Source: Salinarchaeum sp. Harcht-Bsk1 (lineage in GTDB: Archaea; Halobacteriota; Halobacteria; Halobacteriales; Salinarchaeaceae). From it: 64,000 bases of DNA. Positions 1 through 64,000 of this stretch are shown here, piece after piece. Where the stretch lies: NCBI RefSeq assembly GCF_000403645.1, contig NC_021313.1, positions 2,437,014 through 2,501,013 of the forward strand, in the 5' to 3' direction. Each line of letters starts with the position of its first letter. The first letter of the stretch is position 1. The notes below the pieces were generated by a model. The model ran no database searches and was not told the DNA's origin. It worked only from the letters and a program-made list of their open reading frames with translations. The position numbers and the translations under genes are program-made.

Positions 1-441
1 GTCGTCGGCAAGCGAGACATCGCCGGCGGCGACGTCCAGCTAACCCTCCACGACGGCGAGACGCTCGTCGTCGAGGCCGGGGCGGACTACGCGCCCAAGG
101 ACTCCCTGGTCGTCGACAACGAGGACGGCGAGATCGTCGCCCACTTCCCCTACGAGGAGGGCGAACTCGTGACTGCCGTCCGCGGCCAGCACGCCGGCCA
201 GATCGGCGAACTGGAGACGATCGACGTGGCCGCGGGGAGCTCCCCGAACCGCGTCGTCGTCGACGCGCTCGACGGGGAGACCTTCGAGACCGTCGAGGAG
301 TACGTCGTCGTGATCGACGAGAACTTCGTGTCCGACGAGGACGCCTCGGACGAGACCGACGAAGCGGACGAGGCCACTGGCGATTCCGACGCCGACGCGG
401 ACGACGAGTCCGCCGAGGACGAGGGAGGTGACGACGAATGA
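1..441 (+). CDS. rps4e: Ribosomal protein eS4, C-terminal part (cut by window edge)
   Basis: The reading frame is open from base 1 and ends in TGA at 439-441, so only the C-terminal 146 residues are present. The KOW-like segment ([17 protein letters not shown]) and the gene order identify eS4, a structural protein of the archaeal 30S subunit. The last ~35 residues are an almost purely Asp/Glu/Ala/Ser tail, a salt-adapted extension typical of haloarchaea but long here. The stop overlaps the uL5 start (ATGA), indicating translational coupling. Confidence 0.93.
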
Positions 442-956
442 GCCAGTCGGAGTTCCACGAGATGCGCGAGCCGACCGTCGAGAAGGTCGTCGTGCACATG
501 GGCGTCGGCGAGGGCGGTGAGCCGCTCGCGCTGGCCGAGGACATCCTCGGCGAGATAACGAGTCAGCAGCCGGTCCGGACGGTCGCGAAGACCGCCGAGC
601 CGGAGTTCGGGATCCGCGATGGCGACCCCATCGGCGCGAAGGTGACGCTGCGCGGCGAGGACGCCCACGAGTTCCTCGAGACCGCGCTGCCGATCGCCGA
701 CGTCTCGAAGCAGCAGTTCGACGACACCGGCAACGTCAGCTTCGGCATCGCCGAGCACACCGAGTTCCCGAGCCAGGAGTACGACCCCTCGATCGGGATC
801 TTCGGGCTCGACGTGACGGTGAACCTCGTTCGACCGGGCTACCGGGTCGCAAAGCGCGACGCGGAGACCCGTTCGATCCCGGCGAACCACCGCCTCGATC
901 CCGAGGACGCCATTGCGTTCGTCGAGTCGACCTACGACGTAGAGGTGACAGCATGA
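438..956 (+). CDS. rpl5: Ribosomal protein uL5
   Basis: This 172-residue protein has the archaeal L5 signatures [20 protein letters not shown] near the N-terminus, [22 protein letters not shown] in the middle (read in two parts) and [17 protein letters not shown] near the end. It binds 5S rRNA in the central protuberance of the 50S subunit. It overlaps eS4 upstream and uS14 downstream by 4 bases each, so it is translated as part of the operon. Length is normal for haloarchaea. Confidence 0.97.
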
Positions 957-1138
957 GCGAGAGCGAACAAGACACGTCCCAGGACACGGGCGAGCACGCC
1001 GAGAAGCGTACCGGCCAGCTCGAGGCCTGCCGCCGTTGCGGACGCGAGCAGGGCCTCGTCGGCAAGTACGACATCTGGCTGTGCCGACAGTGCTTCCGCG
1101 AGATCGCCCGGGACATGGGCTTCAAGAAGTACCGATAA
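953..1138 (+). CDS. rps14: Ribosomal protein uS14, zinc-binding form
   Basis: This 61-residue protein has the four-cysteine zinc knuckle CRRCG...CRQCF (residues ~27-48) and the conserved end MGFKKYR of the zinc-type S14. The ~22-residue acidic/polar N-terminus is a haloarchaeal extension. It is part of the 30S head. The ATG overlaps the uL5 stop (ATGA), which fixes the start. Confidence 0.96.
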
Positions 1139-1140
1139 CA

Positions 1141-1533
1141 ATGACGGCAGACGATCCACTGGCGAACGCGCTCTCGGGGCTCGACAACGCCGAGAGCGTC
1201 GGGCACCTCACCCACGAGGTATCGCCCGCCTCCGAGGAGGTCGGCAGCGTGCTGGAGGTCCTCTACGACCGCGGTTACATCGAGGGCTTCGAGCACGTCG
1301 ACGACGGCAAGGCCGGTCGCTTCGAGGTCGAACTGAACGGCGCGATCAACGACTGCGGTCCCGTCAAGCCCCGCTACTCCGCGGGTGCCGACGAGTTCGA
1401 GAAGTGGGAGAAGCGGTTCCTCCCCGCTCGGGACTACGGCGCCCTCGTCGTGACGACGAGTCACGGGATCATGAGCCACTACGAGGCTCGTGAGGCAGGG
1501 GTCGGCGGGCAGGTGATCGCCTACGTATACTAA
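1141..1533 (+). CDS. rps8: Ribosomal protein uS8
   Basis: The protein has 130 residues from the ATG at 1141, two bases after the uS14 stop. The start MTADDPLANALSGLDNAE and the C-terminal VVTTSHGIMSHYEAREAGVG are archaeal S8 signatures. It binds helix 21 of 16S rRNA and is a primary assembly protein of the 30S subunit. A longer upstream extension is possible in frame but would run through uS14, so ATG 1141 is preferred. Confidence 0.96.
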   Translation: MTADDPLANALSGLDNAESVGHLTHEVSPASEEVGSVLEVLYDRGYIEGFEHVDDGKAGRFEVELNGAINDCGPVKPRYSAGADEFEKWEKRFLPARDYGALVVTTSHGIMSHYEAREAGVGGQVIAYVY

Positions 1534-2132
1534 TGCCACGAACAGAACTCCCGATCCCCGAGGACGTCGACGTCGAGATCGACCACCTCGACGTCAGCGT
1601 CTCGGGCGACAACGGTAGCGTTTCGCGGCGGCTCTGGTACCCCGACGTCTCGGTCTCCATCGAGACGGTCGAGGTCGTGGCCGACGGCGCCGACGAGTCC
1701 GCGGAGGACCCGGACACCGAGTCCGTCGACGCCGTGGTCATCGAGAGCGACGCGGACGACGCCAAGACCATGTCGACGCTGGGCACCTTCGAGTCCCACG
1801 TCTCGAACATGTTCCACGGCGTCTCCGACGGCTGGACCTACGAGATGGAAGTGTTCTACAACCACTTCCCGATGCAGGTCTCCGTGGAGGGCGAGGAAGT
1901 CGTCATCGAGAACTTCCTCGGCGAGCGCGCCCCGCGACGGGCGCCGATCCACGGCGACGACACCCAGGTCCAGGTCGACGAAGAGGAGATCACCGTCTCC
2001 GGCCCCGACAAGGAGGCCGTCGGCCAGACCGCCGCCGACATCGAACAGCTCACGCGAGTGAACGACAAGGACGTTCGCGTCTTCCAGGACGGCGTCTACA
2101 TCACGCAGAAGCCCAGCAAAGGGGGTGCCTAA
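1533..2132 (+). CDS. rpl6: Ribosomal protein uL6 with enlarged acidic loop
   Basis: The 199-residue protein begins MPRTELPIPEDVDVEIDHLD and ends with the conserved GQTAADIEQLTRVNDKDVRV segment. It is an L6 of the 50S subunit near the sarcin-ricin/factor-binding region. Compared with the ~178 residues I recall for Haloarcula L6, there are ~20 extra acidic residues around positions 48-68 (ADGADESAEDPDTESVDA) in the first domain. The start overlaps the uS8 stop by one base. Confidence 0.96.
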   Translation: MPRTELPIPEDVDVEIDHLDVSVSGDNGSVSRRLWYPDVSVSIETVEVVADGADESAEDPDTESVDAVVIESDADDAKTMSTLGTFESHVSNMFHGVSDGWTYEMEVFYNHFPMQVSVEGEEVVIENFLGERAPRRAPIHGDDTQVQVDEEEITVSGPDKEAVGQTAADIEQLTRVNDKDVRVFQDGVYITQKPSKGGA

Positions 2133-3113
2133 ATGAGCGACCCATCCAGTATCGAAGACATCGCTGGCGTCGGTGCCAGCAAGGCCGACGCCCTGCGCGA
2201 GGCCGGCTACGAGTCCGTCGAGGACGTCAGGGCCGCCTCCGCCGACGACCTCTCCGAGGTCGATGGCATCGGTAACGCACTCGCCGCCCGCATCAAGGAC
2301 GACGTCGGCGACCTCGAGGTCGACGACGAACCCGAGGGCGACGTCGAGTCCGACGAGTTAGCCTCGGAGGAGGCCGACGAGGAGGACAGTGCCTCCAGCG
2401 ACGCCGCGGCCGAGGAGGCCGAGGAAGACGACCGCGAACTCGACGACATCAGCGGCGTCGGCGCCAGCAAGGCCGACGCGCTGCGCGACGCGGGCTACAC
2501 GACGATCCAGGAGGTCCGCGCGGCCAGCCAGTCCGAACTCTCCGACGTGGAGGGCATCGGCAACGCGCTGGCGGCCCGGATCAAGGCCGACGTCGGGGAC
2601 CTCGACGTCGAGGCCGAGCCGGAAGGCGAGGTCGAGGACGAGGCTCCCGAGGCGGAAGCCGAGGACGTCGAGACCGAACTGCAGCCCCGTGGCCACGCCG
2701 ACAAGACGCCCGACCTCTCCGACGAGGAGGAGCGCCTCCTCCAGCGTCGGGCCGCCGTGTCCACGCCGCAGTTCAACCGCCAGGACTACCACAAGAAGAA
2801 GCGCGTGCCCACTTCCTGGCGCGCGCCCCGCGGCGGGCTCTCGAAGCAGCGCCGCGGCATCAAGGGCAAGGGCGACACCGTCGAGGCGGGCTTCCGCTCG
2901 CCCGAGGCGGTCCGCGGTCGCCACCCGAGCGGCTTCGAGGAGGTCCGCGTCCACAACCCGGACGACCTCGAGGGCGTCGACGGCGAGACCGAGGCGGTAC
3001 GCATCGCCTCCGGCGTCGGCGGTCGCAAGCGCGAGCGCATCGAGGACGAGGCCGAGGAGGCCGGCATCCGCGTGCTCAACCCCACCTACGAGGAAGTCGA
3101 GGTGAGCGAGTAA
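2133..3113 (+). CDS. rpl32e: Ribosomal protein eL32 with two N-terminal helix-hairpin-helix repeats
   Basis: The C-terminal ~130 residues (from ~205) are a standard archaeal eL32 with [20 protein letters not shown] and [19 protein letters not shown]. The N-terminal half holds two nearly identical helix-hairpin-helix units, residues ~5-65 and ~100-165, both containing [11 protein letters not shown] and [11 protein letters not shown]. An acidic linker separates them. Haloarchaeal eL32 usually carries a single such unit and is ~240 residues, so this 326-residue form looks like an internal duplication. The gene abuts uL6 and overlaps eL19 by one base. Confidence 0.94.
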
Positions 3114-3580
3114 TGACCGACCTCAGCGCCCAGAAGCGGCTCGCGGCAGACGTCCTCGACGTCGGCGAGAACCGCGTCTGGCTCGACCCCGAGGAACAGG
3201 ACGAACTGGTCGACGCCATCACCCGGGAGGACATCCGGGAGCTGGTCGACGAGGGCGTGGTGCGTGCCAAGCCCAAGTCCGGCAACTCCCGTGGCAAAGC
3301 CCGCGAGCGCTCCGAGAAGCGCGCGTACGGCCACCAGACCGGGGCCGGCTCCCGCAAGGGAAAGGCCGGCGGCCGCCAGTCCGAGAAAGATCGCTGGAAA
3401 CGCACCGCGCGTGCCCAGCGACAGACGCTCCGCGAGCTTCGCGACGACGGCGTCCTTACGCCCGCCCAGTACCGCGCACTCTACAACAAGTCGCGCGGGG
3501 GCGAGTTCCCCGACGTCCGCCGTCTGCTCAACTTCGCGGAGGACGAATACCAGATCGACGTAGACAGGAGTGAGTACTAG
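3113..3580 (+). CDS. rpl19e: Ribosomal protein eL19
   Basis: The 155-residue protein starts [20 protein letters not shown], a textbook archaeal L19e N-terminus. It has the basic segment RGKARERSEKRAYGHQTGAG and the end YNKSRGGEFPDVRRLLNF. It is a 50S protein near the exit-tunnel side. The start overlaps the eL32 stop by one base (TAATG), consistent with the compact operon. Confidence 0.96.
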   Translation: MTDLSAQKRLAADVLDVGENRVWLDPEEQDELVDAITREDIRELVDEGVVRAKPKSGNSRGKARERSEKRAYGHQTGAGSRKGKAGGRQSEKDRWKRTARAQRQTLRELRDDGVLTPAQYRALYNKSRGGEFPDVRRLLNFAEDEYQIDVDRSEY

Positions 3581-3581
3581 C

Positions 3582-4127
3582 ATGGCAACTGGACCACGAT
3601 ACAACGTTCCGATGCGGCGTCGGCGCGAGGTCCGAACGGACTACCACCAGAGGTTGCGCCTGTTGAAATCCGGCAAGCCCCGACTCGTGGCGCGCACGAG
3701 CAACGGGCACGTCAGGGCGCAGCTGGTCACAACCGGACCCGACGGCGACGAGACTGTCGTGAGCGCACATTCCGCGGACCTGGCCGAGTACGGCTGGGAG
3801 GCTCCGACCGGGAACCTTCCGAGCGCGTACCTGACTGGGCTCCTCGCGGGAACCCGTGCGGTCGACGAAGGCATCGAGGAGGCCGTGCTCGACATCGGCC
3901 TGAACAGCCCCACACCGGGTAGCAAGGTGTTCGCGATCCAGGAGGGCGCGATCGACGCGGGCCTGGAGATTCCCCACAACGAGGCGGTGCTTCCCGACTG
4001 GGAGCGCAACCGCGGGGAGCACATCGCCGAGTACGCCGAACAGCTCGACGAGCCGCTCTACAGCGGCGAGTTCGACGCGGCGGACCTGCCCGAGCACTTC
4101 GACGAACTTCGCGAGGAGCTGCTATGA
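3582..4127 (+). CDS. rpl18: Ribosomal protein uL18
   Basis: The ATG at 3582, one base after the eL19 stop, gives a 181-residue protein starting [20 protein letters not shown], as in other haloarchaea. An in-frame ATG at 3570 lies inside eL19 and is less likely. Signatures include [19 protein letters not shown] and the GLLAGTRA segment. uL18 binds 5S rRNA with uL5 in the central protuberance. The stop overlaps the uS5 ATG (ATGA). Confidence 0.96.
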
Positions 4128-4774
4128 GTGGAGACAACTACAACGACGACGGCTGGGAACCGGTCACCCGGCTCGGCCGGCAGGTCCAGGAGGGCGAAAT
4201 CGACACGATGGAGGACGCCCTCAACTCGGGACTCCCGCTGAAGGAGCCCGAGGTGACCGACCGGCTCCTGCCCGGGCTGGAAGACGAGGTGCTGGACATC
4301 AACATGGTCCAGCGGATGACCGACTCCGGACGACGCGTGAAGTTCCGCTGCGTCGTCGCGATCGGCAACCGCGACGGCTACGTCGGCTACGCGGAAGGCC
4401 GCGACGACCAGGTCGGCGCGGCGATCCAGAAGGCCATCGAGATCGCGAAGCTGAACATCATCGACGTCTCGCGGGGCTGTGGATCCTGGGAGTGTGGCTG
4501 TGGCCGTCCCCACACGGTCGCGCTGCGCACCGAGGGCAAGGCCGGCTCCGTCACCGTCGAACTCCAGCCCGCACCGCGCGGTCTGGGCCTCGCCGGCGGC
4601 GAGACGCCCCGCAAGGTGCTCGAGCTCGCCGGCATCGAGGACGCGTGGACGGAGGCCAGTGGGAACACCCGCACCACCGTCAACTTCGCGAAGGCGACGT
4701 TCAACGCGCTCCGGAAGACCGCGGAGGCCCGCGTTCCCGAGTACGCCTTCGAACAGCGCGAGGTGATCGAGTGA
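4124..4774 (+). CDS. rps5: Ribosomal protein uS5
   Basis: The 216-residue protein contains the archaeal S5 N-terminal double-stranded-RNA-binding fold ([20 protein letters not shown]) and the C-terminal domain with [20 protein letters not shown]. It also has an archaea-type [12 protein letters not shown] insertion that may bind metal. It is a 30S protein at the mRNA entry/decoding region. It overlaps uL18 by 4 bases and uL30 by one base. Confidence 0.96.
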
Positions 4775-5238
4775 TGTACGCGGTCGTCCAGCTCCGCGGC
4801 GAGGTCAACGTCTCCGAGGACGTCGTCGACACCCTCGAGATGCTGAACCTCCACCACGTCAACCACGCGACGCTCGTCCCCGCGACGGAGACCTACGAGG
4901 GGATGATCACGAAGGTCCACGACGTCGTCGCCCACGGCGAGCCGTCCGAGGAGGTCGTCGCCACGCTACTCCGTACCCGTGGCGAGCCCCTCGAGGGCGA
5001 CGCCGACACCGACGACGAGTGGATCGACGAGCACACCGACTACGACGACGCCGACGACCTGGCCGCAGCGCTGGTCGCCGAGGAGACGACCCTCCGCGAG
5101 GAAGGGATGTCCCCGGTCCTGCGCCTGCACCCGCCCCGTGGCGGTCACGAGGGCATCAAGCAGCCCACGTCGACGGGCGGCCAGCTCGGCGTTCACAGCA
5201 CGGAGCAGATCGACGAGCTGCTCACCGCGATGCGATAA
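4774..5238 (+). CDS. rpl30: Ribosomal protein uL30
   Basis: From the ATG at 4774, which overlaps the uS5 stop, the product is 154 residues starting [20 protein letters not shown]. The sequence LNLHHVNHATLVP and the C-terminal LRLHPPRGGHEG are typical of archaeal L30, which is longer than the ~60-residue bacterial form. The same frame is open further upstream inside uS5, but the overlap start matches the family. Confidence 0.96.
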   Translation: MYAVVQLRGEVNVSEDVVDTLEMLNLHHVNHATLVPATETYEGMITKVHDVVAHGEPSEEVVATLLRTRGEPLEGDADTDDEWIDEHTDYDDADDLAAALVAEETTLREEGMSPVLRLHPPRGGHEGIKQPTSTGGQLGVHSTEQIDELLTAMR

Positions 5239-5240
5239 CA

Positions 5241-5765
5241 ATGACGAGCAAGAAACGACGCCAGCGCGGCTCCCGCACGCACGGCGGCGGTACCCACAAG
5301 AATCGGCGTGGGGCCGGCCACCGCGGCGGTCGGGGTCGCGCGGGCCGCGACAAGCACGAGTTCCACAACTACGAGCCGCTGGGCAAGCACGGCTTCAGCC
5401 GACCCCAGTCCGTCCAGGAGGAGGTCCTCGAGATCAACGCCTCCAAGCTCGACGAGGACGCCGCGCTGTACGCGGCGGAGGGCCTCGCCGAGGAGACCGA
5501 CGGCGGCTACGAGCTCGACGCTCGCGAGATCGTCGAGGACGGCTTCGAAGCTGACGCGGTGAAGGTCCTCGGCGGCGGGCAGGTCCGCGGGGAGCTGACC
5601 GTCGTCGCCGACGCGTTCTCCGCGAGCGCACGTGGCCTCATCGAGGAGGCCGGCGGCGAGGCCGTCCTCTCCGAGCGCGCCGAGACCGCCGAGGACGAGG
5701 ACGGCGACGCCGACGAGGCGGCCGCCGAATCAGAAGACGTATCACCGGAGTCCGACGGGGACTAA
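5241..5765 (+). CDS. rpl15: Ribosomal protein uL15
   Basis: Starting at ATG 5241, two bases after the uL30 stop, the 174-residue product begins with a basic Gly-rich arm (RGSRTHGGGTHKNRRGAGHR) that threads into 23S rRNA in this family. The C-terminal domain has VKVLGGGQVRGELTV, and a ~30-residue acidic tail follows. It is immediately followed by secY, the classic spc-operon order. Confidence 0.95.
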   Translation: MTSKKRRQRGSRTHGGGTHKNRRGAGHRGGRGRAGRDKHEFHNYEPLGKHGFSRPQSVQEEVLEINASKLDEDAALYAAEGLAEETDGGYELDAREIVEDGFEADAVKVLGGGQVRGELTVVADAFSASARGLIEEAGGEAVLSERAETAEDEDGDADEAAAESEDVSPESDGD

Positions 5766-5768
5766 GCA

Positions 5769-7211
5769 ATGGGTTGGAAGGAGGTCGCCGAACCGGTGCT
5801 CGCACGGATGCCGGTCGTCCGCCGACCGGAGTCCCACGTCCCGTTTAAGCGGAAGCTGGCGTGGACCGCGTCCGTGCTCGTCCTGTACTTCTTCCTCACG
5901 AACGTCGCGCTGTGGGGAATGTCGACCAACACCGACGCGTTCGGACAGTTCCGGACCGTCCTCGCCGGCTCGCAGGGCTCGATCCTGCAGGTCGGTATCG
6001 GACCGATCGTCACTGCGTCGATCGTGTTGCAGCTACTGGGCGGCGCCAACCTCCTCGGACTCGACACCGACGACCCGCGAGACCAGATCCTCTACCAGGG
6101 ACTCCAGAAGCTCCTGGTGGTGATCGTCACGATCCTGACCGCGCTGCCGATGGTGTACGCCGGGTTCATCCAGGCGTCGCCACAGGTCGCGAGTCAACTC
6201 GGGGTCAGTCTCGCGGGCATTCGCATCCTGCTGATGGCACAGATCGTCACCGGCGGGCTCCTGATCCTCTACCTCGACGAGATCGTCTCGAAGTGGGGCG
6301 TCGGGAGCGGCGTCGGACTGTTCATCATCGCCGGCGTCAGCCAGCGCCTGGTCGGGGGGTTCTTGAGCCTCGAAGGTGGGTTCTTCGTGACCTGGTTCAA
6401 GATCTTCACCGGTGACATCGCGGTAGGACCAATTCCGGGCGTCGGACTCGAAACGATCATCGTCGGCGAGGGTCAGTTGCTCGCGCTCGCAACCACCCTA
6501 TTCATCTTCGTCGTGGTCGTGTACGCGGAGTCCGTCCGCGTCGAGATCCCGCTCTCCCACGCCCGGGTCAAGGGCGCGCGTGGTCGCTTCCCGGTGAAGC
6601 TCATCTACGCCAGCGTCCTGCCGATGATCCTCGTTCGCGCGCTGCAGGCGAACATCCAGTTCCTGGGCCAGCTGCTCAATCGCGAGGGGATCAGCCCCGA
6701 CTGGCTGGGCGTCTACACGCAGAGCGGCGACCCGATCGGCGGGCTGATGTACTACCTCGCGCCGATCTACACGCCCCAGGACTGGATGTGGTTCACGGGC
6801 CAGACGCCTGCCGGTATCGAGACCTGGCAAATCATGATCCGCGTAGCGATCGACCTCGGCTTCATGATCGGCGGCGGGGCGATCTTCGCTATCTTCTGGG
6901 TCGAGACCACGGACATGGGCCCGGAAGCCACCGCGAAGCAGATTCAGAATTCAGGGATGCAGATCCCCGGATTCCGCCAGGACGTCGGCGTCGTCGAGAA
7001 GGTCATGGAGCGGTACATCCCGCAGGTGACCATTATCGGCGGTGCGCTCGTCGGCCTGCTCGCGGTCATGGCCAACATGCTCGGCGCCATCGGTGGCGTC
7101 TCCGGGACGGGCCTGCTGCTCACAGTCTCCATCACGTACAAGCTGTACGAGGAGATCGCCGAGGAGCAGCTCATGGAGATGCACCCGATGATGCGCCAGA
7201 TGTTCGGGTAG
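5769..7211 (+). CDS. secY: Preprotein translocase subunit SecY
   Basis: This 480-residue polytopic membrane protein has ten predicted transmembrane segments and the SecY plug/pore features. The start MGWKEVAEPVLARMPVVRRP and the segment GIGPIVTASIVLQLLGG (plug/TM2 region) are typical of archaeal SecY. With SecE and SecG/beta it forms the protein-conducting channel in the cytoplasmic membrane. It ends the ribosomal operon; adk, which follows in some haloarchaea, is not here. A convergent gene follows. Confidence 0.97.
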   Translation: MGWKEVAEPVLARMPVVRRPESHVPFKRKLAWTASVLVLYFFLTNVALWGMSTNTDAFGQFRTVLAGSQGSILQVGIGPIVTASIVLQLLGGANLLGLDTDDPRDQILYQGLQKLLVVIVTILTALPMVYAGFIQASPQVASQLGVSLAGIRILLMAQIVTGGLLILYLDEIVSKWGVGSGVGLFIIAGVSQRLVGGFLSLEGGFFVTWFKIFTGDIAVGPIPGVGLETIIVGEGQLLALATTLFIFVVVVYAESVRVEIPLSHARVKGARGRFPVKLIYASVLPMILVRALQANIQFLGQLLNREGISPDWLGVYTQSGDPIGGLMYYLAPIYTPQDWMWFTGQTPAGIETWQIMIRVAIDLGFMIGGGAIFAIFWVETTDMGPEATAKQIQNSGMQIPGFRQDVGVVEKVMERYIPQVTIIGGALVGLLAVMANMLGAIGGVSGTGLLLTVSITYKLYEEIAEEQLMEMHPMMRQMFG

Positions 7212-7284
7212 CGACCCGGAACCACTGCGCCGGCCAGCGGCGCAGGCCCTATTCTGCGGTTCCGCTTCGGTTCGACCAGCGACT

Positions 7285-7312
7285 GCAGCCCGGTTTTGGA
7301 CCGGGTTGGCCG
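7285..7312. terminator. Hairpin between convergent secY and zinc-ribbon gene
   Basis: An inverted repeat CCCGGT-TTTGG-ACCGGG lies in the 129-base gap between the convergent ends of secY and the next minus-strand gene. It could mark the 3' ends of both transcripts. No long T run is present on the + side, so terminator function is inferred from position only. Confidence 0.35.
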
Positions 7313-7340
7313 GGGAGCCTTCCGCCGGGTCGGCAGTGAT

Positions 7341-7910
7341 TCAGGCCTCTGCCGTCGGTCGTTCCTGTACCCGTTTCGACAGCACGTAGAAGCCGATACC
7401 CAGTGGGATGCAGACGACGAACGCCAGCACCAGGAGGATCCCACCCTGGATGCCCGCGACTGCCTCGTCGATGCCGGAGCTGTTCGACGCGTCGACGGTC
7501 GAGGAGATGTAGACGTACGCGACGACCGGCGCGAAGAAGGCCTCGGCGGCGAGCCAGAACAGCGTCGCGCTAGCCATCCCCGTAACGGTCCGTTTTCTGT
7601 AGATGAGGATCGCGAACAGTGGAAGCGAGAGAATCACGGCCAACAGGAGTTCCCCGAAGGACGCGAGGCTGGCCAACAGGTACACGCCGAGGGCGGGCAA
7701 GAGCGCGAAGCCGATCGCCATCGCGATCCGGCCCCACTGCTGGGTGCGACTCCTGTACGTAGAGGAACTGCTCGCCGAATGCGACGATTCCTCGCCACCG
7801 TCGCTCACCAGCCGGGCTTGGGACCCCTCGTGACGGAGGGGTTGTCCACAATACGGACAGGCCGCGGTAGCCGGCTGGACCGCGGTGTCGCACGCTGGAC
7901 ACGCTGGCAT
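7341..7910 (-). CDS. Zinc-ribbon membrane protein of unknown function
   Basis: The ATG at 7908-7910 gives 189 residues beginning with a zinc ribbon (CPACDTAVQPATAACPYCG) typical of haloarchaeal small membrane proteins. After a Ser-rich linker there are about four hydrophobic segments (FALLPALGVYLLASL, LLLAVILSLPLFAILIY, SATLFWLAAEAFFAPVV, GGILLVLAFVVCIPLGI). An in-frame ATG 42 bases upstream is less likely because the ribbon normally starts at the N-terminus. It is convergent with secY. I do not recognise a function. Confidence 0.8.
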   Translation of the reverse strand: MPACPACDTAVQPATAACPYCGQPLRHEGSQARLVSDGGEESSHSASSSSTYRSRTQQWGRIAMAIGFALLPALGVYLLASLASFGELLLAVILSLPLFAILIYRKRTVTGMASATLFWLAAEAFFAPVVAYVYISSTVDASNSSGIDEAVAGIQGGILLVLAFVVCIPLGIGFYVLSKRVQERPTAEA

Positions 7911-8076
7911 GGTTGGATCAAAGCCGAGACCGTGGAATAACAGTCGGCACATAGCAGGCCGCCCGGCCGCAGAAAGGTCGGGTTATTCGGACGCCGTGGT
8001 TGGTACGCCAGGAGTGGATCCCGCCCGATGGCCGGGATCGGGGGCAGGGATCGAACGACCGGCGGTCGTCGGACGA

Positions 8077-9420
8077 TCAGTCGTCGCTCTCGGCCGCGGC
8101 GGGCTCTGCTCCGCCCTCGGCCGCGGCGAGGTCGGCCTCGTTCTCGAGCCACTCGTCGGCGTCGATTGCGGCCTTCGACCCCATGCCGCCGGCCGTGATC
8201 GCCTGCTGGTAGTGGTAGTCGACGACGTCGCCCGCGCCGAAGATGCCCTCGACGGCCGTCTGGGTCTGGCCGCCACCGAAGCCGCCCTGGACCTTCAGGT
8301 AGCCGTCGGCGTCCATCTCGACGTCGGTCCCCTCGAGGTAGTCGGTGTTGGGGGTGTGGCCGATGGCGTAGAACACCGCACCAACGTCGTGCTCGAACTC
8401 CTCGACCTCCTCGGCGAACTCGGGGTCGTCGCGCTTGTCCTTCGGGTGGCCTCCGGGGTGGCGCAGGAGGGTGACGTGGTCGACGCCGTCCTCGGGAGTG
8501 CCGTGGATCTCCGCGAGTTCGGTGTTCCACATAATCTCGACGTCGCCCTCCTCCTGTTTCTCCATGATGCGGTCGATCCAGTGGTCCTCCGCGCGGAACT
8601 CGTCGCGGCGGTGGGCGATGTAGACGGTGTCCGCGAACTTCGTGAGGAAGTGGGCCTCCTCCATCGCGGCGTCGCCGCCCCCGACGACGAGCATGTCCTC
8701 GTCGCGGAAGAACGCGCCGTCGCAGGTCGCACAGGTGGAGAGCCCGTAGCCCATCAGTTCGTCCTCTCCGGGGACGCCGAGCGTGCGGGCGCTGGCACCC
8801 GAGGCGGCGATGACGGCGTCGGCGGTGTACAGGTCGCCGCTGGTCATCTTCACGTGGAACGGTCGGCACTCCGCGTCGACGGACTCGATGATGCCGTTCT
8901 CGAACTCGGCGCCGAACTGCTGGGCCTGCTCGCGCATCCGGTTGATGAGTTCGGGACCGCCGATGCCCTCCGGGAAGCCGGGGTAGTTCGCGACGTCAGT
9001 GGTGAGGGTGAGCTGGCCGCCCGGTTCGTCGCCCTCGATGACGAGCGGGTCGTTGTTCGACCGGCCGGCGTAGATGGCGGCGGTCATGCCCGCGATCCCG
9101 CTACCGGCGATGATCATGCGGCGGTGCTCCTCGATGCCGCCGTCGGTGGCTGCGGGATCGAGCCCGAGTTTGGGGTCGAGGTCGCCGGCCTCCTCCAGTT
9201 CGTAGAGGTCATCGCAGCCGCCGATCAGTTCGTCGTCGACGAAGATCTCGGGGGCGGTCTTCCGGCCGTCTGCCCGCTCGACCATCTCTTCGAACAGTTC
9301 GTCGTCGCCGGAGACGTTGTACTCCTCGTACTCGATTCCCTTCGAGTCGAGGAGGTCCTTGGCTTTCTCACAATACGAACAGTTGTCCTTCGTGTACACT
9401 TCGACGTGGGGCTGAGTCAT
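8077..9420 (-). CDS. trxB: Glutaredoxin-thioredoxin reductase fusion
   Basis: Residues 1-~85 form a glutaredoxin-like domain (YTKDNCSYCEKAKDLLDSKG, active site CSYC; later KTAPEIFVDDELIGG). Residues ~100-425 are a low-Mr thioredoxin reductase with the FAD motif GSGIAGMTAAIYAG, redox centre CATC, NADP motif GGGDAAMEEA and NADPH-phosphate residues HRRDEFR. It would transfer electrons from NADPH through FAD to disulfides, with the attached glutaredoxin as a built-in partner. An acidic segment after the NADP site (HPKDKRDDPEFAEEVEEFEH) enlarges the protein. The C-terminal ~25 residues are disordered and acidic. Confidence 0.92.
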   Translation of the reverse strand: MTQPHVEVYTKDNCSYCEKAKDLLDSKGIEYEEYNVSGDDELFEEMVERADGRKTAPEIFVDDELIGGCDDLYELEEAGDLDPKLGLDPAATDGGIEEHRRMIIAGSGIAGMTAAIYAGRSNNDPLVIEGDEPGGQLTLTTDVANYPGFPEGIGGPELINRMREQAQQFGAEFENGIIESVDAECRPFHVKMTSGDLYTADAVIAASGASARTLGVPGEDELMGYGLSTCATCDGAFFRDEDMLVVGGGDAAMEEAHFLTKFADTVYIAHRRDEFRAEDHWIDRIMEKQEEGDVEIMWNTELAEIHGTPEDGVDHVTLLRHPGGHPKDKRDDPEFAEEVEEFEHDVGAVFYAIGHTPNTDYLEGTDVEMDADGYLKVQGGFGGGQTQTAVEGIFGAGDVVDYHYQQAITAGGMGSKAAIDADEWLENEADLAAAEGGAEPAAAESDD

Positions 9421-9647
9421 GTGGAGTAGTATGCACGCCGCGCTGTAATTAGCTTGCGTTGTTCGAAGCTACCACGGGACGGTCTTGCAAGCGGTGGGAA
9501 CGACTGCTACCTCGAAGGACCGATCGCCGAGGAAGAAACGCGGAAACCGGCCTCAATCGGCCGGAAAGACCGAAAATTGTCGAATGCTCCCCTCGACGGC
9601 TGTGCATCGTTCGGGCACTACTCGGTCCGGAAGAGAGCTGTGGCCGT

Positions 9648-10691
9648 TCAGGGCGTCAGCCGTTCGATCGAGACCCATTCGACGCTGGCGTCCTCGGGCC
9701 ACGCGACGACCAGTTGCTTCCGGACGCCGTGGGCGAGTCGCACGTCGAGGGCGAGATCCCGGGGATCGAACGCGAAGTCGCCGGGGACCACTCGGACGAG
9801 GCGCTCGGAGTGGCCGAGGTCGTCGACGGACTCGACCGCGGAGTACGTCCGGAAGTCCGCGCCGAACTTGAAGCCGGTCTTGGGAACGACGCCTCGTTCG
9901 CGCAACGCGGCGTACACTTGCAGCCGGCGGTCGAAGCGGTCGCCCTCGACGGCCCGACCGCGATCGACGACCGCGTCGTAGCCGCCCTCCACGTCGAGCG
10001 CACCGGCGGCGACGAGCTGGGCGGTCTCGACGAGCGATAGCTGGAGTGCGTCGATCCCCTCGTCGCGCTTTCCGAGTGGCTGGCCGTAGAAGGCCTGGCC
10101 GTAGAGTGCCTCGGGGGCGTCCCAACACACCGCCCGATCCGCCAGGAGCGTCGCGTCGACCGGGTCGCCCGGCTCGAACGCCGCCGTGCCCTCCCAGGAT
10201 GGCCGTCCGGTCTCGAAGTAGGTGACCTCGCTCTCCTCGTCGACGATGGCGAGGGTACAGTCGCCGAGGTCGGCCGCGGGGATCGACTCGCGTTCGCCGA
10301 CGACCCGGACCTCGTAGGCGACTGCGTCGTCGACGGGCCCCTTTCCACGGGGGTAGACGACGAAGTCGACGACGTCGGTCGGGTCGTCGATCCATCCCTC
10401 GCGTGCGGGCGAACAGTAGAATCCCCGCTCGCGCAAGTCGAGGTAGACCAGGAACGTGAGCGCGGCTCGATCGCCGCCAGTCACGTCCCCGGCGCCGTCC
10501 CGGAGGAACGCTTCGAACTCCCTGCCGTCGACGGCGTCGAGGTCACCGCGCAGGAGCAGGTGGGCGGCTTCGACCCAGGAGACCGCGATCTCGTTGCCCT
10601 CGAGCGGGTAGCCGTAGCCCCGAGCGTCGTAGAATCGCTGGCGGGCGTCCCCACCGATCACGACGCGGCCGTCCTCCGTGCGGGCCTCCAT
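9648..10691 (-). CDS. endA: tRNA-splicing endonuclease EndA, fused two-repeat form
   Basis: The ATG at 10689-10691 gives 347 residues with two EndA-like repeats, as expected for the alpha2 enzyme of haloarchaea. The C-terminal repeat holds the catalytic triad: Tyr in FKFGADFRTY, His in GHSERLVRVV and Lys in GVRKQLVVAW. The enzyme cuts the bulge-helix-bulge at intron borders of tRNA and rRNA precursors. The tRNA-Gln at 53.9 kb in this window is a likely substrate. The frame is open upstream, but EndA begins at this ATG (MEARTEDGRVVIGGDARQRF). Confidence 0.93.
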   Translation of the reverse strand: MEARTEDGRVVIGGDARQRFYDARGYGYPLEGNEIAVSWVEAAHLLLRGDLDAVDGREFEAFLRDGAGDVTGGDRAALTFLVYLDLRERGFYCSPAREGWIDDPTDVVDFVVYPRGKGPVDDAVAYEVRVVGERESIPAADLGDCTLAIVDEESEVTYFETGRPSWEGTAAFEPGDPVDATLLADRAVCWDAPEALYGQAFYGQPLGKRDEGIDALQLSLVETAQLVAAGALDVEGGYDAVVDRGRAVEGDRFDRRLQVYAALRERGVVPKTGFKFGADFRTYSAVESVDDLGHSERLVRVVPGDFAFDPRDLALDVRLAHGVRKQLVVAWPEDASVEWVSIERLTP

Positions 10692-10785
10692 AGGGGAGTG
10701 GGCGACGCCCGGGGGCAAAGATGCGACGATCCCCGGCCCGTCGCTGTCGCGATCGTCGAGTCGTGCTGGCCCCCTCGAACCGCGA

Positions 10786-11703
10786 TCAGTGGTGCTCGCA
10801 GGCCGAATCGAGACACCGCCGACCGCTGGCCAGTTCGAACACCGGGAGTCCGCAGGCACAGTCGTCGACGACGGTGCCGGTCGGGATGCCGAAACTGGTC
10901 TCGCAGTCGGGGTAGGCGTCACAGCCGAGCAGGAGACCGCCGCGCTGGATGACCCGGAGGTCCGCACCGCATTCGGGGCAGTCCCACTCGCGATCGAAGC
11001 GCTCCTCGACCGCGTCGAGCAGCGGGTCGCAGTCGCGGTCGAGACAGACGTCGAGTGGTGCACCGCGTTCGACGCGGAGCCGGGGGAGCCCACACGAACA
11101 TCGCTCCCGCCGAACGGTCGCGCCGTCGGGCAGTCCGAAGCGGTCTCCACAGCCGATGCAACTTACCGAGCGGCCCGACCGGACGAGTGTGCCCTCGCAG
11201 TCAGGGCACTCGCCGACAGGATGACCCGCGCGGGTCGTCGGATAGCTCGCGTAGCCGTCCTCCGTGTGGGCGACGACTCGTAGGCGTTCGTCGCCGTCGC
11301 GGGCGTCGACGGTGAAGGCCGCACCCGCTTCGATGGAGTCGCCAACGGGCGTTCCGCCGCCGGTGCCCGGCGCTGCGGCGTGCGCGTCATTCGTCTCGCG
11401 GCCGCCAGCAGGATTTCCACCGCTCACGTCTCGCGTCGGACGGCCAGTGATGGTCCGTGGCGCGGTGGGCCGTCCGCCCTCGCTGGCGCGCGAGCACGAG
11501 ACTGCTTCTGCACGAGTGAGCCACGCCACGGGCTGGTAGCCGTCGGCGTCGTGAACGAGCACGGTGTTGTCCGGTTTGATTACGACACAGACGTTGCCCC
11601 GCCGTTCCTCGCGTCGATCGCCGTCCGCGACGACGGTGCAGTCCCCGGAGAGGACCCGGATGGCGTCGCCGCCGTCGCCGAGAATGTCGGTGGTGGTCGG
11701 CAT
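10786..11703 (-). CDS. NucS N-domain-like (DUF91) protein with topoisomerase-type zinc ribbons
   Basis: Residues 1-~75 resemble the N-terminal DNA-binding domain of the NucS/EndoMS nuclease family (AIRVLSGDCTVVADGDRREE, CVVIKPDNTVLVHDADGYQP). The C-terminal half has three C4 zinc-ribbon modules of the topoisomerase I type (CPDCEGTLV...CIGCG; CSCGLPRL; CPECGADLRV...CDAYPDCE). I see no NucS catalytic block (acidic residue plus ExK motif), so it probably binds DNA without cutting it. Its promoter and first 47 codons are repeated at 14763-14935. Confidence 0.8.
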   Translation of the reverse strand: MPTTTDILGDGGDAIRVLSGDCTVVADGDRREERRGNVCVVIKPDNTVLVHDADGYQPVAWLTRAEAVSCSRASEGGRPTAPRTITGRPTRDVSGGNPAGGRETNDAHAAAPGTGGGTPVGDSIEAGAAFTVDARDGDERLRVVAHTEDGYASYPTTRAGHPVGECPDCEGTLVRSGRSVSCIGCGDRFGLPDGATVRRERCSCGLPRLRVERGAPLDVCLDRDCDPLLDAVEERFDREWDCPECGADLRVIQRGGLLLGCDAYPDCETSFGIPTGTVVDDCACGLPVFELASGRRCLDSACEHH

Positions 11704-11735
11704 GGCGATGGTTCGTCGCGGGATCGGTCATAAAC
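11563..11735 (-). repeat. Direct repeat copy A: promoter plus codons 1-47 of the DUF91 gene
   Basis: This stretch matches 14763-14935 base for base in length (173 bp) with roughly 80% identity by eye and no gaps. It covers the TATA-like box (TTTATGA on the minus strand, 11728-11734), the ATG and the codons up to IKPDNT. Together with copy B it brackets the lower-GC interval 11736-14762. Confidence 0.8.
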
Positions 11736-11828
11736 GTGGGGATGCACCTGTGCGACCGATTCAGCCACACGCAGGACCCGATCCTCGGAATCTGCCGGTG
11801 GGATTATACCAGATGGGCCGTCACAATC

Positions 11829-11972
11829 TCACGGCTGGCACCTGGCGATCGCCAAGTCGTCGATGTGCTGGGTAAAATCGTCGTACTGTCCCGACTGATC
11901 GTTCCAGACACTTTCAATCGTACTGTTTGATCCAACCTTCGCATCATGAGGGTCATCAATAGTACCATGCAT
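11829..11972 (-). CDS. Possible 47-residue small protein or remnant
   Basis: A minus-strand frame of 48 codons starts ATG at 11970-11972 (MHGTIDDPHDAKVGSNSTIE) and ends TGA at 11829-11831. It has the same lower-GC character as the lipoprotein gene just upstream on the same strand. It could be a small cargo gene, a fragment left after rearrangement, or chance. I see no known motif. Confidence 0.25.
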   Translation of the reverse strand: MHGTIDDPHDAKVGSNSTIESVWNDQSGQYDDFTQHIDDLAIARCQP

Positions 11973-11998
11973 TATGCAATTCTCGTTTTCTTCTGAAG

Positions 11999-13288
11999 CT
12001 AATTTGTTGTAGACTTTGGACTGGTTTTTTTGATTTCCTCAAAGAGTTCTCCATCGTATTCTTCATTTTGATTCCAATCAGCTAGTTTACCGGTAAAGTC
12101 AACTAGGTATTGAGTAGTTATACCTACATCAGTGAGACTTCCTATCTCTACATCCTCGTCCGCTCCAGTTGCTATGTCCATCAGAGTAGAAGCAACTGAC
12201 TTCTTCCGTGTTTCAAAGTCTAGGCTTTCGTGTCCTTCTACTGTGTCTTGTTGGTGGTCGTCTGCAAATCGAAGTGGGTGCCACCAGCTGTCGTAGGCCT
12301 CGTGGCTCGGATCGAGGTAGTTCGAGTCCTCGCCGAGCGGGTGATATTGTTCATCTGTACTTCCAGCAGTCTGTGTTTCCGGGCCATTGATTGTTTCCAT
12401 CACCCGGAGTTCGTTATTCGTGGCGTCGTAGATCAGCCCGTTTCCGTGGGTACTCGCGCTGGCTTCGGGGAGATCGAGCGCCCAGCAATGCGATTCGATA
12501 TCGGTGTGAGCATCTAAACATTCCTGCAGTGCTGCAGCATACAGCTCATCCTCGGTCGAAATCGGGCCAGGGTCGTCATGGAGCATCTGCCAGTTGAATA
12601 GATACTTTTGCAGCCAGTCGAGAGCCTCTCCGACTGACTCGGTCTGAGTGAATTCCTGATAATCGAAGTGGCCGTACGTGTTCGACTCACCTTCCGAGTT
12701 CGGATAGCGGACTAGCGGCGGGGTATTCTTGGCCTCGCACTCGATACTCTCCTCCGGCGAATCCGTGCCAATCGACTCGACGAACTGACTCCCCTCCTCG
12801 TGCTGAATATTCAGATAGTCGTTGTCGTGCCACCACTCCAGGGCCAGCAGATCGACCTCCATCTGTCGCCACTCCTCGCCAGGATCGTCGGCAAACACGT
12901 TTGAGTCCTCGATGAGATCCGTTCCGAACTCCTCTCTGTACCGTTCGAGCTGGTCGTCGGGGACCTGCTGCCGAAGCTCCTCGTTCCGGTCCGGAACGAG
13001 ATGAAGAATATACTCGTCCGGGATATCCGGTGCGTACTCATCTGTTCCAGACGAGTCGTCGGCCCCATTGGTTCCTGACGTGTCGTCAGTTTGATCGCCC
13101 GAGTCACCTGACTGCGTGTCCCCAGCTGGCGTGCCGTCGGGATCGTCGTCGCTATCACCGCCAGAACTGCAGCCTGCCAGCCCGAAGAGTCCGACCGATC
13201 CCGTCGCTGCCAGCAGCCTGCGTCGTCGTCGATCTACCACCTGTTCCCACTCACCGTTGCTGACAGCGACTTGTGAGAGCCGTGGCAA
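11999..13288 (-). CDS. Tat-exported lipoprotein of unknown function
   Basis: Near the N-terminus RRRRRLLAATG is a twin-arginine signal followed by a lipobox LAGC (Cys ~40), so the mature protein should be lipid-anchored outside the membrane. A Ser/Asp/Thr/Gly linker of ~40 residues follows, as is usual in haloarchaeal lipoproteins. The body (~90-429) is a globular domain rich in Trp, Glu and Asp that I do not recognise. A segment with Cys-Trp (ESHCWALDL) followed by HGNGLIYD loosely recalls the Cys/His/Asp spacing of transglutaminase-like enzymes, a weak guess. Codon use is clearly lower in GC than neighbours, suggesting transfer. The start could be one of several upstream codons. Confidence 0.75.
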   Translation of the reverse strand: MPRLSQVAVSNGEWEQVVDRRRRRLLAATGSVGLFGLAGCSSGGDSDDDPDGTPAGDTQSGDSGDQTDDTSGTNGADDSSGTDEYAPDIPDEYILHLVPDRNEELRQQVPDDQLERYREEFGTDLIEDSNVFADDPGEEWRQMEVDLLALEWWHDNDYLNIQHEEGSQFVESIGTDSPEESIECEAKNTPPLVRYPNSEGESNTYGHFDYQEFTQTESVGEALDWLQKYLFNWQMLHDDPGPISTEDELYAAALQECLDAHTDIESHCWALDLPEASASTHGNGLIYDATNNELRVMETINGPETQTAGSTDEQYHPLGEDSNYLDPSHEAYDSWWHPLRFADDHQQDTVEGHESLDFETRKKSVASTLMDIATGADEDVEIGSLTDVGITTQYLVDFTGKLADWNQNEEYDGELFEEIKKTSPKSTTN

Positions 13289-13456
13289 CTACGTTCTGGC
13301 AGGAGCAAGCAGGAGCTGTCGTACCAGTTGACCGGCGATGGACCAACTGCTACCTCCAACTAGCGAATTGAGCGGAAGAATTTTTCCACCGGTGTGGCCG
13401 CAAATCAGGACAACGACATCATAGAACAGCCGAGTGACTGCGTATACGTTCCGAGA

Positions 13457-13930
13457 CTACGGCAAGCCATTCTGCGCGTTCACCAGGTTCCCATCACAGT
13501 TCTCCACCGCTGTCCACCACGTCTTTAGTACAGCAATTGTGACGAGTTTCGGAGGGTGATCAACTCCGATACAGGATTGCTCATGTGCATCGAGATTATC
13601 CGGTGGGTGAAAATGCCGTTCCGGAGTATCGGTGGGTTCATTCTCCGCCTCGCGGCCGAACCTGAATTCTAGTCCATCCTCCCGGTAGTGGTATTTGTTG
13701 TCTCCATTTTCCCACCACTGAATATCGAAATATCCGCCTCGCTCGTGAATCCCTGGGGTGACAGTGACCCGTGCCGCTCTGATATCTTCTCCTTCCCGCT
13801 GTGTGAACGGGTTCCCTTTCCGATACCGGAATCGGACTTCGACGACCCCTCTGCCGAGTTGCTGGCGCATCTGCTCCACGCTCTCATCGATCGCTTCCGA
13901 ATCGATTGGAGAGCCATTCCCCATCCCCAT
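13457..13930 (-). CDS. TumE/DUF6516-like candidate toxin
   Basis: This 157-residue protein has a central beta-rich pattern (GGYFDIQWWENGDNKYHYRE) and a His-rich segment (ERHFHPPDNLDAHEQ). These resemble the small TumE-like proteins that form pairs with winged-helix partners. Its ATG overlaps the stop of the upstream winged-helix gene by one base (TAATG), so the two are coupled. The gene lies in the low-GC island. Membership in the TumE family is pattern recognition only; an unrelated partner protein is possible. Confidence 0.6.
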   Translation of the reverse strand: MGMGNGSPIDSEAIDESVEQMRQQLGRGVVEVRFRYRKGNPFTQREGEDIRAARVTVTPGIHERGGYFDIQWWENGDNKYHYREDGLEFRFGREAENEPTDTPERHFHPPDNLDAHEQSCIGVDHPPKLVTIAVLKTWWTAVENCDGNLVNAQNGLP

Positions 13931-14610
13931 TACTGGAGTGAGGGCTGATTGCCGCCCGGGGTCGTTGTCTGATTCCCCGTCTGTTTGTCTCCCGGTTCAG
14001 TGACGGTGGCTGCCGTCTCTTTTGCCTCTTTGAAGCGGTATGCAGCTCTAAGGTGGCCGAGTTCCCGCTCTGCTGTCCGCCAGTGAGAGACGTCGTCGAG
14101 TTCATCCTGGTCGAGTTCCGTGTCTGAAACCAAGAGTTCCGCTGGATCGGTTGCGTCGTATTTGGCGTTGTACGCTGCGATTTCCTGTTTTACGCGCTGG
14201 ATTTGATCGACGAGCGTTTCGCTACCGGCGAGTTGCCTGATCTGTTTGAGGAGATGCCACTCTGGGTCTCGGGCGTACAGTTTTCCGGAGTCTGTCTGCT
14301 GACTGCTAACAATGCCTTCTTCGGCGAGCTTGTTGAGCGTGGCTCTGGCTTTTGTTTCCGAGACGAGAGCTGTCTCTGCGATGTCGCCCGCCGATTTCAG
14401 AACCGTCGTTCTGTTGATCACTGTGCGAATTCGCTCGTCCGCAGTGGTCTCGTTTTTCCACTCTGCGGCTGCGAACTCATCGATGTCCTCGAAGTCGTCG
14501 TCATCGACAGTGAACGGGGTAATATCGTCCACGGTTACCGTTTCGTCCGGTAATTCCTCGTCGGTGGGGAACTCGTCGGGGCCGTCAGGAGATGGTGGCT
14601 CGTCGGTCAT
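13930..14610 (-). CDS. Winged-helix (DUF7342-like) regulator, candidate antitoxin
   Basis: The ATG at 14608-14610 gives 226 residues. After an acidic N-terminus come FAAAEWKNETTADERIRTVI and a winged helix (DIAETALVSETKARATLNKL, EEGIVSSQQTDSGKLYARD). A helical region follows, ending with an ELGHLRAAYRFKEAKET segment. This layout fits the haloarchaeal winged-helix family I know as DUF7342. It directly precedes and overlaps the TumE-like gene, so an antitoxin/autoregulator role is likely. The C-terminal 25 residues are Gly/Thr/Asn-rich and probably disordered. Confidence 0.7.
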   Translation of the reverse strand: MTDEPPSPDGPDEFPTDEELPDETVTVDDITPFTVDDDDFEDIDEFAAAEWKNETTADERIRTVINRTTVLKSAGDIAETALVSETKARATLNKLAEEGIVSSQQTDSGKLYARDPEWHLLKQIRQLAGSETLVDQIQRVKQEIAAYNAKYDATDPAELLVSDTELDQDELDDVSHWRTAERELGHLRAAYRFKEAKETAATVTEPGDKQTGNQTTTPGGNQPSLQ

Positions 14611-14642
14611 ACAGTACGCTACGCCTCGAAAACACATATATT

Positions 14643-14903
14643 TTATTGGCTCGGATATGTGGGGTTCGATTGTTGATCTCGAAGGTGTCCAGGATACGGA
14701 ATCGGGGGATGAAGGCCGGAGGTCGGACTGTGCAACGGATTCGAATCTACTAGTAGATCTCCGGTGTCGTCCGGTTTAATTAATACAGTGACGTGGCCCC
14801 GTCGTTCCTCGCGTCGATCGCCGTCGGCGAGGCCGGTGCAGTCGCCAGCGAGCACGCGGATCGCGTCGCCGCCGTCGCCACGCAGGGGGTGTGGTGCTGG
14901 CAT
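14643..14903 (-). pseudogene. Truncated DUF91 gene start
   Basis: From the ATG at 14901-14903, 47 codons (MPAPHPLRGDGGDAIRVLAG ... VLIKPDDT) match the start of the complete gene at 10786-11703. After base 14763 the match stops abruptly and the frame runs on as unrelated Pro/Ser/His-rich sequence to a stop at 14643. The NucS-like N-domain is therefore cut short and the zinc ribbons are missing. I read it as the stranded 5' end of an interrupted gene. Confidence 0.75.
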
Positions 14904-14935
14904 GGGGTCGTTCGCTGCGGATTCGGGCATAAAGC
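14763..14935 (-). repeat. Direct repeat copy B: promoter plus codons 1-47 of DUF91 gene
   Basis: This 173-bp copy includes a TATA-like box (TTTATGC on the minus strand near 14927-14933) and the start codon. It is the right-hand boundary of the island at 11736-14762. The divergence from copy A (about one base in five) shows that this is not a recent simple duplication. Confidence 0.8.
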
Positions 14936-15080
14936 TGTGGCTACTCCCCGGTATCACGCTCCTACTCGGACCGTCTAGCGACGTTCAAATTTCGAAAATC
15001 GCGGTACGACGGCCTTATCACGTCGTGAAACTGCGAACGATCTCGGCCGTTTTTGAAGGGTGGTGCAGTACCCTCCAGCG

Positions 15081-15347
15081 ATGGCCAACCCTGTCCCGCC
15101 GACGGTTAGCTGTGACGAGCTGGCCGTCCCGCAGCAACTCGAATCACCTCGTTCGAAGCTGCTGTACCTGGCGCTTGCCGTCACCGACGGCGCGAAGACG
15201 TCGGAGCTGCGTTCGGCGCTCCAGATGTCTTCGCTCAGTCTCTATCCCGTCGTCGCGGACCTCCGCGATGCCGGACTCGTCGAGCGCGCGGACGACGGTT
15301 CGCTTCGTCTATCGGAGATCGAGCGACCCCCAGTCGGCGGCACCTGA
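15081..15347 (+). CDS. Small winged-helix regulator (MarR/ArsR type)
   Basis: The 88-residue product from ATG 15081 is essentially one winged helix. It has KLLYLALAVTDGAKTSELRS, the recognition helix region SLSLYPVVADLRDAGLVE and a wing (RADDGSLRLSEI). It would bind DNA as a small haloarchaeal regulator. An in-frame ATG at 15060 is possible, but the sequence MVQYPPA lacks family character. No partner gene is evident; the HalOD1 gene follows after ~170 bases. Confidence 0.7.
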   Translation: MANPVPPTVSCDELAVPQQLESPRSKLLYLALAVTDGAKTSELRSALQMSSLSLYPVVADLRDAGLVERADDGSLRLSEIERPPVGGT

Positions 15348-15462
15348 TCCCCGAACCGCGAATATAAATGGCAAGTAGCGGGGATCGACCAGTGGCGTCT
15401 CAGTGCTTCTAAGCGCCGATTTTACGACAATTCGAGTAAACGTGGACAAGATTCCCACAAAG

Positions 15463-15471
15463 AATATATAC
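15463..15471 (+). promoter_or_regulatory. TATA box for the HalOD1 gene
   Basis: AATATATAC sits ~45 bases before the ATG at 15515 and is the clearest conventional haloarchaeal TATA element in the region. It differs from the TRTAACAA-type motif found in the glycan locus. Confidence 0.55.
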
Positions 15472-15514
15472 AACCGTGGCAACTGCCCATCCGAGGCACG
15501 GGGAGAGATCCAGA

Positions 15515-15835
15515 ATGCGAGAATCCGACGCAAACCTCGACAGTGGTGGCGTACAGGAGGCAACTACTTCCGAGTCGTTCGATACCGTCTCGACCCGGCG
15601 GTACACCGTCGGAGCCGACGAGCCCCTCGACGTAGCGATCGTCTATGCGGTCGCCGCGACGAAGGGCGTCGGCCCGATGGAGCTGGAGGACCCGCTGAAC
15701 GACGTCGTGGACGCGGACGCCTTGCGGCAGTTGTTCGCGTCCGGCGACGAATCGCTCTCGGCGACGATCTACGTCGACGGGCATCGCGTCACGGTGGCAG
15801 AGGGTGGCAGAGAACTGATCGTATCGAGCTCGTAA
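15515..15835 (+). CDS. HalOD1 output-domain protein
   Basis: The 106-residue product contains a HalOD1 domain: EPLDVAIVYAVAATKGVGPM, then DPLNDVVDADALRQLF, then a short beta sheet (SATIYVDGHRVTVAEGG). HalOD1 is a haloarchaeal output module found alone or on sensor proteins and presumed to relay signals; its biochemical role is unknown. ATG 15515 is chosen because the preceding in-frame ATG at 15476 lies close to the TATA box. Two more HalOD1 genes occur at 45.9 and 46.8 kb. Confidence 0.75.
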   Translation: MRESDANLDSGGVQEATTSESFDTVSTRRYTVGADEPLDVAIVYAVAATKGVGPMELEDPLNDVVDADALRQLFASGDESLSATIYVDGHRVTVAEGGRELIVSSS

Positions 15836-16041
15836 CACTTATTGACTGGCGGTGTGATCGACTGAGTCAAACCTATCAGTGTCCATAGTGGTGGTGGCGT
15901 CGTTTCCCGTTCGGTTGCCAGGAATGAATGAGCTACGACCGATGTAGGAGCCTCATACTCTCCGATATCGAGAGCTGCAGCGACACTACTTTGGCCGCGT
16001 CCAGTAACTATTTACCCGCAGGAATCTTGGGGTGTCACTGT

Positions 16042-16152
16042 ATGTCCCAGTGGCTATCGGACGACGAACTCGAGCGAATTTCACAGTTCGCAAACACACC
16101 TGGTTACGAGCGATCGCCCGAGATGCTGTCTCCCGAAGAGACCGAGGAATAA
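16042..16152 (+). CDS. Small conserved-looking protein, 36 residues
   Basis: ATG 16042 gives a 36-residue acidic peptide (MSQWLSDDELERISQFANTP ... ETEE). The composition and the phrase LSDDELERISQFANTPGYER look like a haloarchaeal short protein family with a helical core. An in-frame ATG at 15928 exists, but its product has no family character. No function is known to me. Confidence 0.5.
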   Translation: MSQWLSDDELERISQFANTPGYERSPEMLSPEETEE

Positions 16153-16491
16153 CCCAGCGCCACGGGGTCGCCCGCATGCAGGTCCCCGTCTCCACCTCCG
16201 TTCCCGTCCCCGTTCACTTTCTTCGACGACCGCGCCTCCGAGGGACACCGTCGGAACTCTGCGGAGGTCCGTCTCGGCGACCACGACGACGCTGCTGATC
16301 GTTCTCGCTTCTCCCTCTCATCTCGCTTCTGGTATCCTCTATTCGCTCTTCCCTCCTCTGCTCTGCTTTCCTCTTTCTATCGCTCTCGAGGCGCCAGTGG
16401 ACAGAGAACGAGAGACTGCGGCACGCCGCTGGGGATCCGAGCGGTGTTCCGGCGCCAGGGCCCCGTGGGACCGAACGAACGGATCGATCGG
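16153..16491. other. Gene-free gap with a strong polypyrimidine tract
   Basis: No convincing gene is present between the convergent 36-residue protein and the winged-helix gene. From about 16285 to 16390 the + strand is overwhelmingly C and T (CTTCTCCCTCTCATCTCGCT, CTTCCCTCCTCTGCTCTG). For the + gene this T-containing tract could end transcription; for the minus gene it reads as polypurine. Confidence 0.5.
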
Positions 16492-16770
16492 TCAGTCGAT
16501 GAGGTTCTCGGCGTCCATCTCGGCCCAGACCCGATCACCTTTTTCGGTGATGCCGTAGATCCGACCCTTGCGTCGATCCTCGGGCACGAGCAACTCGACG
16601 ACGGAGCGTTCGCGAAGCTCCTGGAGCGCACGCGAGACGTGTGCGATGGAGATGTCCGTTTCGTCGGCGATTCGCGAGGGCGTCGCCGGCCCGTTCGCGA
16701 GACAGCCGAGCACCTCGGTGCGGTAGTTCGAACTGATCACGTAGCCGATTTCGTCCCACTCGTCGTTCAT
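16492..16770 (-). CDS. Winged-helix transcriptional regulator
   Basis: This 92-residue protein is a single winged helix. It has EIGYVISSNYRTEVLGCLAN, GPATPSRIADETDISIAHVS with a recognition helix RALQELRERSVV, and a wing EDRRKGRIYGITEKGD. It resembles ArsR/PadR-like haloarchaeal regulators of ~90 residues. It lies alone on the minus strand. No effector domain is visible, so it probably acts as a dimeric DNA-binding protein. Confidence 0.8.
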   Translation of the reverse strand: MNDEWDEIGYVISSNYRTEVLGCLANGPATPSRIADETDISIAHVSRALQELRERSVVELLVPEDRRKGRIYGITEKGDRVWAEMDAENLID

Positions 16771-16897
16771 GATTGGTGCTCGTGGTTGTATCCGGTCGTC
16801 GGAGCAGCCGAGCGGGTGCTCCGTCGGGGTGTCGGCTCACGCGTCAGCGGGTCGGGCACGCGCCGTCTGTCGTCGGTGGTGGGTGTCACGGTCGTGA

Positions 16898-17437
16898 TCA
16901 CTCCTCCTCGATGAGGGCAAGGGTGTCTCGCTTCGATCGGCGCACGTACACGTAGTTCGCGATGGCGATCACCGCGATGGCGCCGAGCACGAACAGGCCG
17001 ATTCGGAACTGGTCAGCGCTCCCGCCGCCGGCCAGCGGGGTCAGCAACACGCCGACCAGGCCAGTGAGTGCGACGCCGAGGTAGAGCCACTGCCAGGGGA
17101 CGTCGTCCCCGTTCCGATCGAGTTGCTCGTCGATGTCGTCGGCCCGTTCGGTCAACGCCACGTTGCCCGTGTCCGGGTCGTACGTGACGACACCGACCTC
17201 CTCGAGCTTCGGGACGTGCGTCTGGTACAGTGAGACGTACGCCCGCTTTCGCTGCTGGCTCGTCAGCTCGTCGACCGGCACGTCGTTTTCCTTCGCCGCG
17301 ATCTGGGCGGCCAGCTCCGTTAGCTGGACCGGCTCCTGAACGCGCTTGAGGTAGTGTAACACGAAGCGACGCCGTGGGTTGCTGAGCAGGTCGAAGATCG
17401 TGTCGAGCGACGACAACTCTTGGTCGGATTCTGACAT
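16898..17437 (-). CDS. DUF7344-type winged-helix protein with two membrane segments
   Basis: From ATG 17435-17437 the product is 179 residues. Residues ~10-100 match the DUF7344 haloarchaeal winged helix (FDLLSNPRRRFVLHYLKR, SSQQRKRAYVSLYQTHVPKL, EEVGVVTYDPDTGNVALT). Two hydrophobic helices follow (WLYLGVALTGLVGVLLTPLA, IGLFVLGAIAVIAIANYVYV). It is probably a membrane-tethered transcription regulator. It is divergent from the DUF1616 gene at 17749, and each has its own TRTAACAA motif. A paralogue with the same layout is at 38449-39039. Confidence 0.8.
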   Translation of the reverse strand: MSESDQELSSLDTIFDLLSNPRRRFVLHYLKRVQEPVQLTELAAQIAAKENDVPVDELTSQQRKRAYVSLYQTHVPKLEEVGVVTYDPDTGNVALTERADDIDEQLDRNGDDVPWQWLYLGVALTGLVGVLLTPLAGGGSADQFRIGLFVLGAIAVIAIANYVYVRRSKRDTLALIEEE

Positions 17438-17512
17438 TGACTGGGGCGTGTGTATATGCCGGCTGTGGCGGCGGGGGATCCGCTCGGTACGGCGGACCCT
17501 TCCGGAGTCTAG

Positions 17513-17527
17513 CACTTTGTTACAACC
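17513..17527 (-). promoter_or_regulatory. TRTAACAA-type motif upstream of membrane DUF7344 gene
   Basis: The minus strand reads GGGTTGTAACAAAGT, ~80 bases upstream of the start at 17437. It matches the motif shared with many units of the glycan and TasA-like clusters. Confidence 0.5.
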
Positions 17528-17658
17528 CGGTTTCCCCGGGCGTATACGGTCGCATCCCCCGAATACCGCAGCTTGACGCCCGCTACCGCAGCTTCTGAGT
17601 AAGCGTCGTCGTCAGGACCCCCACGACGCCGAACCGTCGCCTACCCGCGCTATGCGAG

Positions 17659-17671
17659 CCATAACAATACT
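17659..17671 (+). promoter_or_regulatory. TRTAACAA-type motif upstream of DUF1616 gene
   Basis: The + strand reads CCATAACAATACT, ~84 bases before the ATG at 17749, pointing toward the gene. Confidence 0.5.
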
Positions 17672-17748
17672 TCACGGATACCGGAGTTCCGCTCACCGAT
17701 GAGTGAGCAAGCCGATCCTGTCGCGATACACCCACCAATCTTCGACCG

Positions 17749-18771
17749 ATGACGTACAGCGAGTCTCGCATGCCCGGCTGGCAACGGGCACTCTCCGATC
17801 GCGTCGCAGTGGACATCGTCATCGCGTGGGCGGTCGCAGCGACGACGTTCCTGGCAGTCGTGATCGATGCTCCCCAGGCGATACGCGTCCTGTTCGGCGG
17901 CTCCGCACTCGTCGTCTTGCCAGGATACGTACTCGTCGCCATGTTGTTCCCGCACCGGGGATCGGTCGCTGCCCCGGGTCGTCTCTCGTCGATCGGGGCT
18001 CCCGATAGGGTCAACTGGCGTGTTCGGCTCGCCCTCTCGTTCGGGCTGAGCCTCGCGCTACTGCCACTGCTCGGTATCGTCGTCTCCGTCTCGCCCTGGG
18101 GCTTCTCCGACCAGACGGTCGCAGCCGCGTTCCTCGCGTTCGTGGTGATCGGCGGGTTGCTGGCCGCCATCGTCAGGCGTCGGCTCCCGCCCGAGGATCG
18201 ATTCCGCATTCCGCTCGATCGCTGGGTCGGTGAGGTGCAGGCTGCTCTCTGGAGTGGTCCACCCACCAAGCGAGCGCTCAACGCACTCGTGCTCCTGAGC
18301 ATCGGCGTTGCCCTCGTCGCTGCAGGCGGCGTGATCGCCATGCCCCAGGGCGGCCAGTCGTTCACGGACTTCGCCGTCCTCTCCGAGAATGATGACGACG
18401 AGCTGGTCGCCGGGGGGTATCCGGAGGAACTGGATGCGGACGACCCGGCGCCCCTCGTCACGGCCGTCGAGAACCACGAGGGCGACCCCACCGAGTACAC
18501 CGTCGTGGTGACGATGGAACGGCGCCCAGCGGCGGGCTCTGACGCCGGCGGCGACGCAACCGCGTCCGGTGAGACCGTCGAACTCCATCGCTACAGCGCG
18601 ACGGTCGCCCCCGGCCAGCGCTGGACGCAACGCCACGAACTGCGACCGGCGCTGGATGGGGATCGACTCCGCGTGCACTACTATCTGTACCGTGGCGACG
18701 CGCCGACCGAACCCGACGCGTCGACCGCCTATCGCCACCTCTGGGTGACCCTCGGCGACGAGGCTGCCTGA
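17749..18771 (+). CDS. DUF1616-like membrane protein
   Basis: This 340-residue protein has five predicted membrane segments (e.g. VDIVIAWAVAATTFLAVVI, LVVLPGYVLVAMLFP, LALSFGLSLALLPLLGIVV). A C-terminal extracellular-type domain of ~130 residues follows (YTVVVTMERRP, RHELRPALDGDRLRVHYYLY). This is the layout of DUF1616 proteins, which sit in haloarchaeal surface-glycan loci; their reaction is unknown. It is followed one base later by the YdjM-like gene, so the two are likely co-transcribed. Confidence 0.8.
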   Translation: MTYSESRMPGWQRALSDRVAVDIVIAWAVAATTFLAVVIDAPQAIRVLFGGSALVVLPGYVLVAMLFPHRGSVAAPGRLSSIGAPDRVNWRVRLALSFGLSLALLPLLGIVVSVSPWGFSDQTVAAAFLAFVVIGGLLAAIVRRRLPPEDRFRIPLDRWVGEVQAALWSGPPTKRALNALVLLSIGVALVAAGGVIAMPQGGQSFTDFAVLSENDDDELVAGGYPEELDADDPAPLVTAVENHEGDPTEYTVVVTMERRPAAGSDAGGDATASGETVELHRYSATVAPGQRWTQRHELRPALDGDRLRVHYYLYRGDAPTEPDASTAYRHLWVTLGDEAA

Positions 18772-18772
18772 G

Positions 18773-19351
18773 ATGTGGCCGTGGGAGCACGTCGCCGCCG
18801 CCTACCTCGGGTACTCCCTGTTCGCGAGGATCGTGTACCGACGAGCACCTCGCGGTGACGCGGTACTCGCGGTTACGATCGCGGCGTTGCTCCCCGACCT
18901 GATCGATAAGCCGCTGGCCTGGGGACTCCACCTGCTGCCGAGCGGCCGGTCGCTAGCGCACTCCCTGCTGTTCGCCGTGCCAGCGATGGCGCTCTCGGCG
19001 CTCCTCACGGGTCGTCGGGTGGCCCTCGCGTTCGCACTCGGGTACTGCAGCCACCTCGCGGGTGACGTCGTCTATCCGATGGCGCTCGAGCAGCCAGCCG
19101 CGTACCGGTTCTTGCTCTGGCCGCTGGTCGAGCAGCCGACGACTGACACGCCGGGGCTGCTGTTCCGTGTCCAACACCTGTTCGTCGAATTCCTCGGCTT
19201 CCTCCAGACGACGCGCGGTCGGCTCTACGTCGTCTTCGAGGGCGCGTTGCTCGGTACAGCGGTGCTGCTCTGGCTCCTCGACGGCCGCCCCGGACCGGGA
19301 ACGATCTGGTCCTGGATGCGACCAGGACGCGAGAAGCCGCGAGGAACGTAA
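18773..19351 (+). CDS. YdjM/LexA-binding-type membrane metal-dependent hydrolase
   Basis: The 192-residue membrane protein has the His/Asp signatures of the YdjM/DUF457 family: WPWEHVAAAYLGYS, ALLPDLIDKPLAWGLH, RSLAHSLLFAVPAM and YCSHLAGDVVYP. The conserved His and Asp residues lie at membrane borders and probably bind metal. The family is thought to be phospholipase/hydrolase-like but has no proven substrate in archaea. DUF1616 and YdjM-like genes commonly accompany exopolysaccharide loci in haloarchaea. Confidence 0.8.
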   Translation: MWPWEHVAAAYLGYSLFARIVYRRAPRGDAVLAVTIAALLPDLIDKPLAWGLHLLPSGRSLAHSLLFAVPAMALSALLTGRRVALAFALGYCSHLAGDVVYPMALEQPAAYRFLLWPLVEQPTTDTPGLLFRVQHLFVEFLGFLQTTRGRLYVVFEGALLGTAVLLWLLDGRPGPGTIWSWMRPGREKPRGT

Positions 19352-19486
19352 CGCCGGCTGGTTTCAGCGGCTCAAGGCTGTATCAGCGACGCTTGGCTGG
19401 TTTCACGCCCCTGCTGGTCCCAGCCCTTCGAACGGGTCTCCACACTTCTCCGCTCGTAGCCGCCTGATACCGGCCTGGCAAGGGTC

Positions 19487-19500
19487 GCTATAACAATACT
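19487..19500 (+). promoter_or_regulatory. TRTAACAA-type motif upstream of the DegT aminotransferase
   Basis: CGCTATAACAATAC lies ~130 bases before the GTG start at 19624 and ~55 bases before a small upstream ORF (ATG 19547). Confidence 0.5.
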
Positions 19501-19546
19501 CCGGTCGTCGCTACCTCGCTCACAGCCCGTACGGGGATACGACACA

Positions 19547-19627
19547 ATGAACGCAGCCACTTCCGCGACCGAGGCCCTGGCACCGACTGCATCGACTACC
19601 GCCACGGGAACGGGGCATCGAACGTGA
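19547..19627 (+). other. Possible leader ORF of 26 codons before the aminotransferase
   Basis: ATG 19547 opens a 26-codon frame (MNAATSATEALAPTASTTAT...) whose TGA overlaps the aminotransferase start in the form GTGA. The overlap would couple translation. The peptide is Ala/Thr-rich without recognisable motif, so it may be chance or a leader. Confidence 0.2.
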
Positions 19628-20706
19628 GTATCCCGATCGCCGCCCCCGACGTCGGGGCCCGGGAACTCTCTCGAGCGATGGACGTCATCGAAGACGGCCG
19701 CCTCGCGGACGGCCCCGCCGTCCGCGAGTTCGAGGCGGCGTTCAGCGACTACTGTGAGGCGACCCACGGCGTCGCCGTCGCGAACGGTACTGCGGCGCTG
19801 ACGACGGCGCTCCGGGCGATCGGCATCGGTCCGGGCGACGTGGTCGTGACGACGCCGCTATCGTTCGTCGCGACGGCCAACGCCGTGCGACTGGTCGGCG
19901 CGACGCCGGTGTTCGCCGACGTGGATCCCGAGCGGTACACGCTCGATCCGGCAGCCGTCCGCGCGACGATCGAGGACTGCGGCGGCGAGGTCGACTGTCT
20001 TCTGCCAGTCCACCTCTACGGCCTGCCGGCACCGATGGACGAACTCGGTGCGATCGCCGAGGAGTACGACGTGCCGATCGTCGAGGACGCAGCGCAGGCC
20101 CACGGCGCGGAACTCGACGGCCGGCGCGTCGGTTCGCTGGGCGACGTCGCTTGCTTCTCCTTCTACCCGACGAAGAACGCGACCACGGGGGAGGGCGGGA
20201 TGATCGTCACGGACGACGAGGACGTCGCCGATCGCGCACGACGCTACCTGAACCACGGCCGAACGGACTCCCACGTCCACGAGTCCGTCGGCCACAATCT
20301 GCGGATGACGAGCATCGCGGCGGCGATCGGCGGCGCGCAGCTCCGGCGGCTTCCCCGATACACCGCCGCGCGCCGACGCGCAGCGGAGCGCTACACCGAA
20401 GCTCTCGAAGCGACGCCCTCTGTGCTCGCGCCGATCGAACCGGCCGGCGCTCGCCACGTCTACCACCAGTACACCGTGCGGACGCCCGACAGGGATGGAT
20501 TCCGGAACTACCTCGAATCCAACGGCGTCGACACCGGCGTCTACTACCCGACACCGATCCACCGCCAGCCGGCGTACGACCGGGCGGCTATCTTGCCCGT
20601 CGCGGAGCAGGCCACCGAAGAGGTCTGTTCGATCCCGGTTCACCCCGGGCTCTCGGCCGCGGAGGTCGAACAGATCGCGACCTTGCTCGGGGAGTACGAG
20701 CCATGA
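19624..20706 (+). CDS. DegT/DnrJ/EryC1-type sugar aminotransferase (WbpE-like)
   Basis: The 360-residue PLP enzyme starts at GTG 19624. It has GTAALTTALRAIGIGPGDVV, the PLP-anchoring EDAAQAHGAELDG and the Schiff-base lysine in FSFYPTKNATTGEGG. The C-terminal PTPIHRQPAY and SIPVHPGLS are typical of nucleotide-sugar aminotransferases. With the Gfo/Idh/MocA oxidoreductase just downstream it fits the WbpE/WbpB pair, which converts UDP-GlcNAcA to the 3-amino sugar. Other 3- or 4-keto sugar substrates remain possible. Confidence 0.9.
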   Translation: MSIPIAAPDVGARELSRAMDVIEDGRLADGPAVREFEAAFSDYCEATHGVAVANGTAALTTALRAIGIGPGDVVVTTPLSFVATANAVRLVGATPVFADVDPERYTLDPAAVRATIEDCGGEVDCLLPVHLYGLPAPMDELGAIAEEYDVPIVEDAAQAHGAELDGRRVGSLGDVACFSFYPTKNATTGEGGMIVTDDEDVADRARRYLNHGRTDSHVHESVGHNLRMTSIAAAIGGAQLRRLPRYTAARRRAAERYTEALEATPSVLAPIEPAGARHVYHQYTVRTPDRDGFRNYLESNGVDTGVYYPTPIHRQPAYDRAAILPVAEQATEEVCSIPVHPGLSAAEVEQIATLLGEYEP

Positions 20707-20797
20707 ACTGTCGGCTTGCGTCCGGTACGCTCGGAATGTGGCGCCCCCGGCACCGCTGCCCGTCCGGCGCCAGTGGCCCCCGCCGAGGTGAGCGCAG

Positions 20798-21754
20798 GTG
20801 AGCGACCTCTCGGCAGGCGTCATCGGCGTCGGTTCGATGGGCCGCCACCACGCACGCGTCTACCACGAACTACGGGACGTCGACCTCGACGGCGTCTACG
20901 ACGTGGACCGCGAGCGCGCCGATTCGATCGCCGACGACTACGACACCGAGGCGCACGACCTCCAGTCGCTGCTCGAGACCGTCGACCTCGTCTCGATCGT
21001 CGTTCCCACGGAGTACCACGCCGACCTCGCGCGCTCGGCGATCGACGCCGGGACCGCGCTCCTCGTCGAGAAACCCATCGTCAAGGACGTCGAGACCGGC
21101 CGTGAGCTGGTGCGTTCGGCGCGCGAGCAGGACGTCACGCTCCAGGTCGGCCACGTCGAGCGGTTCAACCCTGCTGTTCGTGCGCTGCCCGACGTCCTCG
21201 CCGACAGCGACGTGATAGCCGTCGAAGCCCGACGGATCGGACCGCCCTTCGACCGTGAACGCGGCGTCACCAGTGGCGTCGTCTACGACCTGATGATCCA
21301 CGACCTCGACGTCGTTCGGTCGATCCTCGACGTTCAGGCTCAGGACGTCGACGCTCGTGCCGCCGCAGACGGCGAGTACGTGACCGCGACCGTCCAGTAC
21401 GACGACGAGGTCGTAGGCACGTTCACCGCGAGCCGTGTGACCCAGAAGAAGGTCCGCGAGCTATCGATCACGACCGAGGACTCCGTGATCACGGTCGACT
21501 ACATGGAGCAATCCGTGAAGATCAATCGTCGCTCCCTACCGGAGTACGTCGAGACCGACGGCGACCTCAGGTATCGGCGCGAGAACGTCGTCGAGCGCCC
21601 GACCGTCGAGAACGGCGAGCCGCTCAAGCGCGAACTCTCGGGGTTCGTCGACGCCGTTCGAAACGGGGCCGACCCCGTGGTCACTGGCGAGGAGGGCCTC
21701 GCCGTCCTCCGGACCGTCGAGCGGATCGCCGGCGCCGCCGGTCGGGGCCCCTGA
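20798..21754 (+). CDS. Gfo/Idh/MocA oxidoreductase (WbpB-like)
   Basis: The GTG start at 20798 gives 318 residues. The N-terminal Rossmann motif is VIGVGSMGRHHARVYHEL, and LLVEKPIVKD carries the EKP signature of the family. The middle has GVVYDLMIHDLDVVRSIL, a catalytic His region. WbpB-type enzymes oxidise C3 of UDP-GlcNAcA and hand the ketone to a DegT aminotransferase, and that gene lies immediately upstream. myo-Inositol or other sugar substrates cannot be excluded from sequence alone. Confidence 0.88.
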   Translation: MSDLSAGVIGVGSMGRHHARVYHELRDVDLDGVYDVDRERADSIADDYDTEAHDLQSLLETVDLVSIVVPTEYHADLARSAIDAGTALLVEKPIVKDVETGRELVRSAREQDVTLQVGHVERFNPAVRALPDVLADSDVIAVEARRIGPPFDRERGVTSGVVYDLMIHDLDVVRSILDVQAQDVDARAAADGEYVTATVQYDDEVVGTFTASRVTQKKVRELSITTEDSVITVDYMEQSVKINRRSLPEYVETDGDLRYRRENVVERPTVENGEPLKRELSGFVDAVRNGADPVVTGEEGLAVLRTVERIAGAAGRGP

Positions 21755-21795
21755 GCCTCCTGCGCCGTTCGCTACAATTTTCCCCTCCGTCGCTG

Positions 21796-21925
21796 TCCCC
21801 GCATCGACGCCGGACCGCTGTTCCCGCATCGACGCCGGACCGCCGTTCCCGCATCGACGCCGGACCGCCGTTCCCGCATCGACGCCGGACCGCCGTTCCC
21901 GCGTCGACGCCGGTTCGGTGCTTCC
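21796..21925. repeat. 25-bp tandem repeat, about five copies
   Basis: Four near-identical 25-base units beginning GCATCGACGCCGGACCG (at 21801, 21826, 21851, 21876) and a degenerate fifth at 21901 fill the gap between the oxidoreductase and the glycosyltransferase. There are no spacers and no coding frame, so this is a minisatellite. Confidence 0.9.
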
Positions 21926-21970
21926 CCGGGTATCAGTTGCTTACCGCCCTCGTCCGATCGAACCAGCCCC

Positions 21971-21983
21971 AGCATAACAAACC
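21971..21983 (+). promoter_or_regulatory. TRTAACAA-type motif upstream of the GT2 gene
   Basis: AGCATAACAAACC lies ~39 bases before the ATG at 22016, a spacing expected for a TATA-like box with a short leader. Confidence 0.5.
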
Positions 21984-22015
21984 GAGAGCCGTCGGATCGC
22001 TTCGCCGAGCAGCAC

Positions 22016-23368
22016 ATGTACGATGACCACACCGTCGGCGTCGTGATTCCGGCATACAACGAGGTCGGGTTCGTCGGCGACGTGATCGAGACGGTTCCCG
22101 ACTTCGTCGATCGCATCTACCCCGTCGACGACTGCTCGACGGACGGCACCTGGACGGAGATTCAGGACACTGCGGCCCGGATCGACGACGAATCGGCCGC
22201 GCCGAACCAGGCGAGTGCGCGATCCGGCGACCCGGCCGCCGCCAAGCCTCGATCCGACGGCGGCGTCCAGCACTCGGAGACCGGTGCCGCCCCCGACGAG
22301 GGCGTCCAGGATCGGGTCGAGCACGACGTGAATTCCGTCGAGCGCGACAATCTCCAGGCTGGTGAGGCCGACGCAACCGCAGCCGTCGAGGCTCTCCCCG
22401 ACGATCTGGACTTCGATCCAGAGAACGATGCAAGTGCGGCGGCCCACGCCGGGTTCCGGCGCCGCGTCGTGCCGATCCGTCACGAGGAGAATCGGGGCGT
22501 CGGCGGCGCGATCAAGACCGGCTACCAGCGCGCCCGGGCCGATCGCATCGACGTCACGGTCGTGATGGGCGGCGACGGCCAGATGGACCCCGACTGGATG
22601 GCAGACCTCATCGAGCCGGTGGTCGACGGCCGCGCGGAGTACGCCAAGGCGAACCGTCTGATCCTCGACGAGCACCACGAGACGATGCCCCGGCATCGCT
22701 TCGTCGGCAACCATACGCTGACGATCCTCACGAAGATCGCGACGGGCTACTGGTCGGTGGGCGATCCCCAGCACGGCTACACCGCGATCTCGCTGGAGGC
22801 ACTCGAGACGGCGGGCGTCGACGACATGTACGAGTTCTTCGGCTACTGCAACGACCTGCTGATCCGCCTGAGCGCCGAGAACCTCCGCGTGGCGGACGTC
22901 CCCTGTCCGCTCACCTACGCCGACGAGGAGAGTCACATCACCTACAGCACCTACGTCCCCCGCGTCTCGGGGATGCTCCTGCGCTCCTTCCTCCGCCGCC
23001 TCTGGGTCGATCGCGACGGCGCGAGCGGTCGGGGTCGGCTCGCGCTGTTCGTCGGCGGCGCGGTGGCGACTGTGGGCGGCCTGCTCGGGATCATCCTGAC
23101 CGGCCTCACCGCGATCGCTGGGGACCCGGAGTCCGCAGCTACACCTGCGGAGGCGTCGTCGCAGCCCGACTCCCAACGGTCGACCAACGCCGGCGTCTGC
23201 CGGTCGGCCCTCCTCGCCGTCGCGGGCGTCGTCTCGCTCCTCACCGCCATGCTTCTCGACGCGGTGACCAACGCCACGTCAAACTACACCGAGCGGGTGC
23301 CCGAGGACGCCGAGCCGCGCGTCGAGAATCCAACGGCCGAGCCCCCCGACGCTGCCGACGTCGAGTAG
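22016..23368 (+). CDS. Family 2 glycosyltransferase with disordered insertions and membrane anchor
   Basis: The GT-A core is clear: VGVVIPAYNEVGFVGDVIET, the nucleotide-binding VDDCSTDGTW, and after a long gap HEENRGVGGAIKTGYQRARA and VVMGGDGQMDPDWM (DxD-like). Between residues ~55 and 145 a Ser/Ala/Asp/Pro-rich low-complexity stretch splits the Rossmann core where homologues have a short loop. Two C-terminal membrane helices (ALFVGGAVATVGGLLGIIL, SALLAVAGVVSLLTAMLL) are separated by another ~25-residue disordered stretch. It resembles DPMS-type enzymes that load polyprenyl phosphate or extend lipid-linked glycans. Confidence 0.88.
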   Translation: MYDDHTVGVVIPAYNEVGFVGDVIETVPDFVDRIYPVDDCSTDGTWTEIQDTAARIDDESAAPNQASARSGDPAAAKPRSDGGVQHSETGAAPDEGVQDRVEHDVNSVERDNLQAGEADATAAVEALPDDLDFDPENDASAAAHAGFRRRVVPIRHEENRGVGGAIKTGYQRARADRIDVTVVMGGDGQMDPDWMADLIEPVVDGRAEYAKANRLILDEHHETMPRHRFVGNHTLTILTKIATGYWSVGDPQHGYTAISLEALETAGVDDMYEFFGYCNDLLIRLSAENLRVADVPCPLTYADEESHITYSTYVPRVSGMLLRSFLRRLWVDRDGASGRGRLALFVGGAVATVGGLLGIILTGLTAIAGDPESAATPAEASSQPDSQRSTNAGVCRSALLAVAGVVSLLTAMLLDAVTNATSNYTERVPEDAEPRVENPTAEPPDAADVE

Positions 23369-23523
23369 GCTGCTCCCTCCGGTTGCAGTCAGCCAGTCAA
23401 ATTTCTCGCCCGTTGTGGCGCTCGAGCAGGACGTCTCTCCAGTTCGGCGAACGTCGATCGATTGCAGCCGCTGTGTGCGTCGGTGAGCGCCGTTCGAGAA
23501 CGCGACTGCCGTTGGGGCCGTCC

Positions 23524-24525
23524 TCACCGCGCGACGAGGCTGTAGGCCTTCTTGGCGACGTCCATCCCGGCGCCGCCGGACTCGACGACGTAGTACGGCA
23601 CCAGCTCGGCGCCGAACTTGCTCTTGTAGCGACAGAGGCGCTCGGTGTTGGCGCCCATCAGGTCGTAGGTCGTCGCGCCGTGGGGCGCGTTCGTCGCGAG
23701 GTCCTCGAGGATGCGCCAGTGGACGAGGCTGTTGACGGCCGTGCCGTCGAAGGTCGCGCGAGCACCGCCCTGCCAGTAGTACGCGGCGTCGTTGGAGTAC
23801 AGCGCCGTGATCCCACTCAGGAACTCGCCGTCGGGTCCGCGGACGACGTAGGCCCGTGCGCGATCGCCGAGGCCAGTGAAGAGGTCGCCCACGTAGGGCC
23901 AGGAGAGCCTGAACGGGCGGTCCTGCTCGTTGTAGCGCCGGCGCGTATCCTCGTAGATCGCTTCCGCGCCGTCGATGCCCTCGCGCTCGACGGTGACGGG
24001 GAGGTCCTCGGCGTCGCCGATTTCGCGCCGGAGGCTCTTCGAGAAGTTCTTCCGGATCGCCCCGGGCGCTTCACCGTCGGTGTCCAGCCGGTAGGTGAAG
24101 GAAGTGTCGAGCTCCAGGTCCGACCAGACGTACGGTCGCGGATCGACGTAGTCCGCGTTGCAGGTCATCCGGAAGAGGGTGCCGCGGCCGTCGATCGCGA
24201 GGTCGTCGAGCACGAGCTCCGCGAAGGTCCGGTTCACCTTCTCGCGCTTGCGCTGCTTCGGGCTCGCAGGGTCGAGCACGGGGCCGAGTCGCGGGATGCC
24301 CTTGCCCGGCGGCGGCGAGAGGATCGCCCGCCCGACCGATCGGTCCTGGACGATCGCCGGGAGGAGCGCCACCGGCTGTTGGCCCTTGAAGCCGCCGTAG
24401 CATCGCAACTCGCCCTGGCTGTGCGCCTCGAGCGCCGACAGCGCGTCGGGGTGGTGGAACGGCTCGAATCCGCCGCTCGGGAGGGCGTCGGCCCACTCGT
24501 CGAGCGTGAGTCGGTGGAGGTCCAT
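23524..24525 (-). CDS. FemAB/GNAT-type transferase
   Basis: From ATG 24523-24525 (an in-frame start 21 bases upstream is also possible) the product is 333 residues with the FemAB-like GNAT fold. The segments are FEPFHHPDALSALEAHSQGE, APGAIRKNFSKSLRREIGDA, ALYSNDAAYYWQGGA and YDLMGANTERLCRYKSKFGA. FemAB relatives add amino acids from aminoacyl-tRNA, or acyl groups, to cell-wall or polysaccharide precursors. In bacterial exosortase loci a FemAB-like protein sits with a polysaccharide deacetylase, as here. The precise donor is unknown. Confidence 0.8.
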   Translation of the reverse strand: MDLHRLTLDEWADALPSGGFEPFHHPDALSALEAHSQGELRCYGGFKGQQPVALLPAIVQDRSVGRAILSPPPGKGIPRLGPVLDPASPKQRKREKVNRTFAELVLDDLAIDGRGTLFRMTCNADYVDPRPYVWSDLELDTSFTYRLDTDGEAPGAIRKNFSKSLRREIGDAEDLPVTVEREGIDGAEAIYEDTRRRYNEQDRPFRLSWPYVGDLFTGLGDRARAYVVRGPDGEFLSGITALYSNDAAYYWQGGARATFDGTAVNSLVHWRILEDLATNAPHGATTYDLMGANTERLCRYKSKFGAELVPYYVVESGGAGMDVAKKAYSLVAR

Positions 24526-24553
24526 CGAACGCGCGGGACCACGCAACAGGCGG

Positions 24554-24567
24554 TGATTGTTACTGTC
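24554..24567 (-). promoter_or_regulatory. TRTAACAA-type motif upstream of the FemAB-like gene
   Basis: The minus strand reads ACAGTAACAATCA, ~35 bases before the start at 24525. Confidence 0.45.
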
Positions 24568-24599
24568 GCGCTACCGGGGTGCAGGCGGCGCGTGGGGAA

Positions 24600-24702
24600 T
24601 TCGGAGTGGGTCGGGTGGCTGTCGAAGGCAATCGGATGCGGTCGAAGGTGGTCGGGATGCGTCGGGGCAGTCGGAGGAGGCCGAAGGTGGTCGGAGGGTC
24701 AG
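24600..24702. repeat. Degenerate GTCGAAGGTGGTCGG repeats
   Basis: The phrase GTCGAAGG(T/C) and variants of GGTGGTCGG recur four to five times with irregular spacing between the FemAB-like and deacetylase genes. No coding frame is supported. Confidence 0.45.
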
Positions 24703-24741
24703 AGACTACCGGTGGGCGGTCGCTCCGGGACCGCCCCGCGA

Positions 24742-26001
24742 TTACGCCGGGTGATCGAGTTCGTCGTAGAGTTCCGCTGGCGAACCGACCCAGCCGCCCA
24801 GCGACTGGGCGCGCTCGATCAGGTGCCGGTAGAGGTCGGTGTGCCCCGGCCAGTCGCTCTCGTTGAACACGCGGGGGTGCCAGAGCACCGTGGTGATCGC
24901 GCCCCGTTCGGCTGCGGCCTCGAGGACGCGATCGGCTGCGGACCATGCGGCCGCGGGGTCCGTCCCGGGATCGGGCATCGCGACGTCCATCATCGTCAGC
25001 GGGAAGGCGACGAAAGAGTCGTCGAACGGCCGCCCGATCGTGTCGCCGTAGCCGAATCCGATCTCGCTCGCGGAGCCGATCGTCGCGTCGTAGTCCTGGC
25101 CGATCGCGGCGTGGTGCTCCCAGGTCTCGGGCAGCGTCCGGTTCAGGTAGTGCTGCCGTCCGCCCCTGATCGGCGTACCGAGGACGCGCTCGAGCCGTTC
25201 CTTCTCCGCGCGGAGTCGCTCCCGGTCGTCGTAGGACTCGTAGGAGCCGTGGAGCCCGACCTCCCAGCCGCCGCGGTCGAGACGGTGGAGCAACTCGACG
25301 ATCGCGGGGTCGTCGAGGTCGTATCGATCGGCGTAGAGCCGCCAGGCGTCGAGGTCGAGCCACTCCCGCATCGGACGGTCGCGGAACAGACGCTGCTCGT
25401 CGAGGAAGTAGAAGGCCGATCGGACGTCGTGCCTGGCCTCGATCTGGAGGATCGTATCGAAGGTCCAGTTGGGCTGGCGACCGGGCAGGAGAGACGCCAG
25501 CTGGGTGGGGTCCCGATCCCGGAGGGCGTAGAAGAACGCCTGAGCCAGCTTGTACGGCCGATCGACGTCGTGGGTGAGACAGAGCGCGAAGCTGTGGTCG
25601 GGCAGGAGGTCATCGCCGACCTGCGGATCGCCGTCCGCGATCACGCCGGCGGTCCAGTCCTGGTTGGTCCCCGGCGTAAACGTCTGGATGGCCGATCCGG
25701 ACGGTTCGCTGGCCGGTGGCGCGTCGACCGGGGACGGTTCCCCGGTGAGCGGTCGCGCGTCCCGCCGCGACGTGACCTCGTTCGGGGGCCGTGGGGGTTC
25801 CTGCACGCCGGGGCGATCGATCCGGGCGGCGCCGACGCCGTCCGGGGCGCTCCCGGCCGACTCGCGCTGGACCTCCACGTCCTCGTCGGCGGCCCGCACC
25901 TCGCTCGGCGGCCACGCTTCGTTGGCGTCCGGAGCTGGCCCCGCCTCGTCCTCGACGGTCTGGCCGTCCGCGTCCGATCGCTCCGCGGACTCTCCACTCA
26001 T
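24742..26001 (-). CDS. Polysaccharide deacetylase (NodB-like) with long disordered N-terminus
   Basis: The first ~130 of 419 residues are Pro/Ala/Asp/Glu-rich and without order. The catalytic domain follows with ALCLTHDVDRPYKLAQAFFY (the paired Asp), GGWEVGLHGSYESYDDRERL (metal His) and TTVLWHPRVFNESDWPGHTD. It would remove N- or O-acetyl groups from a surface glycan. The ATG overlaps the DUF354 gene stop by four bases, so the two are coupled. Confidence 0.85.
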   Translation of the reverse strand: MSGESAERSDADGQTVEDEAGPAPDANEAWPPSEVRAADEDVEVQRESAGSAPDGVGAARIDRPGVQEPPRPPNEVTSRRDARPLTGEPSPVDAPPASEPSGSAIQTFTPGTNQDWTAGVIADGDPQVGDDLLPDHSFALCLTHDVDRPYKLAQAFFYALRDRDPTQLASLLPGRQPNWTFDTILQIEARHDVRSAFYFLDEQRLFRDRPMREWLDLDAWRLYADRYDLDDPAIVELLHRLDRGGWEVGLHGSYESYDDRERLRAEKERLERVLGTPIRGGRQHYLNRTLPETWEHHAAIGQDYDATIGSASEIGFGYGDTIGRPFDDSFVAFPLTMMDVAMPDPGTDPAAAWSAADRVLEAAAERGAITTVLWHPRVFNESDWPGHTDLYRHLIERAQSLGGWVGSPAELYDELDHPA

Positions 26002-27032
26002 CCTGCCACCTCCCGAATGGTGTCGACCATGTACGCCGAGACGTCGACCGTCTCGTCGAGGAGCCGATCGCGCCGTCGCCGCCAGCGGTCGGTTGCAGCC
26101 GGATCGTCAGCCAGTTCGGCCGCTCGCTCGACGGCCTCGTCGCCGTCGGTCGTGGAGTGGACGAGGTCGAAGCGCTCGAGTTCGTTGAAGCAACCCAGGA
26201 CGTCCCCGTCGCCGAAGGAGTCGACGCGCACCGTCGGCGTCCCGAGCACCGCCGCCTCGATCGCCATCGTGTCGGAGTCGCCGACGAACACCGAGGCGTT
26301 CGCGAGCAGGTGGTGGATCGCATCTGGCGGGACCGGGACGGAGTCGCCTGGGAGGTCCGCCGGCGGTTCGCCCTCGCTGCTGACGTAGACCGGACCGTGC
26401 TCGGCGAGGGTCTCGACGAGTCGGCGTTTCTGCTCCCGGGCGAGTCCGGCCTCGCCGACGTCGTGATAGGCGCCCATCGAGACGAACCGGACGACGGCGT
26501 AGGACGCCTCGGAATCGACGCCGTACTCGGCGAGCAGGTCGGGGTCGGCCTCGAACCGATCGGGGTGAAGGTAGGCGAGTTCGTGGAAGCCGTCGTAGAA
26601 GCGGTGATTGTCTCCGAGGCGCTGCTGGACGCCGGTCGGCGAGCAGACGACGTCGGTCAGCGGCGCGAGGACGTCCGCGAGTCGTCCAGCGGTCTCGCTG
26701 TCGTGGAAGACGACGCTCGGCGTCCGGGTCAGCGTCGCTGCGCCGACGGCGCTGGGGTTGAGCTGGCTCACGACGACGTCCGGGTCGAACCGCCGGACGT
26801 AATCCAGGGTCCTGAGCGTGCGCACGCCCCACTCCGGCCCGAGGGCCCAGGCCGCCTCGCGCTTGCGGGAGAGGACCTCGTGCTCGATGCCGTAGGCGTC
26901 GAGCAAAGCCGTGGTTACCTCCTTCTCTCTGGCAGTGACGCCGACCGCGTGGCCCTCGGCGGCGAGCGACTCGATCGCGTGTCGAAACAGGTGGACGTGA
27001 GCGGGGTGCGTGACGTCAAAGTGAACGCGCAT
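25998..27032 (-). CDS. DUF354 protein (GT-B / UDP-GlcNAc 2-epimerase-like fold)
   Basis: The ATG at 27030-27032 gives 344 residues starting MRVHFDVTHPAHVHLFRHAI, the DUF354 signature. The C-terminal half has GDSDTMAIEAAVLGTPTVRV, a UDP-sugar-binding-like segment. DUF354 proteins are related in fold to UDP-GlcNAc 2-epimerase and GT-B transferases. In this locus it might supply the C2 epimerisation of a WbpI-type step, or act as a transferase; neither is shown. An upstream in-frame ATG at 27146 would add 38 residues lacking family character and would cover the promoter motif. Confidence 0.8.
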   Translation of the reverse strand: MRVHFDVTHPAHVHLFRHAIESLAAEGHAVGVTAREKEVTTALLDAYGIEHEVLSRKREAAWALGPEWGVRTLRTLDYVRRFDPDVVVSQLNPSAVGAATLTRTPSVVFHDSETAGRLADVLAPLTDVVCSPTGVQQRLGDNHRFYDGFHELAYLHPDRFEADPDLLAEYGVDSEASYAVVRFVSMGAYHDVGEAGLAREQKRRLVETLAEHGPVYVSSEGEPPADLPGDSVPVPPDAIHHLLANASVFVGDSDTMAIEAAVLGTPTVRVDSFGDGDVLGCFNELERFDLVHSTTDGDEAVERAAELADDPAATDRWRRRRDRLLDETVDVSAYMVDTIREVAG

Positions 27033-27067
27033 GTGGGTCGAACGGGTAGGATGGCGGCGTCCACCGG

Positions 27068-27080
27068 AGTTTGTTATAGC
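27068..27080 (-). promoter_or_regulatory. TRTAACAA-type motif upstream of the DUF354 gene
   Basis: The minus strand reads GCTATAACAAACT, ~42 bases before the start at 27032. It is one of the closest matches to the consensus. Confidence 0.55.
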
Positions 27081-27300
27081 GGTGCTACCGAGCGCAGGGG
27101 AGCGATCGTCTGGCGCTGAGTAGTCTCCCCAACCGTCGCGTGTCACCGCGGGTCACCGTGCCGGTCCTGGCCGTATCGATACTGACCGTGATGAGTCCGA
27201 GGCGACTGCCCCGAGGTACTGGGGAAGCACCCGTCTGTGACAAAAAAGCCTCACATGGTCGGGCCGTTACGCACATTTGTCGTGGGGACAGACTCGGCCT

Positions 27301-27981
27301 ATGAGTGTCATTGCGGAACTGACGATCTCTTCTCCGATTCTGTTCGAGTCTACGTTCGAGAAGACGCCCGACGTCGAATTGGTCTTCGAGGACGCCCACT
27401 ACGTCAACACAGGCCAGACTACGGTCGAGTACGTATTCTTTCTCTGGGTGACCGGTGCGTCGCCGGAACAGTTCGAGGCTGCTGTCGCGGCGGACGAAAC
27501 GATCGAATACGTCAAACGACTCGTCGAAGCCGAGAACCGGACGCTCTACCGGGTCGTCACACCGGATCTCCGGCCAGCCGAAGAGCCACTCTTTTTCCCT
27601 CTCTGTCGCAGACACGACGTCACCGTCATCGAAACCAGGCGAACGGTGACCGGCTTTCACGCCAAGATACGGATCCCCACCAGGGACGGATTCCGATCGT
27701 TTCAACGGGTGCTTGCGGAGAGAGGCGCCACGGTCGATGTCAGAAAGTTGCACACCGGAGAGACAGAGCAGTCGTCGCTCTCTCACCTGACAGAGAAGCA
27801 ACGGGAGGCGCTGCAACTCGCCTACGATCGTGGGTACTTCGAGACGCCGAAATCGGTCACGCTCTCTGAACTCGCCGACGAGTTCGGCGTCGCGCCCCAG
27901 ACGCTCTCGCGACACCTCCGCGTCGCCGTCGAATCGCTGGTCGAGCGAGCCGTGTCGTCGACCTACTCCCAGGCCGAGTGA
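27301..27981 (+). CDS. HTH-10 (bacterio-opsin activator-like) regulator
   Basis: The 226-residue protein has an N-terminal sensor-like domain (ELTISSPILFESTFEKTPDV) and the C-terminal HTH-10 domain (LTEKQREALQLAYDRGYFET, LADEFGVAPQTLSRHLRVAV). This family includes haloarchaeal Bat and related regulators. ATG 27301 begins the conserved segment; an in-frame ATG at 27277 is possible. It sits alone between DUF354 and a DUF7344 gene and may control part of the locus. Confidence 0.85.
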   Translation: MSVIAELTISSPILFESTFEKTPDVELVFEDAHYVNTGQTTVEYVFFLWVTGASPEQFEAAVAADETIEYVKRLVEAENRTLYRVVTPDLRPAEEPLFFPLCRRHDVTVIETRRTVTGFHAKIRIPTRDGFRSFQRVLAERGATVDVRKLHTGETEQSSLSHLTEKQREALQLAYDRGYFETPKSVTLSELADEFGVAPQTLSRHLRVAVESLVERAVSSTYSQAE

Positions 27982-28128
27982 CGGGACGCAAGTTAAATCC
28001 TCCTTCAGCATCAGCGTGTGTGTTGAGGTATCACGGCTACGCAGGACGTCCCTGCGCGTGACAATAGTTGGTCAATCTGTCTGTTTTCGGAACGGGGCTC
28101 GAACGCTGCGCGACCGGGGTGACCGATC

Positions 28129-28473
28129 GTGAGCGACGGGCCATTTCCGCCGGACGCTACCCCGCTGGGCCGGCAGTTCGACGCGCTCAAGAACCCGGTC
28201 CGTCGCCGGATCCTGGTCGGCCTCCTCGACACCGACGACGCCGGCGCTGTCGGCGATGGCCCGATCGACCGCGACCTTCCCGAACACCGGTTGATCGAGC
28301 TTCACCACGTCCACCTGCCACGACTCGCCGAGTCCGGCTACGTGGAGTGGGATGACTCCCCGCTCGAGGTCCGTCGCGGCCCTGCCTTCGAGGAGATCGA
28401 ACCACTCCTCGAACTCCTCGACGAGCATCGGAACGCCTTCGTCGGGCAGTGGCCAGATTCCCCGGATACGTAA
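28129..28473 (+). CDS. DUF7344-like winged-helix regulator
   Basis: The GTG start at 28129 gives 114 residues with the core FDALKNPVRRRILVGLLDTD and IELHHVHLPRLAESGYVEWD, which match the haloarchaeal DUF7344-like pattern. No membrane segment follows, unlike the genes at 16898 and 38449. It is presumably a soluble DNA-binding protein regulating neighbouring glycan genes. Confidence 0.72.
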   Translation: MSDGPFPPDATPLGRQFDALKNPVRRRILVGLLDTDDAGAVGDGPIDRDLPEHRLIELHHVHLPRLAESGYVEWDDSPLEVRRGPAFEEIEPLLELLDEHRNAFVGQWPDSPDT

Positions 28474-28502
28474 CCCAGACCGCCGCAGGTCCGCGTTCGC
28501 CA

Positions 28503-28602
28503 TCCCAGCAGGAGTCTCACTGTGCCGTCCCAGCAGAATCTCGCTCTGCCGTCCTAGTCGGAGTCTCACTCCGCCGTCCAGCAGTCGTTTCACTCCGCCG
28601 CG
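28503..28602. repeat. Four degenerate ~25-bp tandem units
   Basis: Units of the form CCCAGCAGGAGTCTCACTGT followed by GCCGT repeat four times with substitutions and reach the stop codon of the minus-strand glycosyltransferase. There are no spacers. Confidence 0.7.
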
Positions 28603-29705
28603 TCCGCGATCGACCGGTAGACCTCGTAGAGACGGTCGGCCGTCGCGTCGACGCTCACCTCGGCGGCGACGCGCTCCCTGCCGTTGGAGCGCTCGCCACG
28701 CTCGACGATCTCGGCGATCGCGCTGGCGAGGACCTCGTCGTCCTGGGAGACTGCGGAGGGTTCGACGCCGTCGAGTCGTTCCCGCACGTCCCCGACGTCG
28801 GTCGCGACGACCGGGAGGTTACAGGCCATGGCCTCCTTGACAGCGTTCGGCGATCCCTCGCTCTTCGAGGGCAACACGAGCACGGTGGCGGCGTTCATGT
28901 ACGTTGCCACCTCAGCGTGTGGAACGCCGCTGACAGTCTGGAGTTCGAACTCGACGTCTGTCTGCTCGCGTGCCGCCGCGACGAGGCGTTCGGCGCGCGG
29001 GAAATCCTTCACCTCGCGTCCGGGGTCGTAGGGAAAGAGAACGTGCTCGCAGTCGGTCCGCCAGCCGACCTGCTCGCGGGCCGCCCGTTGCTCCTGCGGG
29101 GCGAACCGGTCGAGGTCGACGCCGTGGGGGATCACCGTGGGCTCGAAGGGGAGCGCGTCGGCCATCTCGTCGGACATGACGACGACCTCGTCGGCACGCG
29201 CAGCGCATCGGCGGGTAATCGGGCCGTAGCGGCCGAAGAGATCCGACCCCCACAGCGACACCAGCACCGGGAGCGACGGCTGTAGCAGCGCAGCCGGTGC
29301 GGTCAGACCGTTGTTCGCGTGGACGAAGTCGTAGTCGCCGAAGGACTCCCGAATCGTCGGCGGCAGGAGCCGGAGGTAGTCGAGCACGGAGCGGCCGTCG
29401 CCTGGCTGGTGGTCGTTCGGCACTGCGATCGTGGTGCACTCGACGCCGCGGTCCTCCAGCGCCGCCACCTGCTGGTTGAAAAAGCGCGCCCGGTGGTTCG
29501 TCACGAGGTTCAGGACGCGGATGTCGGCTTGCTGCTCCGTCGCGGTGCCGTCGGCGCGCCGCCTGGCGTCCGACGTCTGCGAGGCCGTCTCGGTCGCGTC
29601 GGCGATCGGTCGATCGCCGTCCACGCCCGGCCCACCGTCACGCTCCGGGTCGTCGCGAGCGGCACTGGCGAATCCGCTGTCGACGCCCCGCTTCGGGTCC
29701 GTCAC
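28590..29705 (-). CDS. Family 4 (GT-B) glycosyltransferase
   Basis: The 371-residue protein begins with ~60 disordered residues, then the GT-B N-lobe (RVLNLVTNHRARFFNQQVAA). The C-lobe carries VIPHGVDLDRFAP and the EX7E-type motif in SEGSPNAVKEAMACNLPVVA. It would transfer a sugar from a nucleotide donor during glycan assembly on the inner membrane face. The ATG overlaps the dehydrogenase stop by four bases, so the start and operon with 29702-31722 are well supported. Confidence 0.88.
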   Translation of the reverse strand: MTDPKRGVDSGFASAARDDPERDGGPGVDGDRPIADATETASQTSDARRRADGTATEQQADIRVLNLVTNHRARFFNQQVAALEDRGVECTTIAVPNDHQPGDGRSVLDYLRLLPPTIRESFGDYDFVHANNGLTAPAALLQPSLPVLVSLWGSDLFGRYGPITRRCAARADEVVVMSDEMADALPFEPTVIPHGVDLDRFAPQEQRAAREQVGWRTDCEHVLFPYDPGREVKDFPRAERLVAAAREQTDVEFELQTVSGVPHAEVATYMNAATVLVLPSKSEGSPNAVKEAMACNLPVVATDVGDVRERLDGVEPSAVSQDDEVLASAIAEIVERGERSNGRERVAAEVSVDATADRLYEVYRSIADAAE

Positions 29706-31123
29706 GGTTGGGTTCGCCGAGGGTCGTTCGCGAGCCAGTGCGACGCTGGCGGTGGTGTTTTACCGTCGCCGAGCCGGCACTGCCGGTGCTCGGTTCCCGC
29801 GAGGTCGAGGGCGTTCCTGCCGTCGAGGACGACCATCGGCTCGAACGTGGACCAGTCGATTCGCTCGAACGCGCCGTGGTCCGTGGCGTATATGGCGGCG
29901 TCGGGCCGGGCTGTTGCGGCCTCGGCGACGGAGACCAGTTCGGTTGGCACGTCGGCGACCGTCGCGTCGTCGAGCACGGGGTCGACTGCGAGGACCTCGG
30001 CACCGAACTGGGCCAGCAGCTCCGCGACGTCGACCGACGGACTGTACCGCGTCTCCGCGACGTCGCCACGGTAGGCGAGTCCGAAGAGGACGACGGTCGC
30101 GTCGCCGAGGTCGACGTCCTCGGCTGCCAGTTCGTCGGCGAGGCGGTCGACGGCGTAGGCCGGCATGTCGTCGTTGAGCGCGCGGGCCGCGGGGATCACC
30201 GGGCCGTCGACGGTGTGGGGCTTCGTGAGAAAGTGCGGGTACACCGGAATGCAGTGCCCGCCGACCCCGATGCCCGGTTCGAGGATCGAGGTGACGGGAA
30301 CCGTGTTCGCGGCCTCTGTGACTTCTTCGACGTCCACGCCGATCTCGTCGGCGTAGCGGGCGAACTCGTTGGCGAGCGCGATGTTGACGTCCCGGTAGAC
30401 GCCGCCGAAGACTTTGACTGCCTCCGCGGTCGTCGCGTCGGTCGTCTCGATCACCTCGTTGTCGGTCACGTGCTCGTAGATCAGCGCAGCGGCCTCGGTC
30501 GCCGCCTCGTCGGTTCCGCCGACGATCTTGGGGTAGGCCTCGCGGATGTCCTTCAGGGCGCGCCCGGAGCTGATGCGTTCGGGGCAGAACGCGACGCCGA
30601 ACTCGGAGGGGTCGAGCCCGCTCGCGGCAGCGAGGGATGGCTCCAGCATCTCCGCGGTCGTCCCCGGCGGCACCGTCGACTCGAGCAGGACGAGGTCGCC
30701 CGGGTCGAGACCCGCAGCGATCGAGGAGGCGGCCGCGATCAGCGCCGCGAGATCGGGTTCGTTCTCGTCGTCGAGCAGCGTCGGGACGACGATCACGTGG
30801 ATCGACGCCCTCGCCGCTGCCTTGCTCGGGTCCTGGACGGCGCTGAGCGATCCGTCCTCCACCAGGCGCTCCACGAGTTCGTCGAGTCCCGGTTCGCCGT
30901 CGACGTGCGAGCGGCCCTGCTCCAGTTCCCGGACGACTGCCGGATCCACGTCGGCACCGATCACGTTCCCGGAGGCCTCCGCGAGCGTCGCGGCGACGGG
31001 TAGTCCGAGTTTGCCGAGGCCGTAGACCGCGACCGGAATTTCGCCGTTCTGGAAGGACCGACTGCGGTGCTCCGCCGGTGCGAGCGTGCCGTACAGCCGA
31101 TCGACGGTGAACACGTCGCTCAT
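29702..31123 (-). CDS. UDP-N-acetylhexosamine 6-dehydrogenase (WbpA/WecC-like)
   Basis: From ATG 31121-31123 the product is 473 residues. It has the NAD motif AVYGLGKLGLPVAATLA, VLLESTVPPGTTAEML, AFCPERISSGRALKDIRE, the catalytic lysine region AEAVKVFGGVYRDVNIA and the catalytic cysteine in GIGVGGHCIPVYPHF. The family oxidises C6 of UDP-HexNAc to the uronic acid by two hydride transfers. Next to WbpD-, WbpB- and WbpE-like genes it best fits the first step toward UDP-2,3-diacetamido-glucuronate. UDP-ManNAc is an alternative substrate. Confidence 0.9.
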   Translation of the reverse strand: MSDVFTVDRLYGTLAPAEHRSRSFQNGEIPVAVYGLGKLGLPVAATLAEASGNVIGADVDPAVVRELEQGRSHVDGEPGLDELVERLVEDGSLSAVQDPSKAAARASIHVIVVPTLLDDENEPDLAALIAAASSIAAGLDPGDLVLLESTVPPGTTAEMLEPSLAAASGLDPSEFGVAFCPERISSGRALKDIREAYPKIVGGTDEAATEAAALIYEHVTDNEVIETTDATTAEAVKVFGGVYRDVNIALANEFARYADEIGVDVEEVTEAANTVPVTSILEPGIGVGGHCIPVYPHFLTKPHTVDGPVIPAARALNDDMPAYAVDRLADELAAEDVDLGDATVVLFGLAYRGDVAETRYSPSVDVAELLAQFGAEVLAVDPVLDDATVADVPTELVSVAEAATARPDAAIYATDHGAFERIDWSTFEPMVVLDGRNALDLAGTEHRQCRLGDGKTPPPASHWLANDPRRTQP

Positions 31124-31722
31124 AGCTGGTTCCTCCCCTCGAGGTCCGTCGGGAGGGCACGGTGCTCGGCGGGCGTCCCCACCGCAAGCGTCTGCGGCGG
31201 TACGTCCTCGGTGACGATCGCGCCAGCGGCGACGAACGCACCCTCGCCGATCTCGACGCCTGGAAGGATCGTCGCGTTGGCACCGATCGTCACGTCGTCG
31301 TTGAGCGTCGGCCCCTCGAGTCCGGTTGCTTCGTCGCGGACGGGCGTGGCGTCGTTCGTCAGCGTCGCACCTGGGCCGAGGAACACGCGATCGCCGACGA
31401 TCGTTTGTGTCGGTACGTACGCGTTCGTCTGGAGGCTGGTGCCGTCCCCGATCCGTGCGTGCCCGTCGATCACGGCCATGGTGCCGACGAGGACGTCGTC
31501 GCCGATCCGGGTCGCCTCGCGGATCACCGCGTCGTGCCCAGTCGAGAACCCCTCGCCGATCACGACGTCGGGGTAGATCACCGTCCCACCGCGGACGGTC
31601 GCGCCTGCACCGAGCACTGGTGGCTCGCCCTCCACGCCGGCCGGCGAGAGCGTCGCAGTCGGAGCGATCTCCGCGTCCTCGCTCATCGCTGCGTCCGTCA
31701 CGCGAATCGCCTCCGGTTCCAT
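31120..31722 (-). CDS. Hexapeptide-repeat N-acetyltransferase (WbpD-like)
   Basis: This 200-residue left-handed beta-helix protein has hexapeptide turns (GDDVLVGTMAVIDGHARIGD, NDDVTIGANATILPGVEIGE) and a terminal EDVPPQTLAVGTPAEHR. WbpD-type enzymes acetylate the C3 amine of UDP-GlcNAc3NA with acetyl-CoA. The gene overlaps the dehydrogenase by four bases. Its first residues (MEPEAIRVTDAAMSEDAEIA) offer a second ATG 36 bases in. Confidence 0.87.
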   Translation of the reverse strand: MEPEAIRVTDAAMSEDAEIAPTATLSPAGVEGEPPVLGAGATVRGGTVIYPDVVIGEGFSTGHDAVIREATRIGDDVLVGTMAVIDGHARIGDGTSLQTNAYVPTQTIVGDRVFLGPGATLTNDATPVRDEATGLEGPTLNDDVTIGANATILPGVEIGEGAFVAAGAIVTEDVPPQTLAVGTPAEHRALPTDLEGRNQL

Positions 31723-32126
31723 CGCTCACTCGGCCAGTCGTCGATCGATGCTGTCGCGTCCGTCATACTGGGAGACACGCTTGTCATTGCTGGTGGTCCC
31801 CCGTCGAAGCGGGGCGTAGCCGGAGTCACCCGGAGCATCCGCTTTGTTATACGATGCGTTCCGAGCGGTGTCGTGCTCCGCTACACAGTGGTTCGCGACG
31901 CCGGCTCCCGGTCGCTGCGGCCGTCGGAGTGCACCCGGTACGCCAAGGAGATCACTGGCAGCGACCCTGGTGTCGATTCGGTAGTCGGCTCCTCCTCGTG
32001 CGGCATCGACGCTCTCGATGCCGTAGGAACGTACTACGACCGGTCCCGGCGGCTGATCGTCCGGTAATCGTCTCGTACAGCCCCAGAACGGTCACCTGGG
32101 TTTATTCGACGGTGTGCCGACTCCCG
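31723..32126. other. Divergent gap between acetyltransferase and deacetylase operons
   Basis: I see no supported gene in this ~400-base stretch. It contains the TRTAACAA-type motif of the minus-strand operon and, near 32099-32106, a T-rich GGTTTATTC that could be the TATA element of the + strand gene. Confidence 0.5.
31841..31853 (-). promoter_or_regulatory. TRTAACAA-type motif upstream of the WbpD-WbpA-GT4 operon
   Basis: The minus strand reads CGTATAACAAAGC, ~125 bases before the acetyltransferase start at 31722. Confidence 0.5.
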
Positions 32127-33080
32127 ATGCCAATGGGCACCGTGGTTATTTCGGTCGACGCCGCACTCGGCTGGAGCTGCATCGATCGTCAGTCGCCACC
32201 GGTCGAGCGCGTCGAAGCAGCGCGCTCGGGATGGCGAACGTTGCTCGACCGGTTCGACGACCACGACCTCCCCGCGACCTGGGGCGTCGTCGGGCACCTC
32301 CTGCTCGAGCACTGCGACGGCGTGCACGAACACCACCCGCTCTCACCCGGCTGGTTCGACCGCGAGCGCGAGGCGTGGGAGGACTGTCCCGAACTCCGAT
32401 TCGCTCCGAATCTCGTGGAGGAGACCGTCGACGCACCGGCGGGTCACGAGTTCGCGTTCATGCCATTCTCCCACGTCGAGTTCGGCCACGACGAGGTGTC
32501 CTCGGACCTCGCCCGCGCGGAGTGTGTGGGTTTCTTCGACGCGTTGCCCGACGACCTGCCGTCTCCGCGAACGGCGACGTTCCCATGCAACGCCGTCGGT
32601 CATCGCGCCGTCCTCGCGGAGTGGGGCTTCGAGTGCTATCGGGGGCGGATCCCCGGCAGGGCGACGCAGCTCCCGATCGCGCGCTCTGCCCGTCGGCTTG
32701 CGAACGCCACGGTCGCGGGGCCACCGATCGTTCGCCCGACGGTCGACGAGTACGGACTGGTCGCCCTCCCGACCTCCCTCGACTGTTCGGCCGCCCAGAG
32801 CGCAGCGGGCCGGCTCTACAGCCGTGCGATCACCGATCCGACGCTCGCCGCAGTCCACCGCGGCCTCGAACGCGTGGCAGCCAGCGACGACGGCGTGTTC
32901 CACTGCCGGCTGCGTCCGATCGACGTGATCGACGACCGCGACGAGTCCCGCCTCGAATCGTTCTGTCGTGCCGTCGCCGACTACCGCGACGACGAGGGCG
33001 TCGACGTGGCGACCGTCGGCACCGTCGCCGAACGCGCCCGCTCCGCGCCGCCCTCTCGGTGGTCCCATCCGATGACGTGA
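32127..33080 (+). CDS. Polysaccharide deacetylase-like protein
   Basis: The 317-residue product starts at ATG 32127 or 32133. Features of a NodB-type barrel include VVISVDAALGW (Asp), DLPATWGVVGHLLLE, FAFMPFSHVEFGHDEV (metal-site His region) and TATFPCNAVGHRAVLAEWGF. Motifs are less canonical than in the other two deacetylases here, so activity is less certain. It is the first gene of a + strand run with ATP-grasp, formyltransferase and a third deacetylase. Confidence 0.72.
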   Translation: MPMGTVVISVDAALGWSCIDRQSPPVERVEAARSGWRTLLDRFDDHDLPATWGVVGHLLLEHCDGVHEHHPLSPGWFDREREAWEDCPELRFAPNLVEETVDAPAGHEFAFMPFSHVEFGHDEVSSDLARAECVGFFDALPDDLPSPRTATFPCNAVGHRAVLAEWGFECYRGRIPGRATQLPIARSARRLANATVAGPPIVRPTVDEYGLVALPTSLDCSAAQSAAGRLYSRAITDPTLAAVHRGLERVAASDDGVFHCRLRPIDVIDDRDESRLESFCRAVADYRDDEGVDVATVGTVAERARSAPPSRWSHPMT

Positions 33081-33293
33081 TCGGCGACGGTTCGGTGCGA
33101 CACGTCGAACGCTCGACGCCGCCGGCTACGTCGCTCCCGAGTCAGCCTCACCGATGCACCGATCGATCGCTTCCGGGTCTTCGCCCGCGCTCGGCCGTCG
33201 TGTAGCGAGAGGCTACTGTCCGCCTGCGCCCAAATGGTAGTTCATACTCTTTACGACGCTGTGGTTGGAGTCGACTATGAGCGGGGAGAGACA

Positions 33294-34472
33294 GTGACGT
33301 CGGTGCTCCTGCCGACGGGGCGAGAGGCGAGCACGTACGCGTGTGTGCGATCGCTCGCAGCGAAGGGCATCGAGCCAATCGTGGTTTCGGAGAAAGGCGG
33401 CGTGCCGGCGGCTGCCTCCCGGTTCGTCGAGCGGACGGAGCCGCTTCCGGACCCACGCGATGATTTTCTCGCCTATCGCGACGCGTTGCTGGCGCTCGCC
33501 GAGCGGTTCGACGTCGATTCGATCTACCCGCTCCGCCCGGAGGACGGGTACCTCCTCTCCCGGTACGTCCAGCAGTTCGAAGCGCACGTCTCGCTCGTCG
33601 TGCCGCCGATGGACGCGCTGGAGCGAGTCCACGACAGGCTCGCACTCGCGGCGGCAGCGGAGGCCGCTGGCGTCCCCGTCCCCGAGACGAAGTCGCTCGA
33701 CGACGTCGACGACTGGAGCGGCCGACACGTCGTCAAGTCCCGATACAACGTCCTCGCAGACGCGTATTTCCCCGACCGCTCGCCCGAGGACGTCGACGTG
33801 GTGAAAGCGATCGAACACCTCCCGCCCGCCGTCGAACCCGATCGGGCGGAGACCGTCGCGGCGTTCGACCACGTGCCGATCGTCCAGGAGTTCGTCCCGA
33901 AGGACGGCGAGTACATGGTCGCGGCGCTGTACGACCACGGCGACCCCGTCGCGACCTTTCAACATCTCCAGATCCGTGGGGACTCCTACACGGGCGGCGG
34001 TGGCGTCTATCGCCGTTCGATTCGCGACCCGGAACTCGCGTCGGTCGCCCACGACCTGCTGGCCGAACTCGAGTGGCACGGCCTGGCCTGCATCGAGTAC
34101 ATGCGCGACGCCCGGACCGGCGAGTACGTCCTGACGGAGATCAACCCCCGATTCTGGCAGTCGTTGCCGTCGACGGTCCGGGCCGGTGCCGACTTTCCGT
34201 GGTACTACTACCTCCTGGCGACCGGGCGGGGCGACGAGATCGAGCCGTCCTACCGGACCGGTCTCGGAAGCCACCTGCTCCACGGCGAACTCGGCCACCT
34301 CATGAGCGTGCGATCCGACGAGTCGCCGCTCGTCGATCGTCCCTCCTTCGTCGGGACTGCGGCCGCGATCGCCGGCTCCTGTCTGGTCGAACCGCGGTTC
34401 GACTACCTGCGGCTCGACGATCCCGCGCCGTTCCTTCACGGGATCCGGACGAAACTTCGGCGCAACAGGTGA
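33294..34472 (+). CDS. ATP-grasp carboxylate-amine ligase-like protein
   Basis: GTG 33294 gives 392 residues beginning with a Rossmann-like N-domain (TSVLLPTGREASTYACVRSL). The ATP-grasp domain follows with DDWSGRHVVKSRY (ATP lysine), IVQEFVPKDGEYMVAALY and the metal-binding EYVLTEINPRFWQSLP. Such enzymes join a carboxylate to an amine through an acyl phosphate. In this position it could amidate or attach an amino acid to a uronic acid of the glycan; this is inference. The frame is open upstream to ATG 33234, but family similarity begins at the GTG. Confidence 0.8.
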   Translation: MTSVLLPTGREASTYACVRSLAAKGIEPIVVSEKGGVPAAASRFVERTEPLPDPRDDFLAYRDALLALAERFDVDSIYPLRPEDGYLLSRYVQQFEAHVSLVVPPMDALERVHDRLALAAAAEAAGVPVPETKSLDDVDDWSGRHVVKSRYNVLADAYFPDRSPEDVDVVKAIEHLPPAVEPDRAETVAAFDHVPIVQEFVPKDGEYMVAALYDHGDPVATFQHLQIRGDSYTGGGGVYRRSIRDPELASVAHDLLAELEWHGLACIEYMRDARTGEYVLTEINPRFWQSLPSTVRAGADFPWYYYLLATGRGDEIEPSYRTGLGSHLLHGELGHLMSVRSDESPLVDRPSFVGTAAAIAGSCLVEPRFDYLRLDDPAPFLHGIRTKLRRNR

Positions 34473-34537
34473 GTCGTCCGAAGTGCCGTCTCCGACCGAG
34501 GGCGGCGTAGCACAGTCCTACGACGTTGCTACGACCT

Positions 34538-34550
34538 CCGTAACAAAGCC
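34538..34550 (+). promoter_or_regulatory. TRTAACAA-type motif before the formyltransferase
   Basis: TCCGTAACAAAGC falls inside the longest possible reading frame but only ~33 bases before the internal ATG 34576. That is the same spacing as for other genes, which favours the shorter protein. Confidence 0.45.
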
Positions 34551-34575
34551 GTATCCACGGGCAGTGCTGGGCGAG

Positions 34576-35610
34576 ATGTACGTCCCAGGCGACCGCACGC
34601 TCGACGTCCCCGAGGACGCCGAGATCGTCTACGCGAGCTGTACGAGGCCGGGGCACGAGGTGCTCGAGACGTTGCTCGAGTACGACGCTCCCATCACGGA
34701 GATCGTCTCGATCACGCCGGAGATGGCGCGGCGCGGCAGCTCCTCGAAGTACCGGTCCTTCGCCGAGACCGCCGACGCCCACGACCTGCCGATCTACTAC
34801 CCGCAGGAGTACGGCATGGACGACCCGGCAGACCTCGATCACTTCCAGTCGATCGACGCGGACGTCATGATCGTCAACGGCTGGCAGCGCCTCGTGCCGG
34901 GCGAGATCCTCGAGACGTTCGAATACGGCGCCCTCGGCAACCACGGCAGCGCGTTCGGACTGCCGCGTGGCCGCGGTCGCTCGCCCCTGAACTGGTCGTT
35001 GATCGAGGACCTCGACCGCTTCCTGCTCTCGATCATCCAGCTGGATCCCGGCCCCGACTCCGGTGAGGTGGTGGCGACGAAGAAGTTCGACCTCACCACA
35101 TACGACGACATTCAGACGCTCTACCACAAGGTGACCATGGCGATCGAGGAGATGCTGTTCGATAGCCTCGGGCCGGTGCTCCGCGAGGAGATCGAGTACG
35201 GCGAGCAACGCGGCGAGGTGACCTACTATCCCAAACGCAACCCCGAGGACGGTGCGATTCACTGGGGGAACACCACGCGGGACATCTACGACCTCGTCCG
35301 GGCGGTGACCGATCCCTACCCGGGCGCGTTCACCCTCGACGACGGCACGCGCGTGGACATCTGGGAGGCGATCCCCTTTTCCGACGACTTCGCGTTCGGC
35401 GTCGAACCGGGCACCATCGTCGAGACGTTCGAGGCCGGCGACTTCGTCGTCGCGACGCCCGACGGGACCCTGCTCGTCCGCGAGTGGGACGCGGAGGACT
35501 GGGCACCCGAACCGGGCGTCCAGTTCGAGTCCCGCGGCGAACACGACCGCGTCGACCGATACGAACACCGCAACCACCTCACTGGATCGGGGGCGCCAGA
35601 TGACGTCTGA
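34576..35610 (+). CDS. Methionyl-tRNA formyltransferase-like sugar N-formyltransferase
   Basis: The ATG at 34576 gives 344 residues; a GTG at 34483 would add 31. The formyltransferase fold shows EIVYASCTRPGHEVLETLLE, IDADVMIVNGWQRLVPGEIL and the catalytic-type Asn-His pair in ALGNHGSAFGLPRGRGRSPL, followed by DPGPDSGEVVATKKF (Asp). It would move a formyl group from N10-formyl-tetrahydrofolate to an amine. Its setting in a glycan locus suggests an N-formyl amino sugar as product rather than initiator tRNA, which archaea do not formylate. The end overlaps the next deacetylase by 11 bases. Confidence 0.78.
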   Translation: MYVPGDRTLDVPEDAEIVYASCTRPGHEVLETLLEYDAPITEIVSITPEMARRGSSSKYRSFAETADAHDLPIYYPQEYGMDDPADLDHFQSIDADVMIVNGWQRLVPGEILETFEYGALGNHGSAFGLPRGRGRSPLNWSLIEDLDRFLLSIIQLDPGPDSGEVVATKKFDLTTYDDIQTLYHKVTMAIEEMLFDSLGPVLREEIEYGEQRGEVTYYPKRNPEDGAIHWGNTTRDIYDLVRAVTDPYPGAFTLDDGTRVDIWEAIPFSDDFAFGVEPGTIVETFEAGDFVVATPDGTLLVREWDAEDWAPEPGVQFESRGEHDRVDRYEHRNHLTGSGAPDDV

Positions 35611-36433
35611 GGACGGCGAGCGGGACGGCCGTGCCGACCCCGCAATCGCGACCGCATCGACGGCACGGTCGATCGATTCGGACAGGGGGACCGCCGACCC
35701 CTGGAGCCAGGCCCCGGACGACGCCGCCGGCATCCCCTACGAACTCGACGTCTACGCTGGCCTGCTCGAAACGCTCCTCGCTCGCGGGTACGAGTTCGTC
35801 GGCTTCGACGGGGCGATCGAGGACGGACAGATCGCGCTCCGACACGACGTCGACCTCTCCCTGTCCCGCGCCGCGGAGATGGCTCGCGTCGAGGCCGCCC
35901 TCGGTATCGAATCGACGTACTGTCTGCAGGTGACCGCACCGCTGTACGACCTGCTCGTTCCGGAGAACCGCCGTCACGTCCGGACGATCGTCGAGGCAGG
36001 CCACGACGTCGGCCTGCATTTCGATCCCCACTACTACTGGGAGTCGGAACCGGTCGTCGACGACCTCGAGCTACGAGTCCTCGACGACCGTTCCGCGCTC
36101 TCGCGGGTCATCGCCGACGACTTCCACCGGAGCGTATCGGTCGTGGCGACGTCGATCCACCAGCCTCCGAACTGGGCGCTGGGGGCGACGTTCGAGGCCT
36201 TCCAGAGCACCTACGAGCCGCGGTACTTCCTCGACGTAGAGTACGTCTCTGACTCTGCGGGGAAGTGGCGCGTTCAACGACCCTTCGAGGACGAGGTGCC
36301 CGACGCGATGCAGCTCCTCGTCCATCCTGGTCTCTGGCACCGTGAGGATCACTCGCTCGCTGCAATCCTCGAGGACCACCGCGAGCAGTGCCGGGAGCGA
36401 ATCGATCGGTACGTCGGCGCCTTCGGTGGGTAA
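35600..36433 (+). CDS. Polysaccharide deacetylase-like protein
   Basis: The 277-residue protein has ~45 disordered N-terminal residues. A NodB-like core follows: IALRHDVDLSLSRAAEMARV (Asp pair), VEAGHDVGLHFDPHYYW (metal His) and AMQLLVHPGLWH. It overlaps the formyltransferase gene by 11 bases and so is co-transcribed. It would deacetylate the same glycan or its precursor. Confidence 0.82.
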   Translation: MTSEDGERDGRADPAIATASTARSIDSDRGTADPWSQAPDDAAGIPYELDVYAGLLETLLARGYEFVGFDGAIEDGQIALRHDVDLSLSRAAEMARVEAALGIESTYCLQVTAPLYDLLVPENRRHVRTIVEAGHDVGLHFDPHYYWESEPVVDDLELRVLDDRSALSRVIADDFHRSVSVVATSIHQPPNWALGATFEAFQSTYEPRYFLDVEYVSDSAGKWRVQRPFEDEVPDAMQLLVHPGLWHREDHSLAAILEDHREQCRERIDRYVGAFGG

Positions 36434-36438
36434 ATCGC

Positions 36439-36451
36439 TTCATTACAATGC
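36439..36451 (+). promoter_or_regulatory. TRTAACAA-like motif before the epimerase
   Basis: TTCATTACAATGC lies ~32 bases before the ATG at 36477. It differs from the consensus at one position (TTACAAT). Confidence 0.4.
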
Positions 36452-36476
36452 CCGTGGGGCGGTCGAGTGTCGGCAG

Positions 36477-37499
36477 ATGACCGACGACCCCGGCCGACCC
36501 GACGGCGGATCCGTCGAACTCGATCCCGCACCGGAGCCCGACGACGCAGCAGCCGTCGTGGCGGACGTGACAGGTGAACCCATTCGCGTTCCAGACCTCG
36601 GCTCGGTGCTCGTCACCGGGGGTGGCGGCTTCATCGGCAGCCACCTCGTCGACGCGCTCGCTCGACACAACGACGTTCGCGTGTTGGACCGGTTCGACGC
36701 CGGTAGCGAGGCGGGGCTCCCGGAGACAGTGACCACGATCGAGGGCGACGTTCGTGACCGAGAGCTGCTCTCCGAGGTGGTGACCGACGTCGACGTGATC
36801 GTCCACCTGGCAGCCCAGGTCAGCGTCGAGGACTCGCTCGACGATCCCCAGCGAAGTAGCGAGACCAACGTCGCCGCGACGTTGGACGTGCTCGAACTCG
36901 CCCGTCGTGAAGACGCCCGCGTGGTGCTCGCCTCGAGCGCCGCCATCTACGGCGATCCCGCCTCGATTCCGATCCACGAGACCGATCCGAAGCGACCCGA
37001 GTCGCCGTACGGCGTCGACAAACTCGCCGCGGACAACTACGCCAGGGTCTACGACGCCCGATTCGACGTCCCGGTCGTCGTCCTGCGGTACTTCAACGTC
37101 TACGGTGCCGACGCGAACGCCGGCGTGATCCGGGCCTTCATGGAACGCGTCGATGCCGGTGAATCGCTGGTGATCCACGGTGACGGCGAGCAGACCCGTG
37201 ACTTCGTCCACGTCGACGACGTCGTCCGTGCCACGATCGCTGCGGCCACGACGCCACACACCGGGCGAGCCTATAACGTCGGCACTGGCGAGCGAGTGTC
37301 GATCGCCGAACTGGCCCATCGCGTCGTCGACGCTGTAGACGACGATCTGCCGATCGAATACGCCCCGCCGCGTGACGGCGACGTCGATCACAGTCTCGCC
37401 GCGATCGATCGTGCACGATCGTGGCTGGGGTTCGAGCCGCGGGTTGATCTCGAGACCGGGATCGAAGCGACGCTCTCGACGGCCCACGAACACCACTGA
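36477..37499 (+). CDS. NAD-dependent nucleotide-sugar epimerase/dehydratase (GalE-like)
   Basis: ATG 36477 gives 340 residues: ~40 disordered acidic residues, then the extended SDR core. It has VLVTGGGGFIGSHLVDALAR (NAD), VVLASSAAIYGDP (catalytic Ser), SPYGVDKLAADNYARVYD (YxxxK), RYFNVYGADANAGV and GDGEQTRDFVHVDDVV. It probably epimerises C4 of a UDP-sugar such as UDP-GlcNAc or UDP-glucose. It closes the + strand glycan run. Confidence 0.88.
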   Translation: MTDDPGRPDGGSVELDPAPEPDDAAAVVADVTGEPIRVPDLGSVLVTGGGGFIGSHLVDALARHNDVRVLDRFDAGSEAGLPETVTTIEGDVRDRELLSEVVTDVDVIVHLAAQVSVEDSLDDPQRSSETNVAATLDVLELARREDARVVLASSAAIYGDPASIPIHETDPKRPESPYGVDKLAADNYARVYDARFDVPVVVLRYFNVYGADANAGVIRAFMERVDAGESLVIHGDGEQTRDFVHVDDVVRATIAAATTPHTGRAYNVGTGERVSIAELAHRVVDAVDDDLPIEYAPPRDGDVDHSLAAIDRARSWLGFEPRVDLETGIEATLSTAHEHH

Positions 37500-38448
37500 T
37501 CACGGCGGATCGGCCGTCCTGCGGTGCTCGATAGCACTCCCTTCGACCGCCCAGACGCTACGTTCCCATTCACGCTTCCTCGGTCGACCGGTGTCACTTT
37601 CGCCACCTCGGTCGACCAGTGTCGCTTTCGCCACCTCGGTCGACCAGTGTCGCTTTCGCCACCTCGGTCGACCAGTGTCACTTTCGCCCCCGGTCGAGCA
37701 GCTTTACTCTCTACCTGATCGAGCTGCCTCTTTCGGAGCTTCGACCTCGCCGCACCGAACCTGGAGCTTCGCCGGCGCGAGCTAGCTATCGCCGTCACCG
37801 AACTCCGCGCGTGATCTCCGCAATGGCCAACGGCCACGGTCGCACTGCAATGCCGTATCGATTGTCGACGGGTAGCAGTATCCACTCGTGCCCGATCAGT
37901 TGCAGTTCCGAGCGATCGAGACGCTCGTCGCTCCGGTATCCACTTGCTACACCCCCACACCCCTTCTCCACCCAGAATTTCATCTGGAGATTGTTCGACC
38001 GCATCGATCGCCGAGTGGTAGGACCGATCGATAACCAGAAACTACTGCCAACAGGCGGGCCGAAGCGGCGAATATCGCCAGAGCAACAGTAGTTGGGTTG
38101 TATTTAGTTTCACGGGATCGGTGCCATTTTCCATTACTGTCCTAGGGCCAGTAGGATCTATTTACAGCCAGTAGGCCAGATGAACAGTACGGGGCATTAA
38201 TACAGGTTGGTGGTATTGAGACTACCGCCACGGGTGGTATGTGCAATGTTACAACGACGTCATCGGTGCTCCGGGCTACAACGGCTCGTTGCTGCCGGAA
38301 ACGGCCAGCGACCTCCGTCCCAGACGCGTCCACTCCGGGTACGCGCACGCACTGGGGTCGGCTCGACGGGGACTCCGTCCTCCCGAAGGGGCCGGCTTGC
38401 AGTTGAAACGACCCTCCCTACTCGCAGTTACCGATACCAGTGTCCATC
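37500..38448. other. 949-base gene-poor stretch
   Basis: Apart from the 28-bp tandem repeat at 37579-37690 I find no supported gene. A 69-codon minus-strand frame at 37795-38004 (ending ...LLPVDNRYGIAVRPWPLAI...) could be a small protein or remnant but has no clear upstream signal. The 38090-38230 interval is AT-richer (TGTATTTAGTTTC, GGGCATTAATACAGG) and probably holds the promoter for the DUF7344 gene at 38449. Confidence 0.5.
37579..37690. repeat. 28-bp tandem repeat, four copies
   Basis: Four consecutive 28-base units start CTCGGTCGACC and end CTTTCGCC at 37579, 37607, 37635 and 37663, with one or two substitutions each. There are no spacers, so this is a minisatellite and not CRISPR. 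It follows the epimerase gene by ~80 bases. Confidence 0.9.
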
Positions 38449-39039
38449 ATGAGTTCGACCGCGTCCGAGTCGGAGCCGATCGATCCAGACGAGCAGCTGA
38501 CCACGTCGGACGACGACCATGCCGGCACGGCGGAGCAGGGAGAACCGGAGCCGCTCTCCCTCGACGTCGTATACGATATCCTAAAGAACACGCGACGGCG
38601 ACGCGTCCTCCACCTCCTCTACGAAGACGAGGAGGGAACGACGCTCGGCGACCTCGCCGAGCGCATCGCCGCCGTAGAGAACGACAAACCCCGCTCCCAG
38701 CTCGACGCCCAGGAGCGGAAGCGAGTGTATGTGGGTCTCTACCAGTGTCACCTCCCACGCATGGACGACGCGGGCGTCGTCGACTTCGACGGTGACCGAG
38801 GCACGGTGGAACTCGGCACGCACGCCGAGCAAGTGTACGGTCACCTCGTCTCCGCGGAAGACGACTCCGAATCGCGTGACTGGTCCACGTACTACGGGCT
38901 GTACGGCATCGGCGGCGTCCTGGCCGGACTCGCTCTTGGCTGGACTGCCCCGATGGCCGCACAGCTATTCGTCGTCGGTCTGCTCGTCGCCGGCGCCGTC
39001 GTACTCGCTGGAGTACACCTCCTCGCGGAGCGGCCCTGA
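38449..39039 (+). CDS. DUF7344-type winged-helix protein with membrane segments
   Basis: From ATG 38449 (an ATG at 38440 is also possible) the product is 196 residues: an acidic N-terminus, then the DUF7344 core (VVYDILKNTRRRRVLHLLYE, DAQERKRVYVGLYQCHLPRM, DDAGVVDFDGDRGTVELGTH) and two C-terminal hydrophobic helices (GIGGVLAGLALGW, LFVVGLLVAGAVVLAGVHLL). It is a paralogue of the gene at 16898-17437. The pair bracket the main glycan locus and are probably membrane-bound regulators. Confidence 0.8.
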   Translation: MSSTASESEPIDPDEQLTTSDDDHAGTAEQGEPEPLSLDVVYDILKNTRRRRVLHLLYEDEEGTTLGDLAERIAAVENDKPRSQLDAQERKRVYVGLYQCHLPRMDDAGVVDFDGDRGTVELGTHAEQVYGHLVSAEDDSESRDWSTYYGLYGIGGVLAGLALGWTAPMAAQLFVVGLLVAGAVVLAGVHLLAERP

Positions 39040-39429
39040 CCACACGAGGTCCCCGCTCGGCAGTCCGAGGACGCGATTCCGGCCGGCGGAACCGACGGAG
39101 CGGTCCCCGTTCGGCGGTTTTGTCCCGCCACCCCGCTCGGTGGTTCGGTCCCCGTCACCTTGCCCGGTGGTTCGGTCCCCGCCATCGTCCGCAGCGGCTC
39201 GACGTCGTCACCCCGCACGGCGATCGGACCCCGCCGCCGTCTCGCGCTCCGCTTTTCGCTTCGATCAGTGACTCGCGTTCACCACGCTGCCAGCCGACTC
39301 GGGATCTTCGCCACGTGGCAGCGCCTCGGTCCGGTAGCGAGGTGCTATCGGGATACCGGCTGTCGGTGGCAGGACCCCGTAGCAATCGGTTAGGTGCACC
39401 AGCACTCGGCACCGATCTGGCAAACGACT

Positions 39430-39441
39430 CTATAACAATTC
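39430..39441 (+). promoter_or_regulatory. TRTAACAA-type motif upstream of glmS
   Basis: CTATAACAATTC lies ~125 bases before the glmS ATG, and ~75 bases before a short upstream ORF (ATG 39508). Confidence 0.5.
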
Positions 39442-39507
39442 GGGGTCCGCGTTACGCTTTGCGCGTTCCGATCGGGCCGGTGTACCGGCCTGCGGACCCA
39501 TTCCACG

Positions 39508-39558
39508 ATGATCACGAACCCGTTTCCCCCGACGACTCCGGCTATGGAGGTGCCCTGA
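39508..39558 (+). other. Possible 16-codon upstream ORF before glmS
   Basis: ATG 39508 opens a short frame (MITNPFPPTTPAMEVP) ending TGA two bases before the glmS ATG. The glmS Shine-Dalgarno lies inside it. It may couple or attenuate glmS translation, or be chance. Confidence 0.2.
39547..39553 (+). promoter_or_regulatory. Strong ribosome-binding site of glmS
   Basis: GGAGGTG lies seven bases before ATG 39561. A full anti-SD match is uncommon in haloarchaea, where many transcripts are leaderless, and it fits a leadered glmS mRNA. Confidence 0.6.
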
Positions 39559-39560
39559 CC

Positions 39561-41378
39561 ATGTGCGGGATCACCGCGCGCACCGGACGCGACGACGCCG
39601 TCGACGACCTGCTCGACGGTCTCCAGAATCTCGAGTATCGCGGCTACGACTCCGCCGGCATCGCCCTCCAGAATGGCCACGGTATCGAGGTCTTCAAGCA
39701 GGCGGGCGAGACGAGCGACCTCGACGCCGACGTCCGCCGCCGCACGCCCAGCGGGAAGATCGGCATCGGCCACACCCGCTGGTCGACCCACGGCCCCCCG
39801 ACCGACGAGAACGCCCATCCCCACACCTGCTGTACGGGCGACGTGGCGGTCGTACACAACGGGATCATCGAGAACCACGAGGAACTCCGGACGGAGCTGG
39901 TCGCAGCCGGCCACACCTTCTCCAGCGACACCGACACGGAGGTCGTTCCGCACCTGATCGAGGAACGCCTGGCGGCCGGCGACGGTCCCGAAGCTGCGTT
40001 CCGGGCCGCCATCGACCGGCTCCGCGGCAGCTACGCGATCGTGGCGATGGTCGCCGGGCGCGACGCGGTCTACGCGACGCGGTCCGGTTCCCCGCTGGTG
40101 CTCGGCATCGCCGACGACGGCTACTTCCTCGCGAGCGACGTGCCGGCGTTCCTCGAGCACACGGACCGCGTCGTCTACCTCGAGGACGGCGACGTCGCGA
40201 CGGTGACGGCCTCGACGCACACGGTAACGGACGTCGACGGGTCGATGGTCGTCAGGCCGCCCGAGTCCGTGGACTGGAACGCCGAGGACGCCGAGAAGCG
40301 CGGCTACGACCACTACATGCTCAAGGAGATCGACGAGCAGCCCGGCGCGATCGAGCGGGCCATCGAGGGTCGCATCGACGCCGAGTGCGGCGCCGTCGAA
40401 CTGGAGGCCTTTCCCCCCGGTAGCTTCTCGGACGTCGAGCGGGTCCAGCTCGTCGCCTGTGGCACCTCCTATCACGCCGCGGCCTACGCCCAGCGGCTGC
40501 TCGCTCACCGCGGGATCCCAGCGACGGCCCACCGCGCCGGCGAGTACGCCGAAACCGCTGCGACCCTCGAACCCGGAACGCTGGTCATCGGCGTCAGCCA
40601 GAGCGGTGAGACCGCCGACACGCTCCAGTCGCTCCGCCGGATCGCCGACGCGGACGTCCGGACGCTCGCTGTCACGAACGTCGTCGGCTCGACGATCGCT
40701 CGCGAGACCGACGACGCGCTGTTCATCCGCGCGGGGCCGGAGATCGGCGTCGCCGCGACGAAGACGTTTAGCTCGCAGGTCGCGACCCTTCTCCTCCTCG
40801 CCGAGCGACTTGCCGCCGACGTGGAGGGTGCCGGAAGCGACGACACCGAAGCTGTCCTCGCGGCGCTCCAGGCGCTCCCCGACCAGTTACGGACGGTCGT
40901 CGATAGCTCGGACGCCCGGCAGATCGCCCGTCGCGCAGACGGTCGCACGTCCCACTTCTTCATCGGACGGGACGTCGCCCATCCCGTCGCCCTCGAAGGC
41001 GCGCTGAAGTTCAAGGAGATCACGTACGAGCACGCCGAGGGCTTCGCCGCCGCTCAGCTCAAACACGGGCCGCTGGCACTCGTCACCCCCGACACCGCGG
41101 TCGTCGCGGTGTTCACGGGCCGGCACGACGAGAAGACGCTCGCGAACGTTCGGGAGGTCCAGGCTCGCGACGCCCCGGTAGTCGCGATCGCGAGCGAGGA
41201 AACCCACAGCGTGGTCGAAACGGCCGACGAACTGCTCCCGATCCCGGACACGGAGCCGGAACTCGCCGGGCTGCTTGCGAACGTGCAGCTCCAGTTGCTC
41301 TCGTACCACGTCGCCGCCCTGCTCGATCGGCCGATCGACAAGCCTCGTAACCTCGCGAAGAGCGTCACCGTCGAGTGA
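39561..41378 (+). CDS. glmS: Glutamine-fructose-6-phosphate transaminase (isomerising)
   Basis: The 605-residue enzyme starts MCGITART, which fixes the start because Cys2 is the glutaminase nucleophile. The glutaminase domain has NLEYRGYDSAGIAL, HTRWSTHGPPTDENAHPH and VVHNGIIENHEELR. The two SIS isomerase domains carry LVACGTSYHAAAYAQRLLAH, VSQSGETADTL and the C-terminal DKPRNLAKSVTVE. It makes glucosamine-6-phosphate from fructose-6-phosphate and glutamine, feeding the GlmM and GlmU-like enzymes encoded at 47-50 kb. Confidence 0.96.
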   Translation: MCGITARTGRDDAVDDLLDGLQNLEYRGYDSAGIALQNGHGIEVFKQAGETSDLDADVRRRTPSGKIGIGHTRWSTHGPPTDENAHPHTCCTGDVAVVHNGIIENHEELRTELVAAGHTFSSDTDTEVVPHLIEERLAAGDGPEAAFRAAIDRLRGSYAIVAMVAGRDAVYATRSGSPLVLGIADDGYFLASDVPAFLEHTDRVVYLEDGDVATVTASTHTVTDVDGSMVVRPPESVDWNAEDAEKRGYDHYMLKEIDEQPGAIERAIEGRIDAECGAVELEAFPPGSFSDVERVQLVACGTSYHAAAYAQRLLAHRGIPATAHRAGEYAETAATLEPGTLVIGVSQSGETADTLQSLRRIADADVRTLAVTNVVGSTIARETDDALFIRAGPEIGVAATKTFSSQVATLLLLAERLAADVEGAGSDDTEAVLAALQALPDQLRTVVDSSDARQIARRADGRTSHFFIGRDVAHPVALEGALKFKEITYEHAEGFAAAQLKHGPLALVTPDTAVVAVFTGRHDEKTLANVREVQARDAPVVAIASEETHSVVETADELLPIPDTEPELAGLLANVQLQLLSYHVAALLDRPIDKPRNLAKSVTVE

Positions 41379-41443
41379 CGGCGGTCACACAATCCGTTCT
41401 GTTTGGTCACCGACTGCCGACGCTCTGAGCATCGTGACGCAAC

Positions 41444-41803
41444 TCAGGCCATCGCGATGACGCCCACGTTGTAGGTCGCCGCCGCGAAGGAGAGGCCGAT
41501 CGCCGGCAGGTAGCCGACCTCCACGACGACCCGTTCGCTCAACTGGAGTTCTCCCGGCCCGTCGTCGCTGGCCACCAGCGCGACCCCTATCTCGACGGTA
41601 AGGAGCACTATCGCGATCGAGATGACGTTGGCGACGAGCATCCCCTCGGTGCGACCGAGATCTTCCATCAACGCGGCCACGACGGCGTTTCGTTCGTAGA
41701 TGCCGGCAATACGGAGTCCATACAGGGTCGTCACGGTGTCGGCGAGTCGTCCGACGACCAGCGGCAGGGCGTACGGGGCGTGACGGTCGAGCAGCCGTGA
41801 CAC
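41444..41803 (-). CDS. Small membrane protein (DUF5658-like)
   Basis: This 119-residue protein has about three hydrophobic helices (ALPLVVGRLADTVTTLYGL, MLVANVISIAIVLLTVEIGV, YLPAIGLSFAAATYNVGVIA). The phrase ERNAVVAALMEDLGR is the conserved loop seen in the DUF5658 family. Function is unknown. A TRTAACGA motif at 41835-41849 lies ~40 bases upstream. It is convergent with glmS. Confidence 0.7.
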   Translation of the reverse strand: MSRLLDRHAPYALPLVVGRLADTVTTLYGLRIAGIYERNAVVAALMEDLGRTEGMLVANVISIAIVLLTVEIGVALVASDDGPGELQLSERVVVEVGYLPAIGLSFAAATYNVGVIAMA

Positions 41804-41834
41804 GAGGAATCGCGAGAAAGTCCGGCCGGCGCTA

Positions 41835-41849
41835 CCTTCGTTACGAACC
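41835..41849 (-). promoter_or_regulatory. TRTAACAA-like motif upstream of the DUF5658-like gene
   Basis: The minus strand reads GGTTCGTAACGAAGG, one mismatch to the consensus, ~40 bases before the start at 41803. It is also a palindrome (TTCGTAACGAA). Confidence 0.35.
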
Positions 41850-42034
41850 GGTTGTCGAGTGGTATCAACTGGTATTCCGTCCAGCTTGGTCTAGTAACCA
41901 CCGCCAACCGGCCAGGTACGCACCATACCGTGGGCGGGTAACCGTGTGCCGAACCGCCGGTAATTCGGCCGTAGCGTACCGTTCGGTCCGGGAAGTACTG
42001 CATAACGAAAGACCACCATCCCCACCGAACTGCC

Positions 42035-42226
42035 ATGTCCCAGCCAGACGACCCCTCGGAGGGGCGATGCCAGCGGTGTGGTACCTCGGTGAGCACGCGG
42101 TTCCGCAAGGTCTTCGGCGGCAACGACGCCACGGTCCACGGCTGCGTGGAGTGCATGACGCTCTCGGAGCTCTGTGAGGGACAGGCTGCCGCCCACGACG
42201 AGGCGGGCGCACCAGTCGTCGAGTGA
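42035..42226 (+). CDS. Small zinc-ribbon protein
   Basis: The 63-residue protein has two CxxC knuckles (GRCQRCGTSVSTRFRKVFGG ... HGCVECMTLSELCEG), a typical haloarchaeal small zinc-finger protein. Such proteins are abundant in haloarchaea and mostly unstudied; roles in regulation are suspected. It stands alone on the + strand. Confidence 0.75.
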   Translation: MSQPDDPSEGRCQRCGTSVSTRFRKVFGGNDATVHGCVECMTLSELCEGQAAAHDEAGAPVVE

Positions 42227-42697
42227 CTGGCCGCCGGTGGATCGACGCACTGCTCCCCGAGCGCGTACGCCCGTCGCTGGTCGCTCCGATCGATTCACTC
42301 CTGGCACCGATCGGACGACCGACGACGAACTGACGTGAATTCCTGCCGGCTGAACCGACGTTCACGCCACGAGCGGCAGTCCCCTCCCGAGCAGCGCTCC
42401 CGCCCACAGTAGCACGCTTGTCCAGAACTCCCCCCGAGATCTCTTCCTGGATACCCCCAGGATCTGTACTCCCGCCGAGATCGTCACGATCGCGCCGTTC
42501 GATCGCCACGCGCTCGTCACCCCCTGACGCCCGTCGTCGTGGAATCGGTAATCGCTGACTGGCGACGCGAGTCGGTCTCTGTGGTTCGAGGGACGCCAGG
42601 GCCGTAGCTTCGCGGTTCAGCCCCGACCACGAGAAGTCGCTCCCGTCGATGGAACCGATACGAGGCGGAGGACGTTCGACGGATCGACGCGGCGTCG
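42227..42697. other. Gap of ~470 bases holding one likely small gene
   Basis: Apart from the 52-codon minus-strand frame at 42362-42520 I see no further gene or repeat here. Confidence 0.4.
42362..42520 (-). CDS. Possible 52-residue membrane protein
   Basis: GTG at 42518-42520 opens 52 codons ending TGA at 42362-42364. The product (MTSAWRSNGAIVTISAGVQI ... WTSVLLWAGALLGRGLPLVA) has a basic middle and hydrophobic ends. About four-fifths of codons end in G or C, as in true genes of this genome. It is too short for most gene callers. Family unknown; chance coding cannot be excluded. Confidence 0.4.
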   Translation of the reverse strand: MTSAWRSNGAIVTISAGVQILGVSRKRSRGEFWTSVLLWAGALLGRGLPLVA

Positions 42698-44521
42698 CTA
42701 GGCCGTCTCCCCGTCGATGCGGTAGACGTCCACGTCACCGTTGGCCATTACGTGATCGATCTGCGGGTCGGTTCGGAGGCGCTCGAACCCGGATGCACTG
42801 TATCGCAGTCCGCGGTAGAGTTCGACCTCGCGCTGGTAGTCGCCCTCGTCCATCGCGAGGTAGACGTCCTCGTCGTATGCCGTGGTCAGGTTCTCGTTGA
42901 ACACTGGCCCTGACACCCCGCCCGTTGCGCTCGAGAGGGCTGGCGTCGAGTCGGCGACCTCCGTACCGTATATCGCGTCGACGTACCGCTTCGGTCCGCC
43001 GCGAATTCCCATCACCGTCATCTCCGCTTCGCGGTACTCGAACGTGGTCTCGTAGCCCTCCACGGCGCCCTCCGTGACCTGCTGGTTCGTCTTGTACATG
43101 TAGGGGCTCTGGTGGAAGGCGGCTGCCTGTGCGATGAGCATCACCGCGAACAGTCCACAGAGCACGATGGCGATCGTGCGACCCGAAGTCCGCACGCCGA
43201 CGCTCTCGACGCCCTCTGCGATCGCGACCGCTCCGAGGATCGTGATCGGGACTGCGAGGAAGCCCAGGAACCGGAAGTAGTGGTCACCCTGGTCGGCGAC
43301 GAAGACGAATCCCATCAGGAGCGTCGGTGGGATGAGTCCTGCGACGAGGTAGGTGATGAGCGCGTCGCGGGTGGTCGCAGTGCTGCCACCGAAGAGGGTC
43401 CGGAGTCCGAGGAGTCCGGCCAGCAGACCGAACACGACGGTCACGGCGAAGAGCTTGAGGAACAGGACCTCGACGCTGCCGCCGATGGCCTGGAGCGATG
43501 ACGACCAGGTGCCGGCCTGCTGGACGGTCTGGGGTCCTTCCCCGAGCATCTGTTCGATGACGTATTCCGTTCTGGCGCGTGCCCGCGGGTGCCGGAACGT
43601 CCAGACGAGGAACGCGATACCGAGCACCACCGTGTGCGCACGGATCGAACGGTGGCTCGCGATCGGATGGTCCGGGTACCACCGGCGGTAGGCGTACTGC
43701 ACGAAGGCGATCGCGATCAGCATGGCGACGAGATCCATCGTCTCCTGTGGGTGATAGAACACGACGGCGAGGCCGGCGATGCCGAAGGCGACGCTGCTCG
43801 GTGAGAACAGCGAGACGGGGTCCCGCGGCGCCGTGAGGTGCCGGAACAGCAGGAAGACCGCTAAGGGGACCAGCATGATCGTCTGGCTGGACGGATGGGC
43901 CATCGGGTGGACCGTGATCCCGTTGATCGGAAGGAACAGGAGCCCGGAAAGGAGGCCGATCGTCGCCGCCCAGGGCCGATCGGACACGAAGGAGACGTCG
44001 AGGCTCATGAACACCACGAACGCCAGCGGGAAGACGACCAGTGGGAGCAAGAGGAGCGCCCGCCGCAACGTCACTCCGGTGAGGTGCTCGACCATGAGTC
44101 CGCCGACGTGGACGCCCGGATAGAGGCTCTGGAGGGGCTCCCAGGTGCCGGCCTGCATGTCCTTCGCCCAGCCGAGGTGGGTCATCGAGTCGCCCGCGCC
44201 GTAGAAGTAGTACCCACGGATCGCGGGAAGTGCGATAACCGAGAGCACGGCGAGGGCCACGAGCAAGTGTGCGGCGTCACGCCGGCGGTGCGTCGCGATG
44301 ACGGCGACGACGATCCCCAGCAGCGACGCCACCGCGATCCCGGCCCAGTAGGCCGTCGGCGTCGCCCGGTAGATCGACTGTTCGTACCCGGTGGCTGGCG
44401 ATCGATACGCGGTGACGATCGCGAACGCGAACGCGAAAAAGCCCACGACCAGCGCCAGCTTCTCGATCGTTCCCCGCCTCGTCGGCCCCGCGCTCGTCCG
44501 CCGAGAATGATCAACGTGCAT
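42698..44521 (-). CDS. Polytopic membrane protein, putative GT-C-type glycosyltransferase
   Basis: ATG 44519-44521 gives 607 residues with about eleven membrane helices and a ~120-residue C-terminal extracellular domain. After the first helices there is YYFYGAGDSMTHLGWAKDMQ, an acidic first-loop motif reminiscent of GT-C enzymes using lipid-linked donors. FLPINGITVHPMAHPSSQTI is another conserved-looking loop. Its function is probably in surface glycan assembly, given the TRTAACAA-type promoter motif and locus; this is inferred. Confidence 0.7.
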   Translation of the reverse strand: MHVDHSRRTSAGPTRRGTIEKLALVVGFFAFAFAIVTAYRSPATGYEQSIYRATPTAYWAGIAVASLLGIVVAVIATHRRRDAAHLLVALAVLSVIALPAIRGYYFYGAGDSMTHLGWAKDMQAGTWEPLQSLYPGVHVGGLMVEHLTGVTLRRALLLLPLVVFPLAFVVFMSLDVSFVSDRPWAATIGLLSGLLFLPINGITVHPMAHPSSQTIMLVPLAVFLLFRHLTAPRDPVSLFSPSSVAFGIAGLAVVFYHPQETMDLVAMLIAIAFVQYAYRRWYPDHPIASHRSIRAHTVVLGIAFLVWTFRHPRARARTEYVIEQMLGEGPQTVQQAGTWSSSLQAIGGSVEVLFLKLFAVTVVFGLLAGLLGLRTLFGGSTATTRDALITYLVAGLIPPTLLMGFVFVADQGDHYFRFLGFLAVPITILGAVAIAEGVESVGVRTSGRTIAIVLCGLFAVMLIAQAAAFHQSPYMYKTNQQVTEGAVEGYETTFEYREAEMTVMGIRGGPKRYVDAIYGTEVADSTPALSSATGGVSGPVFNENLTTAYDEDVYLAMDEGDYQREVELYRGLRYSASGFERLRTDPQIDHVMANGDVDVYRIDGETA

Positions 44522-44578
44522 GGATAAGCCTGCGTGGCGTCCCGCCACGAGAGTCGGCCTATCCTGTGGAGGTCGCGG

Positions 44579-44591
44579 CCTTTGTAATACC
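44579..44591 (-). promoter_or_regulatory. TRTAACAA-like motif upstream of the GT-C-like gene
   Basis: The minus strand reads GGTATTACAAAGG, ~64 bases before the start at 44521. It has one mismatch (ATTACAAA). Confidence 0.4.
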
Positions 44592-44685
44592 GCGGCTAGC
44601 ACCGGTAGGACGATCGTACAGCTACGCCGTCGTGTGGTTTTACTCGGCAAATCGGCGACGCCGAGCCACCGAAGTGATGCCGCGC

Positions 44686-44904
44686 TTACCGGGCGTCGTG
44701 CAGGTCACGGACTAGCTCCGCTTCGGCGATGACGAACTCCTCTCGCCAGAGACACTCCTCTTCCGGCGGGAGAAACAGTTTGTGTTCGCTCCCTCGTTGC
44801 TCGACGGAGATGACCTCCCAGGTCGCACCGTGGTAGCCGAGGTCGCGCTCGGGATGCGGATCGTCCGGGGCCGCCTCCCACTCGGCCTCGAGCGCCATCG
44901 TCAT
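44686..44904 (-). CDS. Small acidic hypothetical protein
   Basis: This 72-residue protein (EWEAAPDDPHPERDLGYHGA, WEVISVEQRGSEHKLFLPPE) has no membrane segment or metal motif. The regular beta-like pattern and strong GC3 codon bias support a real gene. I do not recognise the family. MALEAEWE two residues in may be the actual start. Confidence 0.6.
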   Translation of the reverse strand: MTMALEAEWEAAPDDPHPERDLGYHGATWEVISVEQRGSEHKLFLPPEEECLWREEFVIAEAELVRDLHDAR

Positions 44905-45602
44905 GCCTCCCTCCGCTGCCGTCGGTTCGACGGGCCGGCGACTGGTCGTCGGTCAGTGGTGCTGGACGGTCGTCGACCCCGATCTGTACCGGTAGGCTGC
45001 CGCGTGGAGCGGCGATGTCGGTCCATACACCGGTAGGCCGGAGTTACTCACGTAAACGTAGTGGCACGTTTCGGCCGGACGGTATCGTCGTTGTGCGAGT
45101 GGGGCTACCAGTTAAGTGCCACGTACCTAGGTGTAGCTACCAGTCAGCGTTGGCACAACGTACGTTCTGGTTAATTCGAAGGCGCTGAAGGGCCGAGTCT
45201 GGGGTCCGCGCACGAGTGAGGTACTTGATCACGCCGGCGACGCCGGGCGCCAGTTGTAATCGCCTACCCTGAGTACGCACTTGCTACTGTTCGTGTAACC
45301 CGCTCGTGGAGGTCCGACAGTCCGCGGCTCGCAGCCCCAGGTGGCGCCAGCGCCGTCGCCGTCCCTGCTGCACCAACAGCGCCTCGTTTCCAGGCCTGCA
45401 TTCGTCGGCTTCGTCGACGGACGCCGCCGGTAGCCAGCACGTGGCCGCCGCCGGCAGCTACCCCGTGCCACCACCGGCTGCTACCACGTGGCCACCACCG
45501 GCTCCAAGAGTGCCAGTAATTAAGTGAGTTGCATGCGTCGTGCTACCAAGGAACGACTCGGCCAGCACCGTTCGAGATAGCGGTGTCGTGTCTCCCCGAT
45601 CG
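44905..45602. other. ~700-base gene-free stretch
   Basis: I see no supported gene. The phrases CCGGTAGGC (44990-45040) and GCTACCAGT (45107-45145) recur. A three-unit 24-bp repeat lies at 45432-45504. AGTAATTAAGTG just before 45530 may be the promoter of the DUF7344 gene at 45603. Confidence 0.45.
45432..45504. repeat. 24-bp tandem repeat, three degenerate copies
   Basis: Units of the form GCTACCACGTGGCCACCACC + GGCT occur three times with substitutions. There is no coding frame. Confidence 0.65.
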
Positions 45603-45956
45603 ATGAACCGAACCGATTCCGAGGCGTCGACCGACGCGCTCCTGCGGGCCATCGCAGACTCCCAGCGGCGATACGTCCTCAGAGAACTCGCGGATGCGTC
45701 CGCTTCCGAGGTGACCGTCGACGCGCTCGCCGAAGTGCTTCTCGACGGACCGACCTCCCGCTCGTCGGATCGTCGATCGCGTCGTGAAATCGCGATCCAG
45801 CTGCGGCACGTACACCTTCCTCGACTCGAAGACGTCGGGCTCTGTCGGTACCACGAGGACCGGGACGTCGTCGAGTACTGTCCGGACGAGTTCGTGGAGT
45901 CGCTCCTGGATCTCCTCGAGCGGCGCGCCTCGCCGGAGCCGGTCACTGAGGACTGA
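45603..45956 (+). CDS. DUF7344-type winged-helix regulator
   Basis: From ATG 45603 the product is 117 residues with the DUF7344 pattern ALLRAIADSQRRYVLRELAD, REIAIQLRHVHLPRLEDVGL and CRYHEDRDVVEYC. It has no membrane segment. An in-frame ATG at 45540 would add 21 residues. Its 3' end overlaps the 3' end of the convergent HalOD1 gene by 14 bases. Confidence 0.78.
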   Translation: MNRTDSEASTDALLRAIADSQRRYVLRELADASASEVTVDALAEVLLDGPTSRSSDRRSRREIAIQLRHVHLPRLEDVGLCRYHEDRDVVEYCPDEFVESLLDLLERRASPEPVTED

Positions 45957-46248
45957 CGCGGATCGGTCCACCTGCCTCGATTTCGACGATCCGCTCGGCG
46001 TACTCGATCCGGATACTGAGCGTCTCGTCTGCGTCGACGTTCCGAAGCAACTGGTTCAAAGCGTCCACGTCGACGGCGTCGTAGAGCGTCGGGAGTGCAG
46101 CCGGATCACAACCGGTAGCCTCGGCGACTGCCTCGACGACGCGGACGCTCGGCTCGACGTCATTGCTCATCTGAAACGTCTGCGGCGATCCTGAAGCGCC
46201 TCGATCGTTCGATTCGCCACGGTCGCCGGGGGGTGTTCGGTCGGACAT
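45943..46248 (-). CDS. HalOD1 output-domain protein
   Basis: ATG 46246-46248 gives 101 residues; a later ATG (MSNDVEPS) would remove the disordered first 26. The HalOD1 core is PSVRVVEAVAEATGCDPAAL, YDAVDVDALNQLLRNVDAD and IRIEYAERIVEIEAGG. It is convergent and overlapping with a DUF7344 gene. Stand-alone HalOD1 proteins are presumed signalling adaptors in haloarchaea. Confidence 0.78.
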   Translation of the reverse strand: MSDRTPPGDRGESNDRGASGSPQTFQMSNDVEPSVRVVEAVAEATGCDPAALPTLYDAVDVDALNQLLRNVDADETLSIRIEYAERIVEIEAGGPIRVSPQ

Positions 46249-46552
46249 GCTGGCAGCAACGGCCCATCGCGTGCGCTCCCGATCGTCCAAAGCGTCGGAT
46301 GGATCGTCAGTATCGATTCGGAGGTCCGCCTCGGTAATGAGTCTTTGTACTGTTTCGAGTGACAGTGACGTATTTGCCTCATTCGATCGCCAAACCGCGC
46401 CGTTCAGGCCCGGTGGATCGGGCCCCGGACAGTCGGCAGGCCGATGATTCCTGTCGATGCATCCTCACGATTGCTCCACTCTCAGCCGTTCCGACGACAA
46501 ATCCGATCGTAGGCGGTTCATACTCAACTGGTCGGCCACCGCGTCTCCGGTA

Positions 46553-46720
46553 ATGACCTGCTCCAACTGTAACGATCGAGCCGGGACGCCGGTGACGGTC
46601 CGCTTCCCAGCGGAAGAAAAGCGCGTCTCGGTGGCACTCTGTAAGCACTGCCGATCGGCGATCGAGGACGCTCCGCGGTGTGAAGTCGAGCGCGAATCGA
46701 TCGCGGATCCGGCGGAGTAG
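46553..46720 (+). CDS. Small zinc-ribbon protein
   Basis: ATG 46553 gives 55 residues with CSNCNDRAGTP and CKHCRSAIED, i.e. two CxxC knuckles separated by a beta strand. An upstream in-frame ATG at 46457 lacks family character. It is similar in style to the protein at 42035-42226. Function unknown. Confidence 0.65.
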   Translation: MTCSNCNDRAGTPVTVRFPAEEKRVSVALCKHCRSAIEDAPRCEVERESIADPAE

Positions 46721-46797
46721 CAATCCGTCACACGGACCCGCCCGCAGTGGACATTGCTCCTGGTGACCGGATCAGCGGTCGCGATCGCCGCTTACAA

Positions 46798-47037
46798 TCA
46801 GTGATACTCCGTTCCGTCGACGACGATCGGCTCTCCGGGAACGACGCGGACCTCGTGGTCCTCGACTTCGAACGATAGTTCCCACCCGTTCCCGTCGTGA
46901 GCTGCCATCGCGTCGAGTGCGTCGGTGTCGATGACGTCACCGAGCCTGAACGTCAACTCCGACGGGTCCATACCCTGTGCGTCGGCCAGGGATCGCACGA
47001 CGCGAACCGAGGCCGGAGTCGCTCCATTGTCACCCAT
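46798..47037 (-). CDS. HalOD1 output-domain protein
   Basis: The 79-residue protein is a minimal HalOD1 domain: ASVRVVRSLADAQGMDPSEL, DVIDTDALDAMAAHDG and LSFEVEDHEVRVVPGEPIVV. It is the third HalOD1 gene in the window and lies ~550 bases upstream (on the minus strand) of the one at 45943. Confidence 0.78.
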   Translation of the reverse strand: MGDNGATPASVRVVRSLADAQGMDPSELTFRLGDVIDTDALDAMAAHDGNGWELSFEVEDHEVRVVPGEPIVVDGTEYH

Positions 47038-47186
47038 GCCGGATACCTGCGTGGCAGTACACGGGCTGGCCTTTAATCGGGCTCGAATGGTCGCCGATCC
47101 ACAGATTTTTGCGTGCGTATTCTACCCACAGCAACGCTGAAACCACGAGTTCAGTCGGTGCCTGCCGGACGGACCGCCGACGATTC

Positions 47187-48455
47187 CTATCGATCTTCGA
47201 GCACCGTCTCGTTCGGCCCCGTCCGTGCTCCCGTCGAGAGGGTCACGCCCGCGTTCAGACTGGTGTCGATCCCGGTCTTCGCGCCGTCGCCGACGACGAC
47301 GCCGAGTTTACGGCGGCCGCTCGAGACCCGCTCGCCCTTGACGGTCATTCGGACCGGTTCGTCGTCGTGCCGGAGGTTCGCGACGGTCGTCCCCGCACCG
47401 AAGTTGACGTCGGCCCCGAGGATGGAGTCGCCGACGTAGGAGAGGTGCCCGACGGTGGCGCCGGGGAGTAGCACCGAGTTCTTCACCTCGACGGCGTTGC
47501 CGACGCGCGACCCCGGGCCGAGGACGGTCGCGCCGCGGAGGTAGGCGTTCGGCCCGACGTCGGCCCCGGAACGGACCACGACCGGCCCCTCGACGTACGT
47601 TCCCGACCGGATGCGGGCACCCTCCTCGACGACGATGGGCCCCTCGACGTGGACGTTTGCCTCGACGGTGCCGTCGATCTGCCGGACTGCGTGGGTATCA
47701 CCTGCTCCCTTCACGTCCGGCGGATCCTGGGTTCCGGAGAGCGTCGATGCGTCTCGCGCCCGGCCCAAGTCGTCGAGGACGTGTTCGGTGGCGGCGAGGA
47801 GTTCCCACGGCCGCCCGACGTCGAGCCAGGTGCCGCCGTGCTCGACGGCACGCACGTCGTGACCCGCCTCGACCTGTCGCACGATGGCGTCTGTGAGTTC
47901 GTACTCGCCGCGGGGGCTCGCGCCGATCCGCTCGATGGCGTCGAAGATCGAGGGCTCGAACGCGTAGAGGCCCGCGTTGATCAGGTTCGAGGCCGGGTCG
48001 CGTGGTTTCTCGACGAGCCCAGTGACGCGGTCGTCGCTGGTCTCGACGACGCCGTAGTTCCCGGGATCGGGAACTTCCCGGACGGCCATAGCGGTTCCCC
48101 CGGCCGCCGCCAGATCGTCGACGACGCCGTCGTCCACGAGCACGTCCCCGTTCAGTGCGAGGAACCGTCGATCGACCAGGTCGCTCGCCCGGCCGATCGC
48201 GTGGGCAGTGCCACGGGGCTCGGACTGCACGACGTACTCGACGGGCACGCCGCGGTGGTCGTCGCCGACGGTCTCGTGGATCGCCTCGGCACGGTAGCCG
48301 ACCACGAGGACGAACCGGTCGACAGCGTCGACGCACTGGTCCATGATCCGCTGGATCAGCGTGGTTCGGCCGACCGGCAGCAGGGGCTTCGGTCGACGAT
48401 CGGTCAACGGTCGCATGCGGGTCCCTTCGCCGGCGGCGATGACGATCGCGTCCAT
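47187..48455 (-). CDS. glmU: Bifunctional sugar-1-phosphate nucleotidylyltransferase/acetyltransferase
   Basis: ATG 48453-48455 gives 422 residues. The N-terminal transferase has IVIAAGEGTRMRPLTDRRPK and LLPVGRTTLIQRIMDQCVDA, then LINAGLYAFEPSIFDAI. The C-terminal left-handed beta-helix has RVGNAVEVKNSVLLPGATVG, HLSYVGDSILGADVNFGAGT and VANLRHDDEPVRM. This matches archaeal GlmU-like enzymes that acetylate GlcN-1-P and then form UDP-GlcNAc. It lies just downstream of glmM on the same strand, so the pair likely forms an operon. Confidence 0.92.
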   Translation of the reverse strand: MDAIVIAAGEGTRMRPLTDRRPKPLLPVGRTTLIQRIMDQCVDAVDRFVLVVGYRAEAIHETVGDDHRGVPVEYVVQSEPRGTAHAIGRASDLVDRRFLALNGDVLVDDGVVDDLAAAGGTAMAVREVPDPGNYGVVETSDDRVTGLVEKPRDPASNLINAGLYAFEPSIFDAIERIGASPRGEYELTDAIVRQVEAGHDVRAVEHGGTWLDVGRPWELLAATEHVLDDLGRARDASTLSGTQDPPDVKGAGDTHAVRQIDGTVEANVHVEGPIVVEEGARIRSGTYVEGPVVVRSGADVGPNAYLRGATVLGPGSRVGNAVEVKNSVLLPGATVGHLSYVGDSILGADVNFGAGTTVANLRHDDEPVRMTVKGERVSSGRRKLGVVVGDGAKTGIDTSLNAGVTLSTGARTGPNETVLEDR

Positions 48456-48613
48456 ACTGGCCGGCCGCGAGGCGCGCAATTAACTGCCCGCAATCGTCCA
48501 ACGCGGTAAAACACTCGTAACTACGTGCAGTCGGCGGATTCCGCGGGGCGGTCGCGAGTGCTGGCGGACGAACGGAGAGGTCGGCGGCGGATTCGTAAGT
48601 GGAAGCAGACCCA

Positions 48614-48632
48614 GGTGAAGAGAGAGAGAGAG
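48614..48632. repeat. (GA)n microsatellite between glmU and glmM
   Basis: A run of alternating G and A (about eight GA units) sits just 15 bases beyond the glmM stop. It is short and could slip in replication. No function is evident. Confidence 0.6.
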
Positions 48633-48646
48633 CGACGCCGGCCGCT

Positions 48647-49975
48647 TCAGGCCGTCTGCAGGGCCTCCGTGATCAGTTCCCGAGCCGTCTCGGTCAACTC
48701 GACGGTGCGATCTTCCGTGCGGCCCTGCGCGGTCATCCGGACCAGTGGCTGGGTGCCGCTCGCGCGCACGAGGAACCAGCCGCTGTCGGTCTCGACGCGG
48801 ACGCCGTCCCGTTCGTCGATCTCGTCGTAGCGCTCGTTCGCCCGGCGGGCGACCGCATCGACGATCCGCTCTTTCGCCGTCGGGTCGACCTCGATCTGGT
48901 CGCGTTCGACGGGATAGGCCGGCAAACCGGCTACCTGCTGGGAGAGCGGCCTCTCGCGAGCGACGAGCGCCGCGAGCCGGCAGGCTGCCAGCGGGCCGTC
49001 CGGGGCGAGCGTTTGCTTCGGCCAGATCCAGGCGCCGCTTGGTTCGCCGCCGAAACTGACGCCGGGTTCGCTCGCTCGTTCGGCGACGTAGACGTCGCCG
49101 ACGCGGGAGCGCTCGACGCGGCCGCCCTCCCGCTCGACGACGTCGTCGACGACCAGGCTCGCACCGACCGGCGCGACCACCCGGGCGCCGTCCGCGACGG
49201 CCTCCCCAGCGAACAGCGCGAGCAACTCGTCGCCGGCGAGGAACCGGCCCCGCTCGTCGACCGCCATCGTCCGGTCGGCGTCGCCGTCGTGGGCGATCCC
49301 CAGGTCAGCGTCGGTGCCGGCGACGTGCGCCGCGAGCGTCTCGCAGGTCGCCCCCGTCGGCTCGCTGGGCCTGCTCGGGAAGCGGCCGTCGGGCTGGCCG
49401 CCGAGAGTGGTCACCGAACAGCCGAGGTCGCGGAGCGCTCCAACCGTCACGCCGCCGGCGCCGTTGCCGACGTCGACGACGACGCTGAGTGGCTCCTCGA
49501 TGGTGACTGCGTCGGTCAGCGCTTCGCGGTGGCGATCAGTCGCGTCGGTTCGCTTCGTCTCCGAGCCAGTCTCGTCCCACGCCACGGGCTCGCCGGCCCC
49601 CTCCTCGACGATCTCGGCGATGCGACGGCGCCGATCCTCGCCGAACGCCATCCCCTCGTCAGTCCAGAGTTTCAACCCGTTGTCTTCGGGCGGGTTGTGC
49701 GAGGCCGTGACCGCCACGCCGGCGTCGGCGTCGTACCAGCCGACGCTTCGGGCGATCGTCGGCGTCGCCGCGACGCCGATCCGGACGACGTCCGCACCGT
49801 ACTCCCGGGCGCCAGCGGAGACGGCGTCCGCGAGGAGCGATCCGGTCAGCCGCGGATCGCGTCCGACGACGATCCGCTCGGTTCCGTGGGTCGCGAGCGC
49901 GCGCCCGATCGAGAGCGCGAGATCGGCGGTCACGTCCTCGCCGAACCGACCTCGGACGCCGCTAGTGCCGAACAT
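48647..49975 (-). CDS. glmM: Phosphoglucosamine mutase
   Basis: ATG 49973-49975 gives 442 residues starting MFGTSGVRGRFGEDVTAD. The catalytic phosphoserine lies in VAVTASHNPPEDNGLKLW, the Mg site in IAHDGDADRTMAVDE, the sugar-binding loop in GVSFGGEPSGAWIWP and the phosphate-binding loop in FLVRASGTQPLVRMTAQG. It converts GlcN-6-P to GlcN-1-P between GlmS and GlmU. A TRTAACAA-type motif lies ~105 bases upstream. Confidence 0.92.
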   Translation of the reverse strand: MFGTSGVRGRFGEDVTADLALSIGRALATHGTERIVVGRDPRLTGSLLADAVSAGAREYGADVVRIGVAATPTIARSVGWYDADAGVAVTASHNPPEDNGLKLWTDEGMAFGEDRRRRIAEIVEEGAGEPVAWDETGSETKRTDATDRHREALTDAVTIEEPLSVVVDVGNGAGGVTVGALRDLGCSVTTLGGQPDGRFPSRPSEPTGATCETLAAHVAGTDADLGIAHDGDADRTMAVDERGRFLAGDELLALFAGEAVADGARVVAPVGASLVVDDVVEREGGRVERSRVGDVYVAERASEPGVSFGGEPSGAWIWPKQTLAPDGPLAACRLAALVARERPLSQQVAGLPAYPVERDQIEVDPTAKERIVDAVARRANERYDEIDERDGVRVETDSGWFLVRASGTQPLVRMTAQGRTEDRTVELTETARELITEALQTA

Positions 49976-50295
49976 CGTCAGCGCTCTTCTCGATGCCACG
50001 CGGCAACGCTCGGTCGTCGACGGTGCAGTCGGGCTCGGATTCGTGAACCATTGCCCAGTCGCACCGATGGACAGGTCCTTGTTATCGTGGTCGTACTTTG
50101 CTGGGATGGCCGATAGCCGGTGCCTGCGGCGACCGATCGATGGACCCCGCGTGGCACGACTGAGGTTGCAATTGCGGGGTGTCCGTACCGTTCAGCCACG
50201 ATGCGCTCCGGTTCTACCAAGCCCTGCTCGGCCCTCCTCGCCCCGGTACCGACGGACCGACGAATCCAAACGGCGGCGCTGCCACTCTCGATCCG
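49976..50295. other. Divergent gap between glmM and the beta-CASP gene
   Basis: The 320-base gap holds the glmM motif at 50077-50090. The frame of the + gene is open through part of it (from 50179), but conserved sequence begins only at 50296. No other gene is seen. Confidence 0.45.
50077..50090 (-). promoter_or_regulatory. TRTAACAA-type motif upstream of glmM
   Basis: The minus strand reads CCACGATAACAAGG, ~105 bases before the start at 49975. Confidence 0.45.
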
Positions 50296-51534
50296 ATGGA
50301 GCTCCGGTTTCTCGGTGGCGCAGGCGAGGTCGGTCGTAGCGCGATCCTCGTCAACGAGTCGCTGTTACTGGATTACGGCATGCAGCCCGCTACCCAGCCC
50401 CAGTTCCCCGTCGGATCGATCGAGCCGGAAGCCATCGTCGTCTCGCACGGCCACCTCGATCACGTCGGCACGATTCCCGCGCTGCTCTCCGGCGATCGTC
50501 GACCACCGATCCACTGGACGCCGCCGACCCGGGCGCTCGCACTGACCCTCGCTCGCGACACCCTGAAGCTCCACGGCGGCACGTACGGCTGCCCGTTCAC
50601 CGAGACCGAGATCGCTCGCGTCACGCAGGTCTCCCAGACCCACGGCTATCGCGAATCCTTCGAGGCTGCCGGCCACGAGGTGACCTTCTTCGACGCCGGC
50701 CACATCCCCGGCAGTGCGCACGTCCTGATCGACGACGGCGAGACGCGACTGCTCTACACCGGCGATTTCCACACCGACGACCAGCGGATCGTCGCCGGAT
50801 CGACTGCCCGGCCCGACGCCGACGTCCTGCTCTGTGAGAGCACCTACTCCGACGTCGAGCACGAGGCCAGGTCCGTCGTCGAGGAGCGGTTCGTGGAGAG
50901 CGTCCGCACGACGCTCTGGGAGGGCGGCACCGTGGTCGTGCCCGCGTTCGCGATCGGCCGAACCCAGGAGATGCTCATGATCTGCGAGGCGTACGACCTC
51001 CCCTGCTACGTCGACGGGATGGGCACCCACGTCATCGATATCTTCCAGGACCACCCAGCGTTCGTCCGGAACGCCGACGCGCTCGGCAGGGCGGTCTCCC
51101 ACGCCAGGTTCGTCGACGGTCGGGACGGCCAGCGCGAGCGCATCGCCGACAAGAACACCGTGATCGTCACGACCAGCGGGATGCTCTCGGGCGGGCCCGC
51201 GATGACGTACGTCCCCGCGATCCGCGATCGTCCAGTCAACAAGATCGCGATGACGGGCTATCAGGTGGATGGAACGCCGGGCCGGGACCTGATCGAAACC
51301 GGCAGCGCCGAGATCGACGGCCGCGTGATGCCCGTCGCCGCCCAGGTCGAGCAGTACGACTTCTCCGCGCACGCCGATCGCGACGGCCTGCTGTCCCTCC
51401 TCGAGCAGTATCGTGACGCCGAGGTTCTGATCAACCACGGTGACCGTTGCTCCGTGTTCGCTGCTGAGCTAGCCGATGACGGGTTCGACGCGACTGCGCC
51501 CGAGAACGGGGATCGGATCGAGGTCGACGGCTGA
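50296..51534 (+). CDS. Beta-CASP metallo-beta-lactamase-fold nuclease (CPSF/RNase J-like)
   Basis: From ATG 50296 the product is 412 residues starting MELRFLGGAGEVGRSAILVN. It has motif II SHGHLDHVGTIPALL, later metal motifs GHIPGSAHVLI and LLYTGDFHTDD, ESTYSDVEHE, the beta-CASP segment VVPAFAIGRTQEMLMI and the C-terminal FSAHADRDGLLSLLEQY. It is a single-domain aCPSF2-type protein without KH domains. The role is RNA processing or decay. Upstream in-frame starts to 50179 would add 39 disordered residues. Confidence 0.88.
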   Translation: MELRFLGGAGEVGRSAILVNESLLLDYGMQPATQPQFPVGSIEPEAIVVSHGHLDHVGTIPALLSGDRRPPIHWTPPTRALALTLARDTLKLHGGTYGCPFTETEIARVTQVSQTHGYRESFEAAGHEVTFFDAGHIPGSAHVLIDDGETRLLYTGDFHTDDQRIVAGSTARPDADVLLCESTYSDVEHEARSVVEERFVESVRTTLWEGGTVVVPAFAIGRTQEMLMICEAYDLPCYVDGMGTHVIDIFQDHPAFVRNADALGRAVSHARFVDGRDGQRERIADKNTVIVTTSGMLSGGPAMTYVPAIRDRPVNKIAMTGYQVDGTPGRDLIETGSAEIDGRVMPVAAQVEQYDFSAHADRDGLLSLLEQYRDAEVLINHGDRCSVFAAELADDGFDATAPENGDRIEVDG

Positions 51535-51660
51535 CTGGTCGGCACAGCCGCGCCTGCATATCGACCCTGCTCCACCACCGGTCGCTAGGCCGATCGACGG
51601 TTCCTCACAGCCGACCGCCGTGGCCGGTCGACGTCCCACACCGCCGACTGCCGTGGGCGA

Positions 51661-51927
51661 TCACCGACTGACGAGGAACTGCTCGTAATCCCCGTACGCC
51701 AGTTCGAGCGAGCCGATCCACCAGTTCCAGCGCTCGACCAGGTCGCTGTCGGCCGGTGCGTCCTGCAGTTCCGCGACGATCAGTGTCCCGTCGATAGCGG
51801 AGCCCACGTCGTCACGGTAGGCGCCCGAGTCCGAGAGGTCGCCGGCGGCCCGTGCGACGACGCGAGCGACGTCGGGATCCGCGTCGAAGGCCGACTGGAG
51901 ATCGGAGGCGAGTTCGGGCCGATGCAC
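51661..51927 (-). CDS. Small conserved haloarchaeal protein
   Basis: A GTG at 51925-51927 gives 88 residues (HRPELASDLQSAFDADPDVA, SDLVERWNWWIGSLELAYGD). The helical pattern with WNWWIGSLELAYGDY looks like a conserved haloarchaeal family that I cannot name. Longer in-frame starts exist upstream, but their sequence is basic and unlike the rest. Confidence 0.6.
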   Translation of the reverse strand: MHRPELASDLQSAFDADPDVARVVARAAGDLSDSGAYRDDVGSAIDGTLIVAELQDAPADSDLVERWNWWIGSLELAYGDYEQFLVSR

Positions 51928-52091
51928 GTATCTTGCTTGTGCCAGCGGGCGGGTAAATCCGTTGCAGCACGTTTTCGCTGTCTTTCGACCCAGAGCACGA
52001 CTGGCTCCCGTACAGGTGTCCGCCGATCTGTCGGCCGCCAGCCACACGCGAGAGGGGAAGCGGTAAGTGGACGGCATCCTGACCGGTGGGT

Positions 52092-52586
52092 ATGAGTCTT
52101 GGGCAGCGTGTCGCGACCGACCACCAGCTCGCTCGGCTCCTCCAGATCGGAGTCGTACTGGAGGAGGTCGTCGAGGCTCGCGCCGAACGTCACCTCGCGG
52201 AGCTCGATCCCGGGGAGCGGGCGGCCCTCGACGACGAGGTCGAGGCCCTGCTCGCCGACGCTGCCGAGGAGTCCGCGACGCACCGCGACCGGCTCGCCGC
52301 GCTCGTCGACGCCCTCGACGCCGAGGCGACCGGGTTCGAGGAAATCGAAGCGCTCGTGGAAGAACGATACACTGCTCCGGGGGACACCGACGGTGTGCTC
52401 TACGATCAGCTCTGCAACGAGGAGACCGCCTACAAGTTCTACGACGACTTCATCGCCGCCATCGAGGGCAGCGACACGGAGTTCAGCGTCGATCGCGAGC
52501 ACGTCCTCGACACCCTCCGCGAGATTCGCGAGGAGGAGGCCGAGGGCGTCGAGGAGGTCACCGAACTAATGGAGGAGCGCAGATGA
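52092..52586 (+). CDS. Ferritin-like/rubrerythrin-family protein
   Basis: The 164-residue helical protein has spaced Glu/His pairs of a four-helix di-iron bundle: VVLEEVVEARAERHL, LLADAAEESATHRDRLAALV, QLCNEETAYKFYDDFI and REHVLDTLREIREEEAEG. There is no rubredoxin domain. It overlaps the DtxR-type repressor by four bases, so iron storage/redox function and iron-responsive control are likely linked. Confidence 0.75.
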   Translation: MSLGQRVATDHQLARLLQIGVVLEEVVEARAERHLAELDPGERAALDDEVEALLADAAEESATHRDRLAALVDALDAEATGFEEIEALVEERYTAPGDTDGVLYDQLCNEETAYKFYDDFIAAIEGSDTEFSVDREHVLDTLREIREEEAEGVEEVTELMEERR

Positions 52587-53011
52587 ATACCGCTGATCAG
52601 TACCTCAAGGCCATCTACCTCGCCCAGCGGCTGGAGGACGGTCCCGCGGCGACCGGCACCCTGGCGGACATGCTCGACGTTTCGCCGGCGAGCGTCAACG
52701 AGATGATCGGCAAACTCGAGTCCCGCGGGCTCGTCGACCACGAGAAGTACGCTGGTGCGACGCTCACCGACGATGGCATCGTCCGCGCCGAGGACACGCT
52801 CCAGACCTACTGCATCATCGAGCGATTCCTCCACAACGTCCTCGAGGTCGAGGACTTCCGCGGCGAGGCCCGCGCACTCGAGAGCGTCATCGACGATACC
52901 GTCGCCGAACGGCTCGACACGATCATCGACCGTCGCGGGGAGTGCCCGGACTGCTTCGACGCCGAGGCAGACTGCTGTGAGTTCCTCGAAGTCGAGCAAC
53001 GAGCGGATTGA
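52583..53011 (+). CDS. DtxR/SirR-type metal-dependent repressor
   Basis: ATG 52583, overlapping the ferritin-like stop, gives 142 residues. The winged helix is MNTADQYLKAIYLAQRLEDG, GTLADMLDVSPASVNEMIGK and LESRGLVDHEKYAGATLTDD. The dimerisation/metal domain contains DTLQTYCIIERFLHNVLEVE, and the C-terminus has a Cys cluster (GECPDCFDAEADCCEFLE). It likely senses Fe2+ or Mn2+ and may regulate its own operon. Confidence 0.87.
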   Translation: MNTADQYLKAIYLAQRLEDGPAATGTLADMLDVSPASVNEMIGKLESRGLVDHEKYAGATLTDDGIVRAEDTLQTYCIIERFLHNVLEVEDFRGEARALESVIDDTVAERLDTIIDRRGECPDCFDAEADCCEFLEVEQRAD

Positions 53012-53067
53012 TCGGGCGGCGTCGTTTGGCTACACGTTTTTGATCGAATACGGAGCGAAGCTCCTCC

Positions 53068-53817
53068 ATGGAGTGCCCGACGTGCGGACGAGATTCCTTC
53101 ACCGAAGCAGGTGTTCGGCAACACCACAGCAAGATCCACGACGAACCGCTCCCGAACCGAACCTGCAGTGGTTGCGGAACGCAGTTCTACGACCCGAAGG
53201 CGAGGCTCGAGTACTGTGACGACTGCAACCCGAACGCAGGATCGAACAACGGCAACTGGAGCGGCGCCATGGAGACGACGAGATGCAGCGAATGCGGCGA
53301 CCGGTTCGAGTTCTACCCTTCAGAAAAAGACGGCGTGTACTGTTCGTCCTGTATCGACGCAACTGATGGTCTACTGCCGGACAATCCGATGGAGCCCATC
53401 GATCGCGTGGTGATCTCGTGTCCCGCCTGTGGTGAGGAACTTCGCGTGCTCCAATCACTGCTGGATCGCAGAAAACGCGGCGTGTTCTGTGGCCTCGATT
53501 GCTACGGGGACTGGCTGTCGGAACACATCGTCGGTCCCGATCACCATCAGTGGACGGGCTCCTGTCCGGAATACGGACACGGCTGGTCGGCTGTTCGCCG
53601 CGCTGCCCGCGTTCGGGACGAATACGAATGCCAGATTTGTGGCACGTCGAAGGTGGACATGGGGCGAAATCCGGACGTTCATCACATTGTCCCGGTACGG
53701 GAATTCCCCGATCCGGGTGACGCTCACTGCCTCGAGAACGTGATCACTCTCTGTCGATCCTGTCATCGCAAGGCGGAGACGGGTTCGATCGCAGTTCCCG
53801 ATCCGTCAAAGGAGTAA
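53068..53817 (+). CDS. HNH endonuclease with multiple zinc fingers
   Basis: The 249-residue protein starts with a C2H2-like finger (CPTCGRDSFTEAGVRQHHSK IH read on). Several CxxC ribbons follow (CSGCG, CSECG...CSSC, CPACGEEL...CGLDC) and then an HNH domain at the C-terminus (EYECQICGTS, PDVHHIVPVREFP, ENVITLCRSCHRKAE). Lower GC content than neighbours and its position next to a tRNA suggest a mobile-element origin. It may be a homing- or restriction-type nuclease. Confidence 0.82.
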   Translation: MECPTCGRDSFTEAGVRQHHSKIHDEPLPNRTCSGCGTQFYDPKARLEYCDDCNPNAGSNNGNWSGAMETTRCSECGDRFEFYPSEKDGVYCSSCIDATDGLLPDNPMEPIDRVVISCPACGEELRVLQSLLDRRKRGVFCGLDCYGDWLSEHIVGPDHHQWTGSCPEYGHGWSAVRRAARVRDEYECQICGTSKVDMGRNPDVHHIVPVREFPDPGDAHCLENVITLCRSCHRKAETGSIAVPDPSKE

Positions 53818-53851
53818 CGCACTTGTATGCGGCAGTGAAATCATCTACCGA

Positions 53852-53955
53852 AGCCCTGTGGTGTAGCGGCCAATCATAGCGGCCTTTGGACGTGTTCGGT
53901 TACGGCCGTGCGCGGAAGCCAGCCGTTGACGGCGGTTCGAATCCGCCCAGGGCTA
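53852..53955 (+). tRNA. tRNA-Gln (anticodon TTG) with intron
   Basis: The seven-base acceptor stem AGCCCTG pairs with CAGGGCT, and A is the discriminator. The T arm is GGCGG-TTCGAAT-CCGCC (53931-53947). The anticodon stem GCGGC (53879-53883) pairs with GCCGT (53922-53926), with anticodon TTG at 53886-53888. A 31-base intron (53890-53920) sits at the canonical 37/38 position. EndA encoded at 9648-10691 should splice it. CCA is not encoded. Confidence 0.93.
53890..53920 (+). other. Canonical 31-nt tRNA intron
   Basis: The interval lies between G37 and A38 and disrupts the anticodon loop. Its borders should form the bulge-helix-bulge recognised by archaeal EndA. Haloarchaeal tRNA-Gln is one of the tRNAs known to carry such an intron. 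Confidence 0.8.
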
Positions 53956-54073
53956 CTCCTGCGAACGACAGTGAGCAGCGAGTAGCCTAGCGGTTCGAAC
54001 CAGACGAGACGCGCTCAACGCAGTGAGCACGTCTCGACGCGGTTCGAATCCGCCCAGGGCCTTTCCTGCGATC
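53932..54073 (+). repeat. Duplicated tRNA 3' end (att-like direct repeat)
   Basis: A 33-bp segment from the tRNA T arm onward (53932-53964) recurs at 54039-54071 with three mismatches, 22 of the first 22 bases being identical (core GGTTCGAATCCGCCCAGGGC). A third weaker T-arm copy (AGCGGTTCGAACC) lies near 53990. Between them is a hairpin with arms AGACGCGCTCA and TGAGCACGTCT. This is what remains when an element that used the tRNA as attachment site is lost, or a local duplication. Confidence 0.65.
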
Positions 54074-54408
54074 TCGTGAACAGGACGAAGAGACGTCCAA
54101 CGCCGAAGCGAACTGGACTCCCCGCCGGTGAGCAGATCGACCTCAAATCGGCTTCTCGAGTAGCCGTCGAGTGGGCTGGATGCCTGACCTGGGGAAATCA
54201 CCTCTCCCGCTGAAATCGACTCCGAAACTGCGGTCTTTTAAATACTATATCCTACAACGCGATATCGAATTTCGGTCATCCGACGGTGAAACTGGACGCG
54301 GCTTCCACGTCACGGACGTGTCGTTGGGGCCCGAAGCACCCACGCAGCGGTAGTTTAATACCATCACTGTGTGAAAGAAGGCCCTACCCACCCACACTGC
54401 CTTCCACA
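53956..54408. other. Gene-free, AT-richer stretch after tRNA-Gln
   Basis: Beyond the duplicated tRNA end no gene is supported. The 54235-54275 part is AT-rich (TTTTAAATACTATATCC), and TAGTTTAATACC near 54351 is a good TATA box for the gene at 54409. Confidence 0.5.
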
Positions 54409-54822
54409 ATGTCCGAACTCACCGACCGCTGCTTCGATTGCGGCACGGAGTACGTCCCGTTCACCGTCGAGAACGGACGCTGTCCGGACTGTGGCTCGCC
54501 GGCGACGCCGATCGTCGGGTCGCCGACCGTTCTCGACGTTCGCCCGCTCGCGTCGGTCGACGCCGACGAGGTGCCCGGCGACGACGCGATCGAAGTGGTC
54601 GTCCGCGACGATACCGACCGGCTGATCGTCTACGGATTCGCCGTGCCTGCCGCTGGCCAGTCCGTCGCCGTCGCGATCACGTTCGAGGACGCGACCATTC
54701 GGCGCGGCGACGAGCACTGGGACGCTATCGAAGGGCCCGACGTCGTGGCCGAAGCGGTTGCCGACAGCGTCGGATGTCGCCCCGGGCCGCCGCCTCGCGC
54801 CCACAGCGATCGCTCCGAGTAA
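54409..54822 (+). CDS. Zinc-ribbon protein of unknown function
   Basis: The 137-residue protein has an N-terminal zinc ribbon (CFDCGTEYVPF...CPDCGSPAT). A ~90-residue alpha/beta domain follows (DAIEVVVRDDTDRLIVYGFA, SVAVAITFEDATIRRGDEHW). I do not recognise the second domain. ATG 54409 follows the TATA-like TTTAATA by ~52 bases. It is convergent with the CARDB protein gene. Confidence 0.7.
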   Translation: MSELTDRCFDCGTEYVPFTVENGRCPDCGSPATPIVGSPTVLDVRPLASVDADEVPGDDAIEVVVRDDTDRLIVYGFAVPAAGQSVAVAITFEDATIRRGDEHWDAIEGPDVVAEAVADSVGCRPGPPPRAHSDRSE

Positions 54823-54959
54823 CCGTTACTACGGGTGGCACGTTCGGTGGCGCACACCGCCGCTTCGCTCCCCGGCTCAGTGTCCTGGTGATACTCCATC
54901 CAGCAGGCACCTCTTCGAAGGAGATTCGGGACGGATCCTGATTCGTCGGCGGACGCTGC

Positions 54960-55823
54960 TCAGCTGGAGTCGTTCAGGTCGGTATCGTTCTCGACGAGGA
55001 CGGTTCCGGCGTCGACGCCGTCGACCGTCAGGTCGTAGCTCCCGGCAGCTTCGAACGCGGGGTCGAATTCGACGGTGTCGCGCTCGCCCGGCCCGAGTCG
55101 CACTGCGCGACTGTCGATCGCGGTGCCGTTTGCACGCAGCACCAGATCGACCGATCCGTTCGCTCCGCCGTCGTTCGCGACGGTCGCCGAGACCGGAACT
55201 GTCTCGTTCACCTGGACCTCCCCCTGGGCCACGGAGGCGTCCGTGACGTCGATGTCGGCGACCGGCGCAGAGACGGTCACCGTTCCCGCGACCCGTCCTG
55301 CCGCGGCGAGCGTGTAGTTGCCGGGCGATTCGAGCGTTCGAGAGAGCGTCAGCGACGCGGTCTCGTTCGGCGACACCGTCGTCGTATTCGTCGCCGTCGC
55401 CGTTCCGTCGACGCTGAGCGTCGCGGCCAGTTCCCTGGATTCGTTTGCTCGGTTGACGGCTCGCACGGTGACCGTGGCCGCCTCCCCGGTCGTCAGTTCC
55501 CCGTCGCCGGACAGCGAGACTGCGGCCACCTCGAGGGCGGTATCGTTGGTGCCTCGATCGTGCGTGCCGTTTCGGGTCCCGTTCCCCGGCGCAGTCGTCG
55601 ACTCGTTCTTCGCAGACGTCCCGTTCTCGTGCGTCGACGCGTTCCCCGGCGTCGTGACGTTCGTCGCGGGGGTCCCGGAGTCGTAGTCGGTGGCGACCGA
55701 GAAGGATCCCGAGACCGTCTCCTCGTCGCTGAACAGCGCGACCGCGCCGCCACCCGCCAGGACGCCGGCAGCGCCGACGACGAGGCAGGCGACCACCACG
55801 GCCACGAGACGGTGTTCAGTCAT
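54960..55823 (-). CDS. SipW-type-signal surface protein with CARDB-like repeats
   Basis: The 287-residue protein starts with a hydrophobic signal (LVAVVVACLVVGAAGVLAGG) followed by ALFSDEETVSGSFSVATD, a SipW/TasA-type cleavage region. Residues ~48-95 are a Thr/Asn/Ser linker with many NxT/S sequons, a likely N-glycosylation hot spot. Two beta-sandwich repeats of the CARDB type follow (AATVTVRAVNRANESRELAA; TVPVSATVANDGGANGSVDL). The start overlaps the end of the signal-peptidase gene by eight bases. It may be an accessory or anchoring subunit of the TasA-like surface structure. Confidence 0.72.
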   Translation of the reverse strand: MTEHRLVAVVVACLVVGAAGVLAGGGAVALFSDEETVSGSFSVATDYDSGTPATNVTTPGNASTHENGTSAKNESTTAPGNGTRNGTHDRGTNDTALEVAAVSLSGDGELTTGEAATVTVRAVNRANESRELAATLSVDGTATATNTTTVSPNETASLTLSRTLESPGNYTLAAAGRVAGTVTVSAPVADIDVTDASVAQGEVQVNETVPVSATVANDGGANGSVDLVLRANGTAIDSRAVRLGPGERDTVEFDPAFEAAGSYDLTVDGVDAGTVLVENDTDLNDSS

Positions 55824-56655
55824 CGATTTCCTCCCGCCCCGCCGGTGGCGCGGCGTCGCTCACGTCCGCTGTGGGCCCTTCACCCGGGAACCCATGCTCC
55901 TGCAGGGACGGTTCACCGAGGTGCGCTGGTGGTTCGTCCGCTTGCCCGGCTTCGGGGTCGGGAGCTTCGGCTACGCCGGTGAGCGGGTCGGACTCTCGCT
56001 GGATCAACTCCTCTCCCTCCTCACCTTCTTCCTCCCGCTCTCCATTCTTCTCCGTCCTCGATCGATCGCCCGTGCGGACGCTTCTGTAGAACAGCGTCCC
56101 CTCGAGGACGCCGAGTGCCAGCGCGCTGAATCCGACGGCGTAGGCGACGGCGAACGCCATGAGCGTCTGGAGCCTGAGGGCGACGTACGCAGTGTAGGGT
56201 GTCAACAGTACCAGCACGAGGAGGGTCACCGCGAGGTCCGTCGGGCCGATTGCGCGTCCCGTCGCCCCGGTTCCGTCGGCCATCGGTCCGCCGGTGGTCG
56301 CTCCCGGTTCCGCCGCGGGGCCTTCGCCGTCGTCGACGGGCGTCCGTGCGTGAGCGCCGTCGCCCGTCGCTGACCCATGGATCGACCCCGCACGCTCGCT
56401 CGTCGGCTCGTCGCGTTCGGGCGATCCGCCGCTGGCTGCTCCGCCACTCGACCCCGAACGCCTGGCGATCGACCAGGCCTCGGTGACCGCCAGCAATCCG
56501 AGCGGGAGCAGGACGAACGCGGCGAACCCGAGTGGCGTGTTCGCGAAGTGGATCACGTAGCCGATGAGTGGGATCGTCAGGACGGCGGTTCCGACCACGT
56601 TCGACGCGGGCACGGGTTGTGGGTCTGGATCCTCGTTCGCGTCCCCTTTCGTCAC
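55816..56655 (-). CDS. SipW/Sec11-type signal peptidase, C-terminal part (out of frame)
   Basis: This frame continues the peptidase after a shift in a G run (forward C4 at 56706-56709). Reading back to the shift it supplies VTHRVVDVREENGQRSFVTKGDANEDPD, given here as VTHRVVDV (catalytic His) and FVTKGDANED (catalytic Asp). Two hydrophobic helices, a long disordered acidic stretch, two more helices and a Glu-rich tail follow. The GTG at 56655 could start an independent protein, but that protein would lack the Ser and His. The extended C-terminus (over 200 residues) is unusual for the family. Confidence 0.7.
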   Translation of the reverse strand: MTKGDANEDPDPQPVPASNVVGTAVLTIPLIGYVIHFANTPLGFAAFVLLPLGLLAVTEAWSIARRSGSSGGAASGGSPERDEPTSERAGSIHGSATGDGAHARTPVDDGEGPAAEPGATTGGPMADGTGATGRAIGPTDLAVTLLVLVLLTPYTAYVALRLQTLMAFAVAYAVGFSALALGVLEGTLFYRSVRTGDRSRTEKNGEREEEGEEGEELIQRESDPLTGVAEAPDPEAGQADEPPAHLGEPSLQEHGFPGEGPTADVSDAAPPAGREEIDD

Positions 56656-56945
56656 GAACGACCGCTGGCCGTTCTCCTCTCGAACGTCGACGACCCGGTG
56701 CGTGACCCCGTCTCCTGCCCGTCGCGTCTGAAGGTCACGACGTCGCCTTCCTCGATCGCGGACGGGGCGGTATCGTCCACGACGATCGCGTCACCCGGAG
56801 ACAGCGCCGGCTCCATGCTCCCGGAGAGGATCACGTAGCTCTGCTCGGCACCGACGACGCCCGGGACGGCGTAGATCACGAATGGCACCACGAGCGCGAG
56901 GAGCACCACGAGCCCGACCCCGTGAAGGAGCCGCCGACGGTTCAC
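56652..56945 (-). CDS. SipW/Sec11-type signal peptidase, N-terminal part (frameshifted)
   Basis: The 97-residue frame starts MNRRRLLHGVGLVVLLALVV (membrane helix) and contains the catalytic serine in SYVILSGSMEPALSPGD and the beta-strand EEGDVVTFRRDGQET. After QET it should read into THRVV but instead runs out of frame (GSRTGSSTF) to a stop. Adding one G to the GGGG run restores a complete peptidase with 55816-56655. It is either a real mutation, a slippage site or a sequencing error. The gene sits between TasA-like genes, whose signal peptides it should cleave. Confidence 0.75.
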   Translation of the reverse strand: MNRRRLLHGVGLVVLLALVVPFVIYAVPGVVGAEQSYVILSGSMEPALSPGDAIVVDDTAPSAIEEGDVVTFRRDGQETGSRTGSSTFERRTASGRS

Positions 56946-58009
56946 GATCCATCACCCCCGTCACCGGCGTCGTCCACGCAGACTGACGCGTCGACGTAGC
57001 TGATCGCCGGCCGCCGCTCTCGGTCGTTCGCTCCCGACTCGATCGGCCCCGTGCAGACTGGTTCGGCGGTCCTCGCGCGCGCTGGCTCGATCCCGTACGT
57101 CCAGACGTCGGTCCCGCCTTTGAGCTGTACCTCGCAGAGCCTGGCGTCCGGCGCGTCGTCTCGGCGGAGCGCCAGATCGACGCAGACGGGCTCCCCGCCG
57201 TCCTTGGTCGTCACGTCGCGCACGTCGAGTTCGTACGCGTGTCCGTCGTCGCGGAACCGCTCGGCGAGTTCATCGAACTCGTAGGTGCCGGGCTCGAGGC
57301 GGTCGCCCTCGACCTCGAGTCGGCCCAGGTGCACGCACGCCGGGCACGGCGCTGGCTCGCACGCAACGTCCTCGTACGGATTCCGGACGCTCGATTCGGA
57401 GACGTGTCTGCACTGCTCCGCGTAGCATTCGAGGTCGACCGTCGAGTCCGCACCGGGCTCCGGTCGGGCGCCCTCGGGCAGGCGGTAGTCGAGCCGGAGG
57501 CAGGTATCCGACCCCGGGGACAGACAGGGGTCCTGGGGATCGTCGAGACGGCGACCGTCGGCGAAGGCTGTCTGCAACGCCCGGAGCGTCCCCCACGATT
57601 CCCCAAGCGACTCCGGGAACAGTTGGCGGGGAGTGCCGTCGCAGCCGCGGTCGATCGAGAGCCGAACCAGCAACGCGTCGGCGAGTTCGTCATCGGCCGC
57701 GGGACACGCAGTCCAAACCCAGACGCGGAGCGCGTTGTCGACCGTTCGCAGGCGAACCGTTCGCTCCCCGGACGAGCCCGGAACGAGTCCGTCGACCGAG
57801 AACGAGAGCGTCCCGTCGGTGACCGAACAGTCCGCTTCGAGACACTCGATCTCGATCCCGGGTGCTCCGGCGGTGATCACGTCTCCCACGGTCGCGTCGT
57901 CTCGTTGCGTCGCCGCCGTGATCGCACCGGCGCCGCCGCCCAGCGCGCCGACGGCGGTGAGGCCGCCGAGCAGTTTCCGCCGCGTGAGTTCGGGACCGTC
58001 CTGCGTCAT
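56942..58009 (-). CDS. Tat-exported TasA-related surface protein
   Basis: ATG 58007-58009 gives 355 residues with a twin-arginine signal (LTRRKLLGGLTAVGALGGGA) and no TasA-type AYFTD box. The core contains the cluster motif ECYAEQCRHVSESS at ~residue 200. A later domain, VCEVQ-LKGGTDVWTYG ... VDASVCVD, resembles a domain in the 60183-62294 protein. It is rich in cysteine for an exported haloarchaeal protein. It overlaps the signal peptidase gene by four bases. Confidence 0.7.
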   Translation of the reverse strand: MTQDGPELTRRKLLGGLTAVGALGGGAGAITAATQRDDATVGDVITAGAPGIEIECLEADCSVTDGTLSFSVDGLVPGSSGERTVRLRTVDNALRVWVWTACPAADDELADALLVRLSIDRGCDGTPRQLFPESLGESWGTLRALQTAFADGRRLDDPQDPCLSPGSDTCLRLDYRLPEGARPEPGADSTVDLECYAEQCRHVSESSVRNPYEDVACEPAPCPACVHLGRLEVEGDRLEPGTYEFDELAERFRDDGHAYELDVRDVTTKDGGEPVCVDLALRRDDAPDARLCEVQLKGGTDVWTYGIEPARARTAEPVCTGPIESGANDRERRPAISYVDASVCVDDAGDGGDGS

Positions 58010-58367
58010 CGGATCACCTCCGTTCGCGGCCACCGTCGCGATATTACTGCCCGGAGCTCCGCTCCGGCAGGATCGAAACGAGCGTTGGCGACTGTTGTCG
58101 TGTTCATGCCCATCTCCCCCCTCCCCGACGGACGGTTCGAATCGGACAGTAGTTGGCCGGCATACATTTTAGCTATAGGCTGGATACCAGCAGCTTACCT
58201 CGCGTAAGCAGATTCCTACTGGCGAGTGAGAGACAATCACCGGCGGTACGTTGGCAGCGCCCGGGTCGCATCGCCGAACTGCTGGCCGAGCCACCGATGT
58301 CGGGGCCGCTGGTCCCAGCGGCGGTCCCGTCGGTCGTCGATCGGATCGGGGCGGCGACGCGCGCACG
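58010..58367. other. Gap between TasA-like genes
   Basis: No gene is supported in these 358 bases. The minus strand contains an AT-rich element near 58166-58190 (AGCCTATAGCTAAAATGTAT) that may be a promoter for the downstream gene at 58009. Confidence 0.45.
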
Positions 58368-60116
58368 TCAGGTCCCACCGTCCGCGGGCGCTCCCGAGCC
58401 GTCGTTGTGGCGGCACTGCTCGGCGTAGAACCCCAGGTCGAACCCGATCGAGTCGGACTGCACGACGTTCCCGACGTCCGGCGGGAGCCACCACGCGAAG
58501 CCCACGTAGTGCGTCAGTTCTGGCGTGAAGCACTCCCTGTCTGGGCTCCCGGGATCCTCCGATAGTTCGTCGAACGGGGTCGCACGGTTTCCGTCGAGCG
58601 GGATCCCCGTCCCGCTGGCGAGCGCGTCGAGGTCCGCCCGGAGCGTCCCCCGTCGGAACACCTCGCCGCAGTATCGGCCGGCAGACATGTCGCCGTAGTC
58701 GTACTCGTAGGCTTCGCCGCCGAGGGTCATCGGATAGCGATCCTGGATCGTCCCGTCCGTCCGTTCGACGACCACGATTTCGTCGTTGTCCCGGTCCGAC
58801 GCGACGAGATTCCCGGTCCCGCCGTTGCGGATGGCGAGTCCGGTGATGCGGACGTCCAGCCCACCGACGTTGCTGGCGTCGACCGGAACGGCCGTCGCGT
58901 CGTTGGCGGGGTCGCTCACCCGGTAGAGCCCCTGGTCGGCGCTGGCGGCCGTCCAGATGTACATCGTCCCGTCCGACGCGAAGACGAGATCCGCGCCCTC
59001 GAGGTCGATACCCGTGTCGCCCCGGGCAGTCACCGAGGGGCCCGATCGATCGACGGTGTAGAGTTCGTCGGTGTTGGTGCTCGCCGCCCAGAGCGCTCCC
59101 GACGGCGAGTAGCCAGCGAGGACGACCCCGCCGGGGTCGCCCGAAACCGGGCCGTCGTCCGTGAACGAGTTCGCCGCGACGTCGTACGTTCCGAGGTGCG
59201 TGGACTCCTTGTCGTAGAAGACGACTTCGTCGCCGTCAGGCGTGGCGGCGATCGCGTCGGTCTGGTCGAAGTTGCCCCCGCCCGCCACGTAGATGCTGGT
59301 CAGTTCGGCGTTCCCGCCTGTCAGGTCGACCTCGAACAGCTCGGAAGCGGTGCCCGTACCGCCGACGCTGTCGATCAGGTACAGGGTCTCGTCACAGCCC
59401 GTCTGGAGGACGTTGTCGCCGCGGGAATCGTACCACCAGACCGTCTGGACGTGGTCGGCGAGTTCGCCGCCGCTCGACTGGTCGACGGCGGCCTCGGGCT
59501 CGGTCTGCCCGTTCTCGGCCGACTCGACGTTTGCCGCTCGCAACCAGACGTAGCCGGGGTTGTCACAGAGGTGGAAACTCAGCGTCAGTTCCCCGAAGTC
59601 TCCTGGCTTGACGTCCTGGAGGTCGATCAGCGGTGCGGGCCCGTCGCCGGCCCTCGTGTCGTCGTTGTCGGTCCGGAAGCCGGCAGGATCCAGATCCGCG
59701 GGCACGTCGGCGCCCATCTCGCAGGGGACGTACTCGAAGGAATCCGTGCTCGTCTCCTGGGAGCCGTCGTCGTCCGGATCCGGGAACGCCTCGACGGCCG
59801 TCGCGTTCATGAAGGCAGCCACGTCGTCTTCTGCGATCCAGACCTGGGGATCGTCGGGATCCGGAAACCCCACGGCGCCTCCGCCGGGATCGCTGTAGCT
59901 GACCAGGTCCCTCCCGCTGGACCCGTCGTAGTAGTGCTCCTCCCAGTCCACTTTGAGGTCGAGCGATCCCGCGGCGATGCTGTTCCCCTCGAACGCTTCG
60001 TCGTCGGTGAAGTACGCGCTCGTCCCGAGTGCAGCTCCTGCGGAGGCGACGCCGATGCCGCCGAGTCCCCCGAGGAGCGACCGTCGGGACAGTTCGATCG
60101 TTGGTTCGCGTGTCAT
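58368..60116 (-). CDS. TasA/camelysin-like surface protein with inserted beta-propeller
   Basis: The 582-residue protein has a Tat motif (ELSRRSLLGGLGG), TasA-type start GTSAYFTDDEAFEGN and AAGSLDLKVDWEEH. The core (residues ~35-240) has DVKPGDFGELTLSFHLCDNP. Residues ~241-475 form repeated beta blades (LYLIDSVGGTGT, ATPDGDEVVFYD, GYSPSGALWAASTNTDELYT, FASDGTMYIWTA), i.e. a propeller inserted into the core. The core resumes with GTGIPLDGN and ends in IGFDLGFYAEQCRHNDGS. It is probably exported folded and cleaved by the SipW-type peptidase. Confidence 0.78.
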   Translation of the reverse strand: MTREPTIELSRRSLLGGLGGIGVASAGAALGTSAYFTDDEAFEGNSIAAGSLDLKVDWEEHYYDGSSGRDLVSYSDPGGGAVGFPDPDDPQVWIAEDDVAAFMNATAVEAFPDPDDDGSQETSTDSFEYVPCEMGADVPADLDPAGFRTDNDDTRAGDGPAPLIDLQDVKPGDFGELTLSFHLCDNPGYVWLRAANVESAENGQTEPEAAVDQSSGGELADHVQTVWWYDSRGDNVLQTGCDETLYLIDSVGGTGTASELFEVDLTGGNAELTSIYVAGGGNFDQTDAIAATPDGDEVVFYDKESTHLGTYDVAANSFTDDGPVSGDPGGVVLAGYSPSGALWAASTNTDELYTVDRSGPSVTARGDTGIDLEGADLVFASDGTMYIWTAASADQGLYRVSDPANDATAVPVDASNVGGLDVRITGLAIRNGGTGNLVASDRDNDEIVVVERTDGTIQDRYPMTLGGEAYEYDYGDMSAGRYCGEVFRRGTLRADLDALASGTGIPLDGNRATPFDELSEDPGSPDRECFTPELTHYVGFAWWLPPDVGNVVQSDSIGFDLGFYAEQCRHNDGSGAPADGGT

Positions 60117-60127
60117 TTGTGATCCCC

Positions 60128-60168
60128 TCCTGGGGAAGCCCACCGGCGGAGTCGAACCGCCGAGGTGC
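60128..60168 (-). promoter_or_regulatory. T-arm-like hairpin in the leader of the propeller protein gene
   Basis: The minus strand reads CGGCGGTTCGACTCCGCCG, a perfect 6-bp stem with a TTCGACT loop, like a tRNA T arm. A second hairpin (TCCCC...GGGGA) overlaps the ribosome-binding region 10-20 bases before the ATG at 60116. The same arrangement occurs at 62304-62340. Confidence 0.6.
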
Positions 60169-60182
60169 CATCGTGGGTCAGG

Positions 60183-62294
60183 CTATGGTTCGAGGTCGAC
60201 CACCGCGCTCCGCCCGTCCTCGAGGGTTATCTCGATGGCGTCGAGACATCCCTCGTGGTCGTCTTCCCAGGCGGAGCCGGTAGCGAACCGGAGTGCCCGA
60301 ACCTCCTCGTCGCGGTAGTTCTTGGGCGTCGAGTCGGCGTCGGACACGTAGTTCGACCAGTCGAAGGCGTCGGTCGACTGCAGGTCTGCGAGCGTCACGC
60401 CCGTGTCCTGCCCGAGGTACGCGTTCGGTGCGTCCCCCGGCGTCGAATCGGTGGTGTCGTAGTCGTGGTTGTGGTCGTAGAACGTGAGCTGGTTCGTGCC
60501 CGATTCGGTCCGCCAGGTTACCCAGGTGTCCGGACTGACGGTCCGATTGAGTGCGTCACCGGGCAGCGCCTGCAGGAGTCGACCGTACCAACTCGCGTCG
60601 TCGTTCGATCCGTCGGGGGAGGTGTAGATCTCCAGGAAGTAGTTCTGGGACACGCCCGACGGCGTGTTCGTCCGGTACCTGATCGACTGAATGTCCCCGA
60701 TGGTGAACGGCGCCAGGGCGCTGACGTAGTACGGGCCGAAGCTCTGGTCGAACGTCAGGTACAGTTGCTCGTAGGTGCCGCCGTCCTGGTTCGTCTGGGT
60801 GGGATCGTCCTTCCAGTAGCCCGATCCGAAGTAGCCGCCGTCGGAGACCGCCTCGAAGCCGGTGTTCCGTGCTGCGTCCTTGCCGAGTTCGATCCGTTGG
60901 GTCTGTGGTGGATCGTCGTTGTGGCGGCACTGCTCGGCGTAGAACCCCACGTCGAACCCGACGGAGTCCGTCTGGAGTTCGTTGCCGCGGTCGACCGGCA
61001 GCCACCACTCGAGACCGACGCAGTGGGTCGTCGAGTTCTCGAAGCAGTCGCGGCCGTCGTCGCCGTTCCCGTCCTCGGCGACCAGATCCACGCAGACACT
61101 GACGTGACTGTAGTCCTGGCCGGTCGGGGTGACGAACGAGCCCTCGTCACCGCTGCTGCGCTCGACGGGGTCGGCGTCTCGGTCGTAGTGGTAGATGTTC
61201 GCGCCCTGGTTGCCGCCCTTGACGACGACCTTGCTCACGCAGAAACCGTCGCCGCTGGCGTCGAAGCTCCCATCGGGCGAGTCGTCGGTTTCCCACGACG
61301 TGATCGTGCCGTCCGCGTCCCGACAGACCCGGACGTCGCCGTAGTCAGTCTCGTAGGTGGCACAAGCGCCGGGCGCCGGCAACGGACCGCCGGGCTCGTC
61401 GGACCCGATCCTGACGGCCTCGACGAGGCCGAAATCCGAACACTTCGGATTCATCCGCTGTCGCGTGGTCCCGTTCGGGAACTCCTCGGTTCCGGTCGTC
61501 ACTTCGTCGTAGGGCGTTTCGGGGCACGTGCCGGGGCCGAGCGACGGTGCCTGGGCGATCGTGGCGCCGTCGTCTCCGAGTGCACCGTCCAGTGGGATGC
61601 CGTGGTCGCTGCCCAGCACGCCGAGGAGTTCCGCGAGGCTGAGTTCGGGCGTGATGGGCACCTCGCCGTCGTCACGCTCGCCGTCACAGTCAGCGTCGTA
61701 CCAGAGCCGCGTCCGGATGGCGTCGGCGAGTTCGCCCTGACCGTCGGAGTCGTCCACGGCGGACTCGGGTTCGGTGACGTCGTTCTCTGCGTTCTCGGTG
61801 AGGGTGCCGTTCATCCAGACGAACCCGGGGTTGTCACAGAGGTGGAAACTCAGCGTGAGCCCGCCGCAGTCCCCCGGTTTCAAGTCCGTGAGGTGCACGA
61901 GTGGGAGCGGCGGCCCCGATCCGAACGTCTCTCCCGATACCGTCGTCCGCAGGGAGTGTTCCGGGTCCAGGTCCGCCGGCGTATCGGCGCCGTCCTCGCA
62001 GACGTAGCCGACTCCCTTCGCCGTCGTTTGCCCGGGCTCGGACGCGAAGGCGTCCTGCACTCCGTCGTTGTCCGGGTCGGGGTACGCTTCGATCTTCGTC
62101 CCGTTGTACCACTCCTGCCAGTCCACTTTGAGATCGAGCGATCCCGCGGCGAGGCTGTTCCCCTCGAACGCTTCGTCGTCGGTGAAGTACGCGCTCGTCC
62201 CGAGCGCTGCCCCGGTAGCGGCGACGCCGATGCCGCCGAGTCCGCCGAGGACCGTCCGCCGTGACAGCTCGATCGTGGTGTCGTCGTCGGTCAT
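60183..62294 (-). CDS. Large TasA/camelysin-like surface protein
   Basis: The 703-residue protein has a Tat motif (ELSRRTVLGGLGG) and GTSAYFTDDEAFEGN, then AAGSLDLKVDWQEW. The core has DLKPGDCGGLTLSFHLCDNP, ADAIRTRLWYDADCD and LLGVLGSDHGIPLDG. Residues ~255-420 hold an inserted domain (FCVSKVVVKGGNQGANIYHY ... SHVSVCVDL). The core ends at VGFDVGFYAEQCRHND (~460). The C-terminal ~240 residues are a separate beta-rich domain (LEIYTSPDGSNDDASWYGRL). It has many cysteines and acidic DPD repeats. Confidence 0.78.
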   Translation of the reverse strand: MTDDDTTIELSRRTVLGGLGGIGVAATGAALGTSAYFTDDEAFEGNSLAAGSLDLKVDWQEWYNGTKIEAYPDPDNDGVQDAFASEPGQTTAKGVGYVCEDGADTPADLDPEHSLRTTVSGETFGSGPPLPLVHLTDLKPGDCGGLTLSFHLCDNPGFVWMNGTLTENAENDVTEPESAVDDSDGQGELADAIRTRLWYDADCDGERDDGEVPITPELSLAELLGVLGSDHGIPLDGALGDDGATIAQAPSLGPGTCPETPYDEVTTGTEEFPNGTTRQRMNPKCSDFGLVEAVRIGSDEPGGPLPAPGACATYETDYGDVRVCRDADGTITSWETDDSPDGSFDASGDGFCVSKVVVKGGNQGANIYHYDRDADPVERSSGDEGSFVTPTGQDYSHVSVCVDLVAEDGNGDDGRDCFENSTTHCVGLEWWLPVDRGNELQTDSVGFDVGFYAEQCRHNDDPPQTQRIELGKDAARNTGFEAVSDGGYFGSGYWKDDPTQTNQDGGTYEQLYLTFDQSFGPYYVSALAPFTIGDIQSIRYRTNTPSGVSQNYFLEIYTSPDGSNDDASWYGRLLQALPGDALNRTVSPDTWVTWRTESGTNQLTFYDHNHDYDTTDSTPGDAPNAYLGQDTGVTLADLQSTDAFDWSNYVSDADSTPKNYRDEEVRALRFATGSAWEDDHEGCLDAIEITLEDGRSAVVDLEP

Positions 62295-62303
62295 TGGTGA
62301 TCC

Positions 62304-62342
62304 CTTCGTAGGGAAACCCACCGGCGGAGTCGAACCGCCGTG
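62304..62342 (-). promoter_or_regulatory. T-arm-like hairpin in the leader of the 703-residue protein gene
   Basis: The minus strand again reads CGGCGGTTCGACTCCGCCG followed by GTGGG. A TCCC-GGGA hairpin then ends at GGGATCAC just before the ATG at 62294. Sequence and spacing match 60128-60168. Confidence 0.6.
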
Positions 62343-62390
62343 CTCCGAGTGGGCCGGTCGTTCGTCGGCGATTCCACTGCCGTGACGTTT

Positions 62391-63755
62391 CTACTGCCAG
62401 TCGATCCCGACGAAGTCCTGGCCGTCGAAGTCACTCGTGGAGCCCTCGAACCGGAGGGTGCCCTCCACTGTCACCGTATTCGTCGCTGGAACGTTTTCGA
62501 TGGCCAGGAATGTGAGCCCATCCGTGGCATCGATATTGTCAGGGTTGACTGAAGCTCCATTGAGATCGACCTCTTTCACCACGGTCGTCACATTTGCGTC
62601 GCCGCTGGAGGCGGTCAGCGCGACATTGACCTCATTGGGGACACCACCCGGCCACTCCGGTTCTCCAGTGGACGCGCCATTCGCGGTCCCATCCGTGACG
62701 TCGTTGTCGGTGACGGTCTCTCCGTTGACGGTGAGCGAGGCGGTTTCAGCTACCGGATCGACCGTTGCGATGAAGTCCACATCGGTGTTGGCGGGGAACG
62801 TATCGCCGGGATTCGATCCCCACAACGTGGTGTTTTCGACGCCACCGCTGTCGCCATGAATTTGTATCTCGCCGCGACCCGATCCTGCCCGTGACAGGGC
62901 CTGCATCGAGAACGCCTTGTTATAGGAAATCTCGGAGAAGTCACCGGTGCCTACGGTTCCCTGGGGCAAACACGGGTTGTTCGTGCCGTCGTTGTGGCGG
63001 CACTGCTGCGCGTAGAACTCGAGGTCGAACTCGAGGGTGTCCGTCTGGATCTCGTTCCCGACGCTGGTGGGAATTTCCCAGTCGATGCACACACAGGGAC
63101 TCTCCCACTCCGATCCGGTGCCGCTGAAGCACTCCTGGTTGCCGGGTTCGAAGAAGCCGCCGTTCTCGCCGTCCTGGACCCGACCGTGGCCGTCCAGTGG
63201 GACGCCGGTACGGATCCGGGCGAGGAACTCCGCGAGCGTTCCGCTCCAGACCGCGTTGCAGTCGGAGACGGAATCTGGTCCGAACCCGCCGTCGTTGTTC
63301 TCCTCGATCTCGCAGTACTTGACCGTGAGCTGGATGCTCTCGGCGAGTTCGCCCTGCCCGTTGTTGTCTCTGGGCTCGGGCTCTGTGTAGCCGTTCTCGA
63401 AGTTGGCGGTCATCTGGCCGCAGAGCCAGAGGTAGGCCGGGTTCGTCTCGATGCGGGGACAGAAGGCGAGCAGACCGCTATCGCCCGGCTTCACGTCGTC
63501 GAGCTCGGCGGTGACGGCGTTGCCGTCGGCCGTGCCGGAGACGAGACCAGTGCCGGCCCGCCCCTGGTTCCAGTACGAGTAGTAGTCGACCAGCAGGTCG
63601 AGGGATCCGGCCGTGATGACGTTGTCTTCGAACGATTCCTCGTCTGTGAAGTACGCGCTCGTCCCGACGGCAGCACCCGCGGACGCGACGCCGATGGCGC
63701 CGAGTCCGCCGAGCACCCGTCGTCGGGTCAGATTGACGGTCTCTTTGTCGGTCAT
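62391..63755 (-). CDS. TasA/camelysin-like surface protein, first gene of the cluster
   Basis: The 454-residue protein has NLTRRRVLGGLGAIGVASAG (Tat signal), GTSAYFTDEESFEDN and TAGSLDLLVDYYSY. The core continues with DVKPGDSGLLAFCPRIETNP, LAESIQLTVKYCEIEE, LAEFLARIRTGVPLDG and ends LEFDLEFYAQQCRHNDGTNN (~255). The remaining ~200 residues are a Gly/Thr/Asn-rich beta domain (ATVDPVAETASLTVNGETVT). The frame is open upstream to 63965, but the Tat start at 63753-63755 and the promoter motif upstream fix the start. Confidence 0.78.
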   Translation of the reverse strand: MTDKETVNLTRRRVLGGLGAIGVASAGAAVGTSAYFTDEESFEDNVITAGSLDLLVDYYSYWNQGRAGTGLVSGTADGNAVTAELDDVKPGDSGLLAFCPRIETNPAYLWLCGQMTANFENGYTEPEPRDNNGQGELAESIQLTVKYCEIEENNDGGFGPDSVSDCNAVWSGTLAEFLARIRTGVPLDGHGRVQDGENGGFFEPGNQECFSGTGSEWESPCVCIDWEIPTSVGNEIQTDTLEFDLEFYAQQCRHNDGTNNPCLPQGTVGTGDFSEISYNKAFSMQALSRAGSGRGEIQIHGDSGGVENTTLWGSNPGDTFPANTDVDFIATVDPVAETASLTVNGETVTDNDVTDGTANGASTGEPEWPGGVPNEVNVALTASSGDANVTTVVKEVDLNGASVNPDNIDATDGLTFLAIENVPATNTVTVEGTLRFEGSTSDFDGQDFVGIDWQ

Positions 63756-63825
63756 GGTTGGCCCCGATCGAGACCGGAACGGTCGGTTCCGGCCGTCGGG
63801 TTGGATCGTCCAACGGAGGACACCA

Positions 63826-63838
63826 CCTTTGTTACACG
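63826..63838 (-). promoter_or_regulatory. TRTAACAA-type motif upstream of the TasA-like cluster
   Basis: The minus strand reads CGTGTAACAAAGG, ~77 bases before the first TasA-like gene. Between them are two hairpins (GTTGGA-CGA-TCCAAC and CCGGAAC-CGACC-GTTCCGG). Confidence 0.5.
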
Positions 63839-63839
63839 A

Positions 63840-64000
63840 TCTGATCCACGGACCGAACCCGTCGTTCGACGCGGCCTCGCGAGTCCGAACGTCGCGTTCG
63901 GCGACCGTCGATTGGGTCGAACGGACCGTTCGACGAGCGCATCGACGGGTGAACGGCCGATTCACCGAGCTGGATGCGTCCCTCTGTCCAGGGTTGTCAC
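63840..64000. other. Right edge, no gene seen
   Basis: Beyond the promoter motif I see no supported gene up to the window edge. A frame on the minus strand remains open but has no coding character. Confidence 0.4.

Follow-up and report, generated by a model that had tools for sequence, protein, structure and literature searches.

A SipW/Sec11-type signal peptidase gene divided by a one-base frameshift in a surface-protein cluster of Salinarchaeum sp. HArcht-Bsk1, probably a recent pseudogene

In a 64,000-nucleotide stretch of the chromosome of Salinarchaeum sp. HArcht-Bsk1 (positions 2,437,014 to 2,501,013 of NC_021313.1, hereafter the window), a signal peptidase gene is read in two frames, and its catalytic serine is separated from its catalytic histidine and aspartate by a net shift of one base. 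The frameshift is most likely genuine and correctly placed in a known kind of gene, with the locus being a recent pseudogene and a sequencing error its main rival. We consider it probable that a recent one-base frameshift has disabled this gene, as an ordinary loss of function in the isolate. As a natural mutant, the strain is of some modest use; otherwise, the finding is a pseudogene of an ordinary type.

Results

One peptidase gene in two frames

The coordinates of the two pieces, of the junction between them and of the neighboring genes are given in Table 1. The first piece is an open reading frame of 97 codons that ends with TGA at 56654-56652 and has a tail without similarity, while the frame of the second piece carries VTHRVV followed by TKGDAN and is open as far as 55816. 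In the NCBIfam search, which was also run on the whole genome, the pieces match consecutive parts of the 158-position model TIGR02228 (8-74 and 77/79-148, respectively) and thus together make up one peptidase; the SipW model NF046067 is matched in the same order (33-81 and 86-164). When the pieces are scored alone, only the second passes the TIGR02228 cut-off. The GC content at the three codon positions is 0.77/0.41/0.88 in frame 1 before the junction and 0.74/0.54/0.79 in frame 2 after it, which is the signature expected of coding sequence; at the junction, this signature passes from frame 1 to frame 2. The catalytic triad is therefore not contained in one polypeptide, with the serine of LSGSMEP in the frame of 56652-56945 and the histidine and aspartate in the next frame, as had been stated in the original prediction and is confirmed here by the reading frames, the family matches and the codon-position GC. 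Judged by these motifs, the gene as read is a disrupted SipW/Sec11-type archaeal signal peptidase I and not a working member of the family.

Table 1. Features of the divided peptidase gene and its neighborhood, in window coordinates
Feature	Coordinates	Strand	Basis
Signal peptidase, piece 1: N-terminal membrane segment and LSGSMEP, out-of-frame tail, TGA	56652..56945	-	TIGR02228 8-74
Signal peptidase, piece 2: THRVV, TKGDAN, C-terminal membrane/acidic extension as in relatives	55816..56703	-	TIGR02228 77/79-148
Frame junction: GGGG on the coding strand, approximate frameshift site	56706..56709	-	Gapless alignment with in-frame relatives
GTGA: frame-1 stop overlapping the first possible start (GTG) of piece 2	56652..56655	-	
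Upstream gene, 363 aa; 4-base overlap (GTGA) of its 3' end with the start of the peptidase gene	56942..58033	-	ORF
Downstream gene, 287 aa, with a CARDB domain and a SipW-dependent-type signal (TIGR04088); 8-base overlap with the end of the peptidase gene	54960..55823	-	
TasA/camelysin-like protein, SipW-dependent-type signal, 591 aa	58368..60143	-	
TasA/camelysin-like protein, SipW-dependent-type signal, 712 aa	60183..62321	-	
Fourth SipW-dependent-type protein, 524 aa (L085:9404-10978)	about 62391..63965	-	

The shift falls between the serine part and the histidine/aspartate part of a Ser-His-Asp peptidase gene. If the cell carries the mutation, the ribosome would make a 97-residue fragment with the serine only. 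The codon list of the second frame contains no ATG, GTG or TTG from the junction to the GTGA; because there is no start codon before this GTG, the histidine would be in no product unless the frame shifts. Restarting at the GTGA (56655-56652), an overlap of the same type as that at the start of the peptidase gene (56945-56942), gives a second piece that begins with MTKGDAN, keeping the aspartate and losing the histidine. At best, the second piece would be restarted there, past the histidine, so that no catalytically complete product would be expected. Such a restart might preserve translational coupling to the downstream gene.

Comparison with in-frame relatives

All 36 homologous loci compared, approximately 32 of which are distinct because a few represent the same genome taken twice, cross the junction in one frame. 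The relatives align gaplessly over it, for example RDGADTPVTHRVV of Natrialba swarupiae against RDGQET.VTHRVV of Salinarchaeum, and the window sequence is thus one base out relative to them. The junction run, which is CCCC on the plus strand, had been explained as a G run with one G missing. The net shift of one base is borne out; that the lost base was a G is not shown, since a proline codon (CCN) precedes the V/T-T-H-R stretch in 35 of the 36 loci and none of the 36 has GGGG at the junction position, so that only the net shift is demonstrated.

Sequencing error as an alternative explanation

According to the main rival explanation, the gene of the strain is intact and one base was lost in the consensus, an error aided by the high G+C content and the Ion PGM mate pairs. 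Ion PGM, from which part of the data come, is a platform with a tendency to run-length errors. Furthermore, a single-base shift beside a short G run is the sole defect of a gene that is otherwise perfect and holds a conserved place in its operon; apart from this shift, both pieces are intact and the remaining genes of the operon are all open, and a sequence error would look alike. Nevertheless, a run of four is short for run-length errors, and the data are mostly Illumina. The genome (CP005962) was assembled with CLC from Illumina MiSeq paired reads (5.9 million of 101 bases and 0.22 million of 250 bases), with the Ion PGM mate pairs as a second library, and the reads were mapped back (PMC3715672).

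The frequency of frameshifts in this assembly, a single contig of 3,255,260 bases, was estimated from a comparison between 800 kb of it and 1.2 Mb of sequence from the sister species (G001). Among 289 conserved genes (299 kb aligned), we found no credible frameshift. As a control, one deletion was planted in each orthologue, and the same script recovered 196 of the 289 (68%). Given zero cases, the rule of three places the frameshift rate of the assembly below approximately 1 per 68 kb of coding sequence (95%), and the same bound makes the chance of an error in a gene of the size of the peptidase less than approximately 2%. The absence of credible frameshifts in the 289 genes thus favors a real mutation, and we regard the loss of a base in the consensus as unlikely. 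It should be noted that 4 of the 289 genes had apparent frameshifts compared to the sister, which were rejected because the query reading frames were over-extended at the start, and that most stop matches in this comparison lay close to one or the other end of a gene or in frames that appeared to be antisense.

Broken copies in other haloarchaea

A search with the SipW profile yielded 156 carriers among 392 haloarchaeal genomes. Besides that of Salinarchaeum, at least four of these carriers (G361, G319, G224 and G012) have broken or truncated copies; the counts are lower bounds taken from the matches listed, and some of the incomplete copies may have a different origin. The copy in Natronorubrum thiooxidans (G361:C16, L016:6001-6405, the same locus as L056) has a one-base frameshift after TRGDAN, at the position of VVVLT, and a further full-length SipW-type copy is present in that genome (G361:C30). 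The copies of G319 (L057) and G224 (L059) lack the N-terminal half, and that of G012 (L060) lacks the His/Asp half and runs on into unrelated sequence. These decayed copies indicate that loss of a SipW-type gene is not rare. Taken together with the low frameshift rate of the assembly, they make a real loss, a priori, at least as likely as an error.

With Salinarchaeum included, a broken or truncated copy is present in at least 5 of the 156 carriers. On this basis, one could propose that SipW-type peptidases of haloarchaea are repeatedly, and perhaps reversibly, inactivated, with the assembly of TasA-like surface filaments switched off in some lineages that keep the substrate genes; we consider this broader scenario improbable.

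Programmed slippage and phase variation

The original prediction had also offered programmed slippage and phase variation as explanations. Under the former, ribosomes would shift by -1 on the GGGG and make some full-length peptidase in a regulated manner. The second piece does lie in the -1 frame, and glycyl-tRNA could slip back by one base on GGG and pair again. In addition, -1 frameshifting is proven for an archaeal gene, the alpha-L-fucosidase gene fucA1 of Sulfolobus solfataricus (PMC8211752), which likewise consists of two pieces in the 0 and -1 frames. However, in fucA1 the heptamer A-AAA-AAT is accompanied by a stem-loop and by rare codons (PMC8211752), whereas neither a heptamer nor a structure was found at the Salinarchaeum junction: the 0 frame reads GAG ACG GGG TCA, without an X-XXY-YYZ heptamer, so that one tRNA alone (that on GGG) could re-pair, and the 81 bases 3' of the junction fold at the level of shuffled sequences (z = -0.05, 200 shuffles, in a pseudoknot-free model). 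No Rfam element was found at the locus. The run and its codon context are not conserved either, with a frame transition at the junction in 0 of the 36 loci and thus no relative in need of a shift. The lack of a heptamer, of a structure and of a transition in homologues makes programmed frameshifting very improbable.

Phase variation, in which reversible changes of run length would toggle the peptidase within the population, has a still lower probability: a one-base change in the run would suffice, and other haloarchaeal copies are broken as well, but a run of four, absent from the relatives, is far too short for hypermutability, GGGG is commonplace (the window has 396 G/C runs of exactly 4 and 66 longer ones, and the peptidase gene itself has 11 homopolymers of 4), and the other broken copies differ in site and kind (a frameshift downstream of TRGDAN in G361 and truncations in G319, G224 and G012).

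The surface-protein cluster and its remaining peptidases

The peptidase gene belongs to a tight minus-strand operon, between the gene for the 363-aa protein, which has no Pfam or NCBIfam match, and that for the 287-aa CARDB protein; three further proteins with SipW-dependent-type signals are encoded upstream of the operon. The genome has only four TIGR04088 proteins, all of them within approximately 9 kb of the peptidase and none with an internal stop. The peptidase thus adjoins SipW-dependent-type signals, the arrangement of a SipW-TasA-type cluster, and motif-bearing reading frames are found close to the peptidase gene in all six relatives inspected. A PDB sequence search with the 591-aa neighbor returned nothing useful. 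The earlier assignment of the gene to the signal peptidases and of its neighbors to the TasA-like proteins is borne out.

TasA of Bacillus subtilis has a dedicated enzyme, SipW (PMC10269814). The Salinarchaeum cluster resembles the Bacillus system (NF046067) in that a peptidase of the ER/archaeal type is encoded beside TasA-like putative substrates with a SipW-dependent signal; unlike Bacillus SipW, the Salinarchaeum gene is frameshifted, and the haloarchaeal copies have a long C-terminal membrane/acidic extension. Haloferax volcanii has two enzymes of the same family (TIGR02228) with the Ser/His/Asp triad, Sec11a and Sec11b, of which Sec11b is essential (PMC4343526); unlike the product of the divided gene, these are general-purpose enzymes. 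Two further signal peptidases are encoded in Salinarchaeum, one of 408 aa at 1253766 (NSMEP, THRVV, TKGDNN) and one of 274 aa at 1659605 (SGSMEP, HRV, TRGDAN). Both are intact and fit a general-purpose Sec11 role better than the divided gene does.

Should the shift be real, this cluster would be without its dedicated peptidase, and the four SipW-dependent-type neighbors would either stay uncut or go to the two remaining signal peptidases. HArcht-Bsk1 would then be a natural mutant that has lost a SipW-type peptidase and kept four presumed substrates, in which one could ask whether TasA-like proteins of haloarchaea need a dedicated peptidase or whether Sec11 suffices. In annotation, the locus is to be flagged as disrupted pending a check of the reads.

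Synteny with the sister species is unbroken on both sides of the cluster, in the window up to approximately 54774 and again from genome position 2502007. The approximately 10 kb that hold the peptidase and its putative substrates (genome positions 2491774-2502007, reaching 1 kb past the end of the window) are absent from the sister, and this difference may reflect either a gain in Salinarchaeum or a loss in the sister. No SipW-type copy was found in the sister (G001) or in a further member of the family (G002), which have only Sec11 proteins of 400-424 aa. Separately, window positions 13455-14681, with a 235-aa reading frame (13930-14637, minus strand), match G001:2914151-2915376 at 94% identity. 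This match is not part of the syntenic block and exceeds the similarity of its surroundings (mostly 70-89%), which suggests a recent transfer or a mobile segment.
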